A DNA stretch of 64,000 nt from an uncultured Pelagibacteraceae bacterium (GTDB lineage: Bacteria; Pseudomonadota; Alphaproteobacteria; Pelagibacterales; Pelagibacteraceae). Positions within the stretch are counted from its first letter, which is position 1, and each line of letters opens with the position of its first letter. The DNA lies in the NCBI GenBank assembly GCA_902582105.1, contig CACHQT010000003.1:17507-81506 (forward strand), given 5' to 3'. The position numbers and the translations under genes are program-made. A model generated the notes under the pieces. It was not told where the DNA came from and did no database searches. It saw only the letters and a program-made list of their open reading frames with translations. Below are positions 1 through 64,000 of this stretch, one piece after another.

Positions 1-1
1 A

Positions 2-688
2 GTAGGTATTAAAAATAGTGGCCATTATGGACTTTCTAGTTATTACGCGGAGCAAGCTGTAAAAAATAATCTAATTGTTTTTTGTTTTACTAATGCTCCT
101 CCTGCTATAGCTCCACACGGCTCAAAGAAAAGATTATTTGGCACAAACCCAATTTGTTTTGGAACACCATCATCCACGAATGTTCCATTTATTTTAGATA
201 CATCTGTATCAATGATCAATAGAGGAAAAATCAGAGTTGCAGCAAAAATAGGAAAAAAAATTCCTAAAGGTGTTGCTTTGGATAAAAACGGTAAGCCTAC
301 AGTTGATGCTAAAAAAGCTTTGGCTGGAGTGCAGTTGCCAATTGGTGGTTTCAGAGGATCGGGTCTTGCATGGATGGTAGATATTTTAAGCGGCGTTATG
401 ACAGGTGGTAATCATGGGGGTAAAGTAAAAGATCCTTTTGATGATTTTTCAGGACCACAAAATATAGGTCACTTATTTATAACAATGAAAACAAATCTTT
501 TTGCTAAAGATTATAGATCAAGAATCAAAAAAAATATTAAAATAATAAAAAAACTACCTAAAATTAATGGTGTTAAAGAAATACTTTTTCCAGGACAAAG
601 TAAATTTGCACGTTATAAAAAAAATTTAAAAAAAGATATTTATATTCCAAAAACTATTAAACTAGAGATAGAAAAACTATTAAACTAA
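2..688 (+). CDS. Ldh2/malate-lactate dehydrogenase family oxidoreductase, C-terminal part (5' truncated by window edge)
   Basis: Frame is open from base 2 (VGIKNSGHYGLSSYYAEQAVKNN...LFGTNPICFGTPSS) through the listed 212-688 ORF; Ldh2-type motifs GHYG and GTNP. Confidence 0.85.
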   Translation, partial: VGIKNSGHYGLSSYYAEQAVKNNLIVFCFTNAPPAIAPHGSKKRLFGTNPICFGTPSSTNVPFILDTSVSMINRGKIRVAAKIGKKIPKGVALDKNGKPTVDAKKALAGVQLPIGGFRGSGLAWMVDILSGVMTGGNHGGKVKDPFDDFSGPQNIGHLFITMKTNLFAKDYRSRIKKNIKIIKKLPKINGVKEILFPGQSKFARYKKNLKKDIYIPKTIKLEIEKLLN

Positions 689-2490
689 TTTTTCTTAATT
701 TTTAAAAGTCTGCTACCTACTTTTTTATAATCCACATAGTTTTCGTTAATGTATTTATTGATTATAGGATATTTAATATTTAGCGGAACACCCCAACTAT
801 CTGTTTTGCCATTTAATATTAAAAAATTTGTGTTCTTCAATTCTTCAATAAATTCTTTCTGCTTTTTATTTGAACCAATGGAATAAACAAAATAAAACTT
901 TGTACAACTAGGCTTTTTAAGCAAATATAATAAGGCAGCATCATTTGAAAATAACTGTATACATTTTTCCTTCTCTACGATTTTTGAAGTTTCATTTATA
1001 AACAATATATCATCATCATTTAAAAAATTTTTATCTTCTAGACCAATATAAATTTCAAATCTTTGTGAAAAATTTTTAATATTATTAAAATCAATGTTAA
1101 CAAAAAATACATACAAAAACAAAATAGGTAGTAAGAAAAAAATATTACTTCTTTTTGCTTCTAGCTTATTAATAGATTTAGATAAAAAATATAAGATTTC
1201 ATATAAAAAAAACGTAGTAAAGAAAATAACAGGAAAAGCTAAAGTCTGCTTGATATGGGGACCATCTGATCTTCCTAAAGCATAAATATAACTTAAACAA
1301 CAAAATATAGACAAAATCAGAAAGATAATTTTAAAATTGTTAGAATATTTAATTTTATTTTTAAATAAAATATTAGTTACGATAATTAATGAGATTAAAA
1401 TAATAAGTATATTTTTTGTTGCTCTTGTAGAATTTCTTTCTTCTGAAAATGGCAGGGGATGAATAATTCCATTTATATAAGTATGTTCTTTAATTACTGA
1501 TAATGTGTTTGATACAAAAAAAATAAACTCATCATTCAAAACTAAATAAAGCATTAACCAACCAAAAGTAATTGATAATATCAAAGTGATTACTTGAACT
1601 TTTTTTTTGTTTAAAGTTAAATAAAGTAATAAAAAAATAAGAAATATAGTTAGGACTATTGCTCTATCAACGCTCCATAAAAAAGTAAGAACAAATATGA
1701 TTCCAATAAAAATATAATTAATAAATTTATTTGAGTTAATAGAGTTAATAAAAATTATTAAAGTAAGTAAAATTGGAATTTCTCTAAAAGAGATTATTTC
1801 TCCACTATTTAAGTTATAATCTATACAATTAAATAAAATTAAACTTGATAATAAAAAAAAGATATATTTAGAAAACTTCGGCAAATTAATTTTTTTAGTA
1901 ATTTCAAAAGAAAGAAGTACTAATAAAACTTTAGTAATCAATATATACAAAAGGTTTGTAAATTTAACTAGTCCAATGCTATTGATATCAAAAATTTTCC
2001 ATAAAATTTTATTAGCTAAAGTTTCATAAAAAATTCCTATTACAATATAAGACCCAGACCATAAAGTGCCGTCAATCATACTTTTATAGGATGAGCTAAG
2101 TTGTTGGCCATCGTGGAACAAATCAATTTTATTTGTCGAAAATGAAAGCGATAAAAACTCAAACAAAACAAAAAGAATGATTAAAAATAAAAAAAGATAA
2201 ATTTTATTATCTGAGATTTGAAAAGAGTTTTGTATTTTAAAGTTGATGAAAAATTCATTAATTTTTTTTTTTTCAAAATATATTTTTGAGAAGAAAAAAC
2301 TAACTATCGGGATAGCAATAAAGAAAAAATATCTAATAAAATCATTCAAAGAATTATAATTTTTTTGTGAATACTCTCCTATAATGTCTAGATTATTATT
2401 AGATAATTTTATTAAAGGCCAAGCAAAATATCCTACAAGTAAAGAAATTAAAATTATAAAAAAATAATAAATATTTTTATGAATTTTCAT
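685..2490 (-). CDS. Polytopic membrane protein, possibly GT-C type glycosyltransferase-like
   Basis: 601 aa, many hydrophobic helices, soluble C-terminal tail; adjacent to glycan genes. Confidence 0.6.
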   Translation of the reverse strand: MKIHKNIYYFFIILISLLVGYFAWPLIKLSNNNLDIIGEYSQKNYNSLNDFIRYFFFIAIPIVSFFFSKIYFEKKKINEFFINFKIQNSFQISDNKIYLFLFLIILFVLFEFLSLSFSTNKIDLFHDGQQLSSSYKSMIDGTLWSGSYIVIGIFYETLANKILWKIFDINSIGLVKFTNLLYILITKVLLVLLSFEITKKINLPKFSKYIFFLLSSLILFNCIDYNLNSGEIISFREIPILLTLIIFINSINSNKFINYIFIGIIFVLTFLWSVDRAIVLTIFLIFLLLYLTLNKKKVQVITLILSITFGWLMLYLVLNDEFIFFVSNTLSVIKEHTYINGIIHPLPFSEERNSTRATKNILIILISLIIVTNILFKNKIKYSNNFKIIFLILSIFCCLSYIYALGRSDGPHIKQTLAFPVIFFTTFFLYEILYFLSKSINKLEAKRSNIFFLLPILFLYVFFVNIDFNNIKNFSQRFEIYIGLEDKNFLNDDDILFINETSKIVEKEKCIQLFSNDAALLYLLKKPSCTKFYFVYSIGSNKKQKEFIEELKNTNFLILNGKTDSWGVPLNIKYPIINKYINENYVDYKKVGSRLLKIKKN

Positions 2491-2543
2491 GCCATTATGT
2501 TTTAAACTAAAAATTTAAAATTTTAAAATAATTTAGTAATTGT

Positions 2544-3509
2544 TTAAATTTTAGACATTTTGTTAAGCAAAAAATGTACTCTTTTTGCATCTTCAAAATT
2601 TGGGCTGAAGTTATATTTGTTTAAAATACTTTTTTTGAATCTTTGTAGGTTTATAAAAGTAGGTTGAATTCTGAAATCGTTTAGAGTTTCTTTTGGTTTA
2701 AATAAAATTTTATTGTCTTTCATTAAACAAAATTGATCAAAAATATTATTAGTTTTGGTTTTTAAAACAAATGTACCTTTGTTAGTTTTGAATTTTATCT
2801 CATGTTTCTTTTTAATTTTTGATGATGTTAAGAAGGATTTAAAATTTAAAATTATATTTATATTTTTTTTATCAACTTTCATAGTCGATTTTAAATTAAA
2901 TATTTTTGCTTTTTTTTTTAAGTCAACATTGTTAACGGTCATTTTTCCAAATAATTTTTCTAAAAAATACAATGGATGACAAATATAATTAAAAAAATTT
3001 CCCCCTCCTAATTTATGTTTATCCTTCCATTTAGCACGATTTCGTGATGGAATTTTAATAAACCAATTAATTATTACTCTTTTTACTATTACTTTATTCA
3101 GCAGTTTTGTTTTAAAAAAATTAAATGCTTCTATGTTTAAAAATTCATAATTTGCCATATTTATAATTTTTTTAGCTTTTGTTCTTTTGCAGATATTAAT
3201 CAATGAATTATAAGAAGTGGTAACAGGTTTTTCGCAGAATACATGTTTGTTTTTACTGATTGCAAATAATATCATTTTTTCATGCATAAAAGGTGGAGCA
3301 GATATAATTATTGCATTAATTTTTTTATCTGAAATTAATTTTTTCCAATTTTGATAAATTTTTATATTTTGAGGTAATATGATTTTTTTTTTGTTATCTC
3401 TAAATGAAAAACCTATAACATTAAATAACTTATCTCTTATTATAGATTTGTAAATTACGTTATAGCCAAAGTTTCTGCCAATTATACCGATGTTAATTTT
3501 TTTTCTCAT
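2544..3509 (-). CDS. Gfo/Idh/MocA family oxidoreductase
   Basis: N-terminal Rossmann GIIGRNFG; CEKPVT motif. Confidence 0.85.
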   Translation of the reverse strand: MRKKINIGIIGRNFGYNVIYKSIIRDKLFNVIGFSFRDNKKKIILPQNIKIYQNWKKLISDKKINAIIISAPPFMHEKMILFAISKNKHVFCEKPVTTSYNSLINICKRTKAKKIINMANYEFLNIEAFNFFKTKLLNKVIVKRVIINWFIKIPSRNRAKWKDKHKLGGGNFFNYICHPLYFLEKLFGKMTVNNVDLKKKAKIFNLKSTMKVDKKNINIILNFKSFLTSSKIKKKHEIKFKTNKGTFVLKTKTNNIFDQFCLMKDNKILFKPKETLNDFRIQPTFINLQRFKKSILNKYNFSPNFEDAKRVHFLLNKMSKI

Positions 3510-4203
3510 TTTTAAAATTTGTCATCAATATATAAAAGTACCATCTAATATAAAAAAAAATTGATGAGTATTTGAATTTACTTTCACCGTAATTTCTAAC
3601 AGGCCATTGTTCAGGTAATTCTGTTATTTTGTAGCTATATCGGTGTGCTTTGGCCAACAATTCAATGCTAAAAGTAAAGCCTTTTTTTGACTCTATCTTA
3701 AATCTTTCTACTACTGCCTTAGAAAAAAGTCTAAATCCGTTTGTAGCATCTTTGGTTGGCAATGTAGTTAACATGGTAAGTGTAAACGAGACTAGCTTCA
3801 CAATTATTCTTTTCAATAAAGGAGCCCCTTTATAACTACCACCTTTTACAAATCTACTAGCACAAACAATGTCGTAACCTTCGTTATATTTATTATACAT
3901 TTCTGTTATCAAGCTGAAATTTTTATGATCATCTGCTGGATATAACATAATTGCATTTGCATTTAAATTTTCAAATCCTGTTTTAACAGCACCATTAAAA
4001 CCAAAATATTTATTTTTAATTAAAAAAACTTCACCTTCCTTAAAGTTTTCATTTATAATTTTTAACGTAGGATCTTCGTCGTAGTCATAAATAACAACTA
4101 TTCTATATTTAATATCTACAGTTTTTATTATTTCAGAAAGAGTTTTTAATATATTTCCCTGCTCATTAAAAACTGGTATTATAATATCTAAATTGTAACT
4201 CAT
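3493..4203 (-). CDS. Glycosyltransferase family 2 (dolichyl-phosphate mannose synthase-like)
   Basis: DIIIPVFNEQGNI N-terminus, YPADDHKNF, ASRFVKGG. Confidence 0.87.
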   Translation of the reverse strand: MSYNLDIIIPVFNEQGNILKTLSEIIKTVDIKYRIVVIYDYDEDPTLKIINENFKEGEVFLIKNKYFGFNGAVKTGFENLNANAIMLYPADDHKNFSLITEMYNKYNEGYDIVCASRFVKGGSYKGAPLLKRIIVKLVSFTLTMLTTLPTKDATNGFRLFSKAVVERFKIESKKGFTFSIELLAKAHRYSYKITELPEQWPVRNYGESKFKYSSIFFYIRWYFYILMTNFKNEKKN

Positions 4204-4257
4204 TATTTACTTTAATAACTTTTCTTATTAATATAACAATATTTATTATCAACATAT

Positions 4258-5514
4258 ATGAATTTAAAAGATACTAAGCCTGGTTTAATAGATTGTTGTC
4301 AAATTTGTTATTCAAAAGCAATTTATGAAGTTTTAGATCTAGGTTATTCTGGACTTTGTGATAGTCTTCTCACAAATTTTCAATTAAATCTCTTGGAAAA
4401 AAATTATCCTCTTAAATTAATGAGATGCAGAAAGTGTCATTTATTGCAATTAAATTATGTTGTAGATAATGAAGAAGTTTTTCATAAAGAGTATCCTTAT
4501 AAAAGTGGTATTACAAAGCCACTAAAAGAACTACTACATAATACAAGCAAATACTGTGTAAAAAATTTTAATTTTACAAAAAAACCTTTAGCTATAGACA
4601 TAGGATCAAATGATGGAACTTTGTTAGAAGGATTTAAAAAACATAATTTTAAAGTTTTAGGAGTTGAGCCTACGAATATTGCACAAATTGCTAATAAAAA
4701 AGGTATAAAAACTATTCAAAAATTTTTTGAAAAAGACGCAATAAATTTAATAAAACAAAATTATAAAAAAGCAGATGTAATTACAGGAACTAATATTTTT
4801 GCGCATATAAATAAGTTAGATACGTTTATGAAAGGAGTAAAATCATTAATAAACCCAAAAAGTGGGATATTTCTCACAGAGTCACATTACGCTGGAAATA
4901 TTATAGATCAAATGCAATTTGACTCTATTTATCATGAACATTTAAGATTTTTTTTATTAAAACCGTTAATTCTATTGTTAAAAAATTACGGTTTCAAAAT
5001 TGTTGATGCTACTAAAATTCCAAATTATGCAGGCTCGATTAGGATAGCAGCAACTTTAAATAAAAAAGCAAAAATTAAAAATAGTGTAAAGAAAATTCTT
5101 GATGAAGAAAACAGAAAAAACTTTTATAAAACATCGAAATATATAAATTTTTCTAAAAATGTTAATAAAGTAAGAAAAAATTTATCTCAACTATTGTGGA
5201 GTCTTAAATTAAAAAATAAGAGAATAGTTGGTGTCGGTTGTCCTGGTAGAAGTATTACTCTTTTATCTTACTGCAATATTACCAATCAAATCATTGATTA
5301 TATAGCTGAACAAAGCACTTCTCTAAAATTAAATATGTTTACTCCAACTACTCATATTAAAATAATCGATGAAAAAAATATGATTAAAAAGCAACCAGAT
5401 TATGCACTTATATTGTCTTGGCATTACGGAAAGAGTGTTATGAAAAATTTGAGAAAAAAGGGTTATAAAGGAAAGTTTATAATACCTTTGCCTTCACCAA
5501 AAATTATGAAATAA
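4258..5514 (+). CDS. Class I SAM methyltransferase, sugar C-methyltransferase type with N-terminal zinc-binding region
   Basis: CCQICYSKA..., MRCRKCHLLQL, IDIGSNDGTLLEGF, YHEHLRFF. Confidence 0.85.
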   Translation: MNLKDTKPGLIDCCQICYSKAIYEVLDLGYSGLCDSLLTNFQLNLLEKNYPLKLMRCRKCHLLQLNYVVDNEEVFHKEYPYKSGITKPLKELLHNTSKYCVKNFNFTKKPLAIDIGSNDGTLLEGFKKHNFKVLGVEPTNIAQIANKKGIKTIQKFFEKDAINLIKQNYKKADVITGTNIFAHINKLDTFMKGVKSLINPKSGIFLTESHYAGNIIDQMQFDSIYHEHLRFFLLKPLILLLKNYGFKIVDATKIPNYAGSIRIAATLNKKAKIKNSVKKILDEENRKNFYKTSKYINFSKNVNKVRKNLSQLLWSLKLKNKRIVGVGCPGRSITLLSYCNITNQIIDYIAEQSTSLKLNMFTPTTHIKIIDEKNMIKKQPDYALILSWHYGKSVMKNLRKKGYKGKFIIPLPSPKIMK

Positions 5515-5627
5515 TTTTTCCAAAAAAAATGCTAAATATCAATAGAATGCCCCCAGCGACAAAGTTGTTATATTAAAATTTTTATTTAAATATTATTTTA
5601 AAAAATAAATAAAAAAAAAGGGTTAAT

Positions 5628-5729
5628 GTGAAAAAATATATAAAGTATACTATCTATTTTTTAATATATATAACTTTAGTATTTATTTTAGCTGTATTTT
5701 TTTTGAAAAACGGAATAACTCTACTATAA
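5628..5729 (+). CDS. Possible 33-aa single-TM small protein (GTG start)
   Basis: Hand translation MKKYIKYTIYFLIYITLVFILAVFFLKNGITLL*; GGG-containing upstream stretch; lies in a 217-bp gap. Confidence 0.3.
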   Translation: MKKYIKYTIYFLIYITLVFILAVFFLKNGITLL

Positions 5730-5731
5730 AT

Positions 5732-6559
5732 TTAATATTTCCCTATCTTTTCTGATCCGCTATAAAATATTTTAGACAACTCATCATTTGCCTTTTTTCT
5801 AGTTTTAATTCCACTTTGACTCATTAATTCTTGGGCTCTTTCTACGTGCTCATGATATTGGAATTTATCCTCACCCCTTGCTTGTTGAACGAACATCTTG
5901 CCCAAAACCTGCTCTACATTAGTGCCGATGTAACTTTGAATAACAAACCCAATTCTTCTATCATTGCTTTTATTTAAACCTGATCCATGAACTATAGTTG
6001 GATGATGTAAAGACATTTGTCCTGCTTTTAAAATAACTGGTTTAGTATCGTTAATAGGTACATTTTCAACAGTTTGACCTCTAGTTAGTAAATTATTTTC
6101 ATCAAATTTTTGATTATGGTTTTTAAGATTTTCTTTGTGAGAGCCTGACCACATTCTCATGCAACCATTCTCTTCATTTGCATCTGTTATTGCAACCCAG
6201 ACAGTAACCCAGTTATGAGGTTCAAGACCTATATATTTTGCATCTTGATGAAAACTTACAAAACCTTTTTCATTTGGATTTTTAATAAATAATGTTGTCC
6301 CACAAATAAGTATATTTTTACCAATTATACTTTCTACAGCATCTAAAATTTTCGAATTGTAACAAATTTTGTCAAATACAGGAGAGATTAAGTGAATATA
6401 GTTTCTTCCCAATCCTTCAAGTTCATTTGGCCATTTTTTTTCAATAAATTCTAACTCTTCTCTAACTTCATTAGCCTCTTTTTTTGACAATGCATCAATT
6501 GGAGCAATAAATCCTTCATCTTTATATTGCTTGAGTTGAGATGAGGTTAAGTAAGACAT
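5732..6559 (-). CDS. Phytanoyl-CoA dioxygenase (PhyH) family protein
   Basis: FHQDAKYIGL (HxD) and HHPTIVHGSGLNKSNDRR motifs. Confidence 0.88.
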   Translation of the reverse strand: MSYLTSSQLKQYKDEGFIAPIDALSKKEANEVREELEFIEKKWPNELEGLGRNYIHLISPVFDKICYNSKILDAVESIIGKNILICGTTLFIKNPNEKGFVSFHQDAKYIGLEPHNWVTVWVAITDANEENGCMRMWSGSHKENLKNHNQKFDENNLLTRGQTVENVPINDTKPVILKAGQMSLHHPTIVHGSGLNKSNDRRIGFVIQSYIGTNVEQVLGKMFVQQARGEDKFQYHEHVERAQELMSQSGIKTRKKANDELSKIFYSGSEKIGKY

Positions 6560-6562
6560 TGT

Positions 6563-7243
6563 TTAGGTTAATTTGTTTTTATAAAGTCTATCTTCATAAT
6601 GAAACGTAGGGAAACGAAATTTTTTAATTAAAGTAAATTGGTTATTTATAAGAAAGTTATCACATTCTTTAAAATCACTATTTTTATAAAGATTGAAAAA
6701 CTGATTCTCAATTAACACAAAGTCTATTTTTTTTATCGTATTTTGTGCACCTTTTAAAACATTTAGCTCATATCCTTCAACATCAATTTTCAAAAGTGAA
6801 TTTTTTAATTCTAGATCTTTAAAATATTCGTCAATTGTTTCTGTTTCTACCTCATAAGAATCGTTTTCTTTTTTTTGCTTAAGCAATAAATTCTTTATTT
6901 TTAAAAAAAAGGAATCTTCGTCTATTTCACTTAATGTGGAAGTTGATGTTAATTTATTAATTGTTATTATTTTTTTTCCTTTGATATCTCCTATTCCTAT
7001 ATTGTTATGCATTATTCTATTATCTTTATTTAAATTTTTTTTTAAAATTTCAAAAATATATTTTTGAGGCTCAAATGTATAAGCTTTCTTAAATGGAATA
7101 TATTTTGTAGCATTTTTTATGAATTCACCCTTATGAGATCCAACATCAATGATTAAATCAATTTTATAATTATTTAAAAATTTAATTAATCTTTTATGGT
7201 GATAGTTTTTATCGATAAAGTTTACAAATTTTTCAAATATCAT
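6563..7243 (-). CDS. FkbM family methyltransferase
   Basis: LIIDVGSHKGEF, FEPQKYIFEILKKN, LLKIDVEGYELNVLKGA. Confidence 0.9.
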   Translation of the reverse strand: MIFEKFVNFIDKNYHHKRLIKFLNNYKIDLIIDVGSHKGEFIKNATKYIPFKKAYTFEPQKYIFEILKKNLNKDNRIMHNNIGIGDIKGKKIITINKLTSTSTLSEIDEDSFFLKIKNLLLKQKKENDSYEVETETIDEYFKDLELKNSLLKIDVEGYELNVLKGAQNTIKKIDFVLIENQFFNLYKNSDFKECDNFLINNQFTLIKKFRFPTFHYEDRLYKNKLT

Positions 7244-7302
7244 GATGATTTATTAGTATAATTATATTTATTTGCTTCAAATATTTGCCCTTTTTGGAAC
7301 AA

Positions 7303-8151
7303 TCAATTAGTTTTTTTTACTAGAAAAACAAAAATAATGGACGTTACAAACATAATTAACGAATAAGTAGCTGCAGGTACAATATAAGCAACATCGTTAA
7401 ATATTTGTGTTGCAACAAATATTGCAAGTGTCCCATTTTGAAGACCACACTCAAGTGAAATGCACTTTCTTTGTTCTGTTCCTGTTGCAAAAAATTTTGC
7501 GATGTAAAAACCAACAACCATCATAATAATATTTAACAAAAATGTTATAAAGCCAGCTTCTTTCATGTATGGTACAATATTGGATCTTTCTTGAAAGATT
7601 GCTCCAAAAAGTACAATTAAAAATAAAATTAACGAAATAGTTTGAATAATTTTTTCTTTGGAAGAAATAAAATTATTTGCAAATTTTCTTATAACCATTC
7701 CTAAAATAACTGGCAAAGTTACAACTAAAAACATTTTCATTGATATGCCTAACATTGATATTTGGTTAGTAGTTATTGAAGCATCAAGCATGTTTGCCGA
7801 TTTAAAAATTATAAAGGGAACGGTAATTATACTTAATAAACTTATGATCGCGGTTAAAGATATAGAAAGAGCCACGTCTCCATTTGCAAATTTAGTTAAA
7901 ATATTTGAAGTAACTCCACCAGGTGCTGCAGCTATAATCATTAACCCAACTGCTAACTCGATAGGTGTATTAAATAAAATAATTAGCACAAAAGCGATAA
8001 TGGGTAAAAAAATCAACTGACAAATCAAACCTACTAAAAAGTCCTTAGGTTGTTTTGCTACTCTAGTAAAATCCTGAAGTGTTAATCCCATACCAAGGGC
8101 AAGCATAATTAAAGCTAAAGATAATGGGGCAATTTTTGTAACTATTTCCAT
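7303..8151 (-). CDS. Bile acid:sodium symporter (BASS) family transporter
   Basis: AAAPGGVTSNILTKFANGDVALS and ECGLQNGTLA motifs; polytopic. Confidence 0.9.
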   Translation of the reverse strand: MEIVTKIAPLSLALIMLALGMGLTLQDFTRVAKQPKDFLVGLICQLIFLPIIAFVLIILFNTPIELAVGLMIIAAAPGGVTSNILTKFANGDVALSISLTAIISLLSIITVPFIIFKSANMLDASITTNQISMLGISMKMFLVVTLPVILGMVIRKFANNFISSKEKIIQTISLILFLIVLFGAIFQERSNIVPYMKEAGFITFLLNIIMMVVGFYIAKFFATGTEQRKCISLECGLQNGTLAIFVATQIFNDVAYIVPAATYSLIMFVTSIIFVFLVKKTN

Positions 8152-8211
8152 TTTAAGACATTTTAACTTACTATATACACATTTGGAATTATATATAAAA
8201 AAAAACTAAAA

Positions 8212-9123
8212 ATGCTTTCGAATAAAGAAACTATTTGTCCAGATAACTTGTTAAATGTTGCTCACAAAAAAAAAGGTGTGCCGGCAGCAATTGTTAATGC
8301 CGGAATGCCATTACCAATGCTATCGACAATGGATGCTGTTAATGAAAACTTAATTACGCCAATACTAATTGGAGATAAAAATGAAATTGAAAATTGTGCT
8401 AATAATTTAAAATTTGATATTTCAAAATATGAAGTTATTCATGAGCCAGTAGAGAACAACACAGCAAAGATAGCAGCTAAAATTGCATCAGAAAAAAAAG
8501 TTAAAATAATCGTTAAGGGCCACATCCATACAGATATTTTAATGAAAGAAGTAATTAAAAAAGAATATAACTTACTTGGAAAAACAAGATTAAGTCATAT
8601 TTGGCATATGACATTAGATAAAAATGATAAGCCTTTAATAATAACTGATGGGGCATTAAATGTTATGCCAAATGTTAAAACCAAAATGCATATTCTTAGA
8701 AATGTTATTGATTTTTCTCATAGAATTGGAATAGCACGACCAAAAGTTGCTGTTTTATCTGCTACTGAAGAAGTGCTTGATAGTGTTCAAAGCTCTACAG
8801 ATGCAAAAGAAATCACTGATCTAGCAGTAAAAGAAAAATTAAATGCTGATGTTTTCGGACCTCTTGCTTTTGATAATAGTATTTCAAAAAAATCTGCTGC
8901 AATAAAGGGAATAAAAAATACTGTTGCAGGCCAAGCAGACGTAATACTAGTTCCTAGTGTTGAAACTGGTAATGGATTAGTTAAGATGATGGTTTACTTT
9001 ATGGGTGCTTGCGCTGCTGGAGTTGTAATAGGTGGCAAGGTTCCTGTAGTAATAACAAGTAGATCAGACGATGCACCAGCTAGACTTGCGTCAATTGCAG
9101 CTGCAGTAGTTGCATTAGATTAA
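8212..9123 (+). CDS. Phosphate acetyl/butyryltransferase family protein
   Basis: ADVILVPSVETGNGLVKMMVYF...GGKVPVVITSRSDDAPARLASIA, typical PTA/PTB C-terminus. Confidence 0.88.
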   Translation: MLSNKETICPDNLLNVAHKKKGVPAAIVNAGMPLPMLSTMDAVNENLITPILIGDKNEIENCANNLKFDISKYEVIHEPVENNTAKIAAKIASEKKVKIIVKGHIHTDILMKEVIKKEYNLLGKTRLSHIWHMTLDKNDKPLIITDGALNVMPNVKTKMHILRNVIDFSHRIGIARPKVAVLSATEEVLDSVQSSTDAKEITDLAVKEKLNADVFGPLAFDNSISKKSAAIKGIKNTVAGQADVILVPSVETGNGLVKMMVYFMGACAAGVVIGGKVPVVITSRSDDAPARLASIAAAVVALD

Positions 9124-9150
9124 TTAATGATTTAAAATTTTTAAAAATTT

Positions 9151-10437
9151 ATGGCAATTAAATACTTAAAAAAATCACCAAAGACTTCATCAACAGACGA
9201 TGTTAAAACAAGAGAAATAGTTCAAAATCTTCTTAATGATTTAGAAAAATCAAGAGAAGATGGTTGTAAAGAACTTACAAAAAAATTCGATAAATATTCG
9301 GGTGATATTATAGTATCTAAAGAAAAGATTGAAGAGATTAAAAAAAACTTAGATCAAAAAACAAAAGATGATATTAAATTTTCTTATGACAGGGTAAGAA
9401 AATTCGCTGAAGCTCAGTTAAAAAATTATGGACAAGATTTTGAGGTAGAGCTTTCAAAAGGTTTATATGCGGGACAAAAATTAATCCCGGTAAATACTGC
9501 CGGATGTTACGTTCCTGGTGGAAGATACGCTCATATAGCATCTGCAGTTATGAGTGTAACAACTGCTAAAGTTGCTGGAGTTAAAAATATTATCGCATGC
9601 AGTCCACCTAAAGAAAGTGTTGGTGCACATCCTGCTATTATTTATACAGCTGATCTTTGTGGAGCTGATGTAATATTAAATTTAGGAGGTGTTCCAGCTA
9701 TTGCTGCAATGACTTATGGAATGTTTGGTAATTCGCCAGCTGATATTTTGGTTGGACCAGGTAATCAATTTGTTGCAGAAGCAAAAAGAATTTTGTTCGG
9801 TAAAGTTGGTATTGATTTATTTGCAGGTCCTACTGAAATTGCCGTAATTGCAGATGAAACAGCAGATCCAGAGATAGTTGCTGTTGATTTAGTTGGCCAA
9901 GCAGAACATGGATATAATTCTCCAGCTTGGTTATTCACAACAAGTAAAAAAGTTGCTGAAGATGTAATAAAAAGAATGCCAGAATTAATTGCAGAGTTAC
10001 CAGAAGTTCCAAGGATGAGTGCGAAAGCAGCCTGGAAAGATTATGGAGAAGTAATTCTTTGTGATACCGATGAAGAGATGGCTACAATAAGTGATGAATA
10101 CGCACCAGAGCATCTAGAAGTACAAACTAAAAATTTGAAATGGTTTCACGATAGATTAAAAAATTATGGATCATTATTTATTGGTGAAGAAACAACAGTT
10201 GCATATGGTGATAAATGTTCAGGTACTAATCACATTCTTCCAACTAAAGGTGCTGGTAAATATACTGGTGGTTTGTTCGTTGGTAAATTTATTAAAACAT
10301 TAAGTTTTCAAAGAATGACAAAAGAATCTACGAAAGAAGTAGGCGCAGCTGCAGCAAGAATTTCAAGGTATGAAGGTATGGAAGCTCATGCAAGAACTGG
10401 GGATGTCAGGTTAAGAAAATACGGGTTTTCAAACTAA
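9151..10437 (+). CDS. Histidinol dehydrogenase-family protein, HpsN-like (sulfopropanediol 3-dehydrogenase type)
   Basis: AGCYVPGGRYAHIASAVMSV, LFAGPTEIAVIADETADP, GSLFIGEETTVAYGDKCSGTNHILPTKGAGKYTGGL. Confidence 0.82.
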   Translation: MAIKYLKKSPKTSSTDDVKTREIVQNLLNDLEKSREDGCKELTKKFDKYSGDIIVSKEKIEEIKKNLDQKTKDDIKFSYDRVRKFAEAQLKNYGQDFEVELSKGLYAGQKLIPVNTAGCYVPGGRYAHIASAVMSVTTAKVAGVKNIIACSPPKESVGAHPAIIYTADLCGADVILNLGGVPAIAAMTYGMFGNSPADILVGPGNQFVAEAKRILFGKVGIDLFAGPTEIAVIADETADPEIVAVDLVGQAEHGYNSPAWLFTTSKKVAEDVIKRMPELIAELPEVPRMSAKAAWKDYGEVILCDTDEEMATISDEYAPEHLEVQTKNLKWFHDRLKNYGSLFIGEETTVAYGDKCSGTNHILPTKGAGKYTGGLFVGKFIKTLSFQRMTKESTKEVGAAAARISRYEGMEAHARTGDVRLRKYGFSN

Positions 10438-11043
10438 ATTTAAAATATCCATAAATACATAGCTAGACAAAACAGTCATAAATATAATAATAAAAAAGTT
10501 TATAGCCCTCCAAGTATTGGAATTAATTAAATAATTTGAGAAAAATTTTGCTAAATATCCTAAAGAAAAAAAAAATAAAAATGATGCAATGGAGGCACCT
10601 ATTCCAAAAAAATATTTATTAGTAATTAAAAAATTCTTTGAAAAATTTCCTAAAAAAAATACTGTATCAGAATAAACATGTGGATTTAAATAAGTAAATC
10701 CTAGAGTTTTAGCAATTATATTTTTTAAACTTAAAATACTATTTTTAAAATTAATTTCTGAACTTTGATATAAAGATCTTACTTTATTATAAATAAAATA
10801 AATTAAAAAAATAAAAAGTAATATATTAAATATTAATTCAATATTTTTTGTGAAGTAAATTTTAAAATATTCAAACAAGAATATTCCTAAAAAAATTAGG
10901 ATTAAATCAGATAAAGAACATATTAAACATACTAAAAAAACATATTGCTTTTTTAAGCCCTGCTCTATAACAAAAACATTTTGTGCTCCAATTGCAAGAA
11001 TTAAGCTTAGACCTGTTAAAAAACCGAGTATTAAAAATTCCAT
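10429..11043 (-). CDS. LysE/ArgO family amino acid exporter
   Basis: LSLILAIGAQNVFVIEQGL N-terminus; TLGFTYLNPHVYSDTVFFLG. Confidence 0.88.
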   Translation of the reverse strand: MEFLILGFLTGLSLILAIGAQNVFVIEQGLKKQYVFLVCLICSLSDLILIFLGIFLFEYFKIYFTKNIELIFNILLFIFLIYFIYNKVRSLYQSSEINFKNSILSLKNIIAKTLGFTYLNPHVYSDTVFFLGNFSKNFLITNKYFFGIGASIASFLFFFSLGYLAKFFSNYLINSNTWRAINFFIIIFMTVLSSYVFMDILNLV

Positions 11044-11095
11044 TTGTTTCTTTTATAATTTCTAATTAAAATAAAAAGTATATTTTATTAATTTT

Positions 11096-11440
11096 ATGAA
11101 AAGAAGAATTATATCTAATCCATTAAATCTTGAATTTGAACCTTTCGATAATTATGGCAAGTCAATTGAAGGTATGAGTTGGCACAAAATAAGTTATGAA
11201 AAAGAAAAAGGTCAGGGAAGTTATATTTTGAAAATGGATCCCGGTGCTAAGAGTATTCCCCACGAACACGTCAGTTATGAGGAATTTTATATGCTCGATG
11301 GAGAATTAATTGATGCTGATGGAAAAGTTTTTAAAAAAGGAGATTTCATAAGTTTTGAACCTGGATCAACACATTCTTCATTTACAGAAAAAGGTTGTTT
11401 AATTTTAGTTTTTATGAGATCAAGAAATAAAACAATTTAA
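11096..11440 (+). CDS. Cupin-domain protein
   Basis: IPHEHVSYEEFYMLDGELIDADGKVFKKGDFISFEPGSTHSS. Confidence 0.85.
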   Translation: MKRRIISNPLNLEFEPFDNYGKSIEGMSWHKISYEKEKGQGSYILKMDPGAKSIPHEHVSYEEFYMLDGELIDADGKVFKKGDFISFEPGSTHSSFTEKGCLILVFMRSRNKTI

Positions 11441-11454
11441 TCGAAAAAAAATTT

Positions 11455-12150
11455 ATGATCGGAATATTAGGTGGGATGGGGACACAAGCTGGCTTAGATT
11501 TTTGCAATAAGCTCGCTATCTTAAATAGAGGTAAGATAGATCAAAAATATCCTCTCTTTATTCTTTATAACAAATCGAACATTCCAAATAGACCTGGAAA
11601 TCTTAAAAAATATTACAATGTTTTAAAAAGTCTAATTAAAGGATGTCATTTACTTCAAAAAAATAAATGTAAATTTATAGTAATACCATGTAACACAGCA
11701 CATCATTGGTATGACGATCTTAGAAAAAAGATAAAAATTCCAATAATAAGTATGCCTATGGAAGTTTATCTTCATACGAAAAAAAATTGTAAAAAAAATT
11801 CAAAAATTGGGTTGCTCAGCACTGAAGCTACTTTAAAAACTAATGTTTATAGCAGATATTTTAATAAAAATTACAAACTTATAAGTCCAGGAAAAGAATT
11901 ACAAAAAAAAAATGTAAATAAAGCAATTAAGTATGTAAAAATGGGCAAGGTTAAAGAGGCTGAAAAAATTCTAAGACCTGCAGTTAATTATTTAATTAAA
12001 TCAAAATGCAAGAAAATTATTCTTGGTTGTACAGAGTTGCCTATTGCAATATTTGCTTACAAATCTTTTAGAAAAATTAAAGAGTCAAAAGTTTTTATTG
12101 ATCCAAATTTATTATTAGCTCAAATTTCCATGAAAAAGTATAAGGCATAA
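11455..12150 (+). CDS. Aspartate/glutamate racemase family protein
   Basis: MIGILGGMGTQAG, VIPCNTAHHWYDDL, ILGCTELP. Confidence 0.92.
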   Translation: MIGILGGMGTQAGLDFCNKLAILNRGKIDQKYPLFILYNKSNIPNRPGNLKKYYNVLKSLIKGCHLLQKNKCKFIVIPCNTAHHWYDDLRKKIKIPIISMPMEVYLHTKKNCKKNSKIGLLSTEATLKTNVYSRYFNKNYKLISPGKELQKKNVNKAIKYVKMGKVKEAEKILRPAVNYLIKSKCKKIILGCTELPIAIFAYKSFRKIKESKVFIDPNLLLAQISMKKYKA

Positions 12151-12152
12151 AA

Positions 12153-12186
12153 AAACCAACAATCTTATAATTAAGATTGTTGGTTT
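12153..12186. terminator. Hairpin terminator between convergent genes (probably bidirectional)
   Basis: AAACCAACAATCTT-ATAATT-AAGATTGTTGGTTT: perfect 14-bp stem, 6-nt loop, A/T tracts at the flanks. Confidence 0.9.
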
Positions 12187-12199
12187 GATTTTATTAGAA

Positions 12200-12862
12200 T
12201 TATTTATGTGGATCTGGTACTTTTCTTAAGTAAGGTTTTATAGTTTCCCATCCGTCCGGATATATTTTTTTTGCTTCGTCATTTGTTACTTTAGGAACTA
12301 TAATTACTTTTTCACCTGGTTTCCAGTCGGCAGGTGTTGCAATTTTATGCTTAGCTGTTCGCTGCATTGAGTCAATTGCTCTTAGTATCTCTCCAAAATT
12401 ACGACCTGTAGTCATTGGATATGTTAAAAATAATCCAATTCTTTTATCTGGTCTTATAACATAAACAGTTCTTACTGTTTCATTATCTACTGCTGTTCGC
12501 CCCATTGAAGTTGTTCCAGCATCTCCTTCTAACATATTATAAAGTTTTGCGACTTCTAATTTTTCGTCAGCAATTATTGGATAAGATGGTTTCATACCAC
12601 AAACATCTTTGATGTCATCTAACCATTTAACATGATCAGAAACTGGATCAACACTCAGGCCAATAACTTTAACGTTCCTAGCATCAAATTCTGGTTTCAT
12701 CTTAGCTAATGCACCAAGTTCAGTAGTACAAACTGGTGTAAAATCTTTTGGGTGTGAAAATAATACTCCCCAACTATCTCCAAGCCACTCATGAAAGGAT
12801 ATATCCCCTTCTTGAGTTTGAGCTTTAAAATCTGGAGCAAGACTGTTTATTTTTAATGTCAT
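12200..12862 (-). CDS. 1-Cys (Prx6-type) peroxiredoxin
   Basis: HPKDFTPVCTTELGALAK; long C-terminal domain with WKPGEKVIIVPKV. Confidence 0.95.
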   Translation of the reverse strand: MTLKINSLAPDFKAQTQEGDISFHEWLGDSWGVLFSHPKDFTPVCTTELGALAKMKPEFDARNVKVIGLSVDPVSDHVKWLDDIKDVCGMKPSYPIIADEKLEVAKLYNMLEGDAGTTSMGRTAVDNETVRTVYVIRPDKRIGLFLTYPMTTGRNFGEILRAIDSMQRTAKHKIATPADWKPGEKVIIVPKVTNDEAKKIYPDGWETIKPYLRKVPDPHK

Positions 12863-12944
12863 TTTTTCTCCTAAATAAGTTTTTATAAATAAATTATATG
12901 CAAGATTGATTTGTCATGCAATTTTTTATAATGTTTCTAAAGTA

Positions 12945-13640
12945 ATGATTTTCAATCAAATATTTGACGATAAATCTTCAACCTATACGTACATAATTGC
13001 AAGCGATAAAGGTAGAGAAGCATTGATTATTGACCCAGTTATAGAAAAAACTGATGAATATTTAAAGGTTTTGAGAAAATTAGACCTTAAGTTAGTTAAA
13101 GTAATTGATACACATATTCATGCTGATCACATAACAGGACTTAATGAACTTAGCAAAAGAACAAATTGTACTAAAATTATGGGAGAATGCTCAAAATCTG
13201 AAGTGGTAGATTTAAAAGTCAAAGAAGGTGAAAAAATAGAAATTGATAAAATTGAGTTAAAAACAATTTACACTCCTGGTCATACAGATTGTTCTTATAG
13301 CTTCCTAATGAATGATAAAGTTTTTACTGGAGATACACTCCTGATCAATGGAACTGGTAGAACAGATTTTCAAAATGGAAGTGCTGAAACTCAGTACGAT
13401 TCATTGTTTAATAAATTATTAAAATTGCCTGAAAAAACAATTGTCTACCCAGCACATGATTATAACGGTAAAAAATTTTCAACAATTGGAGATGAAAAAA
13501 ATAAAAATCCAAGACTTCAAGTAAACAATGTAGGTCAATATATTGAAATAATGAACAATCTTAAACTAGCAAATCCAAAAATGATGGATATCGCAGTCCC
13601 AGCAAATTTAAAAGGTGTTACACTAGATCAGTTAAAGTAA
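12945..13640 (+). CDS. MBL-fold persulfide dioxygenase (ETHE1-like)
   Basis: DTHIHADHITGL, TPGHTDCSYSF, GTGRTDFQNGSAETQYDSLFNKLLKLPEKTIVYPAHDYNG; start placed at the internal ATG (MIFNQIFDDKSSTYTYII), as the upstream 13 aa look non-coding. Confidence 0.92.
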   Translation: MIFNQIFDDKSSTYTYIIASDKGREALIIDPVIEKTDEYLKVLRKLDLKLVKVIDTHIHADHITGLNELSKRTNCTKIMGECSKSEVVDLKVKEGEKIEIDKIELKTIYTPGHTDCSYSFLMNDKVFTGDTLLINGTGRTDFQNGSAETQYDSLFNKLLKLPEKTIVYPAHDYNGKKFSTIGDEKNKNPRLQVNNVGQYIEIMNNLKLANPKMMDIAVPANLKGVTLDQLK

Positions 13641-13689
13641 GCGACAAATTAATTATTGTAATTTAACAGATAATACCTATATTTCAAAT

Positions 13690-13809
13690 ATGGCATGTAA
13701 TAACCATAAATGTGAATGTACGAACTGCACAAATGATATTTGTAGATGCGATGGAAGTATGCAGTGTGTTTGTCAACCTGAAGAAGCTAGTTGTTGTTGC
13801 AACAAATAG
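13690..13809 (+). CDS. 39-aa Cys-rich metallothionein-like protein
   Basis: Hand translation MACNNHKCECTNCTNDICRCDGSMQCVCQPEEASCCCNK*: 11 Cys in 39 aa with CxC, CxxC and CCC patterns; below ORF-track length cutoff. Confidence 0.75.
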   Translation: MACNNHKCECTNCTNDICRCDGSMQCVCQPEEASCCCNK

Positions 13810-13839
13810 TTTTTAGTTAATCTTATTCTCTAAAAAATT

Positions 13840-14421
13840 ATGAATGAATATTTAGAATCTATTATTAAAAGAGATCCAGCTGCTAAATCTAAGCTTAGTG
13901 TAATTTTGACTTATCCTGGTGTTAAAGCTGTATTTTTTCACCAAATTGCAAATTTTTTCTCCCTAGCAAAATTTGATTTGATAGCGAGAATTATATCTCA
14001 ATTTTCAAGATTTTTAACAGGAATAGAAATACATCCTAAAGCAAAAATTGGAAAAAATTTATTTATCGATCATGGTATGGGTGTTGTAATTGGTGAAACT
14101 TCAGAGATTGGAAATAATGTAACTATTTATCATATGGTTACTTTAGGGGGTATATCGCCAAGTATAAATTCTGATGATCAAAGAAACACTAAAAGACATC
14201 CAACTTTAATGGATAATGTTGTTGTTGGATCTGGTGCGCAAATTTTGGGACCAGTAGTAATTGGAAAAAATGCAAAGATTGGTGCTAATGCAGTAATAAC
14301 TAAAGATGTTCAAGAAAATTCTGTGATGGTTGGAATACCTGCAAAAAATGTAGGAGAAAGCTCTCCTAGCGATGAGTCTTTCAAACCTTATGGTATTACT
14401 AAGGAAAGTGATAAAAATTAA
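13840..14421 (+). CDS. cysE: Serine O-acetyltransferase
   Basis: [44 protein letters not shown] hexapeptide repeats. Confidence 0.95.
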
Positions 14422-14422
14422 A

Positions 14423-15424
14423 ATGAAAAATGCTCAAAACAATTTTATCGAGGGCATTGGAAATACTCCACTAATTAAACTTAAAGCTGCATCAGAAATA
14501 ACAGGATGTAATATTTATGGAAAAGCTGAATATTTAAACCCTGGTGGTTCTGTAAAAGATAGAGCGGCTCTAGCATTAATTAAAGATGCAGAAGGAAAAA
14601 AACTAATTTCAAAAGGTGGAACAATTGTTGAAGGTACAGCGGGTAATACTGGAATTGGATTATGTCTTATAGGTAACTCAATCGGTTATAAAACAATCAT
14701 TGTTATGAATGATAACCAAACCCAAGAAAAAAAAGATATGCTAAGAAATATTGGAGCAGATTTAAGGTTAGTACCACCAAAACCTTATAAAGATGATGGT
14801 AATTATGTAAAAGTTGCAGGAAAACTTGCTGAGGAATTAAAAAGTACAAATAACCATGGTGTAGTTTGGGCTAACCAATTTGATAATACTGCTAACGCTA
14901 AGGGTCATTATGAATCTACTGGACCTGAAATTTGGGAACAAACTGATAGAAAAGTTGATGCTTTCGTTTGTTCGTCGGGAACAGGCGGAACAATAGCGGG
15001 TGTTAGTAGTTATTTAAAAGAAAAGAATAAAAATATTAAAATTTATTTATCTGATCCAGCTGGTTCTTCTCTTTATAACTATATACAAAATGGTGAACTG
15101 AAAAGCGAAGGTGGTTCAATTACCGAAGGAATTGGGTCAAGTAGAATAACAGCAAATTTTGCCGAAGCTAAAATAGATGGAGCATTCTCAATAAGTGATC
15201 ATGAATCTTTACCTGTAATTTTTGATTTAATACAAAATGAAGGATTGAGTTTAGGAACTAGTTGTGGAGTAAATATTGCTGGTGCAATAAAACTTGGAAA
15301 AGAATTAGGTCCAGGAAAAACTATAGTTACAATTCTTTGTGATAAATCTGATAAATACAACTCAAAGCTGTTTAATAAAAAATTTTTAAAAGAAAAAGGT
15401 CTACCTTATCCTAATTGGATATAA
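14423..15424 (+). CDS. cysK: Cysteine synthase
   Basis: NPGGSVKDRAAL, EGTAGNTGIGL, GTGGTIAGVSSYLK; start at MKNAQNNF immediately after the cysE stop. Confidence 0.93.
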   Translation: MKNAQNNFIEGIGNTPLIKLKAASEITGCNIYGKAEYLNPGGSVKDRAALALIKDAEGKKLISKGGTIVEGTAGNTGIGLCLIGNSIGYKTIIVMNDNQTQEKKDMLRNIGADLRLVPPKPYKDDGNYVKVAGKLAEELKSTNNHGVVWANQFDNTANAKGHYESTGPEIWEQTDRKVDAFVCSSGTGGTIAGVSSYLKEKNKNIKIYLSDPAGSSLYNYIQNGELKSEGGSITEGIGSSRITANFAEAKIDGAFSISDHESLPVIFDLIQNEGLSLGTSCGVNIAGAIKLGKELGPGKTIVTILCDKSDKYNSKLFNKKFLKEKGLPYPNWI

Positions 15425-15438
15425 TATCGCATAGCTGG

Positions 15439-15460
15439 TATGTAACAAAATTGTTACATA
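15439..15460. terminator. Hairpin downstream of cysK (terminator or palindromic operator)
   Basis: TATGTAACA-AAAT-TGTTACATA, 9-bp perfect stem; no strong T-tract. Confidence 0.4.
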
Positions 15461-15495
15461 AATTTGCTAATCAATATTAAAAAAATAATAATAAT

Positions 15496-15870
15496 ATGAA
15501 AAGTTTTTTTACCTTGATAGTTTTTATGATATTTGCATTTTCACAATCGAATGCAGAAATATCTGAGTCTCAAAAAGAAAAATTAGTTAACTGTCTTGGA
15601 TTATATGCGGCTCACAGCTTTTTAACTCAAGATAAATTGAGTTTAGCAAACATTGAACATTCTCTTGGAGGAAAAAAGTTTTTATCTATTTACCTCGTAG
15701 AAAATGGAATGAAAGAAGATGAGGTTAATAAAAAAATGGTAGAAATCTCTGATAAAATATATGGACAACCTTTTGATGAAAAGGCCTCTAAAAACTGTGA
15801 TAATTATGTTTATAATTTAATTCCTGGTTCTAAAGAAAAAATGGACGAACTAGGATCTAATCAATATTAA
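15496..15870 (+). CDS. Small secreted protein of unknown function
   Basis: 124 aa; hydrophobic N-terminal signal-like segment MKSFFTLIVFMIFAFSQSNA. Confidence 0.7.
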   Translation: MKSFFTLIVFMIFAFSQSNAEISESQKEKLVNCLGLYAAHSFLTQDKLSLANIEHSLGGKKFLSIYLVENGMKEDEVNKKMVEISDKIYGQPFDEKASKNCDNYVYNLIPGSKEKMDELGSNQY

Positions 15871-15884
15871 CAAAGGAGAAAAAA

Positions 15885-16268
15885 ATGGACGTAAAAGAAC
15901 AAACGAGAAAAGCTTACGAGCTTTTTGGTAAAGGCGATATGGAAACTTTTTTTAATGAAATGATTGATGACAATATTGTTTGGACATTTCCAGGCAAAGA
16001 AGGTGTTCATCCATTATCAGGAGTGCATAAAGGTAAACAAGCAATGATGGCTGCAATGTCAAAAATTCCCGCGATATGGCCAAATTTTCATTTAAAAATT
16101 TTAGATATGATCAGTGAAGGTAATAAAGTATTTGTTAGAGTGCATGCAACTGCTGACAACATGGATACCATGTTTGGTCATTATTTTGAGTCTAGTGATG
16201 AAGGAAAAACTAAAATTATGATGACTTTTGATGATACTCTAAGCATGTTTAATGCGATGAAAAAATAA
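15885..16268 (+). CDS. SnoaL-like/NTF2-fold protein
   Basis: YELFGKGDMETFFNEMIDDNIVWTFPG pattern; AGGAG Shine-Dalgarno. Confidence 0.8.
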   Translation: MDVKEQTRKAYELFGKGDMETFFNEMIDDNIVWTFPGKEGVHPLSGVHKGKQAMMAAMSKIPAIWPNFHLKILDMISEGNKVFVRVHATADNMDTMFGHYFESSDEGKTKIMMTFDDTLSMFNAMKK

Positions 16269-16290
16269 AAACTAAACTAGAAGGAAAAAA

Positions 16291-16584
16291 ATGGAAAAAG
16301 AAATGTTAGCTTTAGTTAATCTTAAAGAAGATAAACTAGAAACTTTTATGGGATGGATGCAGTCCGATGAAGGTATGGAAGTAAGGAAAAGTGTTGCTTA
16401 TCCAGAAAAAACAATTGGAGCAATGAAGCCAGACAAAAGTGGAATTATGTTTAAAGTTTCAGTTCATAATGAAGCAGGAATGAAAGAATTTGTTGCTGGA
16501 AATAATCCAAAAGCTAAAGCTATTTATGCTGAATGTGTAAACAATATACAATTATGGGAATTATCTAAAGTGGAGGTAAAGTAA
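16291..16584 (+). CDS. Small protein of unknown function (97 aa)
   Basis: Good RBS (AGAAGGAAAA); stop overlaps next start. Confidence 0.75.
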   Translation: MEKEMLALVNLKEDKLETFMGWMQSDEGMEVRKSVAYPEKTIGAMKPDKSGIMFKVSVHNEAGMKEFVAGNNPKAKAIYAECVNNIQLWELSKVEVK

Positions 16585-16904
16585 TGTCTATAATAGAAAA
16601 AATGTCAAAAATAGTAAATGAAGGTGATACTGCAGGAGCAGATCAATTAATACATGATGATTATCAATTTTTAATGCATTCATCTGGAAAAAAGCTAGGC
16701 AAATCAGATGTAATTAAATGGCTTGGTATGAAAGATGTTCAAAAAGAAAAAGTGAGAGTGCTTTTTGAAAATGATGAAGTTGGATTTGAACATGCATTTG
16801 TAAGTTATAAAGATGGTAATAAAGAAGCGGTTATGACATATTACAAATTTAAAGATGGAAAAGTCGCTTACCAAGAAACTGGAGCAACAAAGCTACCAAA
16901 GTAA
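16584..16904 (+). CDS. NTF2-like/SnoaL-like protein
   Basis: MSKIVNEGDTAGADQLIHDDYQFLMHSSGKKLGKSDVIKW, YKFKDGKVAYQE. Confidence 0.75.
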   Translation: MSIIEKMSKIVNEGDTAGADQLIHDDYQFLMHSSGKKLGKSDVIKWLGMKDVQKEKVRVLFENDEVGFEHAFVSYKDGNKEAVMTYYKFKDGKVAYQETGATKLPK

Positions 16905-16910
16905 ACTTAA

Positions 16911-17297
16911 ATGAGCAAAACTATTAGTTTTGTAATGGTTGGAACTAATGACCTTGATAAATCAAGTAAGTTTTATGATGTTGTATTAGATAATCTTGGA
17001 ATGAAAAGAGTTACTGTTACAGAAAGATATATTGCTTACAGTCATTCAAGGGAAGATGGTGGTTTAAAATTTTATATTACAAAACCACAAAATAAAGAAA
17101 ATGCTACTGCAGGAAACGGTACAATGGTTGCATTATCAGCTGAAACAAAAGAAGCTGTAGATAAATTCCACAAAATAGCACTAGAAAATGGCGCAGTAGA
17201 TGAAGGTAAGCCAGGATTAAGATCCGATGGAAATTACTATAGTTATATACGTGATCTTGATGGTAATAAAATAGCCTCAAGATTTCTTGTAAAATAA
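16911..17297 (+). CDS. VOC (glyoxalase/bleomycin resistance) family protein
   Basis: FVMVGTNDLDKSSKFYDVVLDNLGM; YYSYIRDLDGNKIA. Confidence 0.9.
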   Translation: MSKTISFVMVGTNDLDKSSKFYDVVLDNLGMKRVTVTERYIAYSHSREDGGLKFYITKPQNKENATAGNGTMVALSAETKEAVDKFHKIALENGAVDEGKPGLRSDGNYYSYIRDLDGNKIASRFLVK

Positions 17298-17888
17298 ATG
17301 AGCAATATTGATTTTTATTTTTCTATAGGAAGCACATACACATATCTAACAATAACAAGAATTTTAGATGTTGAAAAAAAATATAGTGTAAAATTTAATT
17401 GGAAGCCTTTTAGTGTAAGGGCAATAATGAAAGAAATGAATAATATTCCTTTCCCTAAAGAAAAAGTTAATAAAGTAAATTATATGTGGAGAGATATTGA
17501 AAGACGCGCAAAAGGTTATGGATTTTTTGCAAAAACACCTGTTCCCTATCCTTTAACTCAATTTGATCTAGCTAATAAGCTTGCAATTTTGGGTTTAGAA
17601 GAAGGTTGGGGTGTTGATTACGTAAGGTTAACTTATAAAAGATGGTTTCAAGAAGGAAAGGAACCTGCAGTAGATCCAAATATATCTGAAATTTGCAATG
17701 AATTAAAAATTGATAAAAATAAAGTAATCGAAAAAGCAAACTCCGATAAAATAGAAAAAGAATATTTAGCAAATACCGAGAGCGCTAGAAAAAATAAAGT
17801 TTTTGGAAGCCCATCATTTATAGTTGGTAATGAAATTTTCTGGGGAGATGATAGATTGGAAGATGCCATTACTTGGTCAAAAAAATAG
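17298..17888 (+). CDS. 2-hydroxychromene-2-carboxylate isomerase family (DsbA-like fold)
   Basis: DFYFSIGSTYTYLT, WKPFSVRAIM, VFGSPSFIVGNEIFWGDDRL. Confidence 0.9.
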   Translation: MSNIDFYFSIGSTYTYLTITRILDVEKKYSVKFNWKPFSVRAIMKEMNNIPFPKEKVNKVNYMWRDIERRAKGYGFFAKTPVPYPLTQFDLANKLAILGLEEGWGVDYVRLTYKRWFQEGKEPAVDPNISEICNELKIDKNKVIEKANSDKIEKEYLANTESARKNKVFGSPSFIVGNEIFWGDDRLEDAITWSKK

Positions 17889-18985
17889 TGTTTAAAATAA
17901 AAATCCTTTTAATATTCTTTGTTCTTATAAATTTTAATTTAAACGCAGATGAGTTTAAATTTAAAAAAATCGCTAATTTAGCTAAACCATGGGGATCGTC
18001 TTTTATTAATGAGTCTGAATTAATAATCTCAGAAAAAGTAGGAAAGATAAAGATAGTCAATATCAATGATGGCAAAATAATTGAGGTAAAACATAATTTA
18101 AAGTTTAAAAATGTTGGCCAAGGTGGTTTATTAGATATTGTTTATAAAGATAATTATGTTTGGATTGCATACACCGAGGAAGTAGAAAAAAGAATATACA
18201 GCACTTCAATTGCAAAAGGTAAATTAAATAAAAATAAAATAAAATTTAAAAATATCTTTCAATCAAAACCAAATAATGTCTCAACTGATTATCACTTTGG
18301 TTCTAGATTAGCTATTAAAGATAACTATTTGTTTGCCTCAGTTGGAGAGCGAGGATTAGGCGGCTTAGTTCAAGATCCCAAAAACCATCTTGGAAGTATA
18401 ATTAGAATAAATTTAGATGGAAAAATTCCAAAAGATAATCCAAAATTTATTGATAAACCTGATTGGCTTCCTGAAATTTATCAATTAGGAGTTAGAAATA
18501 ACCAAGGTCTTACTGTGTCTCCGTTTGATGGAAAAATTTATACAAGTAATCATGGAGCAAAAGGAGGGGATTGGTTTGGAGAAGTAAAAAAAGGTGAGAA
18601 TTATGGTTGGCCAATTTTGGGTTGGGGAGGAACGAATTACGATGGATCTACAATAGGACCTAAATGGAAGCCAGGATTTACAAAAGCCATACAATATTGG
18701 GTTCCATCAATAGGAGTGAGCGCAATAACTATTTACAAAGGAAAAGAATTCAATGAATGGGATGGAAAAGCTTTAATAACTTCATTAAGAAATCAATCAC
18801 TTAAAGTTATTAACTTTAAAAATTTACTAGATATTAAAGAGGAAACAATTTTTAAAGACAAGATAGATCGTATTAGAGATATACAAGTACACCCTATAAA
18901 TGGTAAAATATATTTTTTAAGTGAAAAATATTATGGAGAAAAAGGCCCTGAAGAAGATGGGCTGTGGTTAATGGAAAAAAAATAA
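17873..18985 (+). CDS. PQQ-dependent sugar dehydrogenase family (secreted)
   Basis: Signal peptide; AKPWGSSFINESELIISEK, HFGSRLAI, GVRNNQGLTVSPFDGKIYTSNHGAKGGD; start is TTG at 17873 or GTG at 17888. Confidence 0.88.
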   Translation: MVKKIVFKIKILLIFFVLINFNLNADEFKFKKIANLAKPWGSSFINESELIISEKVGKIKIVNINDGKIIEVKHNLKFKNVGQGGLLDIVYKDNYVWIAYTEEVEKRIYSTSIAKGKLNKNKIKFKNIFQSKPNNVSTDYHFGSRLAIKDNYLFASVGERGLGGLVQDPKNHLGSIIRINLDGKIPKDNPKFIDKPDWLPEIYQLGVRNNQGLTVSPFDGKIYTSNHGAKGGDWFGEVKKGENYGWPILGWGGTNYDGSTIGPKWKPGFTKAIQYWVPSIGVSAITIYKGKEFNEWDGKALITSLRNQSLKVINFKNLLDIKEETIFKDKIDRIRDIQVHPINGKIYFLSEKYYGEKGPEEDGLWLMEKK

Positions 18986-19323
18986 TGGGAAATATTACCG
19001 CTTATATTATTTTAATCATTGCTGTAGTTTTAGGTACTGCCGCAAATGGTTTTGCAAAGAGTGCTCAGGGTTTCACTTTAATAATCCCTAGCATAATTAC
19101 GGCAATAACTATTGTTGGGTGTATGTTTGCATTGTCACTTGTTATGAAATCGATTCCAGTTGGGATCACTTACGCTTCATTTGCTGGTCTTTGTATAATT
19201 GCAACTAGCTTGGTTGGACTTATTAAATTTAATCAAGTTCCTAACTTATATGTTATAATTGGACTTGGATTAATTGTCGCTGGTGTCTTAATGGTAAATT
19301 TATTAGGTAAAACTAACACTTAA
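18985..19323 (+). CDS. SMR family (EmrE-like) small multidrug-resistance-type transporter
   Basis: Four TM segments; LGTAANGFAKSAQGFT, PVGITYASFAGLCII; start at internal ATG after upstream stop. Confidence 0.85.
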   Translation: MGNITAYIILIIAVVLGTAANGFAKSAQGFTLIIPSIITAITIVGCMFALSLVMKSIPVGITYASFAGLCIIATSLVGLIKFNQVPNLYVIIGLGLIVAGVLMVNLLGKTNT

Positions 19324-19400
19324 TTGTCTCATAAAATTATAATTACATTGAAAAACAGATATAAGACACTAGTTTAGATTTTTAGAATCATTCTAAAATT

Positions 19401-19643
19401 ATGAACTCGTTATACAAAGTAATTATTACATACGAATTAGTTTTTTTATTGTTTTGGAATATTTTATATTTATCTAATTCAGATATCGAAAACTGGTTCA
19501 CAGAAAAATTTTTAACTGCAATTTTTGTATTTTTGTCGACTATGGCTTTGGGGGCTACATTAATGTACATCATATTTGTTAGCTTAAGATTAACGGGCAT
19601 CTCTAAAATTTTAAAAAGTATTAAAGATCCTAGAAAAAACTAA
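19401..19643 (+). CDS. Small membrane protein of unknown function (80 aa)
   Basis: Two hydrophobic segments; just upstream of the SDR gene. Confidence 0.55.
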   Translation: MNSLYKVIITYELVFLLFWNILYLSNSDIENWFTEKFLTAIFVFLSTMALGATLMYIIFVSLRLTGISKILKSIKDPRKN

Positions 19644-19645
19644 AA

Positions 19646-20359
19646 ATGAGTAAGTATTTAATTTTTGGTGCTACAGGATCTATTGGATCAAATCTTGCAG
19701 AAAAATTATATAATTCTGATAAAGATGTTCATTTATTAGGTAGAGATGAAGAAGAACTTAAAAAATTATCTTCAAAGCTAAACTCTGAATATACAGTTAT
19801 AGATATTTTAAATGACGATATATCAAAAATTATAAAAAATAGTTTTGATAATGTCGATGTATCAGGTGTTGCTTATTGTGTAGGGTCAATCGATTTGAAA
19901 CCATTAAAAAGTGCAAAAAAAGAAGATTTTAAAAAGTGTTTAGATTTAAATTTTTTTCCTGCGATTGAAATTATTCAAAACCTACAAGAGAATTTAAAAA
20001 AAAATAAAGGTTCAATTGTTCTTTTTTCTACAGTAGCAGTAAGAAAAGGTTTTACTAACCACGCTATTATTTCATCAGCAAAAGGTGCAATAGAAGGACT
20101 TACGGTGTCTTTAGCTGCTGAGTTTGCTCCTAATATTAGAGTTAACTGTATTGCTCCAAGTTTAACAGATTCAAAAATGTCTAAATCAATTTTAAAAAGT
20201 AAATTAATTTCCGATGGTATTGCAAAATCACATCCTATGAAAAGAATTGGAAAACCTGAAGACGCAGCATCAATGGCTAAATTCTTGTTATCTGATGAAA
20301 GTCCATGGATAACTGGACAAATAATTGGTGTTGATGGTGGTAAATCGTCTTTAAGTTAA
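19646..20359 (+). CDS. SDR family oxidoreductase
   Basis: IFGATGSIGSNLAEKLY, C-terminal WITGQIIGVDGGKSSLS. Confidence 0.9.
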   Translation: MSKYLIFGATGSIGSNLAEKLYNSDKDVHLLGRDEEELKKLSSKLNSEYTVIDILNDDISKIIKNSFDNVDVSGVAYCVGSIDLKPLKSAKKEDFKKCLDLNFFPAIEIIQNLQENLKKNKGSIVLFSTVAVRKGFTNHAIISSAKGAIEGLTVSLAAEFAPNIRVNCIAPSLTDSKMSKSILKSKLISDGIAKSHPMKRIGKPEDAASMAKFLLSDESPWITGQIIGVDGGKSSLS

Positions 20360-20374
20360 TAACAAATAAACCTA

Positions 20375-20587
20375 ATGAAGCCTTATATTGATGAAGTCAT
20401 TGGAATGGCTTGGTCTGATAAAGTTTCATTTGAGGAAATTAAAAAAAAAACAGGCCTTAATGAAAAAGAAGTTATATCGGTGATGAGAAAAAATCTAAAA
20501 AAAAGAAGCTTCATCCTTTGGAGAAAGAGGGTTAGAGGCCGTCTTTCAAAACATAGAAAAAGAACTAAAAATAAATATGGATTTTAA
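20375..20587 (+). CDS. DUF2805/TIGR03643 family protein
   Basis: VIGMAWSDKVSFEEIKKKTGLNEKEVISVMRKNLKKRSFILWRKRVRGR. Confidence 0.85.
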   Translation: MKPYIDEVIGMAWSDKVSFEEIKKKTGLNEKEVISVMRKNLKKRSFILWRKRVRGRLSKHRKRTKNKYGF

Positions 20588-21722
20588 ACCTTCTCGAGAT
20601 TTTGCTACTCAAGTACTCAATGAATTTATTGAAAAAAATCTTGTTGAATATTCTAGATTAAGAAATTTTGATTTTGGACCGGATAAAAGATCTAATGTTT
20701 CTTGTTTGTCACCATATGTAACACATGGAGCCATTAGTGAGATAGAAATTCTAAAAAAATGTTTAAAAAAATATTCTTTTGTAAAGAATGAGAAATTTAT
20801 TCAAGAAGTTTTGTGGAGAGTTTATTGGAAAGGATGGCTTGAGCTTAGACCTGATGTATGGAGAGATTTTATTATAGATTTAAATAAACTAAAACAGGAA
20901 TACAAAAATAATAAAAATTATTTAGAGGCTATTGAAGGTAAAACTAAAATAGAATGCTTCAATACTTGGGTAAATGAATTAAAAAATTATAATTATCTTC
21001 ATAATCATGCAAGAATGTGGTTTGCTAGTATTTGGATTTTTACTCTTGGCTTGCCCTGGCAACTAGGTGCAGAATTTTTTATGAAACATCTTTTTGATGG
21101 AGATAGCGCATCAAATACTTTTGGCTGGAGATGGGTCGCTGGCGTCCAAACAAAAGGTAAAAATTATGTTGCTTTAGAATGGAATATTAAAAAATTCACT
21201 AATAATAGATTCAGCAATATAAAACTTAATGAAAATCCAGTTCCAGTCATTGATGATAGAATTTATTCAATTGTAAATAATGACTTTATTAATGCAAATT
21301 TATCAAATAATCAGGATTTATTAATATTTGAAAACAATCTCTCTTTCGAACAAAGTGATTTTAAAGATCAATCTTTTAAAAACCTTTATTTTGTATTTAA
21401 CGAAAATGAAACAAGGCAAATAAAACTAGATGAAAAAGTCATATATTTTAAAAAATCTCTAATTACCGACCAAATAGAAAATTTAAAAAATAAATCATTA
21501 AATTGTAAAATGATTAATATTAAAGATCTCAAAGATATGAAGGAAAATCTATTAACTTTATATCCATCTGTTGGTGAAAACCTTGATTACATAAATTCTA
21601 ATAATTTAAAGAATATTAATTTTTTATATAGAAAAATTGATCAGTATTCTTGGAAATATTGCAATAAAGGTTTTTTTAATTTTAAAAATTATATACCCAG
21701 GATAGTTCAAGAATTTATTTAG
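20577..21722 (+). CDS. FAD-binding photolyase/cryptochrome-family protein
   Basis: LSPYVTHGAIS, EVLWRVYWKGWLE, HNHARMWFASIWIF, WRWVAGVQTKGK. Confidence 0.88.
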   Translation: MDFKPSRDFATQVLNEFIEKNLVEYSRLRNFDFGPDKRSNVSCLSPYVTHGAISEIEILKKCLKKYSFVKNEKFIQEVLWRVYWKGWLELRPDVWRDFIIDLNKLKQEYKNNKNYLEAIEGKTKIECFNTWVNELKNYNYLHNHARMWFASIWIFTLGLPWQLGAEFFMKHLFDGDSASNTFGWRWVAGVQTKGKNYVALEWNIKKFTNNRFSNIKLNENPVPVIDDRIYSIVNNDFINANLSNNQDLLIFENNLSFEQSDFKDQSFKNLYFVFNENETRQIKLDEKVIYFKKSLITDQIENLKNKSLNCKMINIKDLKDMKENLLTLYPSVGENLDYINSNNLKNINFLYRKIDQYSWKYCNKGFFNFKNYIPRIVQEFI

Positions 21723-21840
21723 CAGAGCATCTTTTAGAACAATACTTCACTTGATTCCAATTTAGTCTCCATTTTTTTCTCCAAACGAATGGTCTTTTAC
21801 AAACTGAACAAGTTTTAGAAGGTAAATTTTGTTTTTTCAT
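21715..21840 (-). CDS. DUF2256 family small zinc-ribbon-like protein (41 aa)
   Basis: Hand translation MKKQNLPSKTCSVCKRPFVWRKKWRLNWNQVKYCSKRCSAK*; matches the DUF2256 CxxC...F.WRKKW...V.YCS.RC pattern; not in ORF track. Confidence 0.85.
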   Translation of the reverse strand: MKKQNLPSKTCSVCKRPFVWRKKWRLNWNQVKYCSKRCSAK

Positions 21841-22187
21841 TTTAGTTGGTGTTTATTTTTTAAAAATAAGAAATAGGCTATTACTTCATAACCATAGTGG
21901 AATAAAACAAATAAAGGTTTAATTGAAAATATTTTGGCAAGAAAATAATATTTAGGAATTTTTGACCATATTATAACAAAAGCTTTTGCGCCCCCTATCA
22001 CTTTTCCATCATCTATTACATGCAATCTTCTTAATAATTCCTCCTGTGATTTGGAGGTTAGTTTTAAAGCCGCTTCGTTGTTTGTAATATCAATCCATTC
22101 TAAATTACTATCAGCAATTTTCTTGTAGTGATTTATCTCTAATCTACAAACATTACAGGAATTATTAAAAAAAACTTTAATTGCCAT
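21837..22187 (-). CDS. DUF393/DCC-type thiol-disulfide oxidoreductase family
   Basis: VFFNNSCNVCRLEINHYKK; RLHVIDDGKVIGGAKAFVIIWSKIPKY. Confidence 0.9.
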   Translation of the reverse strand: MAIKVFFNNSCNVCRLEINHYKKIADSNLEWIDITNNEAALKLTSKSQEELLRRLHVIDDGKVIGGAKAFVIIWSKIPKYYFLAKIFSIKPLFVLFHYGYEVIAYFLFLKNKHQLK

Positions 22188-23673
22188 ATGTATTTTTATT
22201 AATAAATTTTTCTGCCTCTGACAATATTAATTTTTTTCTATCTGTTTTCATTTTATCAAAAACTCTAACCATCATTGAAAGTCTTGGATTTTTAATAAAA
22301 AAATTTCTGTTTCTATTTATAAATCTCCAATACAAACCGTCCATAGTGTTACACCACTCACCCTTTTTAAAATCCATCATTTTCATAAAATAACTCGATC
22401 CACATATATATGGTTTTGTTGCAAAAATTCCTCCATCACTAAAAAGACCCATCCCATAGACATTAGGCACCATTACCCAATCAGATGAGTCGACAAACAT
22501 TTCCATAAACCACTTGTAAACATTCTTTGGTTTAATTTCACAGAGGTTCATAATGTTTGACAGAATCATTAATCTTTCAATATGATGTGACCATCCATAG
22601 TTTGCCGCATTTTTAATTGCATGATCTAATGGTGGTAGTCCTGTTGTGCCTTCATACCAAGAATTTTTCATTTTTCTATTTTGTTTAAAAAAATTTCTAT
22701 TTTCCATTTCAGAACTGTAAACTTGATAAATACCTCTCATAAATTCACGCCATCCTATAACTTGTCTTATATAACCTTCTAAGGAGTTTAATCTTATTTT
22801 ATTTTTTTTATGGGCTTCTATAACTTTTGTAATAATAATATCTGGTGTTATTAAACCTAAATTTAAATAGGGACTGAGAGCGCTATGAAAAAGTATATTA
22901 TCTTTTTGATTAACTGCATCTTCATAGTCTCCAAATAAATTAGCTTTTTCTTTTATAAAAAAATTTAAGAGTTTGATTGAATCTTTGTATTCTGTTGCAA
23001 ACCAGAAATTTTTAGTTTGACCTGGATGGTTTTTAAATAATTTTTCAATTATTGGTGCTAAAGTTTCTGTATGTTTTGATGGTTTTATTTTTGGAAATTT
23101 TGGTACATTAATATTAGCAGGTAATTTCTTTCTATTATCTTCATCAAAGCTCCATTTCCCGCCTTCTGGACTACCATCTTTTTTTAATAATATATTAAAT
23201 TTTTGTCTTCTCTCTTTATAAAAATTAGCCATAAATGGTTTTTTTGTTTTAGATAAATAATTTTTAAAATCTTCTCTAGAGTTCAAAAACATTGGTGATT
23301 TTATATAATTCAATTTAATCTTTGATTTATTTAAAAAGTTTTTTATTTTATTTTCGAAAAATTTATCCTCAATTTCAAAAATAGTTACTTCTTTAATATT
23401 TTTAGATACAATAGCTCTTTTAAGTTTTTCGATATAATTTTTTCTAAAATCAGTCGAATCGATTCTTGTATATATTATCTTATAGTTATTTTTTTTTAAG
23501 TTCTCAGCATAGGAACGCATTGATGATAAAAATAATAAAATTTTTAATTTATGATGTTTCTCATATGAACAAAGTTCATAATCTTCAGACATAAAAACTA
23601 CATGGTCCTTTTTAAACTTTTCAACGTTATTTAATGGAAATAGTTGATTGCCAAGAATTAAAAGTAATTTCAT
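22177..23673 (-). CDS. Cryptochrome/photolyase-related protein, FeS-BCP type
   Basis: LLLILGNQLFPLNN N-terminus, VIGWREFMRGIY, GWSHHIERLMILSNIMNL, ATKPYICGSSYFMKM, WCNTMDGLYWRFI. Confidence 0.92.
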   Translation of the reverse strand: MKLLLILGNQLFPLNNVEKFKKDHVVFMSEDYELCSYEKHHKLKILLFLSSMRSYAENLKKNNYKIIYTRIDSTDFRKNYIEKLKRAIVSKNIKEVTIFEIEDKFFENKIKNFLNKSKIKLNYIKSPMFLNSREDFKNYLSKTKKPFMANFYKERRQKFNILLKKDGSPEGGKWSFDEDNRKKLPANINVPKFPKIKPSKHTETLAPIIEKLFKNHPGQTKNFWFATEYKDSIKLLNFFIKEKANLFGDYEDAVNQKDNILFHSALSPYLNLGLITPDIIITKVIEAHKKNKIRLNSLEGYIRQVIGWREFMRGIYQVYSSEMENRNFFKQNRKMKNSWYEGTTGLPPLDHAIKNAANYGWSHHIERLMILSNIMNLCEIKPKNVYKWFMEMFVDSSDWVMVPNVYGMGLFSDGGIFATKPYICGSSYFMKMMDFKKGEWCNTMDGLYWRFINRNRNFFIKNPRLSMMVRVFDKMKTDRKKLILSEAEKFINKNTYGN

Positions 23674-23741
23674 AATCTTATTTAAAGATTATATATTGTG
23701 CTGACTTAAATTATAATGCGTCAGGTTTGACCGAGTAAATT

Positions 23742-24134
23742 TTATTTATAAATATCGTCTACCACAACCTGATACGAGTCCACTAATTTATTATTTTTAT
23801 TTGCTAGTCCAACTACCGCAAACATTTCTTTTAACATTTCATCGGTAGCTCCCTTTTTTTTTGCAGCTGCAGAATGTGATTTAATGCAATATTCACAACT
23901 ATTAGTTATAGATACCGCAACATAGATTAGTTCTTTTGTTACCGGATCTAAAGCACCTTTTTTCATAATATCTTTTAAAGAATTCCATGTTCTACCTAAT
24001 TCATTGGGATCGTTTGCTAACATTTTCCAAAAATTTGGAACTTCAGTAATTTGTCTTGTTGTTTTTATTTCATCGTATATTTCTTTGACTTTTCCTTTTG
24101 CTTCACTTTCCTGTATCGGTTTAAATAAAGACAT
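23742..24134 (-). CDS. Carboxymuconolactone decarboxylase/AhpD-like protein
   Basis: YVAVSITNSCEYCIKSHSAAAKKKG (CxxC AhpD motif). Confidence 0.9.
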   Translation of the reverse strand: MSLFKPIQESEAKGKVKEIYDEIKTTRQITEVPNFWKMLANDPNELGRTWNSLKDIMKKGALDPVTKELIYVAVSITNSCEYCIKSHSAAAKKKGATDEMLKEMFAVVGLANKNNKLVDSYQVVVDDIYK

Positions 24135-24161
24135 CAGTCCTCCTGTATTTATTTTAATATA

Positions 24162-26492
24162 CTAGAACTTATTGGAAACTTCTATATTTGCTCCATAAAG
24201 ATCTATATCGCTGCTTAATTTATAATCAGAATTAAATCTAACATCAAATCCATTGATATTTTTTGAATAATTTAATCTTGCCAAATTATCTTTTAACGGA
24301 TCAAAGTTGAAAGCAAATTCAGAGTCTTCGCCAACAAGATGACTAAATTTTATTAATAAAGTATCTGTATGTGAATTTCTTATAGAGTTTACGCTCTGAT
24401 ATCTCTCATAATTTATTGAAACTGTAAATCCACTTAAGTATACAAATTCAAACCCTATATTTCCTCTAATATTTTGTTCAGAATAATTATCTAGTCTTGC
24501 TACATTAACATTTGAACTACCCGAAGTTGAATAATCTAATTCAGCAACAGGTGTAAAATCATAAACAAATTCTAAACCTCCATTTGGTGTAAATATTCCA
24601 TTTGGATATTTAATTTCATCCATATTAAATAGAAATCCTGCTGCAAGATCACCTGTTTCAAAATGATCGTTATCATATAAAACATCCTGAGCTTTTTTAG
24701 CATTGCTTATAAAGTCTGTATAATCAGAAAAATATGTTAAACCATAAGTAAGTTTGCCTGACGGGGTAATATTAAAATTCCCGTACGTTTTTTTAGATCT
24801 AAAATTTATTGCAGTAAATATTTGTTTACCATTTCTTTCTCCTGTGAGTTTGTCTAAATATTTCTGATCAAATCTTAGTGCGCTTAAGCCAAGTACAGCA
24901 TTTATATAATGATCTTCATCTTTAGGTATAACTCCATAGAAATTTAATGTTAAAGACTCCATATCGGTTCTCTGTTTAGAGCCCTTAATGTCATTATTAT
25001 TATCAGAATATCTTAAAGCTAGACCAAAGAATTTACTATCACCAAACTTTTTATCTGCACCAAGAGTTAAACCTTCTGCTCTAAAATGTTGCGCTTTCTC
25101 TAACAAAGTCTTTCTATGATCTCCAATTGAGATATCAGCATGACTCCAATATGACCATTTTGATTTTTTTGTCTCTTCTTTATTATTTTTACTTAATGAA
25201 ATTTGCTTTGTATTTGCTAGATGTTGTAATTTATTTGTTAGAGAAGATAGAATTATATCATCAGAATTAATATTAAAATTAAAGCTATTTAAATTTTCAC
25301 TATCTCTATTTCTTTTTACCCACTCAAATCTTTTAAATATTGTCGAAGTATTTAAAGCGATGTTTTGTTTTGCCAAAGTTAATTGTGATGCAAGGCTGGA
25401 TATTGAGTCTGATGTACATGACACCACACCATAAGGACATTCCAAGTCATATTGATAAATCTGATCTACCATATCACCTGTAAATCTTTGTGTTGTAAAA
25501 ACTTTCATTCCATCGCTAGAAAAAGAGAAACCTCCCATCCATCCATTATCGTTTGTACGACCAACAAATGGCATTCCAACGGAACCTATATGACTTGCTG
25601 TTGATACATCATAATTTTTACCTAAACTAAATTGGTGAATTCTCTCTAAGACATCTCCTTCTTGATTAAACACTGATATAAACATCGCACTTCCAGTGTC
25701 ATTAAATTCTACATCTGTAGCACTTGAATTTTCATCTTCCACTAAATCAATTCCTATATTTGTTAATTCTACAGTGTGTATTTGAGTAGGAGTAACGGAA
25801 GTGTTAAAAGGTGATGACAATGAAAATGTTGTAAGTTCCATAGTATTATGTTCGGCATTTAAAGCAAACATTCTTGTTCCGTCCTTGCTAAAAGAAAAAG
25901 AGTTAATAACACTGTTTAAAGCAAATTCATTTTCATAAGTTGCTGTTCTAAAATCAAAAGCTGTACTTAAATTGAATTTGTGTAATTCACCTGTCTCACT
26001 TAAAATAAAAAATATTTTACCATCTTGTGCTGCATGGATGCTTACATATTCAGTGGTAGCAGCACTCATGCCTTGTGCCACAAAATCTGGATGATCAACA
26101 TCAAAACCATCAATATCATCACAAGTGTGTATTCCAAGTGTAGTTTTTACAGTTTTTAATTCAAACGGATCTCTTACTTTATTCATAGATAAATCAAGAT
26201 CTCCCATAGCAGCAGTTTTATTCATATTATCATTTATTGAAAAAACCATTGTACCGTCATCGCTCCATAAAACATCTCGCACGTCCTCTGTTCTATCGTG
26301 ATTAAGCTGAATATTTGTTCTTTGAGAGCTAAAACAACCGGCAGCACCAGCAGGAATTCTATTATCTATATGTGTGACAGTTAAAGCTGCAGCAAAAGCT
26401 AGAGATGAAAAAAATAATCCGAATAAAATTATAAATATTTTTGGTTTTAGAACTCCAAATTTTAAATTTCTATAAATTTTTTTAAGATTCAT
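24162..26492 (-). CDS. Outer-membrane protein with N-terminal beta-propeller-like repeats and C-terminal autotransporter-like barrel
   Basis: Signal peptide; repeated [LF]S.DGT.[MV]F units; alternating beta strands in the C-terminal half ending in aromatic SNKF. Confidence 0.75.
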   Translation of the reverse strand: MNLKKIYRNLKFGVLKPKIFIILFGLFFSSLAFAAALTVTHIDNRIPAGAAGCFSSQRTNIQLNHDRTEDVRDVLWSDDGTMVFSINDNMNKTAAMGDLDLSMNKVRDPFELKTVKTTLGIHTCDDIDGFDVDHPDFVAQGMSAATTEYVSIHAAQDGKIFFILSETGELHKFNLSTAFDFRTATYENEFALNSVINSFSFSKDGTRMFALNAEHNTMELTTFSLSSPFNTSVTPTQIHTVELTNIGIDLVEDENSSATDVEFNDTGSAMFISVFNQEGDVLERIHQFSLGKNYDVSTASHIGSVGMPFVGRTNDNGWMGGFSFSSDGMKVFTTQRFTGDMVDQIYQYDLECPYGVVSCTSDSISSLASQLTLAKQNIALNTSTIFKRFEWVKRNRDSENLNSFNFNINSDDIILSSLTNKLQHLANTKQISLSKNNKEETKKSKWSYWSHADISIGDHRKTLLEKAQHFRAEGLTLGADKKFGDSKFFGLALRYSDNNNDIKGSKQRTDMESLTLNFYGVIPKDEDHYINAVLGLSALRFDQKYLDKLTGERNGKQIFTAINFRSKKTYGNFNITPSGKLTYGLTYFSDYTDFISNAKKAQDVLYDNDHFETGDLAAGFLFNMDEIKYPNGIFTPNGGLEFVYDFTPVAELDYSTSGSSNVNVARLDNYSEQNIRGNIGFEFVYLSGFTVSINYERYQSVNSIRNSHTDTLLIKFSHLVGEDSEFAFNFDPLKDNLARLNYSKNINGFDVRFNSDYKLSSDIDLYGANIEVSNKF

Positions 26493-26504
26493 ATTTTTTT
26501 TAGA

Positions 26505-27311
26505 TTATTTTATCGCTGGTTTTAAAAGACTTAACATTTTTTTGTGAATATTTCTATTTGCAGAAAATAGAATATTTCCAGCATATTTTGCATCTCTATT
26601 ATTCCAAGTTGAGCCAATTCCACCAGCTGCAGAAATTATCGGAATTATTGCATGGACATCCCAGATTTTATTTTGACATTGAAGTACAACATCAATTTTA
26701 CCTTCGCAAAAATGCATATAGCTTAAAGCATCAAAACATGGAAACTGCATAAGTTTTAAGACCCTTGGTATTCTGCTTTGTTTTTTTAATGATAGCCAAC
26801 CATGAAAAGCTCCTGCAAGTTTCATATTTTTTAAAGTTGCTTTCTTATTAACTTGTAATTTTCTTTTTTTACCTTTTTCAATTACATAAGCATTTTTTGT
26901 TGAAGTATTTAAATAATACTTATTCAAATTTGGAAAGTTTGCTAATCCTACGACTGGATTTCCTTTGTAATTTAATCCAATTAAATTACTCCAGGTTGGG
27001 TTACCAATTATAAATGATCTTGTTCCATCGATTGGGTCGATTACCCAAGTAAAGTCACTTTTAGTTTTTTTGTTACCAAATTCTTCTCCAATTATATTAT
27101 GTTTAGGAAACTTGTTTTTAATTCTTGATCTTATAAACTTTTCAAAAGCCCTGTCCGCCTTTGTCACTGGATCATAACCTTTTCCTTTGCTTTTGTTTAT
27201 AACCTTATAAGGTTTATCTAGTTTTTGGGTGTAGTACCTTGTCATGTCTCTCGCTAATTTGTTTAAAAAAGCAGCAAAAAATCTAATCTTTTTTGAATTT
27301 AATTCGGACAT
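26505..27311 (-). CDS. Inositol monophosphatase family (histidinol-phosphatase-like)
   Basis: GEEFGNKK, WVIDPIDGTRSFIIGNPTW, KIWDVHAIIPIISAAGG. Confidence 0.9.
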   Translation of the reverse strand: MSELNSKKIRFFAAFLNKLARDMTRYYTQKLDKPYKVINKSKGKGYDPVTKADRAFEKFIRSRIKNKFPKHNIIGEEFGNKKTKSDFTWVIDPIDGTRSFIIGNPTWSNLIGLNYKGNPVVGLANFPNLNKYYLNTSTKNAYVIEKGKKRKLQVNKKATLKNMKLAGAFHGWLSLKKQSRIPRVLKLMQFPCFDALSYMHFCEGKIDVVLQCQNKIWDVHAIIPIISAAGGIGSTWNNRDAKYAGNILFSANRNIHKKMLSLLKPAIK

Positions 27312-27379
27312 AAGGAGATCACATACTATTTTATTTATCTTGATTAAAGCATAATTTTAAATAATCCTCAAAAAAGCTT

Positions 27380-28483
27380 ATGAAAATTGAATTAAATGAA
27401 AATAAAATTTTTTTTAACAACGGTCAATCTGTCCAAGAAATACACCCTTTTTGGTTGAGGGAAAGAGTGGATGGTGATCAGTATTTAGATAAAGGTACTC
27501 AACAAAGGTTGTTTGATCCTTCAACAATGAATGGTGAAATAGATATAAAAAAAGCAGAAATTAAAAATGGTTTTCTTGAAGTTAATTTCAATGATGGAGT
27601 TAATTCTAAAATTGATATTGGTAAACTTGAAACTGAATTTTCAAATAAGGACACAGTAATAAAATCTATACCTAAAAAAAAATGGGACTCAACTTTAAAA
27701 GATGTAAAAAATTTTGAATTTAAAGAAGGTTTTTACGAGTCAAAAGAAATGTATGATTTGTTGGTTGCTTTTTATGAATATGGTTTTGTTATAATTAAAA
27801 ATGTTCCTACAGAAAATAATTATATTGTTAAATTCGCAAATTCTATAGGAAGTGTAAGAAGAACAAACTTTGGAGAACATTTTAATGTAAAATCAAAATC
27901 AAATCCAAACGATTTAGCGTATACAACTTTGCATTTAAGCCCACATACAGATAACCCATATAGAAATCCTGTACCATGTATTCAATTATTACATTGTATT
28001 GAAAATGAAGTAAGTGGAGGTTATTCAACTTTAGTTGATGGTTATACTGTTACTGAAAATTTAAAAAAAAATGACCCAGATGCATACAAAATTCTTACAG
28101 AAGTTAAGGTGAGATTTAAATTTACAGATAAAAATGTAATGCTTGAAGACTGGTCAGAATTAATTCATTTAGATGATGAAAAAAATTTTAAACAGGTAAG
28201 ATTTAGTCCAAGATTAGATTATGTTCCAATGCTAGAAAAAGATAAATTAGACCAGTATTATAAAGCCCGAAAAAAGTTATCTGATATGTATAATTCAGAA
28301 AAAAATAGAATAGAATTTAAATTAGCACCAAATGATCTTATGATGATGGATAATTATAGAGTGCTACACGGAAGAACAAAGTATGATCCTGATGAAGGTA
28401 ATAGATTTTTACAAGGTTGTTATATAGATTTCGATAGTACAGAAGGCAAATTAAGACATTTAAAAAGAAAATTCAAAATTTGA
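27380..28483 (+). CDS. Gamma-butyrobetaine hydroxylase-like 2-oxoglutarate/Fe(II) dioxygenase (TauD family)
   Basis: N-terminal domain HPFWLRERV...; LSPHTDNPYRNPVPCIQLLHC; DNYRVLHGRTKYD. Confidence 0.92.
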   Translation: MKIELNENKIFFNNGQSVQEIHPFWLRERVDGDQYLDKGTQQRLFDPSTMNGEIDIKKAEIKNGFLEVNFNDGVNSKIDIGKLETEFSNKDTVIKSIPKKKWDSTLKDVKNFEFKEGFYESKEMYDLLVAFYEYGFVIIKNVPTENNYIVKFANSIGSVRRTNFGEHFNVKSKSNPNDLAYTTLHLSPHTDNPYRNPVPCIQLLHCIENEVSGGYSTLVDGYTVTENLKKNDPDAYKILTEVKVRFKFTDKNVMLEDWSELIHLDDEKNFKQVRFSPRLDYVPMLEKDKLDQYYKARKKLSDMYNSEKNRIEFKLAPNDLMMMDNYRVLHGRTKYDPDEGNRFLQGCYIDFDSTEGKLRHLKRKFKI

Positions 28484-29343
28484 CTCTTCGTGACTCATTA
28501 ATAGCCGCGATAGTTCCAATTTTTTTAGGTTTTGGTTTTGTTATTGCAAAACCAGCAATGGAGCATCTTCCTCCTTTTTTATTAATGGGTTTAAGGTTTA
28601 CTTTTGTTGCATCGCTTTTAATTTGGTGGTTTCCAATACCAAGGGCTTATCTTAAAAGGATATTTTTTGCTTCTCTTATAGCTAACACGCTTCAGTACAG
28701 TATTACCTACACTGGATTAAGTTTTATTGATGCTTCGGCTGCAGTATTACTTGTTCAAACTGAAGTTCCTTTCGGTGTTGTATTTGCATACTTTATGCTC
28801 AAAGAAAAACCAACATTTAGAAGTTTAATTGGAATAGCTATTGCATTTGTTGGGGTGTATATTTTAACTGGCTCACCAAACTTAGATGGTAAATTCATAG
28901 GTGTAAGTTTAGTAATTGTAGGATCAGGTGTTTGGGCTTTGGGTCAAGTTTTAGTAAAACCATTAAGTAAAGAAATAAATCCATTAACACTCGTTGCTTG
29001 GTTAGGTTTATTTTCTGGTCCGATATTAATAGGACTTTCTGCTATTTTTGACGGAAACCCAATTACCTACTTTAAAGCTGCTCCTTTTGAAGCTTGGATG
29101 ATTGCAATTTATTTAGGATTTATTATGCAGCCGATAACTTATGGCTGTTTTTACTATGTGTTAAAAAACAATCCTTTATACAAAGTATTACCTATAGTTA
29201 CTATGGGTATTCCTCCCACAGGGCTTTTAGCAGCAATTTTTCTTTTAGGAGAAGAACCTACTAAAGAGCTATTCATCGGTGGAGCTATAATTATAATTGG
29301 AGTGATACTGATAGTGTTTAATAAGCCTCAAAAAAAAAATTAA
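28480..29343 (+). CDS. EamA (DMT) family transporter
   Basis: Ten hydrophobic segments; EVPFGVVFAYFMLKEKPTFRSLIGIAIAFVGVYIL. Confidence 0.88.
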   Translation: MTLRDSLIAAIVPIFLGFGFVIAKPAMEHLPPFLLMGLRFTFVASLLIWWFPIPRAYLKRIFFASLIANTLQYSITYTGLSFIDASAAVLLVQTEVPFGVVFAYFMLKEKPTFRSLIGIAIAFVGVYILTGSPNLDGKFIGVSLVIVGSGVWALGQVLVKPLSKEINPLTLVAWLGLFSGPILIGLSAIFDGNPITYFKAAPFEAWMIAIYLGFIMQPITYGCFYYVLKNNPLYKVLPIVTMGIPPTGLLAAIFLLGEEPTKELFIGGAIIIIGVILIVFNKPQKKN

Positions 29344-30047
29344 CCGATTTTTTCTAAAAACGGTAAATATTTTAATATAAAAAATCCTAATACTTGAAGT
29401 TTATTAGTGGTAATTAAAATACCTGTTAAAAGTAATAAAATACCTCCTATCTTCTCTATTAAATTTATTTTCTTTTTTAAATTTTTTGAAACTAAAAGAA
29501 ATTTTTGAAATAAATATCCTGATAAAATGAAAGGAATGGCTAGTCCCAAGGAATATGAAGATAATAATAGAACTCCCCTAGCAATTACTTCTTTAGTTGA
29601 TGCTAGGGCTAAAATTGATCCAAGGATTGGTCCTATACATGGCGTCCAACCAAATGCAAAAGCCATACCTAGAACAGTAGGACTAAAAATATTTTTACTT
29701 TTATTAGCATAAATTCTTTTTTCATAATTTAAAAAATTAATTTTAAATATACCCAATATATGTAGTGAAAAAATTATAATGATTATTCCTGCAATAATTC
29801 TTAATGGAAAGGAATTACTTAGAAGAAATTTACCTAGAAAACTTGCTGATGCACCAAAAGAAATAAATACTATTGAAAATCCAAGAGTAAATAAAATTAT
29901 TGGAAATAAATTTGTTTTTTTGCTTTTAATTAAATCTTCTAAAGTATTGCCCGAAATATAAGATATATAACCTGGTATAAGCGGTAATACACACGGAGAT
30001 AAAAAGCTTATAAACCCTGCTCCAAAAGCAATAAACAGTTCTATCAT
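29340..30047 (-). CDS. ccdA: Cytochrome c biogenesis protein CcdA family
   Basis: FISFLSPCVLPLIPGYISYISG; FAFGWTPCIGPILGSILALAS. Confidence 0.93.
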   Translation of the reverse strand: MIELFIAFGAGFISFLSPCVLPLIPGYISYISGNTLEDLIKSKKTNLFPIILFTLGFSIVFISFGASASFLGKFLLSNSFPLRIIAGIIIIIFSLHILGIFKINFLNYEKRIYANKSKNIFSPTVLGMAFAFGWTPCIGPILGSILALASTKEVIARGVLLLSSYSLGLAIPFILSGYLFQKFLLVSKNLKKKINLIEKIGGILLLLTGILITTNKLQVLGFFILKYLPFLEKIG

Positions 30048-30055
30048 TGAAAAAA

Positions 30056-30175
30056 TTAATTAAATAAAAAAACTATTGAAAGTAAAATAATAAATGCCGC
30101 TCCATAATAAAATGGCATAGCTTTTCTCCATGAGAATAAAATTTTAGCTGCATTTTTTTTTTCTTTTTTATTCAT
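30056..30175 (-). CDS. 39-aa single-TM small protein
   Basis: Hand translation MNKKEKKNAAKILFSWRKAMPFYYGAAFIILLSIVFLFN*; fits exactly between the ccdA and aldehyde dehydrogenase genes. Confidence 0.5.
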   Translation of the reverse strand: MNKKEKKNAAKILFSWRKAMPFYYGAAFIILLSIVFLFN

Positions 30176-30177
30176 AA

Positions 30178-31620
30178 TTATCCTTTTATACCAAGATGAG
30201 TATATTTAATATTTAAATAATCTTTAATTGCCATTGAGCCGCCCTCTCTCCCATCTCCTGTTTGTTTAATACCGCCGAAGGGTGCCTCGGCTTGTGCTAC
30301 CAAAGGTGTATTCACTGCAACTGCGCCTGTTTCTATTTGTTCAGAAGCCTTTGTTGCTAGTTCCATTGAATTAGTGCAAATATAGCTTGCGAGACCTAGT
30401 TCATGATTATTTGCTCTTTTAATAACTTCATCAAATGTTTTAAACGACAGCATTGGACATAAAGGTCCAAAGGGCTCTTCTTTCATGATTGTAAAATCAT
30501 CTTTTACATCATCAAAAATTGTTGGTTCATAATAAAAACCTTTATTAAACCCTGAAGGTTTTTTTCCTCCTAACAACACTTTGGCTCCTTCTTTTTTGGT
30601 TTTTTCAACTAAATCCTCAATTTCATTAAGTCTTTTTTTCGTTGTCATGGGTCCTAATTGAACATCCGAATCCATTCCATTTCCTATTTTTAATTTTTTA
30701 GCTTTCTCTACAAATAAATTTACAAAATCTTTTTTTTTATTATCTTGAATATAGAATTTACTTGGAGAAATACAAACTTGTCCATTGTTTCTAAATTTTG
30801 ATGCTATTGCCATGTCTGTTGCTTTCTCGATGTTTGCATCACTAAATACAATAAATGGTGCATGACCGCTTAGCTCCATAGTAACTCTTTGAACTTTTTC
30901 AGCCGCTTGTTTAAGCACTAATTTTCCAACTCTTGTCGATCCTGTAATTGAAATTTTTTTTACTATATCTGATGAAATTAATTGAGAGGCTATACTTGGT
31001 GGGTCACCGGATAATAAATTAACTACTCCTGGAGGAACTCCAGCTTCTCTACAAATATCAACTAATTCCATCACTCCACCTGGTGCAATCACATCAGGTT
31101 TAATTATAACTGAGCAGCCTGCAGCTAAAGCAGTTGATATTTTTCTTCCTGATAAAACTAAAGGAAAATTCCAAGGAGACATTGCTGCAACAACTCCAAT
31201 TGGTTGATAGTAAACATGAATTCTGGTGTCTTCAAATCTGCTTTCTACTGTTTGACCATAAATTCTTTTTGTTTCCTCTGAATTCCACTCAAAAATATCT
31301 GCTGTAGCTCCTACTTCGCCCTTCCCTTCAATAAAAGGCTTTCCTACTTCAAGTGTTATCCATTTTGCAAGAACATCTTGTTTTGCTCTTATTAAATCAG
31401 CAATTTTTCTAATGACCGAAGACCTTTTCCAAGGAGATGTTTTTTTCCAAACTTCTAAACCTTTTTCAGCAGATTTAAGTGCTCGATCCACATCTTCTGG
31501 AGTAGCTTTTGATGCGCGACCTATAACTTCTTCATTGGCTGGGTTTATGACTTCATATGTCTCTTTGTTTGAAGATGCTTGCCATTTTCCATCAATAAAT
31601 TGTCCAAATTTTTCGTACAT
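30178..31620 (-). CDS. NAD(P)-dependent aldehyde dehydrogenase family protein
   Basis: SPWNFPLVLSGRKISTALAAGCSVIIKP, ELSGHAPFIVF, NNGQVCISPSKFYI. Confidence 0.93.
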   Translation of the reverse strand: MYEKFGQFIDGKWQASSNKETYEVINPANEEVIGRASKATPEDVDRALKSAEKGLEVWKKTSPWKRSSVIRKIADLIRAKQDVLAKWITLEVGKPFIEGKGEVGATADIFEWNSEETKRIYGQTVESRFEDTRIHVYYQPIGVVAAMSPWNFPLVLSGRKISTALAAGCSVIIKPDVIAPGGVMELVDICREAGVPPGVVNLLSGDPPSIASQLISSDIVKKISITGSTRVGKLVLKQAAEKVQRVTMELSGHAPFIVFSDANIEKATDMAIASKFRNNGQVCISPSKFYIQDNKKKDFVNLFVEKAKKLKIGNGMDSDVQLGPMTTKKRLNEIEDLVEKTKKEGAKVLLGGKKPSGFNKGFYYEPTIFDDVKDDFTIMKEEPFGPLCPMLSFKTFDEVIKRANNHELGLASYICTNSMELATKASEQIETGAVAVNTPLVAQAEAPFGGIKQTGDGREGGSMAIKDYLNIKYTHLGIKG

Positions 31621-31723
31621 TAATTTAATTTAACATTACTATAGGTTGTGTCTACTATGCAATTTACTCATTATTACATTTTTGCAATAATGATATTCTA
31701 AAAATTAAGGAAAGGAGATCATA

Positions 31724-32047
31724 ATGGCTAAATACTATATAATTGGAAATTACACTGCTCAAGCGTTTAAAGGATTTATAAAAGATCCTAAACAAGATAG
31801 AGCTGCTGCAGCAAATGCATTAGCAAATGCATTGGATGCTAAAATGGAATCATTTTCGATAACAAGAGGATCCTATGATTTTGTTGGATGTGTTAGCGGA
31901 AAAGACTTTGAATCAATGGCTGCAGTTAAATTGGCGGTTGAAGCTTCAGGTGCGATTAGTAATTTTACTATATTAGAAGAAATGGATATGGCTAAAACAG
32001 CTGAGATGGCTGGAAAAGCAATGGGTCTTTATAAGCCTGCAGGATAA
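31724..32047 (+). CDS. GYD domain protein
   Basis: MAKYYIIGNYTAQAFKGFIKDPKQDRAAAANAL; strong AAGGAGA RBS. Confidence 0.85.
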   Translation: MAKYYIIGNYTAQAFKGFIKDPKQDRAAAANALANALDAKMESFSITRGSYDFVGCVSGKDFESMAAVKLAVEASGAISNFTILEEMDMAKTAEMAGKAMGLYKPAG

Positions 32048-32055
32048 ATTATTAA

Positions 32056-32090
32056 AATTAACTTCTAGTCTTAAGGGCTAGAAGTTAATT
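32056..32090. terminator. Hairpin terminator between convergent genes
   Basis: AATTAACTTCTAG-TCTTAAGGG-CTAGAAGTTAATT, 13-bp perfect stem overlapping the stop of the minus-strand PhyH gene. Confidence 0.85.
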
Positions 32091-32921
32091 TGCTTCATAC
32101 AAAGTTGGAAACATTTTTCCACCAAGCGGATCTCCATTTTTGTATCCAGCATCTTGCATAGATTTTCTATAATTGTAACTTGTCCAGTCACCAACATAAC
32201 TAATTTTTGCATCTTCCTTTGCTACTCTTAAAGTATAACGGCTTAATGTTTTTTCAGGTATTGAAGAGCTAAGAGTTCCATGAAGTGTTCTCATATCAAA
32301 TATTACACAATCTCCTAACTCACAATCCCATTTTAAAAATTCATATTTATCTTTATTTCCCAATATATCAGGTGGAAGTTCATATTTTTTTCCATCAACG
32401 ATACATTCATTTCCTTCAACTTTGTGACCATCCTTAAATAACACTCTTAAAAATAATTTATTCCATAAATGAGATCCTTTAACCCATACAACTCCCTCGT
32501 TTTTACCCGTTGCCTGTAAAGGCAACCATAGAACACACATGGTGCCATCCATATCAAAATAACTTATATCGTGATGAAATGGAGTTGAAGATTTAGATCC
32601 TTCCTCTCTTAAAAACCAATTATCCATAACAAGATTTATTTTTTTTGCAGACATTAATTCAGAAGCTATTTTTGCGTATGGTGAGTTAAAAACAAAGTCC
32701 TTAAACTCAGGTACTAAATCCCAAGTCCAGTAATCTTCTAGATAGGCAGGGACATTTTTTTCTATTGTATGTGACTTAAATCTAGGACTAGGATTTTTAA
32801 TATCTCTCTCAATACCTTTTTGAAGTTTTTTTATCCAGTGAGTATCGAATTTACCTTTTAAAAATATAGCACCATCTTCCTTAAATCTATTTATTTCATT
32901 TTTAGATAAAATTTTTGCCAT
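32085..32921 (-). CDS. Phytanoyl-CoA dioxygenase (PhyH) family protein
   Basis: TPFHHDISYFDMDG (HxD), FDMRTLHGTLSSSIPEKTLSRYTLRV. Confidence 0.9.
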   Translation of the reverse strand: MAKILSKNEINRFKEDGAIFLKGKFDTHWIKKLQKGIERDIKNPSPRFKSHTIEKNVPAYLEDYWTWDLVPEFKDFVFNSPYAKIASELMSAKKINLVMDNWFLREEGSKSSTPFHHDISYFDMDGTMCVLWLPLQATGKNEGVVWVKGSHLWNKLFLRVLFKDGHKVEGNECIVDGKKYELPPDILGNKDKYEFLKWDCELGDCVIFDMRTLHGTLSSSIPEKTLSRYTLRVAKEDAKISYVGDWTSYNYRKSMQDAGYKNGDPLGGKMFPTLYEAN

Positions 32922-32927
32922 TTTAAT

Positions 32928-33707
32928 TTATAAAAATAAATTAATCATTCTTGTTAACGAATAATCTAAGTTTTTATATTTTAATTTATTTTTTTTTAAC
33001 AAATTAATCATATATTCGTGAGCCTGATTTCTTTTAATCCACCATTTTTTTGAATATTTTTTCGTGTTAGACATGATGCCACCCTCGGTATCTCTATAAG
33101 TCGTAACACTTTCTTTTAAAATATAAAAATTTTTAAAAAAATTAATCGCTAAGACATTTACTCTAAAATCAATTTCTAGGAGATTAAATTGATTAAAAGC
33201 CTTTATATCCAAACATTTTTTGAAAAAACTTCTTTTCATGCTGATAGAACTAGTTGGAATAATTGTTGGCCAGATATCTCTCTGGGACTTTTTTTTTAAT
33301 TTAAATTTTATTTTCTGGTTTTTTTTCTTTATCATTGGTAAGTCGAAAATGACATTAATATTTTTCTTTAATAAGAGAATTTTTTTAATTTTTTCAATTT
33401 TTTTGGTATGGTAATAATCATCTGCATCCAACAAACAAATTATTGATCCTTTTGATATTTTGTATGCCTTAATTAATAAATCAATTTGATTTATGCTTGG
33501 AAATTTACTTACTTTTCTTTTTTTTAAAACTTTTACCTGTTTTGAATATTTTTTTAAAATCTTATTCGTTTTATCATTTGAGTAATTATCCAACAAAATA
33601 ATTTCACAATTTTTATATGATTGGCTTAAACAGGAGTTAAGACATTCTTCTAAGTAATTTCCTTTGTTATAACTTGATATTAAAATTGAAACTAAAGGCT
33701 TTTTCAT
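32928..33707 (-). CDS. Glycosyltransferase family 2
   Basis: VSILISSYNKGNYLEECLNSCLSQSYKNCEIILLDNYSNDKT; LLDADDYY. Confidence 0.92.
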   Translation of the reverse strand: MKKPLVSILISSYNKGNYLEECLNSCLSQSYKNCEIILLDNYSNDKTNKILKKYSKQVKVLKKRKVSKFPSINQIDLLIKAYKISKGSIICLLDADDYYHTKKIEKIKKILLLKKNINVIFDLPMIKKKNQKIKFKLKKKSQRDIWPTIIPTSSISMKRSFFKKCLDIKAFNQFNLLEIDFRVNVLAINFFKNFYILKESVTTYRDTEGGIMSNTKKYSKKWWIKRNQAHEYMINLLKKNKLKYKNLDYSLTRMINLFL

Positions 33708-34030
33708 TTACCTGCTGAATTTACTACATATGTAGATACAATTTCGATTTCTTCAGGTGTTAAAATTTCATCTTCTCCATATGCAGGCATAACTCCAAGT
33801 CCATGAGTAACCATATCGACTACAGACTCAAGTGTTAAATCTACCGTATCAAGATTTGGTCCTACGTTACCCTCGGCACCTGCTGCTTTCATTGTATGAC
33901 AGCCAGCACAAGCTGCAGTTTCATTAAATATTTCAAGACCTTTGAGCATTTTGGCTTCATCAGCAATTAAATTTTGAATACTTAAAGTAAAATAAAATAA
34001 AATAATTAATAAAAATCTCAAAATTTTCAT
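33704..34030 (-). CDS. Secreted monoheme c-type cytochrome (probable sulfite dehydrogenase partner)
   Basis: Signal peptide; CAGCH heme motif; downstream of sulfite oxidase-type gene. Confidence 0.9.
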   Translation of the reverse strand: MKILRFLLIILFYFTLSIQNLIADEAKMLKGLEIFNETAACAGCHTMKAAGAEGNVGPNLDTVDLTLESVVDMVTHGLGVMPAYGEDEILTPEEIEIVSTYVVNSAGK

Positions 34031-34057
34031 TAATTTATTTTATAACTGTTGCTAATA

Positions 34058-35275
34058 TTATACTACAGTAATATTTACGCTATGATCTTTCCAGCCGTTA
34101 TGAGCGTAACCTCTTCTATTTTCCATTCTCAATTCTGGCTGTTTTTTAGAACCATTAGAGGCAAGGCTTGCTATGTTGTAAGTTCCTGATTTTAGATTGG
34201 CCTCATAAACGAACTGTCTCCATGCAAATTTACCTAGATCTGGCCCAATAAATTTTGCTCTCTTCCAGCTCTTACCACCATCAACGGATACTTTAACACT
34301 TCTCACTTTTCTGGTGCCACCCATAGCAACTCCAACAATCTGGACTTTACCAGCTCTTACTGTTCCAGTTTCATCTGTTGGTCTTGTGATCCAAGATTTT
34401 ACTGGCATTTGCCAACATGAAGGATATTGAGATCCTTTTTTACCAATTGGTGAAATTCTATAACTTTTTTTCATATATTTTACTGAAGACTCTTTTTCAG
34501 TGAAAGCTACTTTTCCAAGATGCTTAACATTATTAATTCCAAAGTATCCTGGAGTAACCATTCTTAAAGGTCCGCCATGAGCATTCGGTAATGGGACACC
34601 ATTCATTTCCCAGGCTAACATGGCATCTTTAAAAGCTAGCTTAGGCACTGATCTTTCAACCATTGCTTTTTTTGGATCTAATCCAGTTGGTTTATGATCA
34701 ACTCCTGCAGATGTCATATATACAGAGCTAGCATTAATTCCTCCGCATGCATCGACAACTGCTTTCATAGGTACACCTGTCCAGAAAACACAAGCTGCTG
34801 CTCCTGTTTCCCACTGTGAACCTCTTACTTTGTGCTCAAAAAAACCTCGACCATTACCTGAACATTGTAAAATTGTTGCAATGGTTGTATGTCCTAACTT
34901 TTTAAGTTGTGCCAGTGTGAAAGTTTTTGGATTTTTTACTCCTTCAATCGAAACTTTCCAATTATTTCTGTCACCGATTTGAGCATCCGTCATAGTTGGC
35001 ATATTGTTTCTAATGTATACGTTTCTATTTGGAGTAATTAAACTTTCTCCAATTGCACTTCTATGTGTCTCAATTCCTTTATCTGAGTGTACTATTAGGG
35101 CGTCTCTATCTTTCCAGCTTATAAAATTTGGCAGTCCTTTTTTGCCCTCTGTATGATTTGCATTTGAAATGCTTATAGGAACAACTGACGCTGTTGCAGC
35201 CAATCCAGCAATTGATGCTGTGCTAGCTAAAAAATTTCTTCTTTTTAAATTTAATTTTTTTTCTTTTTTTCTCAT
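34058..35275 (-). CDS. Sulfite oxidase/SorA-type molybdopterin oxidoreductase, Tat-exported
   Basis: KRRNFLAST twin-arginine leader; LQCSGNGRGFFE; HGGPLRMVTPGYFGINNVKHLGKVAF; start at MRKKEKK with AAGGGGG RBS rather than the listed longer ORF. Confidence 0.9.
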   Translation of the reverse strand: MRKKEKKLNLKRRNFLASTASIAGLAATASVVPISISNANHTEGKKGLPNFISWKDRDALIVHSDKGIETHRSAIGESLITPNRNVYIRNNMPTMTDAQIGDRNNWKVSIEGVKNPKTFTLAQLKKLGHTTIATILQCSGNGRGFFEHKVRGSQWETGAAACVFWTGVPMKAVVDACGGINASSVYMTSAGVDHKPTGLDPKKAMVERSVPKLAFKDAMLAWEMNGVPLPNAHGGPLRMVTPGYFGINNVKHLGKVAFTEKESSVKYMKKSYRISPIGKKGSQYPSCWQMPVKSWITRPTDETGTVRAGKVQIVGVAMGGTRKVRSVKVSVDGGKSWKRAKFIGPDLGKFAWRQFVYEANLKSGTYNIASLASNGSKKQPELRMENRRGYAHNGWKDHSVNITVV

Positions 35276-35459
35276 ATATCCCCCTTTAAATAAATCTGAT
35301 GCTAAATTTATCAAAAAAAAAGGACACCAAAAATAAAAAAATAAAATATTTTCAATTACTAGTTTTGCAATTCCAAGTTGTATAAATCTGTATTTCGTAA
35401 CAATTGTTAAAAAGTTTTAAATTTATAAATCATTTTTTCTAGTATAAATTTAAATTGTT

Positions 35460-36452
35460 ATGCAAATTCTCCAAGACAGTTTTGGTAGAAGTTTTCCCTA
35501 CATCAGGATGTCTATAACAGATGTCTGTAATTTTAAATGTGGTTATTGTTTACCCAATGGATATCAAGTTGATAAGAGTGACAACAGAAAATTTCTTCAT
35601 TTAGACGAGATTAAAAGACTTGCAAAGTGCTTTTCTGAATTAGGAGTTTGTAAAATTAGAATTACTGGTGGAGAGCCAACTGTTAGAAAAGATTTTTTTG
35701 AAATTATAAAAACTTTAAAAACTGATTCAGGAATTCAAAAAGTTGTAATTACAACAAATGGTTACCATTTAGATCAAAAGGCGAAACAATTGGTTGATAG
35801 TGGCCTAAATGGTATAAATATTAGTATAGACAGTCTTGATCGTGAAACTTTCAAGGATGTTACTGGTCATGACAGACTGCCTGAAATTTTAAAAGGAATT
35901 AAAAACCTTCAAGATTTAGGTTTTGAAAATATCAAAATAAATGGTGTTCTTTTGAATGGGATTAATGCATCAGAAAAAGATTTTGATAGCTGGTCTGAGT
36001 TTATTAAAAATAATAAAATTGATTATAGATATATAGAATTAATGAGAACAGGGGATAACTTGGATTATTTTAATAAATATCATGTATCCTCAAAAGTTTT
36101 TAAAGATTATCTAAATAAAAATAAATGGATTTATCAAACTCATGGTAAAGACGCAGGCCCATCATTAAATTATATAAATCCTGATTATAAAGGCAAATTT
36201 GGAATTATTGCTCCGTACTCTAAAGATTTTTGCAAATCATGTAATCGTTTAAGAATTACATCAAGAGGAGATTTAAGACTGTGTTTATTTGGTAATACTG
36301 GAATAAGTATTAGACATTTGTTACAAAAAGATGATCAGCTTGAAGAATTAAAAGATCTTATATTAAAGCAAATGAAATTTAAAAAAGAATCTCATTATTT
36401 AGAACTTGGTGATACAGGTTCAACTAAAAATTTATCAAAAACTGGAGGATAA
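35460..36452 (+). CDS. moaA: GTP 3',8-cyclase MoaA
   Basis: Radical SAM CNFKCGYC; CKSCNRLRITSRGDLRLCLFG; C-terminal GG. Confidence 0.95.
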   Translation: MQILQDSFGRSFPYIRMSITDVCNFKCGYCLPNGYQVDKSDNRKFLHLDEIKRLAKCFSELGVCKIRITGGEPTVRKDFFEIIKTLKTDSGIQKVVITTNGYHLDQKAKQLVDSGLNGINISIDSLDRETFKDVTGHDRLPEILKGIKNLQDLGFENIKINGVLLNGINASEKDFDSWSEFIKNNKIDYRYIELMRTGDNLDYFNKYHVSSKVFKDYLNKNKWIYQTHGKDAGPSLNYINPDYKGKFGIIAPYSKDFCKSCNRLRITSRGDLRLCLFGNTGISIRHLLQKDDQLEELKDLILKQMKFKKESHYLELGDTGSTKNLSKTGG

Positions 36453-36997
36453 TGAAAAACTTGAAGATAGTAAATCAACAAGAATTAAAAGATTGGGCTA
36501 AAGAAATTTTTAAAAAAAATTCTTTTAATATGATTGATGTATCTTCAAAAAAAGAAACTTTTAGAAGAGCTCTCGCATCAGGCAAAATTTATGTAGGTAA
36601 AGAAGTTTTCGGTTTAATTAAAAATAAAAAAATGCCAAAAGGTGATCCTATCAGTTTAGCAGAAGTATCGGCTGTTTTGGGTGTTAAAAAAACAAGCGAG
36701 TTAATACCATTGTGTCACCCGCTACCAATTGATCATACGGCAACAAAAATTGTAATGAATGAAGTTGATAGTTCCTTAGAAGTATTTTGTGTAGTTTCAG
36801 CAGTTGCAAAAACAGGTGTGGAGATGGAAGCAATTATGGGTGTTAATGCAGCATTGATTACAATTTATGACTTAAGCAAAATAGTTAACCCACATCTTAA
36901 AATAGATAATGTAAAATTATTAATTAAAGAAGGTGGAAAAAGTGGATTATGGACTAATCCCGATGGTTTACCAAAATTTCTAGAAAATATTTTTTAA
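36452..36997 (+). CDS. moaC: Cyclic pyranopterin monophosphate synthase MoaC
   Basis: MIDVSSKKETFRRA, LIPLCHPLPIDH, GVEMEAIMGVNAALITIYD. Confidence 0.95.
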   Translation: MKNLKIVNQQELKDWAKEIFKKNSFNMIDVSSKKETFRRALASGKIYVGKEVFGLIKNKKMPKGDPISLAEVSAVLGVKKTSELIPLCHPLPIDHTATKIVMNEVDSSLEVFCVVSAVAKTGVEMEAIMGVNAALITIYDLSKIVNPHLKIDNVKLLIKEGGKSGLWTNPDGLPKFLENIF

Positions 36998-36999
36998 TT

Positions 37000-37269
37000 A
37001 TGAAAGTAAAGGTTGAACTGTATGGTGCAAGTAGAGATCTAAGTGAAAAAAATTTCATTGAATTTAATTTAGATAAAAAAAGCTCAATTAAGGATCTTAA
37101 AAAGAAAATATTAAATTATGTTGATAGTAACTTTAAAGGGAATGATAATTTTAAAAAAATAATTGAATCATCAGCTTTTTGTTCAGAAGATGACAATATT
37201 GTTCCGGATAATTACGAAATTAGTAAGGATCAAAAAATTGGAATTATTCCTCCTATCGGAGGCGGTTAA
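37000..37269 (+). CDS. moaD: MoaD/ThiS-type sulfur-carrier protein
   Basis: ubiquitin-like size; C-terminal IPPIGGG; between moaC and moaE. Confidence 0.88.
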   Translation: MKVKVELYGASRDLSEKNFIEFNLDKKSSIKDLKKKILNYVDSNFKGNDNFKKIIESSAFCSEDDNIVPDNYEISKDQKIGIIPPIGGG

Positions 37270-37715
37270 TGCTTCATGCAAAGGTAATTGATCTCGAAAA
37301 AGAAAAGATAAAACCTGAAAATGCAGAGGAGTTTATTGCATCATCAAAATTTGGTGCTTCAATAGTCTTTTACGGTACAGTAAGAAATAATAATGAAAAC
37401 AAAAAAGTTACTGGTATAACTTATGATGCACATGACGTAATGGTAGTTAAAAGTTTCAAAGAAATTTATAGTGAAACCGATCAAAAGCTTAATATAAAAG
37501 ATAAATCAGTTTTTATTGAACATGTTAAAGGATATGTGGGGCTTGGTGAAATAAGTATTATTATTGCAGTTGCTTGCCCTCATAGAGCTGAAGCTTATAC
37601 TCTTTCAAGATTTATTATTGAAGAAATCAAAAAAAGATCACCTATTTGGAAAAAAGAACATTACGAAAATGAAGATAGCGAATGGCTTAAAGGTAATCCT
37701 ATCCAAACTAATTAA
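37269..37715 (+). CDS. moaE: Molybdopterin synthase catalytic subunit MoaE
   Basis: GASIVFYGTVRNNNENKKVTGITYDAHDVM; HRAEAYTLSRFIIEEIKKRSPIWKKEHY. Confidence 0.94.
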   Translation: MLHAKVIDLEKEKIKPENAEEFIASSKFGASIVFYGTVRNNNENKKVTGITYDAHDVMVVKSFKEIYSETDQKLNIKDKSVFIEHVKGYVGLGEISIIIAVACPHRAEAYTLSRFIIEEIKKRSPIWKKEHYENEDSEWLKGNPIQTN

Positions 37716-38280
37716 AGTCTCTTTTATAATCAAAATCTTTAAAAATTTTATTTGATGAAGCCTTAATAAAATTTGTGTTTTTTTTTAGTTTTTTCACCAT
37801 AAACTTAGCCCCAACATCACCTTTGATTTTTTGAAATTTGTTTAATACTAGAATATCAAAACCAATTGGGTTTCCTATTTTATTTTTAAACTTTAATGCA
37901 TGGACTAAGGATTTTCCTTTTTTTATAGAATTATAAATTTTATTAATATCTGATGATTTTATAAAAGGCATATCAGATTGAACAATCACGAATCCTTTAT
38001 CTTTTTTAGATATTTTTTTTAAGCCTGATTTAATTGATGTTGAAATTCCTAATTTAAATTTTTTATTTATGACATATGTGATTTTTTTATTTTTTATAGT
38101 TATTTTTTTAAGTTTTTTACTCTGGTGGCCCAAAACTATAATAATTTTATTTATTTTACTTTTTACAAGAGAGCTTAATACGTGATTAATAAGATGTTTA
38201 TCTTTAAACTTTTTAATCAATTTATTTTCGATTCCTAATCTTTGAGATCGACCTGCGGCCAAAAGAATTGCTTTAATCAT
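37708..38280 (-). CDS. MocA/MobA-like molybdenum cofactor nucleotidyltransferase
   Basis: AILLAAGRSQRLGIENKL; SDMPFI; GNPIGF. Confidence 0.85.
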   Translation of the reverse strand: MIKAILLAAGRSQRLGIENKLIKKFKDKHLINHVLSSLVKSKINKIIIVLGHQSKKLKKITIKNKKITYVINKKFKLGISTSIKSGLKKISKKDKGFVIVQSDMPFIKSSDINKIYNSIKKGKSLVHALKFKNKIGNPIGFDILVLNKFQKIKGDVGAKFMVKKLKKNTNFIKASSNKIFKDFDYKRDFN

Positions 38281-38703
38281 TTATAAATCACCAATTAAAT
38301 GATGAGATAATACTCTTGTTTGTTTTTCAATTCGATGTTCAAATAAATACAAACCTTGCCATGTTCCAAGAATTAAATTTTTATTCTTTAAACTTAAAGT
38401 TAGTTGATTGTTAGTAAGCGCAGATTTTATATGTGCGGGCATATCATCTTTACCTTCTGTTGAATGTTTATATAGTTTTTCGTCCATAGGAACTAATTTA
38501 TGAAAAAAATTTTTAAGATCATGAAGTACATCAGGGTCAGCATTTTCCTGAATAACTAGAGAAGCACTTGTGTGCATTATATTAATATTCAAAATCCCAT
38601 TTTTAATTTTTTGATTATCTAGCCATTCCAATGTTCTTTGAGTAAAATTATAGAGTCCTTGCCCATTGGTTTTAACTTTTATTTCTTCAAAAACTTGTTG
38701 CAT
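38281..38703 (-). CDS. YjbQ/UPF0047 family protein
   Basis: GILNINIMHTSASLVIQENADPDV; LGTWQGLYLFEHR. Confidence 0.93.
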   Translation of the reverse strand: MQQVFEEIKVKTNGQGLYNFTQRTLEWLDNQKIKNGILNINIMHTSASLVIQENADPDVLHDLKNFFHKLVPMDEKLYKHSTEGKDDMPAHIKSALTNNQLTLSLKNKNLILGTWQGLYLFEHRIEKQTRVLSHHLIGDL

Positions 38704-38704
38704 A

Positions 38705-39385
38705 TTACTTTTTATATGTTTCCGAAACTAGTTGTGAAATAATTGATAAAGCTATTTCTGGTGCAGATTTCCCTCCTAATTTAATTCCTATCGGTCCATG
38801 AATTGATTTTATATCATCTTCACTAAATCCTGAGTCTCTTAATCTTTGACATCTGTTCTCGTGGGTTTTTTTACTTCCAAGAGCTCCAATGTAGTAAAAT
38901 TTTTTTTTTAAAGCATGTTGTAATGCTGGATCATCTATTTTTGGATCGTGTGTTAATGCAATTAATGCTGTATTTGAATTTGTCTCTATTTCTTTAAATG
39001 CTTCATTTGGCCATTTATTTATTATATTCATATTCGGAAATCTTTGTTCAGAAGCGAAATAGCCTCTTGGATCGATAATTGATATTTCAAAGTTTAAACT
39101 TTTAGCATAATCAACCAGATATTGAGCTATATGAACAGCACCAACAATTATAACCTTAATAGGTCTTATATAAGTTTCTATAAATACATCTGTATTATCA
39201 ATTACACCATTTTTTTTTGATTTATAAAAATTTTCAATTTGATCAATGTATTTATCAAAATTTTTACTTAAAGGTTTTTTATCTATAAAAATTTCACTTT
39301 CTCCAGTTGAAAGTTTAGTAATAATTGCAAATTCAGATTTGTTTTCTTTTTTTTTTATTATTTCTTTTAAAATTTCTAATTTCAT
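38705..39385 (-). CDS. XdhC family protein, Rossmann domain half
   Basis: IVGAVHIAQYLVDYAKSLNFEISIIDPRG; YIGALGSKKTHENR; HGPIGIKLGGKSAPEIALSI. Confidence 0.92.
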   Translation of the reverse strand: MKLEILKEIIKKKENKSEFAIITKLSTGESEIFIDKKPLSKNFDKYIDQIENFYKSKKNGVIDNTDVFIETYIRPIKVIIVGAVHIAQYLVDYAKSLNFEISIIDPRGYFASEQRFPNMNIINKWPNEAFKEIETNSNTALIALTHDPKIDDPALQHALKKKFYYIGALGSKKTHENRCQRLRDSGFSEDDIKSIHGPIGIKLGGKSAPEIALSIISQLVSETYKK

Positions 39386-39714
39386 TAGTTTATTTGTTCT
39401 AAATAAACAGCTATTTCACCACCACAAGCAAGTCCCACTTCCCATGCACTTTCGTTAGAAACTTTGAATTCAATTTTTTTAAAAGGTTTGTTATCTTTTA
39501 TAATACCAATGCACTCTCTAACTACTGCTGATTCAACGCAGCCGCCAGAAACAGATCCAGAAAAATCTCCTTTTTCATTAACAATCATTCTGCTTCCAAC
39601 TTGACGTGGAGACGATCCCCATGTTTGAATAACAGTTGCAAGTACTACCTTTTGGTTGGTTTTTATCCAATCATTTGCTTCTTCTAGAATCTTTTCATCA
39701 AATGAGTTTTTCAT
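39385..39714 (-). CDS. XdhC/CoxI domain protein, N-terminal half
   Basis: VVLATVIQTWGSSPRQVGSRMIVNEKGDFSGSVSGGCVE; ATGA coupling with downstream half. Confidence 0.92.
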   Translation of the reverse strand: MKNSFDEKILEEANDWIKTNQKVVLATVIQTWGSSPRQVGSRMIVNEKGDFSGSVSGGCVESAVVRECIGIIKDNKPFKKIEFKVSNESAWEVGLACGGEIAVYLEQIN

Positions 39715-39744
39715 TAGATGTAAAGGTAATACTGATATATCTAA

Positions 39745-40530
39745 TTAGCAAGCTTCAACGGCTTTTTTTGCAAATATTTTTACCATATTTGCTCTATAAT
39801 CTGCTGACGCGTGAACATCAGAATTCATACCGCTTGATGAAATCTTAACATTGTCTAATGCAGATGAAGAAAAGCTTTTTGATAGAGCGCCTGAAATATT
39901 TTGGTCATTATAAACACATGATTTAGCGCCAGTAACCGCAACATTAACAGCACTTTTATGTTTCGCAACATAAACTCCTACTATGGCATATCTAGATGCA
40001 GGATTTGGGTATTTTTTATAACAAGATTTCTCAGGAACTTGAAATTCTACAGCCTCAATCAACTCTCCTTTTTTAAGAGATGTCTCAAACATTCCTGTAA
40101 AAAATTTATCTGCACTGACTTTTCTATTGTTTGTATGTATTGTTGCATTAAGCGCTATACATGCTGATGGATAATCAGCTGAAGGGTCATTGTTTGCAAT
40201 TGATCCGCCGATTGTTCCTCTATTTCTTACTTGTGGATCCCCAATACCCTCAGCCAAAGCAGCTAAAGATGGAATGGCTTTTTTAACTTCTTTTGAATGG
40301 GCAACTTCTGCATGTTTTGTAGTTGCACCAATAGTTACAGTTTTGCCACTTACTTTTATTCCAGATAATTTTTTTATTCTTTTAATATCTATAATGTCTT
40401 TATAAGAAGCTAATCCTAATTTCATTGAAGGAAGAGTAGTCATACCACCAGCTAAAAAGGCAGAGCTCGATGAAGCTAGTTTTGTTGCTTCTTTTACATC
40501 TTTAGTAGAATGATAATTAAATGTTTTCAT
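39745..40530 (-). CDS. Molybdenum hydroxylase FAD-binding subunit (CoxM-like)
   Basis: FLAGGMTTLPSMKLGLASYKDIIDI; RNRGTIGGSIANNDPSADYPSA. Confidence 0.93.
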   Translation of the reverse strand: MKTFNYHSTKDVKEATKLASSSSAFLAGGMTTLPSMKLGLASYKDIIDIKRIKKLSGIKVSGKTVTIGATTKHAEVAHSKEVKKAIPSLAALAEGIGDPQVRNRGTIGGSIANNDPSADYPSACIALNATIHTNNRKVSADKFFTGMFETSLKKGELIEAVEFQVPEKSCYKKYPNPASRYAIVGVYVAKHKSAVNVAVTGAKSCVYNDQNISGALSKSFSSSALDNVKISSSGMNSDVHASADYRANMVKIFAKKAVEAC

Positions 40531-40539
40531 ATTTATCTC

Positions 40540-42915
40540 CTATGCTGCTTTAGAATTTGATTTGTTCATTTTTTGACAAGCCTTCCAAACCTTTTCAGCA
40601 GTTGCAGGCATAGACACTTCAGTGCCAACTGCATTCATTACAGCATTCATTACTGCAGGCGGAGCAGCTATTGCTCCTGCTTCACCACATCCTTTTGTAC
40701 CTAATGGATTTGATGTTGCTGGTGTACAAGTAAATCCTAAATTAAATTCTGGAAAATTATCTGCTCTTGGCATTGTATAATCCATATAAGATGCTGTAAC
40801 TAATTGACCTGTATCATCATAGTGGCAATTTTCATAAAGGGCTTGTCCAATACCTTGAGCTAAGCCTCCATGAACTTGACCTTCTACTATTAAAGGATTT
40901 ATAATTGTTCCAAAATCATCAACAGCTGTATATTTAACTACTTCAGTATTTCCAGTATCAGGATCAACTTCTACCTCACAAATATGAGAACCAGCTGGAA
41001 AAGAAAAATTACCTGGATCAAAAAATGAAGTTTCTTTTAAACCTGGCTCTTCACCTTCTGGTAATGGAGATTTTACCTCACCATATGTTCCTGGCAGATA
41101 ACATGCAAAAGCAACTTCTCCAATAGTTTTCTTCTGATTTGATTTTGCTACAATAAATTCACCATCTTTAAATTCAACATCGCTCTCATTAACTTCAAGC
41201 ATTTTGGCCGCAACTTTTTTTCCTTTTGCTACTATTTTATCACAGGCTTTAACAATAGCAGTTCCACCAACTGTTAAAGATCTCGAACCATACGTGCCAT
41301 ACCCGAAAGGACCTTTATCGGTATCGCCGTGTGAAATTTCTATATTTTCTAAAGGAACACCTAATCTATCTGCAGCTATTTGTGCAAATGTTGTGTCATG
41401 TCCTTGTCCATGACTATGTGAACCAGTAAAAACAGTAACATTTCCTGTTGGATTAAATCTCACTTCAGCGGACTCCCATAAACCAATTCCACATCCAAGA
41501 GACATTACAACAGCAGAAGGTGCGATACCACATGCCTCAAAATAACTACAGAAACCTACGCCTCTTAGTTTTCCTTTAGATTCTGATTCTTTTTTTCTTG
41601 CTTCAAAACCTTTGTAGTCTCCAACCTCCATAGCTTTTTTTAATCCTGCGTTATAATCTCCAGAATCTACAGAGTGGACTAAAGTTTGTTGAAATGGAAA
41701 CTGTGTTGGAAAGTTTTTCATTCTAATTTCTGCTGGATCCATTCCTAATTCTCTTGCTGCTTTTTCAACGAGTGTTTCTATAGTGTATGTAGCTTCAGGT
41801 CTTCCAGCTCCTCTATAAGCATCTACGGGTGCAGTATTAGTAAAAACTGCTTTAACATTACTATAAGCAGCAGGCATTTTATAAACTCCAGTTGCACATG
41901 GACCAAATAAATATGTTGGAGTTACAGTTCCAAAAACTGAGGCATAAGCTCCAAGATTTGCTATTGTTTCATTTTTAAATCCTAAAAAAGTACCATCATT
42001 TTTTACTGCTAATTCTGCATGAGTAACGTGGTCTCTTCCATGACAATCAGACAAAAATGACTCTGTTCTATCAGCAACCCATTTCACTGGTCTTTCAATT
42101 TTTTTAGATGCCCAACTACAAACAACTTCTTCGGCGTAAGGATAAATTTTTGATCCAAATCCTCCACCAACATCTGGTGCTATTACTCTTAGTTTATTTT
42201 CTGGAGCGACACCGTTAAATGCTGAAATAATTATTCTAGCTAAATGTGGGTTTTGACTTGTTGTATATAAAGTTATTTCTTCTGTTGAAGGATTGTAATC
42301 TGCATTTGCAGCTCTTGGTTCCATTGCATTTGGAATTAATCTGTTATTAATTAAATCAATTTTAATAATTTTATCTGCTTTATCAAAAGCTTCTTGAGTT
42401 TTAGCCCTGTCACCTAACAACCAATCAAAACATAAATTTTTTGGAATATCTTTATAAATACTTTCTGAGTCCATTGCTTTATCTGTTTTGACAACTGCTT
42501 TTAGAATTTTATAATCTACTTTTACTAATTCAGCTGCATTTCTAGCCTCATCAAGGCTCTCAGCAATTACTACAGCTACGTGATCACCAACATAATTTAC
42601 ACTCTCGTTAGCTAATGGTGGGTGTGCAGGCACTTTCATATCCGAGCCATCTTCACTTTTAATTCTCCATCCAGCTATTAATCCACCAATTTTATCGTTA
42701 GCAATATCTTTACCAGTAAGCACAGCAACTACTCCTGATGCTTTTTCTGCTTTTGAAATATCTACATTTTTTAATTGCGCTCTAGCATGTGGAGAACGAA
42801 CAAAATAAGCGTATGTTTGATGAGCGAAAGTAACATCTGCTGTATACTTGCCTCTTCCTGTTAAAAGTTTTTTATCTTCTTTTCTTTCAACTCTTGATCC
42901 AACTAAACTAGCCAT
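40540..42915 (-). CDS. Molybdenum hydroxylase large subunit (form II CoxL-like)
   Basis: DVGGGFGSKIYPYAEE; DAYRGAGRPEATY; GSHSHGQGHDTTFAQIA; GTKGCGEAGAIAAPPAVMNAV. Confidence 0.95.
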   Translation of the reverse strand: MASLVGSRVERKEDKKLLTGRGKYTADVTFAHQTYAYFVRSPHARAQLKNVDISKAEKASGVVAVLTGKDIANDKIGGLIAGWRIKSEDGSDMKVPAHPPLANESVNYVGDHVAVVIAESLDEARNAAELVKVDYKILKAVVKTDKAMDSESIYKDIPKNLCFDWLLGDRAKTQEAFDKADKIIKIDLINNRLIPNAMEPRAANADYNPSTEEITLYTTSQNPHLARIIISAFNGVAPENKLRVIAPDVGGGFGSKIYPYAEEVVCSWASKKIERPVKWVADRTESFLSDCHGRDHVTHAELAVKNDGTFLGFKNETIANLGAYASVFGTVTPTYLFGPCATGVYKMPAAYSNVKAVFTNTAPVDAYRGAGRPEATYTIETLVEKAARELGMDPAEIRMKNFPTQFPFQQTLVHSVDSGDYNAGLKKAMEVGDYKGFEARKKESESKGKLRGVGFCSYFEACGIAPSAVVMSLGCGIGLWESAEVRFNPTGNVTVFTGSHSHGQGHDTTFAQIAADRLGVPLENIEISHGDTDKGPFGYGTYGSRSLTVGGTAIVKACDKIVAKGKKVAAKMLEVNESDVEFKDGEFIVAKSNQKKTIGEVAFACYLPGTYGEVKSPLPEGEEPGLKETSFFDPGNFSFPAGSHICEVEVDPDTGNTEVVKYTAVDDFGTIINPLIVEGQVHGGLAQGIGQALYENCHYDDTGQLVTASYMDYTMPRADNFPEFNLGFTCTPATSNPLGTKGCGEAGAIAAPPAVMNAVMNAVGTEVSMPATAEKVWKACQKMNKSNSKAA

Positions 42916-42933
42916 AATAAATTTCTCCTTCCA

Positions 42934-43395
42934 TTACATTTTTGTAGCAGCTTCTTTAACTGCAGCTACTATATTTTGGTAACCTGTGCATCTACAAATA
43001 TTTCCTTCCAACCAATCTCTTATTTCTTTATCGCTTGGGTTTTTTTTGTGATTAAGCAAATCAATTGCGCTCATAACCATTCCTGGTGTACAAAATCCAC
43101 ATTGTAAACCATGTTCTTTTTTAAATGCTTCTTGCATTGGATGCATTTTTCCATTTTTTACTAGTCCTTCAATCGTAGTAACTTTTGAACCATCTAAATC
43201 AGCTGCTAAAGCAGTGCAGCTTTTAATAGATTTTCCATCTACATGCACAACACATGCGCCACATTGACTTGTATCACATCCAACATGTGTGCCCGTTAAA
43301 TTTAAAACTTCTCTTAAGAAAACCGATAAAACTGTATGATCGGCAACTTCTTTGCTAACTTTTTTACCGTTAACTTCTAAATTGACTTTTTTCAT
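42934..43395 (-). CDS. Molybdenum hydroxylase [2Fe-2S] small subunit (CoxS-like)
   Basis: [46 protein letters not shown]. Confidence 0.96.
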
Positions 43396-43485
43396 AGCTT
43401 CCCTTCTATAAAAATTTATTTATTTAAACATAATCTTTGATCATCTTCAATTATATATAAGAATTAAATTCTAGTTGAGCGCGAA

Positions 43486-44079
43486 TTAAAATACAAAATA
43501 TCCAATAACAATGATTGTTAGAAGAAGCATTGATGAATAAATGTAAATATTTTTAATTGATTTTTTAGTAACTAGTAATTCTTTTTTAACTTCATTAGAT
43601 TTTTCATTTTTTGGTACTTCTTTATTTGAAACTAATTCTGAAAATTTTCCAAAAAAAATATCAGCCATTTTTTTTGCAGTCATATCAATAAGTCTTGATC
43701 CAACTTGCGCTATCTTACCGCCAACATTTGCATCTACCTCATAATTTAATTTTGTACCACCTTCAAAATCTTCAAGACTAACTTTGGCTGAGCCAGATGC
43801 AAAGCCAACAGGGGAGTTACCGGATCCTTCAATAACATAACTGTTTGGTGCATTAATATCTTTAAGTTCAATATCTCCTGTAAAACTTGCGTTAAATGGA
43901 CCAATCTTATTTGTAGCTGTTGCTGTAAATTCTGTATCAGAATTTTTTTTAAATTCCTCACAGCCAGGTATTGATTTTTTTAAAATTTCTGGATTATTTA
44001 AAGCCTCCCAAACTTTTTGTTTTTCTAAATTTATTTGATATGATCCATTAAGTTTCATAAATATAAAAAAACTTAACAT
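43486..44079 (-). CDS. CoxG/SRPBCC family protein with C-terminal TM anchor
   Basis: VWEALNNPEILKKSIPGCEEF; GKIAQVGSRLIDMTAKKMADIFF; C-terminal hydrophobic helix. Confidence 0.92.
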   Translation of the reverse strand: MLSFFIFMKLNGSYQINLEKQKVWEALNNPEILKKSIPGCEEFKKNSDTEFTATATNKIGPFNASFTGDIELKDINAPNSYVIEGSGNSPVGFASGSAKVSLEDFEGGTKLNYEVDANVGGKIAQVGSRLIDMTAKKMADIFFGKFSELVSNKEVPKNEKSNEVKKELLVTKKSIKNIYIYSSMLLLTIIVIGYFVF

Positions 44080-44087
44080 AAAAAATT

Positions 44088-44333
44088 ATGGATGATAATA
44101 TAAAAAAAGAATTACAATCTGCCACTTTAGATAGGTTAATTAATCACCTTAGAGAAAGAAAAGATGTTCAAAATATAGATTTGATGAATCTTGCAGGTTT
44201 TTGTAGAAACTGTTTGTCTAAATGGTACAGAGAAGAAGCAGAAAAAAAAGGCGTCGAAATTTCAGATCAAGATGCAAGAGCTCATGTTTATGGAATGCCT
44301 TATTCTGAATGGAAAGAAAAATATCAAAAATAA
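44088..44333 (+). CDS. DUF1244 family protein
   Basis: LINHLRERKDVQNIDLMNLAGFCRNCLSKWYREEAE...YGMPYSEWKEKYQ. Confidence 0.92.
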   Translation: MDDNIKKELQSATLDRLINHLRERKDVQNIDLMNLAGFCRNCLSKWYREEAEKKGVEISDQDARAHVYGMPYSEWKEKYQK

Positions 44334-44348
44334 ATACTTTTCTTTTTA

Positions 44349-45203
44349 ATGATTAGGCTGTTCCCTTTAATATTTATAGTTCTTTGGTCATCAGCTTTTA
44401 TAACTACAAAACCTATTGTTGATTATAGCGATCCTTTTGCTGCTTTATCATTCAGATTTCTAATAGTAGCATTTGGTTTTTTTTTATTTTCAATTTTTAA
44501 AAAACAAAAAATTTTCGTACCAAAAAAAAATGCCTTTGAATCAATATTTAGTGGTGTTTTGTTTCATGGTTTATATCTTGGTGGTGTATTTTTTTCTATT
44601 TCAAAAGGTTTACCAACAGGAATAGCGGCATTGATAGTAACTCTTAATCCGGTTCTAACTAACGCATTAGCGGGTCCACTGCTAAAAGAAAAAGTTACGT
44701 TGAAACAATGGATTGGGGTGATACTTGGTTTTTTAGGTGCAATAATTGTTCTGGGCTTTGACGTTGGTTCAGGATTACCAACAATTGGTATAATTGCAGT
44801 TTTTATTTCACTTATAGCTGTAACTAGTGCAACTTTATGGCAAAAAAAATTAAGTAATAACTTGTCATTACCAGTAAGTAATATGTATCAAGCTATTGGT
44901 GGATTTATATTCCATCTAATTATAGTTTTGTTTTTGGCAAAACCTTACATTGATTTTTCTCCCACTTTCATTATTGCTATGAGTCATCAAATTTTATTAG
45001 TTTCCTTTGGTGCTTTTACAATCTTAATGTATTTAATAAAACATAATTCAGCTAGCAAAACAGTATCTATATTTTTTTTAATTCCAGCTACATCTGCTTT
45101 TATTGCATGGGTTTTTTTAAACGAAACTTTAAGTATTTATGATATTTTTGGTTTTACGATAGCTTCTATTGGAGTGTTTATTGCAACAAGAGAAAATAAA
45201 TAA
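44349..45203 (+). CDS. EamA (DMT) family transporter
   Basis: FIVLWSSAFITTKPIVDYSDPFAALSFRF; polytopic. Confidence 0.9.
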   Translation: MIRLFPLIFIVLWSSAFITTKPIVDYSDPFAALSFRFLIVAFGFFLFSIFKKQKIFVPKKNAFESIFSGVLFHGLYLGGVFFSISKGLPTGIAALIVTLNPVLTNALAGPLLKEKVTLKQWIGVILGFLGAIIVLGFDVGSGLPTIGIIAVFISLIAVTSATLWQKKLSNNLSLPVSNMYQAIGGFIFHLIIVLFLAKPYIDFSPTFIIAMSHQILLVSFGAFTILMYLIKHNSASKTVSIFFLIPATSAFIAWVFLNETLSIYDIFGFTIASIGVFIATRENK

Positions 45204-45206
45204 ATT

Positions 45207-45707
45207 TTATTTTTCCTTAAGTCTTGGAAACAGTTCTACAAAATTACAAGGTTTGTGATTAATATCTAATTGTTTTATCAAAATTTTATCCCACGCATCT
45301 GTAACGCCTCCTGAAGAACCTGGTAAAGCAAATATATATTTGCCGTTAGCGAGAACAGCGGATGCTCTAGATTGAATTGATGAGGTTCCAACTGTTTCTA
45401 AGCTATAGTATCTAAAAATCTCTCCAAACCCTGGTATATGTTTATCTGCAATTTCATCTAAGGCTTCAGGAGTGATATCTCTTCCTGTTAAACCTGTTCC
45501 ACCTGTTGTAATAATTACATCTATATTTTTTTTCTTAATCCATTTTTTTAAAATTTTTTTAATATCTTTTTTATTATCCTTGCAAATTTTACGCTCGACT
45601 AAATTATGTTTAGCTTTTTTAATTTTGTTTACCAAAATTCCTCCCGATTTATCTGTTTTTATATTTCTAGTATCGGTTACAGTTAAAAGTGCTATATTTA
45701 CTTTCAT
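45207..45707 (-). CDS. moaB: MoaB/MogA-type molybdenum cofactor biosynthesis protein
   Basis: VIITTGGTGLTGRDITPEAL; FALPGSSGGVTDAWDKIL. Confidence 0.93.
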   Translation of the reverse strand: MKVNIALLTVTDTRNIKTDKSGGILVNKIKKAKHNLVERKICKDNKKDIKKILKKWIKKKNIDVIITTGGTGLTGRDITPEALDEIADKHIPGFGEIFRYYSLETVGTSSIQSRASAVLANGKYIFALPGSSGGVTDAWDKILIKQLDINHKPCNFVELFPRLKEK

Positions 45708-45727
45708 AAAATAAGTTAATTTCTAAT

Positions 45728-46474
45728 ATGATTATATTATCAATTTTATTTTTTGTAACTGCAATATTATATGCAAGTGTTGGGTTTGGAGGGGGCTCAA
45801 CATATTTGGCTCTACTTTTGTTATGGGGAGTTCCCTACTTCATTTTTCCTATAATTGCTTTATCATGTAATATTATAGTCGTATCAGGAAATTGCTTTAA
45901 TTATATTAGAGCAGGAAACCTTAATTTAAAATTATTAATACCCTATCTATTTGGATCTATACCACTAGCTTTTATTGGTGGATCTTTGCCAATAGAAAAA
46001 AATTTTTTCGAAGTAATATTGTGTGTAGTTTTAATCATAGCGGGAATATTATTATTATTTAAATTTAAATCATTTGATGAAAAGGAAGAAGTTTTTAGAA
46101 AAATTCCAGTAATTGTCTCGGTTTTGATTGGGGGAATATTAGGTTTTATTTCTGGAGTTGTGGGTATAGGCGGCGGAATTTTTTTAAGTCCAATTCTTTT
46201 TTTAATAAGAGCTGGGAAACCAAAACATATTGTAACTACCGCCTCTCTATTTATATTAATAAATTCCTTATCAGGAATTGCTGGGCAATTAACAAAGGCT
46301 ACAGTTTTAAGTGAAATTCAAAATTACTGGTTTCTTTTGTTAGTTGTTTTAATTGGAGGACAAATTGGTAATTATTTAAATTTGAAAATATTCCCAACTC
46401 GAATATTAGCTCTGATTACTGCTGTACTAGTTTTATTTGTTGCTGTTAGAATGGCTTTAAAAATATTTATATAA
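45728..46474 (+). CDS. TSUP/TauE-SafE family sulfite exporter-like permease
   Basis: YASVGFGGGSTYLALLLLWG; GFISGVVGIGGGIFLSPILFL. Confidence 0.9.
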   Translation: MIILSILFFVTAILYASVGFGGGSTYLALLLLWGVPYFIFPIIALSCNIIVVSGNCFNYIRAGNLNLKLLIPYLFGSIPLAFIGGSLPIEKNFFEVILCVVLIIAGILLLFKFKSFDEKEEVFRKIPVIVSVLIGGILGFISGVVGIGGGIFLSPILFLIRAGKPKHIVTTASLFILINSLSGIAGQLTKATVLSEIQNYWFLLLVVLIGGQIGNYLNLKIFPTRILALITAVLVLFVAVRMALKIFI

Positions 46475-46478
46475 ATTT

Positions 46479-47396
46479 ATGGATAAAGATTTTTTTAAAA
46501 AAATAAGAATTTTAGATGCAGGCATGGGTCAGGAATTACTTGCGAGAGGTCTAGTATCTAAAGGGACTCTTTGGTCGGCTACCTCATTAATAAATGAAAA
46601 ATATTACCAATTGGTAATAGATACTCACTTATCTTCTATTCAAGCCGGAGCTGAGGTAATTTTAACTAATACATTCACTACTAGAAGAGTAAGAATGGAA
46701 CAAAATCAAGTTGCAGACCGTTTTCATTTTGCCAATAAAAAAGCTTGTGAACTTGCACTGAAAGCAAAAGAACTATCAAAAAAAAATATTTTGATTGCTG
46801 GAAGTCTTCCTGGTCAAAACGATACTTATACAGCTGACATGAGAGATAAAAACATAGTTGAGAATAATTTTTCTGAGCAAGCAAGTATACTTAGTCCACA
46901 TATCGACTTTTTTTATTTAGATGTTTTGTCAAGTGGCAGAGAAATTGAAATAGCATTAAAAGTTACCCAAAAGTTTAATAAACCAGTTTTAGTCGGCATA
47001 CATATTAAAAAAAATGGTAAACTTCCATCTGGAGAAACTATAACTGAAGTAGTTCAAAAATATAAAAATGATAGTTGGTTAGGAGTAATTTCAGCATGCG
47101 TCTCCTTAGAAATTATAGAAAAAACTTCCGATGAATTTAAAAAATTAGGTATACCTTTTGGTTTTAAAGCAAATTTATGGGGTGTGGAAGAACCTTTGCC
47201 AGTTCATAGATTTAATACTGCTGGGTTTAATGAAATTGGAAAAAATCCAAACATTACACTTGGAAAAAGAGATGAGGTTACCGACAAAATTTTTGCTCAC
47301 TTCACAAAAAAAATTATTAAAAATGGAGCAACTATTTTAGGTGGATGTTGTGAAACAAATGCTTCACATATAAGAGAAATTGCACAGCTTAAGTAA
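46479..47396 (+). CDS. Homocysteine S-methyltransferase family protein
   Basis: RILDAGMGQELLARG; GAEVILTNTF; ILGGCCETNASHI. Confidence 0.9.
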   Translation: MDKDFFKKIRILDAGMGQELLARGLVSKGTLWSATSLINEKYYQLVIDTHLSSIQAGAEVILTNTFTTRRVRMEQNQVADRFHFANKKACELALKAKELSKKNILIAGSLPGQNDTYTADMRDKNIVENNFSEQASILSPHIDFFYLDVLSSGREIEIALKVTQKFNKPVLVGIHIKKNGKLPSGETITEVVQKYKNDSWLGVISACVSLEIIEKTSDEFKKLGIPFGFKANLWGVEEPLPVHRFNTAGFNEIGKNPNITLGKRDEVTDKIFAHFTKKIIKNGATILGGCCETNASHIREIAQLK

Positions 47397-48276
47397 TATT
47401 ATTTTTAATAGAACGTCTTACAAAATAAATTCCTAAAACTACTGCTGCTACTGCAACGATTACTTTTGGTGTAATTATTTCACCTAAGAAAACATAACCT
47501 AAAATAATTCCAAATATCGGTATTAAATAAGCAACCTGAGCTTGAAAAACTAAACCATTGTTTTTTAATATTCTAAATCTCATAAGCCAAGCAATTCCAG
47601 TAGAAAATATCCCAAGATAAATTAGTGAAATTGTCGAGTCTAATCTAGGGTTTAAATTCCAAGGTTGTTCCGTATATATTACAATTGGAATTAAAAATAT
47701 TGTGGCCCATATTAATATCGAAGCTGTAACATTTTCGTTTTTTTTATTACTCACTTTTAAGGTTAGCAATCCACCTATCACGTAAAAAGTTGAACCTCCT
47801 AAAATAAGCAATGCTGAAAAAATGTTATTTTCATTTATTAAAATATCATCAGAAAATAAAAAGACTATTCCTGAAAATCCAATTAATACACCAATAACTT
47901 TTATAAAATTTATTTTTTCGTTATCAGTAAATATGTGAGCTAAAATAGTTGCGCTAAGTGGTGTGCTTGCCATTAAAATAGCAGCAAGATTACTTTGCAC
48001 TTTTTGGACTCCGTATGCTATTAAAAAAAAAGGTATAACTAGATTTATAATTCCTATGGATGCAAACCAATACCAATCTTTTGAAAAGGCTTCTATTTTA
48101 ATTTTTTTGAATAAACAAAGCCCTACAACTGGAATTGCGCCTAATAATATTCTAAGAAATGCAATAGTTACTGGTCCATATGAGTATGTAGCAATTTTAA
48201 TATTAAAAAAAGCAGATGCCCAAATAAGAGCTAGCACAATAAGAAAAATATAATCAGTCAAATTAGGTTGTCTCAT
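47389..48276 (-). CDS. EamA (DMT) family transporter
   Basis: LIWASAFFNIKIATYSYGPVTIAFLRI; polytopic. Confidence 0.9.
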   Translation of the reverse strand: MRQPNLTDYIFLIVLALIWASAFFNIKIATYSYGPVTIAFLRILLGAIPVVGLCLFKKIKIEAFSKDWYWFASIGIINLVIPFFLIAYGVQKVQSNLAAILMASTPLSATILAHIFTDNEKINFIKVIGVLIGFSGIVFLFSDDILINENNIFSALLILGGSTFYVIGGLLTLKVSNKKNENVTASILIWATIFLIPIVIYTEQPWNLNPRLDSTISLIYLGIFSTGIAWLMRFRILKNNGLVFQAQVAYLIPIFGIILGYVFLGEIITPKVIVAVAAVVLGIYFVRRSIKNNIT

Positions 48277-48755
48277 TCAGATATATCCATAATTTTACCT
48301 TTGGTAATTTTGTTTAAGCTATTTAAGTCAATTTTAAAAACTGCATTGGGATGTCCTGCGGCTGCAAAAATATCTTGAAATCTATTGAGTTTATCATCAA
48401 TCAAAATCTCTAACTTGTTGATAAGTCCTACTGGTGAAACCCCACCTATTGTAAAACCAGTTTGTTTTTTAACATCATCTGCATTAGCCATACAAACATC
48501 CTTTTTCCCAGTTATTTTCTTAACTTTATTTAACGAACACTTTTTATCTCCAGAAACCAAACATAAAACAAAACCATCATCTGCTTTTAAAAGAAGACTT
48601 TTTACAATGGCACCTACTTCGCATTTTAATGAGCTTGCGGCATCAATTGCTGTTCTTGCTGAACTATTTAAAACTTCAACCTTTAATTTTAAATCAAAGG
48701 TTTTTAAATCCTTATCAACTCTTTTAACCGATTCTTTATTTAAAACATTTTCCAT
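48273..48755 (-). CDS. YbaK/EbsC-type aminoacyl-tRNA deacylase
   Basis: GAIVKSLLLKADDGFVLCLVSGDKKCSLNKVKKI; FTIGGVSPVG. Confidence 0.92.
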   Translation of the reverse strand: MENVLNKESVKRVDKDLKTFDLKLKVEVLNSSARTAIDAASSLKCEVGAIVKSLLLKADDGFVLCLVSGDKKCSLNKVKKITGKKDVCMANADDVKKQTGFTIGGVSPVGLINKLEILIDDKLNRFQDIFAAAGHPNAVFKIDLNSLNKITKGKIMDISE

Positions 48756-48911
48756 ACAACTAATAATTGTAACAATATGTGAATTGATAATTTCATATTA
48801 AATACCATTTATATATGTAAGAAATGCATAGGTGATATCTTAATAATAAACAACATTAATCTATAATTTTTTGATATTAAGACGCATCAATAAAATTTTT
48901 AAGGAAAAAAA

Positions 48912-50318
48912 ATGAGCTCAAATGAAGTATTAAAACTAATTAAAGATAAAGAAATAGATTACGTAGATTTAAGATTTACTGACCCAAGAGGAAAACTACA
49001 ACACTTAACAATGGATAAAACAGTTGTAGATGGCGATATGTTAAATGAAGGAGTTTTCTTTGACGGATCATCAATTGCTGGTTGGAAAGCAATTAATGAG
49101 TCTGATATGATTTTAAAGCCTGATCTAAGTAGGAAAATTATTGATCCTTATACTTCGCACAATACCCTTGTATTGTTTTGTGATATTTTAGATGCTGTTA
49201 AAAAAGATCCATACGAAAGAGATCCACGAGGTATTGCAAAAAAAGCTGAAGCATATTTAAAAAAAACTGGCATAGGAGATAAGGCTTATTTTGGTCCAGA
49301 GCCCGAATTCTTTGTGTTTGACGATGTAAGAATTAAAAATGATATGAACGAAACAGGCTTCTCAATTGATAGTACCGAAGGTCCTTATAACTCTGGAAGA
49401 AAATATGAAAACGGAAATATGGGTCACAGACCTGGTATCAAAGGTGGTTATTTCCCCGTACCACCAGTTGATAGCGCGCAAGATATGAGAAGTGAATATT
49501 TAAAAGGTTTAAGAGACGTTGGTATAAAAGTTGAAAAACATCATCATGAAGTAGCGCCAAGTCAGCATGAGCTTGGAATGTACTTTGGAACTTTAGTAAA
49601 CCAGGCAGATAACGTACAATTATATAAATACGTAGTTCAAATGGTATCTCATTCATTTGGTAAAACAGCTACTTTTATGCCAAAGCCAGTGAAAGGTGAT
49701 AACGGTTCAGGTATGCATACTCACCAATCAATATGGAAAGGAAAGACTCCAGTTTTTTCCGGAGATAAGTACGCTGGATTATCTCAGACTGCTTTATATT
49801 ACATAGGTGGTATATTAAAACATGCTAAAGCAATCAATGCATTTTCAAATGCAACTACGAACAGTTACAAAAGATTAATTCCAGGTTTTGAAGCACCAGT
49901 TCTATTAGCATATTCAGCTAGAAATAGATCGGCCTCTTGTAGAATTCCAATAACACTAAGTAAAAATGGTGCAAGATGTGAAATAAGATTCCCTGATGCT
50001 TCTGGAAACCCTTATTTAACATTTGCTTCGATGTTAATGGCGGGATTAGATGGAATTAAAAATAAAATTGATCCGGGTAAATCTTTTGATAAAGATTTAT
50101 ATGCTCTATCAGAAAAAGAAGTTAAAAAAGTTCCAACGGTATGTGGATCTTTAAGAGAAGCAATGGAAAGTCTAGATAGAGATAGGGCTTTTTTAAAACA
50201 AGGTAATGTTTTTACTGATGATCAAATTGATGCCTATATTGCATTAAAATTTGAGGAAATACACAATTTTGAACACACTCCTCATCCGATTGAGTTTGAA
50301 ATGTATTATAGCTGTTAA
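48912..50318 (+). CDS. glnA: Type I glutamine synthetase
   Basis: DGSSIAGWKAINESDM; NGSGMHTHQSIWK; AYSARNRSASCRIP; AAGGA RBS. Confidence 0.97.
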   Translation: MSSNEVLKLIKDKEIDYVDLRFTDPRGKLQHLTMDKTVVDGDMLNEGVFFDGSSIAGWKAINESDMILKPDLSRKIIDPYTSHNTLVLFCDILDAVKKDPYERDPRGIAKKAEAYLKKTGIGDKAYFGPEPEFFVFDDVRIKNDMNETGFSIDSTEGPYNSGRKYENGNMGHRPGIKGGYFPVPPVDSAQDMRSEYLKGLRDVGIKVEKHHHEVAPSQHELGMYFGTLVNQADNVQLYKYVVQMVSHSFGKTATFMPKPVKGDNGSGMHTHQSIWKGKTPVFSGDKYAGLSQTALYYIGGILKHAKAINAFSNATTNSYKRLIPGFEAPVLLAYSARNRSASCRIPITLSKNGARCEIRFPDASGNPYLTFASMLMAGLDGIKNKIDPGKSFDKDLYALSEKEVKKVPTVCGSLREAMESLDRDRAFLKQGNVFTDDQIDAYIALKFEEIHNFEHTPHPIEFEMYYSC

Positions 50319-50320
50319 AT

Positions 50321-50509
50321 TTATTTCTTACTTTTTAAAATTTTATCGTCAGCTATTTTGTTTTTATTTACACCCTCTTTGATAGTGTAATCTAAAGTAC
50401 CGTGTGCTCCTGCTTGAACTTCTTTTCGCAAAGTTCTAAACAAAGCTTTCTCTTTCTTGCTATCAGCAATTTTATTAGAGTGTTTTTCTAAATGTTTTGT
50501 ATCTCTCAT
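50321..50509 (-). CDS. Small basic protein of unknown function at 3' end of suf operon
   Basis: 62 aa, 9 bp downstream of the iscA-like gene. Confidence 0.55.
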   Translation of the reverse strand: MRDTKHLEKHSNKIADSKKEKALFRTLRKEVQAGAHGTLDYTIKEGVNKNKIADDKILKSKK

Positions 50510-50518
50510 GTTTCTTCT

Positions 50519-50854
50519 TTATACCTTAAAAGATTCTCCACATCCACACCTTTCACTTTCGTTAGGATTTTTAAATACAAAAGATGAAGAAAAATCACCT
50601 TTTTTATAGTCCATTTTGGTCCCTAGTAAGTACATAACTGCAGACGCATCAACAAAAACTTTTACTCCTTTTTCTTCGATTATTTCGTCGCTTGGATTAG
50701 TTTTGTCAGTATATTCCATTACATATGACATTCCTGCACATCCGCCACTTTTAACACCAACTCTTACTCCAATAGAATTATCTTCGGCTGAAGACATTAT
50801 TTGTTTAATTCTTTCTGCAGCACTATCACTTAAAGTAATTATTTGTTTCGTCAT
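50519..50854 (-). CDS. Iron-sulfur cluster assembly scaffold, SufA/IscA family
   Basis: VGVKSGGCAGMSYVMEY; C-terminal CGCGESF. Confidence 0.95.
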   Translation of the reverse strand: MTKQIITLSDSAAERIKQIMSSAEDNSIGVRVGVKSGGCAGMSYVMEYTDKTNPSDEIIEEKGVKVFVDASAVMYLLGTKMDYKKGDFSSSFVFKNPNESERCGCGESFKV

Positions 50855-51147
50855 AAATTTAATTCTAATTTTGCAGCCTCAGACATCATAGATTTATCCC
50901 AAGGAGGATCCCACACTAAATCAAGATCTACTTTTCCAACATCTTTAATTGCAATAATACTATCCTTTACTTCTTTTGGCAAACTCTCTGCCACCGGACA
51001 GTTTGGTGTTGTTAATGTCATTTTTACACTAACATCTTTATCTTTAACAGAAACATCATAAATTAAACCCAGTTCGTAAATATTTACAGGAATTTCTGGA
51101 TCATAAATTTTTTTTATCTCAGCAATGACTTGATCTTTTAAATTCAT
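50851..51147 (-). CDS. SufT/DUF59 (MIP18-like) protein
   Basis: IYDPEIPVNIYELGLIYDVSV; LTTPNCPVAESLP. Confidence 0.93.
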   Translation of the reverse strand: MNLKDQVIAEIKKIYDPEIPVNIYELGLIYDVSVKDKDVSVKMTLTTPNCPVAESLPKEVKDSIIAIKDVGKVDLDLVWDPPWDKSMMSEAAKLELNL

Positions 51148-51620
51148 TAAATTTCTTTGCTTTCTATATTAATTTCGTTCTGAGATTTATCAATTGCTGA
51201 AATTAAAGTATGCCACGATAAAGTAGCACATTTAACTCGCATTGGATACTGTTTAACTCCAGATAAACACATCAACTTTGTTTTTTCATCCTCTTCTAAA
51301 AGTTTGGTATTTAAACTATCTTTTTCTTTAATCATTTCTAAAAAATCATTGATTATCTCTTTTACTTCTTTTTCTTCCTTTCCTTTAATCAAATCAGTCA
51401 TTATTGATGCTGAAGCCATAGATATAGCGCAACCTTGGCCCTCAAAAGATATATCTTCAATTTTTTTATTTTCATTTAATTTAAGAAAAATATGCACTTT
51501 ATCACCACATAAGGGATTATGACCTTTTGCGTCTTTATTAAAATTATCTGTCTTCCTCAAATTTCTAGGATTTTTACCATGATCTAAGATGATTTCTTGA
51601 TAAAGTTCTTTTAGGTTCAT
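51147..51620 (-). CDS. sufU: SufU-type scaffold/sulfurtransfer protein
   Basis: LYQEIILDHGKNPRNLR; NPLCGDKV; GQGCAISMASASIM; RVKCATLSWHTL. Confidence 0.92.
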   Translation of the reverse strand: MNLKELYQEIILDHGKNPRNLRKTDNFNKDAKGHNPLCGDKVHIFLKLNENKKIEDISFEGQGCAISMASASIMTDLIKGKEEKEVKEIINDFLEMIKEKDSLNTKLLEEDEKTKLMCLSGVKQYPMRVKCATLSWHTLISAIDKSQNEINIESKEI

Positions 51621-52835
51621 TTATTCAAATATTTTTTTACATTTGTTAATTGAGGAATTAAGTTGATCAAGATCCTCTTTAGTATTATATACACCCAGTG
51701 ATGCTCTTGCGGTAGCAACTAAATCTAATTTTTCATGCAAAATTTGACAACAATGATGACCTGCTCTAATGGCAACTCCATCCTCATCTAAAATTGTTGC
51801 AATGTCATGAGGGTGAATACCATCTATTGTAAATGATAAAACTGCTCCTTTATTTTTGGGGTTACCAATTAATTTGACAGAATTATTTTTTCTTAATAAT
51901 TCTTGACCATACTCCATAAGTTCATTTTCATGTTTAACAATTTTATCTATTCCAATTTTATTTAAAAATTTAATAGACTCATTAAAAGCAATCACTTGAG
52001 CAGTTGCCATGGTTCCAGCTTCAAACTTATTTGGTAAATCACCGTAAGTTATGCCCTCTTTTTTAACCTCGCCTATCATTCCTCCACCACCTTGATATGG
52101 TGGTAATTCCTCAAGCCACTTTTTTTTTGCATAAAGTATACCAAGACCTGTTGGTCCATACATTTTATGACATGAAATAGCATAAAAATCACAATCAAGG
52201 TCTTGCATATCTAATTTTAAGTGCGGTGCACTTTGACAACCATCTATCAAAACAGGAATACCTTTTGAATGAGCAAGTTGTGTAATTTCTTTCACAGGTA
52301 ATATGGCACCTGTAACGTTAGAAAGATGGGTAATAGCGATAATTTTAGTTTTTTGTGTTATTTTTTTTTCAATACTTTCTAGTGTCACTTCGCCATTTTC
52401 ATTCACATCTGCAAACTGAATTTTTATACCCTTAGATTTTCTTAGATAATGCCAAGGAACATAATTAGAATGATGTTCAAGTTCTGTAAGCAAAACTTCA
52501 TCACCCTCTTTTAAATATTTTTGTCCGAAAGTGCTTGCAACAAGATTTATTGCCTCTGTTGCCCCTTTGGTAAATACAATCTCATTTTTATCTTTTGCAT
52601 TAATATATTTTTGAACTGAAGTTCTTGTATTTTCATATAAATTTGTTGCAGCAACTGCTAAATAATGGACACTTCTTCCAACATTTGAAAATTCTTTTGT
52701 ATAAAAATCATAAATTCTATCAACAACTACTAAAGGTTTTTGAGATGAATTAGCGCTATCCAAATAAACAAGATCATTATTTTGAACTTTATTATTAAAT
52801 ATTGGAAATTCTTTTTTGATATCTTCTATTTTCAT
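51621..52835 (-). CDS. sufS: SufS-type cysteine desulfurase
   Basis: YLDSANSSQKPLVVVD; ISCHKMYGPTGLGILY; AIRAGHHCCQILHEKL. Confidence 0.96.
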   Translation of the reverse strand: MKIEDIKKEFPIFNNKVQNNDLVYLDSANSSQKPLVVVDRIYDFYTKEFSNVGRSVHYLAVAATNLYENTRTSVQKYINAKDKNEIVFTKGATEAINLVASTFGQKYLKEGDEVLLTELEHHSNYVPWHYLRKSKGIKIQFADVNENGEVTLESIEKKITQKTKIIAITHLSNVTGAILPVKEITQLAHSKGIPVLIDGCQSAPHLKLDMQDLDCDFYAISCHKMYGPTGLGILYAKKKWLEELPPYQGGGGMIGEVKKEGITYGDLPNKFEAGTMATAQVIAFNESIKFLNKIGIDKIVKHENELMEYGQELLRKNNSVKLIGNPKNKGAVLSFTIDGIHPHDIATILDEDGVAIRAGHHCCQILHEKLDLVATARASLGVYNTKEDLDQLNSSINKCKKIFE

Positions 52836-54079
52836 TCTTGCGATCCAATCATTTTCTTAATTAAACTTTTAATTTCACTATCTGTAATTTTTTCAATAAC
52901 ATCTAATAAAAATCCACTTATTAAAAGTTCTTTAGCTTCTTTGTAGTTAAGTCCTCTAGACATTAAGTAGAATATAGAGTTCTCATTTAAGCTTCCAGAT
53001 GCAGAGCCATGAGAGCACTTTACATCGTCAGCATAAATTTCTAATTCAGGCTTTGCGTTAAACTCTGTTGTTTCATCAAGAAGAATTGCCTTACTTAACT
53101 GATAACCATCAGTTTTTTGAGCCTTAGAACTTACATATATTTTTCCTTGATAAACAGCTTTTGCATCATTCTCTAAAACACTTTTTATTAATTGAGAACT
53201 TTTTGTATGCTCGGTTAAATGATTTATACTAGTTCTAATTTCATGGTGTTTCTGTTTATTTAAAGAAAATATTCCATTAACAAATGCTGAAGAATGCTCT
53301 CCATTTAAATTACAATTTATCTCATTTTTAATAAAATCAGACCCAGATGATGCAATAAATGTTTCCGATAAACTATTTTTTTCCTGTTCAATATTAGTAA
53401 ATATATATTTAATATTACTATTATTTTTAATATCTATTTTATAATTTTTTAAAATTGCATCTTGATTTATTTTAAAATTATAAAAAGTATTTATAAAATT
53501 TTTTTCCGATGCATCATTTAAAACATCAATCAATTTTAAAGAGCTATTTTTTTCAAGTATAAAGTTTAATCTAAGATTTATATTCTTCGATTTAACTTTT
53601 TTATTGGTATAATGATAAATAACTAATGGTTTTTTGAAAGAATAGTTCTCTTTAACAACGATTTTAAAACTTTTGTCTACAAACGCATTGTTTAAATTAA
53701 TTAATGAATTAATATCTGAATAATCTTTATTTAACTCAAAATCATCTAATATTTCTAATTTATTTTTTTCTTCAAATTGAAAATCTATTTTTTCGGGTCT
53801 TCCGTTAACAAAAACTATTGAGTTTTGTTCAAGTCCATTAAGATAAATAGATGGATCAATTTTACTTGGAGCCGATATATCATTATAAAAACTAAGATCA
53901 CCAATTTCTTTTTTAATAATCTGACTTATGTCTGAAAATTTCCAATTTTCTAAGCTTTTATTAGGTAAGCCTTCCTTAATAAATTTATTTAAAAATTCTT
54001 TTTTAATATTTATATTTTTTGTTGAAAAACTTGAATTTTTAAAAGATTTTTCAAAGTCAATTTTTAATCGCTCTTCCAT
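52832..54079 (-). CDS. sufD: SufD
   Basis: ADDVKCSHGSASGSLNENSIFYLMSRGL; between sufC and sufS. Confidence 0.95.
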   Translation of the reverse strand: MEERLKIDFEKSFKNSSFSTKNINIKKEFLNKFIKEGLPNKSLENWKFSDISQIIKKEIGDLSFYNDISAPSKIDPSIYLNGLEQNSIVFVNGRPEKIDFQFEEKNKLEILDDFELNKDYSDINSLINLNNAFVDKSFKIVVKENYSFKKPLVIYHYTNKKVKSKNINLRLNFILEKNSSLKLIDVLNDASEKNFINTFYNFKINQDAILKNYKIDIKNNSNIKYIFTNIEQEKNSLSETFIASSGSDFIKNEINCNLNGEHSSAFVNGIFSLNKQKHHEIRTSINHLTEHTKSSQLIKSVLENDAKAVYQGKIYVSSKAQKTDGYQLSKAILLDETTEFNAKPELEIYADDVKCSHGSASGSLNENSIFYLMSRGLNYKEAKELLISGFLLDVIEKITDSEIKSLIKKMIGSQE

Positions 54080-54814
54080 TTAATTAAAACTTTCGTATCC
54101 TTTCTTTTCTAGTTCTAAAGCAAGTTCTGGACCACCTGATTTAATTATTTTTCCTTTCATTAAGACATGTACGTGATCGGGCTTAATATAATCAAGTAGT
54201 CTTTGATAATGAGTAATAATTAAAAAAGAATTATTTTTTCTTCTTAAAGCATTTACTCCATTTGCAACAACTTTCAGTGCATCAATATCTAATCCTGAGT
54301 CAGTTTCATCTAATATTGAAAGTTTTGGATTTAAAATAGACATTTGTAAAATTTCATTTTTTTTCTTTTCACCTCCTGAGAAGCCCACATTAAGTTGTCT
54401 ATTTAGTTTTTCTTCATCAAATTTTAATTCTTTTGACTTTTGTTTAACTAATTTTAAAAATTCTAGTGCATCTAGCTCTTTTTCACCTCTAGCTTTTCTA
54501 ATGGCATTTAGTGAGGTTTTTAAAAATATATTTGTATTCACTCCTGGTATTTCCAAAGGATACTGAAAAGCTAAAAAAATACCTTTATGAGCTCTCTCTT
54601 CGGTTTCAAGAGAAAATAAATCAGAATTTTCAAATAATACTTCTCCAGAAACATCGTAACCTTTTTTTCCAGATAAAATGTTTGATAAAGTACTTTTGCC
54701 AGATCCGTTTGGTCCCATAATTGCATGAACTTCCCCGGGGTTTATGTTAAGAGAAAAACCATCAAGAATTGATTTTTCCTCAATTTTTGCTTTAAGATTG
54801 TTAATTTTAAGCAT
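54080..54814 (-). CDS. sufC: SufC ATPase
   Basis: IMGPNGSGKSTLSNILSG; FSGGEKKKNEILQM; LDETDSGLDIDAL. Confidence 0.97.
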   Translation of the reverse strand: MLKINNLKAKIEEKSILDGFSLNINPGEVHAIMGPNGSGKSTLSNILSGKKGYDVSGEVLFENSDLFSLETEERAHKGIFLAFQYPLEIPGVNTNIFLKTSLNAIRKARGEKELDALEFLKLVKQKSKELKFDEEKLNRQLNVGFSGGEKKKNEILQMSILNPKLSILDETDSGLDIDALKVVANGVNALRRKNNSFLIITHYQRLLDYIKPDHVHVLMKGKIIKSGGPELALELEKKGYESFN

Positions 54815-56274
54815 TAACCAACACTCCCTTCCAAGCTAATTCCAACTAACTTCTGAGCTTCTACAGCGAATTCCATTGGTAATTGCTGAAGTACCTCTTT
54901 GCAAAAACCATTAACAATTAATCCTACAGCTTCCTCTGAATTTAAACCTCTTTGCTGACAGTAATGCAGTTGCTCCTCACTGATTTTTGATGTTGTTGCT
55001 TCGTGTGCGAGGTTTGAATCAGAATTTTTATTTTTAATATAAGGAATTGTATGAGCACCACATTTATTTCCCATAAGAAGAGAGTCGCATTGTGTATAAT
55101 TTCTTGAGTTATTTGCTTTTTTAGAAATATCAACCAAGCCTCTATAAGTCATATCAGAAAAACCAGCACTTATTCCTTTTGAAATAATTTTACTTTTAGT
55201 ATTTTTTCCTAGATGGATCATTTTTGTACCTGTATCAGCTTTTTGATGGTTGTTGGTTATGGCTATAGAATAAAATTCACCAATTGAATTATCCCCTTTT
55301 AATATACAGCTTGGATATTTCCAAGTTATTGCTGAACCAGTTTCTACTTGTGTCCAAGAAATTTTTGAATTTTTACCTTTGCAAAGTCCTCTTTTGGTTA
55401 CAAAATTATAAATACCACCTTTGCCATCTTTGTCTCCCGGGTACCAATTTTGAACTGTAGAATATTTAATTTCAGCATCATCTAAAGCTACTAATTCTAC
55501 ATTTGCTGCGTGAAGTTGATTTTCGTCACGCATTGGCGCTGTACATCCCTCCAAGTAACTTACATAACTTCCCTTATCAGCTATAATCAATGTTCTTTCA
55601 AATTGACCAGTATCTGAAGCATTTATTCTAAAGTATGTAGATAGCTCCATTGGGCATTTGACTCCCGGAGGAACGTATACAAAAGAACCATCCGTGAATA
55701 CCGCTGAGTTTAATGTAGCAAAAAAGTGATCACTTAAAGGTATAACGGACCCTAAATATTTTTTTACAAGCTCTGGATGTTTCTGAACTGCCTCAGAAAT
55801 AGAGCAAAAAATTATTCCTTTTTCAGTTAATTTATCTTTGAAAGTGGTAGCTACAGAAACTGAGTCAAATACCGCATCTACAGCTATATTGTTTAATCTT
55901 TTTTGTTCCTGCAAAGGAATACCTAATTTTTTATAAGTTTCTAATAATTTTGGGTCAAGATCATCTAAACTTTTAGGTTTTTCTTTAAAACTTTTTGGAG
56001 CAGAGTAATAATATAAATCTTGATAATCTATTTTTGGATATTTAGGCTTTTGCCAATTTGGTTCTTTAAGAGCTTTTAGTCTATGGTATGCTTTTAATCG
56101 CCAATCTAAAAGCCATTGTGGCTCTTTTTTTATATTTGAAATAAACTTTATTACTTCCTCACTCAATCCTTTTGGAGCTTTTGTGCTTTCAATGTCAGTA
56201 GAAAATCCATATTTATATTTTTTTAAATTTTCAATTTCTTTTTCTCGTGAGGTTTGACTAGATTCTATTTTCAT
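54814..56274 (-). CDS. sufB: SufB
   Basis: [50 protein letters not shown]. Confidence 0.97.
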
Positions 56275-56683
56275 TTTTACCCTTTACTAGATCACTAAGA
56301 TTTTTTTTATTAAAAAAATCATTTATATGTATTTCCAACTCATCCCATAAGTTGTGTGTTATGCACTTCGTAGATTTACCATTGCAGCCTTTTTTAGACT
56401 CTTTTTTACAGCCAACCGTTTTAATATTTTCTTCAACAGCTGAAAAAATATTTGAAATTTTAATTTGTTCAGGACTTTTGGTTAATTTATAACCACCATT
56501 CGATCCTCTCACACTTACCACTATTTGATTTTTTTTTAGCATTGAAAAAATCTGTTCAAGATAAAGAAGAGAAATTCCTTGTCTTAGAGAGATATCTCTT
56601 AAAGGCACAGGTCTGCTATTATCAAATTTAGCAATATCTGCTAAAGCCATTACTGCATATCTTCCTTTTGTACTTAGTTTCAT
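56258..56683 (-). CDS. iscR: Rrf2-family IscR-like regulator
   Basis: [18 protein letters not shown] start; RGSNGGYKL; three Cys followed by CITH ligand pattern; start corrected from the listed 5'-extended ORF. Confidence 0.9.
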
Positions 56684-56713
56684 AAAATCCTTTATTTGCA
56701 ACAGTTTATATAT

Positions 56714-56736
56714 ATACCATAGTAAAATAGTCAAGT
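56714..56736 (-). promoter_or_regulatory. IscR type-1-like box overlapping a probable -35 upstream of iscR-suf
   Basis: Minus-strand reading ACTTGACTATTTTACTATGGTAT followed by TATATA; resembles the enterobacterial iscR box TTGACCAATTTACTCGGGAAT. Confidence 0.65.
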
Positions 56737-56837
56737 TTAGATAATTAAAAATAGCAATTTGTCGCTCACATATGATAGACATAATTTTTTTTTAATATTT
56801 TAAGAAATTTTTTTGATATTAATTATCAATTGCAATT

Positions 56838-57497
56838 ATGGAAAAGAATAAGATAGTCGAAATATTTATTCCAGGGCCAGCAGGAAGACTCGAAGCAAAG
56901 TATTTTAAAAGTAAAAAAAAAACATCACCAATAGCTTTAGTTTTACATCCGCATCCTCAATATGGTGGAACAATGAACAATAAAATTGTTGTAGAAACTT
57001 TTCGTAAATTCATGGATAACGATTTTTCAGTTTGTAGGGTAAATTTTAGAGGTGTTGGGAAAAGTGATGGTGAATTTGATAATGGACAAGGCGAACTTGC
57101 TGACGCCGCAGCAGCCTTAGATTGGTTGGAAAAAGAAAATTTTGATAATTCACAGTGTTGGATATCTGGATTTTCTTTTGGGTCTTTAATTGCGATGCAA
57201 TTGCTTATGAGAAGACCTGAAATAAATAGATTTATTAGCATTTCTCCTCAGCCTAATGTATATGACTTTTCTTTTTTATCACCTTGCCCTACTTCGGGTT
57301 TAATGGTTTACGGAAAAAATGATGAACTAGTACCAACTGAAACAATAAATGAATTAGATAAAAGGCTAAGTTTACAAAAAGGTATAAAAGTTGATTTTCA
57401 ACAAGTAAATGAAGCAAATCATTTTTTCTCAAAATCTGAAGAAACCTTATGTGTTATTTTAGATAAATATATAAAAAAAGAAACTACCTTGTTCTAA
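56838..57497 (+). CDS. Alpha/beta hydrolase
   Basis: ALVLHPHPQYGGTMNNKIV; FRGVGKSDGEFDNGQGE; GFSFGSLIAMQL. Confidence 0.9.
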   Translation: MEKNKIVEIFIPGPAGRLEAKYFKSKKKTSPIALVLHPHPQYGGTMNNKIVVETFRKFMDNDFSVCRVNFRGVGKSDGEFDNGQGELADAAAALDWLEKENFDNSQCWISGFSFGSLIAMQLLMRRPEINRFISISPQPNVYDFSFLSPCPTSGLMVYGKNDELVPTETINELDKRLSLQKGIKVDFQQVNEANHFFSKSEETLCVILDKYIKKETTLF

Positions 57498-57499
57498 AA

Positions 57500-58045
57500 A
57501 TGTTTGGTGAATTTTTAAATATTTTTTTTCGTTCATTAAAATTAGATAAAAATCTTTATAAAGATAATATCAATTTTGGAGAAGCAGCAATATATTATGC
57601 TGGTCTCATAATGATTTTAGATGGAGTGGCAGGAGCTGTTGCGGCGAACACAATAGTAAAGACTGCAATAGGTTTATCGGGTTTGACTGCAATACTTACA
57701 TGGATGATTTGGGCGATCTTTATATATGTTATAGGTGTTAAATTATTTCCTGATAAAGAGAGTAAAGTTACCTTTAAAAAAGTTCTCATTGGAGTTGGTT
57801 ATGCTCATGCTCCTGGTATACTAAGATTTTTTGCAGTAACTCCAGATTTACTAATACCAATAATTTTTATTACTCAGTTTTGGATTTTTGCTGGTTTAAT
57901 AATATCTACTAAAAATACTTTGAATTTAAAATCAAATTTTAAAGCATTCGGTATTGTAATTTTGTCCTTTTTAATTATTGCTTTTATTTCTATATCTTTT
58001 GTTATGAGCAGATTAGACGTTCTACCAGTAAACACAATAAGCTAA
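57500..58045 (+). CDS. Yip1-like multi-TM membrane protein
   Basis: 181 aa, about five TM segments; VGYAHAPGILRFFAVTPDLL. Confidence 0.7.
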   Translation: MFGEFLNIFFRSLKLDKNLYKDNINFGEAAIYYAGLIMILDGVAGAVAANTIVKTAIGLSGLTAILTWMIWAIFIYVIGVKLFPDKESKVTFKKVLIGVGYAHAPGILRFFAVTPDLLIPIIFITQFWIFAGLIISTKNTLNLKSNFKAFGIVILSFLIIAFISISFVMSRLDVLPVNTIS

Positions 58046-58197
58046 ACAGGAAAAATACTTTTCGATAATCTGCAGGAGTCACAAACTTTAAAGCCTGTTA
58101 AGATTAAATTTTGAGTTACGCTTTTATCCTCTTTTGTGCACTCCTCGCAAACATCATTTCTTTCTTTTTCATCTATTATTTTTAATTTTTCAATCAT
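58042..58197 (-). CDS. 51-aa small CxxC...CxxC protein
   Basis: Hand translation MIEKLKIIDEKERNDVCEECTKEDKSVTQNLILTGFKVCDSCRLSKSIFPV*; start overlaps the stop of the upstream DUF3726-like gene; not in ORF track. Confidence 0.65.
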   Translation of the reverse strand: MIEKLKIIDEKERNDVCEECTKEDKSVTQNLILTGFKVCDSCRLSKSIFPV

Positions 58198-58798
58198 TAT
58201 CTGTCAGCCCAGCTCCCGCTGCGGTTTGTTTCAATTCTTCACTTTCGTCAACAAAAGTTTCTTTAGATAAGGTGTACAATTCGCTCCATTCATTTTGACT
58301 GAACGTATTTTCATTCTCAATAAATATAATCTTAACTTTTGTTGCTTTATCTATAACATCTGTATCTAAATGATTAGAAAAAATCGAATGGTTAAAGTTT
58401 AATAAATATTTTCTTTGATCGATTTTTAAAAATATTTTTTTTCCAATAATTTCCGATGATTTACTTAAGAATGGTATAAGAAGAATTGGAAAAGCAACAT
58501 TCTCAAAATCTATTTCATTCATTTCATTAAGAGTGAAAACCTGATCTAAAAAATTAATTCCTGATATAATTGGACAATAAGATATTTTTGAACTATTTAT
58601 TTTTGAAATTAAACTCACATTCTGGAATTTTTTATCTTTATATAATTTAAAGTATTGATTAAGGTTTTTTAATCCTGGTAATCCAAACATCTCTAAAAGA
58701 CTTATACTTTTTCCAACTTCCTCTGCAATTCCCCAAGAAAAACCAATGGCTTTAGTGGCTCTTTTTACTGTAGTATCGATTTCACTTAAACTTATCAT
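58190..58798 (-). CDS. DUF3726-like protein of unknown function
   Basis: RATKAIGFSWGIAEEVGKSISLLEMFGLPGL; C-terminal ETFVDESEELKQTAAGAGLTDND. Confidence 0.7.
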   Translation of the reverse strand: MISLSEIDTTVKRATKAIGFSWGIAEEVGKSISLLEMFGLPGLKNLNQYFKLYKDKKFQNVSLISKINSSKISYCPIISGINFLDQVFTLNEMNEIDFENVAFPILLIPFLSKSSEIIGKKIFLKIDQRKYLLNFNHSIFSNHLDTDVIDKATKVKIIFIENENTFSQNEWSELYTLSKETFVDESEELKQTAAGAGLTDND

Positions 58799-60459
58799 TA
58801 GTTAAGGGAGTTATAAATCCATCCATCGTCAATAGACTTTAAATCATTTAACAAAGGTGCACCTTGAAACATGCAAATTCTTAACCATTTATCCGATCTT
58901 GGATCAAATTTTACTGCGCCAAAAAATGATAGCTTCAATCTTAACATATCAATTGGCATTAATTTAGATCCAATAGTGTTATCCTGAATTTCAGAATATG
59001 GAAAATTTTCTGAAATAAAAGCTCTTCTTACGACATGTCTCAAATCATTATTCTCCATTAAAAATTTTCCAATTGATAAGCTATTTTTTTTATTTGAAAT
59101 CCTTTCGTGCAAAATTTTTATATCCCGAGCAATTGCAAGAGGTTGTTCTAGCTCTGAACCATAGTCGAGATATCTGTCTGCTAATCTTGGTTCTTCTTTG
59201 TTTTTAGATATAAACCAATAATTTTGATTATTTTCCTTTTTCGAAAAATCAATTTTAATTATTTCTGAATAATTGTTTTCTAAGATATTTCTTAAATTTT
59301 CGATATTTTTTTGGGTGGGTATATTAAAATGTTTTTCTTCATCGGCGCTCATTTTTTTAACTAAAGGATTAGTAATGTCATCATATGGTTCCATCATCAA
59401 AGATACAATATATTCAATACATTCATCTTTTAAATTTTTTTCACACCACAAATATAACTCATTAAAGGAGTATTTGCCTTTAAAATTAAAATCGTCATTT
59501 ATAAAATTTATTAATTTTTCCATATCTTTTAGTAATCCAAATATTTTTTTTTTTTGAAATTCACTATCTGTGTTCCATGAAGTAATATTTTTTTGTGATT
59601 TTATTAAATTTTTTTTGAATAGTTCAAATTCATTATCTTTTACCTTTTCAATTTCCCTAATTTTTTTTAAAGATATCTCTCTAGCTAATATCCAATTATT
59701 TAGCAAAGTTGGATGGTTTACTATAAAGGGAGCCATACCTAAACCAGTCGAGTTTCCAATTCCAAGATTTCTACAAATATTTTTATCTAGCGATACTGCT
59801 TTTCTTGGATTTTTTTGTCTGGCAATATGATTAACTTGATCAAAAGTAAACTCTCTTACCAAATAAACTAACATCATTTCTAGTCTAAATGGACCGCAAA
59901 TTTCATCTCTATTTTTGATTCTAAATCTATCTGCAAGGCCAAATTTTCCAGATCCATATACTGCTGTTGTTCTATAAAGGTACCCTACTTCGAATAGTTT
60001 ATTTTTATCTGGTTGTCTCCCTTCAGATAAACTTTCAACAACATGATTGAATATTCTAAGTGATTTATTTGCTCTCGATAAAGTTAATTCTTTATATGAA
60101 AGTCTACCAACTTCTTGTTTGGGAACGTCATTAAAGAGTCTGTCTAAATCTTTTTTAGTAGGCACTCCATCGTGAAGCGTAAATGCTGTGTCCCATTTTG
60201 TTGCTATAACTCTATCAGATCTCTCGTCATCTTTTATATGATTGGCAAAACAAACCAATGAATAGGTTCTGCTATTCTTACTAAGTGAATAAACAGCTCT
60301 ACCATGACCGTTTTCATCTAATTCAAATAAATCTCTTTTATATTTCCAGTCTTTAAATTCTTTTAAAAATGATCTTAAAAAAGATAATTTTGATTGATGA
60401 AAAGATCCTAGCTTAGACAATTTCATTACAATTTTTGGATCTCTTAATTGTACTTCCAT
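58798..60459 (-). CDS. Conserved-looking 553-aa protein of unknown function
   Basis: Long intact ORF with 1-bp overlaps to both neighbours; no family recognised. Confidence 0.8.
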   Translation of the reverse strand: MEVQLRDPKIVMKLSKLGSFHQSKLSFLRSFLKEFKDWKYKRDLFELDENGHGRAVYSLSKNSRTYSLVCFANHIKDDERSDRVIATKWDTAFTLHDGVPTKKDLDRLFNDVPKQEVGRLSYKELTLSRANKSLRIFNHVVESLSEGRQPDKNKLFEVGYLYRTTAVYGSGKFGLADRFRIKNRDEICGPFRLEMMLVYLVREFTFDQVNHIARQKNPRKAVSLDKNICRNLGIGNSTGLGMAPFIVNHPTLLNNWILAREISLKKIREIEKVKDNEFELFKKNLIKSQKNITSWNTDSEFQKKKIFGLLKDMEKLINFINDDFNFKGKYSFNELYLWCEKNLKDECIEYIVSLMMEPYDDITNPLVKKMSADEEKHFNIPTQKNIENLRNILENNYSEIIKIDFSKKENNQNYWFISKNKEEPRLADRYLDYGSELEQPLAIARDIKILHERISNKKNSLSIGKFLMENNDLRHVVRRAFISENFPYSEIQDNTIGSKLMPIDMLRLKLSFFGAVKFDPRSDKWLRICMFQGAPLLNDLKSIDDGWIYNSLN

Positions 60460-61427
60460 TAATTAATTCCTTTATAAAAATTAAACCAGTTATTTCCTAG
60501 TATATCGTTAACCTCTTCGGTACTAAACCCTACTTTTTTTAAACCAGCTTCTAAATTCTTGAAACCTCTAGCGTCTATAAACCAATCAGGTTGTTTTGGA
60601 AAACCTGGTTTCTTTTCAGATCCTTCTCCATAGTTTTTTTTTTTTGTCCATGTGCCATTTCTCATCCATTCAACAACACTGTCGGGTTGATTTAAACAAA
60701 GATCTGAACCAATTCCTACATTTTTAACTCCCATTATTTCACAAGTTTTTGCAACCATTTCACAGAAACTTTCTAACTTACAATTAGTGCCGTCTTTTAA
60801 ATGATGAGCGTACAAAGATAAACCTAGCATTCCTCCACTCTGGCTCAAAGCTTTTAATAGTTGATTTGATTTATTTCTTAAAGCATTGTACCAAAAAGAT
60901 GGGTTAGCATGAGTTATTGCTATAGGTTTTTCACTAATTTCAATAGCATCAAAAGTACTTTTTTCCGCTGAGTGAGACATATCAATTACAATGCCCAATC
61001 TATTCATTTCTTTTATTGCTTCTCTACCAAAATTTGTGACACCTCCATCATTTTTTTCATAACAACCTGTCGCAAGAAGAGATTGGTTGTTGTATGTAAG
61101 TTGCATAAATCTACATCCATGATCGTAAACTTTTTGAAAAAGTTCGATATCATCTTCTATTGGAGAGCAATTTTGAAAACCAAAGAAAATTGCAGTTTTT
61201 TTATCAATTTTTGCTTTTTCTATATCTTTAAAGGTTTTTCCTAAAAAAATTAAATCTGAGTTGTTAGAAAAATATTTATTCCATTCCTTAGTTATATTTA
61301 CAAATTCATCATAATCCTCGTGATATACCAAAGTGACATGGACCGCATCGAGGCCTGCCTCTCTATTTATTTGAAATACTTCTCTTGACCATTTGCAATA
61401 TTGTAGATTATCAATTTTATAATTCAT
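60459..61427 (-). CDS. Membrane dipeptidase (peptidase M19/renal dipeptidase family)
   Basis: LGIVIDMSHSAEKSTFDAIEISEKPIAITHANP; VGIGSDLCLN; ILGNNWFNFYK. Confidence 0.9.
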   Translation of the reverse strand: MNYKIDNLQYCKWSREVFQINREAGLDAVHVTLVYHEDYDEFVNITKEWNKYFSNNSDLIFLGKTFKDIEKAKIDKKTAIFFGFQNCSPIEDDIELFQKVYDHGCRFMQLTYNNQSLLATGCYEKNDGGVTNFGREAIKEMNRLGIVIDMSHSAEKSTFDAIEISEKPIAITHANPSFWYNALRNKSNQLLKALSQSGGMLGLSLYAHHLKDGTNCKLESFCEMVAKTCEIMGVKNVGIGSDLCLNQPDSVVEWMRNGTWTKKKNYGEGSEKKPGFPKQPDWFIDARGFKNLEAGLKKVGFSTEEVNDILGNNWFNFYKGIN

Positions 61428-61476
61428 ATTATTAGATATATATTAGTGCTAAATTTTTTGATATTAAAAGATATAA

Positions 61477-61971
61477 ATGAATTATAAAAAAAAAAGACCA
61501 AAAGTCGCTATCATTATGGGTAGTCAATCAGATTATTTAACCATGAAACTTTGTCAAAAAGTCCTAAAAAGACTTAAAATTAAATATGAAACAAAAATTG
61601 TATCTGCCCATAGAACACCGGATAGAATGTATGAATTTGCAAAATCAGCAGAGAAAAATGATGTTTCTGTAATTATAGCTGGAGCTGGAGGATCAGCACA
61701 TCTTCCTGGGATGGTGGCAGCGCTAACAACAATTCCTGTAATTGGCGTTCCAATAGAAAGTAAAAAACTGAAGGGACTAGATAGTTTATTATCGATAGCT
61801 CAAATGCCGAAAGGAATACCTGTTGCAACTGTTGCTATTGGTAAAGATGGAGCAGTTAATGCAGGTTTGCTTGCTGCATCAATAATATCAATTAGTCACA
61901 AAAATATTAGAAAAAATTTAAATCTCTGGAGAAATAAACAAACAAAATCTGTAAAAAAGAAACCTAATTAA
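61477..61971 (+). CDS. purE: N5-carboxyaminoimidazole ribonucleotide mutase
   Basis: [40 protein letters not shown]. Confidence 0.96.
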
Positions 61972-61972
61972 A

Positions 61973-63021
61973 ATGATTAATCCAATTATTGGAATAATTG
62001 GTGGAGGGCAGCTAGGTAGTATGCTTGCTGAAGCTGCAAAAAAAATAAATATTAAAACAATAATATTCAGTGATGATTTGGACTCTCCAGCAAAAAACTT
62101 TTCAGATGAATTCTTGTGTGGAAGCTATGAAGACGAAAACAAAATAAAAGAATTCATAAACAGAGTTGATATAGTGACATTTGAATTTGAAAATATTCCA
62201 TATCAAACTCTAAAAAAAATAAATGAAAGCAAAAAAGTTTTGCCAAAACCTGAAATTAATAAAATAGTACAAAACAGATTATCAGAAAAAGATTTTTTGA
62301 ATAAGATTAATGTTAACACAACCAAATATGTATCAATAAAAAATGATAAAGATTTAAAATCAAATACAGATTTGTTACCTGGAATGTTAAAAACTTGCAC
62401 AATGGGGTACGATGGAAAAGGTCAATATAAAATAAATTCAAGTCAAGAACTAGAAAATTTAAGTTTAGATTTTAAAAAAGAATTTATTTTAGAAAAGTTA
62501 ATAAATTTAAAAAAGGAAATTTCTATTATCATTACAAGATATGGAAGAGGACGATACGAAATTTATGAGCCAATAGAAAATATTCATGAGGATCAGATTT
62601 TAAAATATTCAAAGATACCCTCAGATATAAATACTACTATCTCGAAAAAATCAGAAGATTGGGCAATTAAAATTTCTGAAGAATTAGATTACATAGGAAC
62701 TTTGTGTGTAGAATATTTTATTGATAAAAATGACAATCTATATGTAAACGAAATTGCACCAAGAGTTCACAATTCAGGCCATTTAACAATTAATTCACAT
62801 AACGTAAGTCAATTCGAAAATCATATCAGGGCAATTTCTGGCTTAGATCAAATTAAAACTAAAAAAATTTATGATGCAAAAATGGTAAACTTAATTGGTG
62901 ATGATATTAGCAATTATAGAAAAAAAAATTTAAGGATAACGAATTTTTTTTTTATTATTTAAAAAAAGAAATAAAAAAAAAAAGAAAGATGGGACACTTC
63001 ACTGTAATAGAAAAATGTTGA
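61973..63021 (+). CDS. purK: N5-carboxyaminoimidazole ribonucleotide synthase, apparent -1 nt frameshift near the 3' end
   Basis: GIIGGGQLGSMLAEAA; EIAPRVHNSGHLTINS; listed ORF stops at 62962, but the PurK-like C-terminus (DNEFFFYYLKKEIKKKRKMGHFTVIEKC) continues in another frame to 63021. Confidence 0.88.
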
Positions 63022-63111
63022 AATATAATCTTAGATTTTGTAATTAATGATGTGTCAAAATTTATAATAATCTTATTCGTGCTAATAAACTACAATACAA
63101 TTTTGAATTCT

Positions 63112-64000
63112 ATGGAAAATAAACCTTATCATCATTTAAAAGATGGAACTTTCAGAAATCCCGAGGGATCTCCAGTAAGAGATAAGAAATTTAACTGGAG
63201 TTATAAAATATTTAATAAAGAAAAAAAAAAACTAGATATGAATATTCCAAAAGAACACGTTATTGAAAAAAATGAAGTAATAAAATCTTTGGAAGAAAAT
63301 AAAAACAATGATTATATACTCTGGATTGGTCATGCAACGTTTTTAATAAAGTTAGGAAATACAACTATCATTACTGATCCAGTCTTTGAGAAGAATATGG
63401 GACCACTAATATTTGGTCCTAAAAGATTTGTTGATGCAGCTATAAATTTAAATGAGTTACCTAATATTGATTTGTTTCTTTTGACACATAATCACTATGA
63501 TCATCTTAGCACCAGAACAATACAAAAATTTCCCTATAAAAAAGCTAAAGTTGCAACTGCTTTAAAACTTGGAAAATACTTTTCAAGAAATGGTTTTAAT
63601 GATGTTAACGAACTAGACTGGTATGATCAAATAAAAATTAACGATGTAAAAATAACATTTGTACCTGCGGTACACTGGTCGAAAAGAAGTCTTTGGGATA
63701 CAAACAAAACTTTGTGGGGTAGCTTCTTAATTGAGTACAAAGACAAAAAGTTTTTCTTTGCATGTGATACTGGTTATGGAAATATTTATAAAGAACTTGG
63801 CGAAAAATATGGACCAATAGATTTAACGTTTATAAATATTGGTGCTTATAATTTTTATCCTATGGCTCCTAAAAAAGATAAATCAATTTACCATACTAAT
63901 CCTGAAGAAGCTCTTAATATTGGAAAAGATTTAAAAAGTAAAAAAGTTTTAGGAATGCATTGGGGAACAGTTGTTTTATCTTTAGAGCCAATTATGGAGC
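63112..64000 (+). CDS. MBL-fold metallohydrolase (NAPE-PLD/UlaG-like), truncated by window end
   Basis: Hand translation MENKPYHHLKDGTFRNPEGSP...ILWIGHATFLIKLGNTTIITDPVF...LLTHNHYDHLS; open to window end. Confidence 0.88.
   Translation, partial: MENKPYHHLKDGTFRNPEGSPVRDKKFNWSYKIFNKEKKKLDMNIPKEHVIEKNEVIKSLEENKNNDYILWIGHATFLIKLGNTTIITDPVFEKNMGPLIFGPKRFVDAAINLNELPNIDLFLLTHNHYDHLSTRTIQKFPYKKAKVATALKLGKYFSRNGFNDVNELDWYDQIKINDVKITFVPAVHWSKRSLWDTNKTLWGSFLIEYKDKKFFFACDTGYGNIYKELGEKYGPIDLTFINIGAYNFYPMAPKKDKSIYHTNPEEALNIGKDLKSKKVLGMHWGTVVLSLEPIME

Follow-up and report, generated by a model that had tools for sequence, protein, structure and literature searches.

A conserved cysteine-rich, metallothionein-like peptide gene between persulfide dioxygenase and cysE-cysK genes in SAR11 bacteria

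The locus and its neighbours

The window considered here is a stretch of 64,000 nts (29% GC) from an uncultured Pelagibacteraceae bacterium with a 0.95-Mb draft genome. Between a gene for a persulfide dioxygenase and the cysE-cysK pair, on the same strand, it has a 39-codon open reading frame preceded by promoter-like hexamers, with an RNA hairpin at its 3′ end (Table 1). An earlier sequence-only reading had pointed to this ORF, with its 11 Cys in 39 residues, and re-translation confirms it. The placement between the dioxygenase gene and cysE-cysK is also borne out, by the coordinates and by PDB matches of the dioxygenase to 4ysb (deposited as a metallo-beta-lactamase family protein, E = 1.5e-68) and to human persulfide dioxygenase ETHE1 (4chl, E = 7.8e-54).

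Table 1. Features of the locus (window positions) and, in the last four lines, positions of the Bacteroidota loci taken up at the end of the text
Feature	Position	Strand	Basis or remark
1-Cys-type peroxiredoxin, divergent neighbour of the dioxygenase	12200..12862	-	family searches, synteny
Persulfide dioxygenase (ETHE1 type), always the upstream neighbour	12945..13640	+	homology; start is the ATG where homology begins
-35-like hexamer TTGTAA	13656..13661	+	TTG kept in relatives
-10-like hexamer TATATT, 6 nt before ATG	13678..13683	+	TATAT kept in relatives
ORF, metallothionein-like 39-aa peptide (11 Cys)	13690..13809	+	translation, homologues with invariant Cys framework, dN/dS
RNA hairpin over CCC codons (13792-13800), stop codon and 5 nt spacer	13782..13814	+	covariation, synonymous recoding
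cysE, serine O-acetyltransferase, 30 nt 3′ of peptide ORF	13840..14421	+	TIGR01172, 6.7e-63
cysK, cysteine synthase-type PLP enzyme	14423..15424	+	PF00291, 1.8e-72
Bacteroidota Cys-dense locus L101	6923-7607		
Bacteroidota Cys-dense locus L119	near 5947-6594		
Bacteroidota Cys-dense locus L136	7442-8000		
Bacteroidota Cys-dense locus L156	242-895		

The peptide, MACNNHKCECTNCTNDICRCDGSMQCVCQPEEASCCCNK, is encoded from ATG to TAG, and Cys makes up 28% of it while F, W and Y are all missing. No other ATG-initiated ORF of 30-100 aa in the window has as high a Cys content (the runner-up has 8 Cys in 41 aa). In 30 random windows of the same dinucleotide make-up no ORF was equally Cys-rich, the best reaching 16%; the Cys content is far above chance. 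Metallothioneins in the broad sense are small, with some 20-30% Cys or more in C-x-C and C-x2-C groups and few or no aromatics. The window peptide has this composition, and the pattern is kept in its homologues. An AlphaFold model of the peptide (pLDDT 63) was left unused, as such models are uninformative for this class of peptide.

The promoter-like elements recur in relatives. Among 65 distinct upstream regions, TTG at −34 to −32 from the ATG is present in 89-97% and TATAT at −12 to −8 in 94-97%, with variable spacer positions, and 92% of these regions, against 1.1% of shuffled sequences, have the two boxes in the arrangement TTG-N15..18-TATA. With the −10 box at −12 to −7, transcription is predicted to start on the A of the ATG itself, and the peptide mRNA would then be leaderless. 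No Shine Dalgarno-like sequence was found 5′ of the peptide ORF, nor 5′ of cysE.

Gene order in relatives is peroxiredoxin (divergent), dioxygenase, peptide, cysE, cysK. In the loci compared, cysE is directly 3′ (within 80 nts) of 128 of 129 ORF copies, a count in which some of the loci overlap, and the distance from peptide ORF to cysE is 25-38 nts across copies. An ETHE1-type dioxygenase gene adjoins the peptide gene in every copy whose upstream sequence is covered. In one genome (G243, locus L059, reverse strand from ~4606) cysE-cysK are absent from the locus, other genes standing in their place after the peptide gene, yet the dioxygenase gene, promoter and ORF are all kept, as is a hairpin of 11 bp with TTTT behind it. 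When cysE was sought in the rest of this one genome, which is 66% complete, no true cysE was found.

Distribution, history and selection

Homologues were found in 10 of 101 genomes by tblastn-like searches, and profile searches among 399 same-genus genomes gave at first 74 and later 80 carriers, each with a single match. An order-wide sample gave 36 of 297 genomes, from two genera of one family (the genome's own and one other), and in a phylum sample of 399 genomes the source genome alone matched (0 of 398 others). The sequence-only reading had staked its case on the frame being conserved in close relatives, and it is so: frame, start, stop and Cys positions are kept across 74 distinct coding sequences. 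The conserved Cys spacing and the cysE/cysK synteny that it proposed to look for are both there as well.

The framework C3-C8-C10-C13-C18-C20-C26-C28-CCC varies little or not at all. In a 31-member alignment M1, C3, N5, C8, C10, C13, C18, C20, C26, C28, C36 and C37 do not vary at all. Length ranges from about 36 to 44 codons and Cys number from 11 to 14, with the indel forms (36, 39 and 44 aa) retaining the C-x-C/C-x2-C pattern. One variant (L058) ends in SYCCYCC rather than SCCCNN, so that its C-terminal Cys cluster is rearranged with no change in Cys number.

Selection was assessed from independent close pairs among the 74 distinct coding sequences, with changes then split by region. N-terminal Cys codons have 34 synonymous versus 2 nonsynonymous changes (dN/dS 0.005) and those of the C-terminal CCC region 11 versus 2 (dN/dS 0.018), while for non-Cys codons dN/dS is ~0.36 in both parts of the peptide. 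The Ka/Ks comparison that had been suggested earlier thus comes out as purifying selection. With Cys codons near-frozen and other sites constrained, it is the peptide itself, beyond its RNA, that is under selection. The ORF is short, lies in AT-rich DNA and has a Cys-rich C-terminus that partly overlaps RNA structure, as might be expected of a spurious frame or of a hairpin that by chance reads Cys-rich. But the Cys-rich N-terminal two thirds are outside the hairpin and the conservation across 74 sequences under purifying selection refutes this explanation, to which practically no credence is given.

In a cysE-cysK tree all peptide-bearing loci are in one clade (support 95), which is the same clade as that with the dioxygenase gene between those for peroxiredoxin and cysE. 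Three separate groups inside this clade lack the peptide; they retain the dioxygenase, and the gap from there to cysE is just 21-51 nts. Judged by this pattern, the peptide gene was apparently gained once and cleanly lost at least three times. In two of the three loss groups a TATA box is now immediately 5′ of the cysE ATG. The loci lacking the ORF in which a TATATA-like box is within ~10 nts of that ATG are L087, L091-L093, L332 and L073, and there cysE may itself be leaderless. A different state is seen in genome G048 (L361 / L083), where a 19-codon remnant, MACNISNCKFKQASENCCC, stands 5′ of cysE. The middle of the ORF is gone, but CCC, start and promoter are retained, and so is a better hairpin of 10 perfect bp. 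This short ORF may reflect decay or an assembly fault.

The constant company of the dioxygenase raises the alternative that the peptide is a carrier or buffer of sulfane sulfur rather than of metal, its persulfidated Cys passing sulfur to, or guarding against sulfur from, the dioxygenase and cysteine synthase. The peptide was found in none of the loci where cysE lacks an adjoining dioxygenase gene (20 in-genus and 7 outgroup loci), and this despite the presence of a more distant dioxygenase elsewhere in most such genomes tested. The co-occurrence is equally well explained, however, by one insertion event in one clade, and three lineages have lost the peptide yet retain the dioxygenase. A composition dense in C-x-C and C-x2-C and free of aromatics, as in this peptide, is typical of metal-thiolate clusters. 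A sulfur-only function of this kind is considered improbable.

The 3′ hairpin and expression of cysE-cysK

The hairpin family model has 15 paired columns. In the window 14 pairs form around a 3-nt loop, with the CCC codons lying partly in the 5′ arm and partly in the loop. The 3′ arm contains the stop codon and finishes in TTTTT as in a terminator. Of the window's 73 gene ends none folds more strongly, and none has a lower z when compared with synonymous recodings. On recoding, 19 of 20 representatives (<80% identical) proved more stable than their recoded counterparts (mean z −1.65; sign test p = 4e-5). In a gapless alignment of 19 sequences 88% of cells are paired and 7 of the 15 pairs have changed on both sides, with post-stop spacer positions among those that match changes in upstream codons; the covariation score is far above those of shuffled and slid controls. 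These 19 sequences were picked from copies of the 39-, 40- and 44-aa types showing the hairpin register, and the recoding tests that take in hairpin-less copies still favour the hairpin.

The structure is conserved in most lineages but is not uniform across them. It is in another register in the 36-aa lineage, and absent or weak in both the 38-aa lineage and the one ending CCCCND, and a U-run (T4 or more within 9 nts of the stop) is present in 23 of 74 copies, so a terminator role would not be general. The 3′ hairpin alone is supported, when lineages are taken one by one: the whole-ORF consensus fold from RNAalifold is nearly empty (−0.64 kcal/mol), and the complete ORF folded as a single sequence shows nothing remarkable. 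No Rfam or riboswitch element was detected in 12850-14000.

The first interpretation of this DNA stands in that the gene is real, metallothionein-like in make-up, uncatalogued and syntenic, but it had overlooked the promoter, the hairpin and a rival to which these and the gene's position give rise, namely that the ORF is a cysteine-sensing leader peptide that only or mainly regulates cysE-cysK. When Cys-tRNA is low, ribosomes delayed at CCC would occupy the 5′ hairpin arm, termination would not occur and cysE-cysK would be transcribed. As expected of a leader, this is the first ORF after a promoter, it is short and shortly 5′ of cysteine genes, and its run of Cys codons comes just before the stop. 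The covarying hairpin takes in those codons and, in the window and in 23 of the 74 copies, is accompanied by a U-run. The TATA box abutting cysE after two of the losses, and the parts kept in the G048 remnant, fit too.

There are precedents. In actinobacterial cys operons, leader peptides have runs of Cys close to their stop codon (PMC1262725, PMC4633059), and the Rhodobacterales cysS attenuator uORFC-8-2 has tandem Cys codons in a stem, with a terminator (PMC8632094). The SAR11 gene resembles both in being a short ORF 5′ of a cysteine gene with tandem Cys codons near its stop, and each in one further respect: the mycobacterial cys leaders are leaderless and uORFC-8-2 has the Cys-codon stem. 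Unlike those leaders, as far as they are described there, the SAR11 peptide is strongly selected at the protein level over its whole length, the 8 N-terminal Cys and several further residues included. Also unlike them, no separate antiterminator fold was found for the SAR11 gene, the near-empty consensus fold offering no alternative structure.

A leader is free to drift outside its regulatory codons, and here neither the N-terminal Cys, which are mostly far from the hairpin, nor the non-Cys residues do so, though a leader has no need of either. The frozen N-terminal Cys, and the retention of ORF and hairpin in G243 where no cysE was found, weaken the leader explanation. In addition, some lineages retain CCCC and have no hairpin, and many dioxygenase-less cysE loci do without any such ORF. 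With 11 Cys codons, starved ribosomes would stall 5′ of CCC, and regulation would then have the wrong sign. Sulfur limitation did not induce cysK or cysE in Ca. P. ubique (PMC5069961), a result that lends cysteine attenuation no support, if that strain carries the gene. A solely or mainly regulatory ORF is therefore regarded as unlikely.

A probable small thiolate peptide of its own kind

No catalogued family accommodates the peptide. Pfam and NCBIfam returned no family for the window copy, none of 31 members matched a metallothionein model of Pfam, PHROG had no matching family, and in PDB no metallothionein was found at E up to 10, by sequence or by family profile. PDB matches to LDL-receptor and CD38 fragments (E ~1) were set aside as noise from Cys composition. 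The suggestion that it is not SmtA/BmtA and possibly a distinct family agrees with these searches.

The 31-member alignment has no conserved His column, and so neither conserved His ligands nor a zinc-finger-like centre. In cyanobacteria, unlike pseudomonads, smt loci typically adjoin a gene for an ArsR/SmtB-type repressor. None is adjacent here, the neighbours being peroxiredoxin, persulfide dioxygenase, cysE and cysK. By these tests the peptide falls outside SmtA/BmtA: neither profiles nor PDB match, His is not conserved and SmtB is not a neighbour. Like SmtA, BmtA and PflQ2MT of cyanobacteria and pseudomonads, the SAR11 peptide is small, cytosolic by sequence, built on C-x-C and C-x2-C groups and similar in potential ligand number. 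Unlike them it is without conserved His, has a CCC terminus and lies in a cysteine-synthesis run, and the window copy is aromatic-free. SmtA binds 4 Zn (PMC10612145, PMC7387436). MymT, the mycobacterial Cu(I) metallothionein (PMC7387436), is likewise a short Cys-rich bacterial peptide but comes from a different lineage, and the family searches gave no match. On its sequence, then, the peptide is metallothionein-like in make-up and, as tested, outside the SmtA/BmtA family.

The reading held with moderate confidence is that promoter, ORF and terminator-like hairpin form a complete mini-gene, whose product is a metallothionein-like thiolate peptide, small and cytosolic. The gene is taken as autonomous on account of two features: its most constrained Cys are the N-terminal ones, outside the hairpin, and G243, where no cysE was found, retains it. 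The leaderless mRNA would mostly end, or be stabilised, at the hairpin, so that peptide would be made in greater amount than CysE and CysK, and cysE-cysK would be reached by read-through, from the peptide promoter or from the dioxygenase gene. The 11-14 Cys in C-x-C, C-x2-C and CCC groups would bind soft metal ions as metal-thiolate clusters; by analogy alone, 11 Cys would correspond to about 4 divalent ions or several Cu(I). With such binding the peptide could act as a buffer for Zn, Cu or Cd, and perhaps against thiol or sulfane-sulfur stress, the cell being one that lives on reduced sulfur. Encoding it between persulfide oxidation and cysteine synthesis would then tie supply of a costly Cys-rich product to cysteine metabolism. 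The protein probably serves to buffer metal or sulfur and probably represents a hitherto undescribed family.

The tight cysE link could nevertheless mean a regulatory role besides. That the peptide is a metallothionein-like buffer and that, in addition, translation of CCC through the hairpin sets cysE-cysK transcription is a tentative proposal, somewhat doubtful at present. If true, the cell, of a genus poor in regulators, would be gauging cysteine by making its most cysteine-demanding protein.

SAR11 are among the most abundant ocean cells, and are streamlined. Since they cannot reduce sulfate, each cysteine is costly to them. A dedicated, strictly conserved Cys-rich peptide in part of SAR11 was not found in the databases searched, nor was a description of it in open-access literature, and it would offer a handle on how these cells deal with trace metals and sulfane sulfur. 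Protein code, leaderless promoter and terminator-like hairpin overlapping within ~160 bp would be unusual compaction, and a locus so compact makes the question of metal buffer versus leader peptide directly testable.

Similar-looking peptides occur elsewhere. Though a phage origin of the SAR11 peptide was rejected, with no match in INPHARED phages, eight IMG/VR contigs (L234, L261, L277, L230, L268, L296, L221 and L320) encode Cys-rich peptides of 27-40 aa, such as MACENEKCKCENCTCDPCLCTEDKQCECAKE, among apparent phage structural genes, with an N-terminus resembling that of the SAR11 peptide. Unnamed metallothionein-like peptides of viral contigs (MACENEKCKCENCTCDPCLC...) and of Bacteroidota (MNNCKCTNCDCTKCNCGNC...) share C-x-N-x-K-C-x-C-x-N-C and related spacing with it but differ in genomic setting and C-terminus, and homology is not claimed, as the search pattern itself produced part of the likeness. 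Another Cys-dense peptide of Bacteroidota, different from this one and exemplified by MNNCKCTNCDCTKCNCGNCLESNCPCSKCDCDKCDCC with 14 Cys in 37 aa, is encoded directly 5′ of an ECF sigma-factor gene in 4 of 4 loci. For the sigma factors of the 3 loci tested the nearest model is SigZ, with E-values of 1e-42 to 1e-44 that stay below the model cut-off, and the SigZ-like sigma factor itself has a Cys-rich tail.
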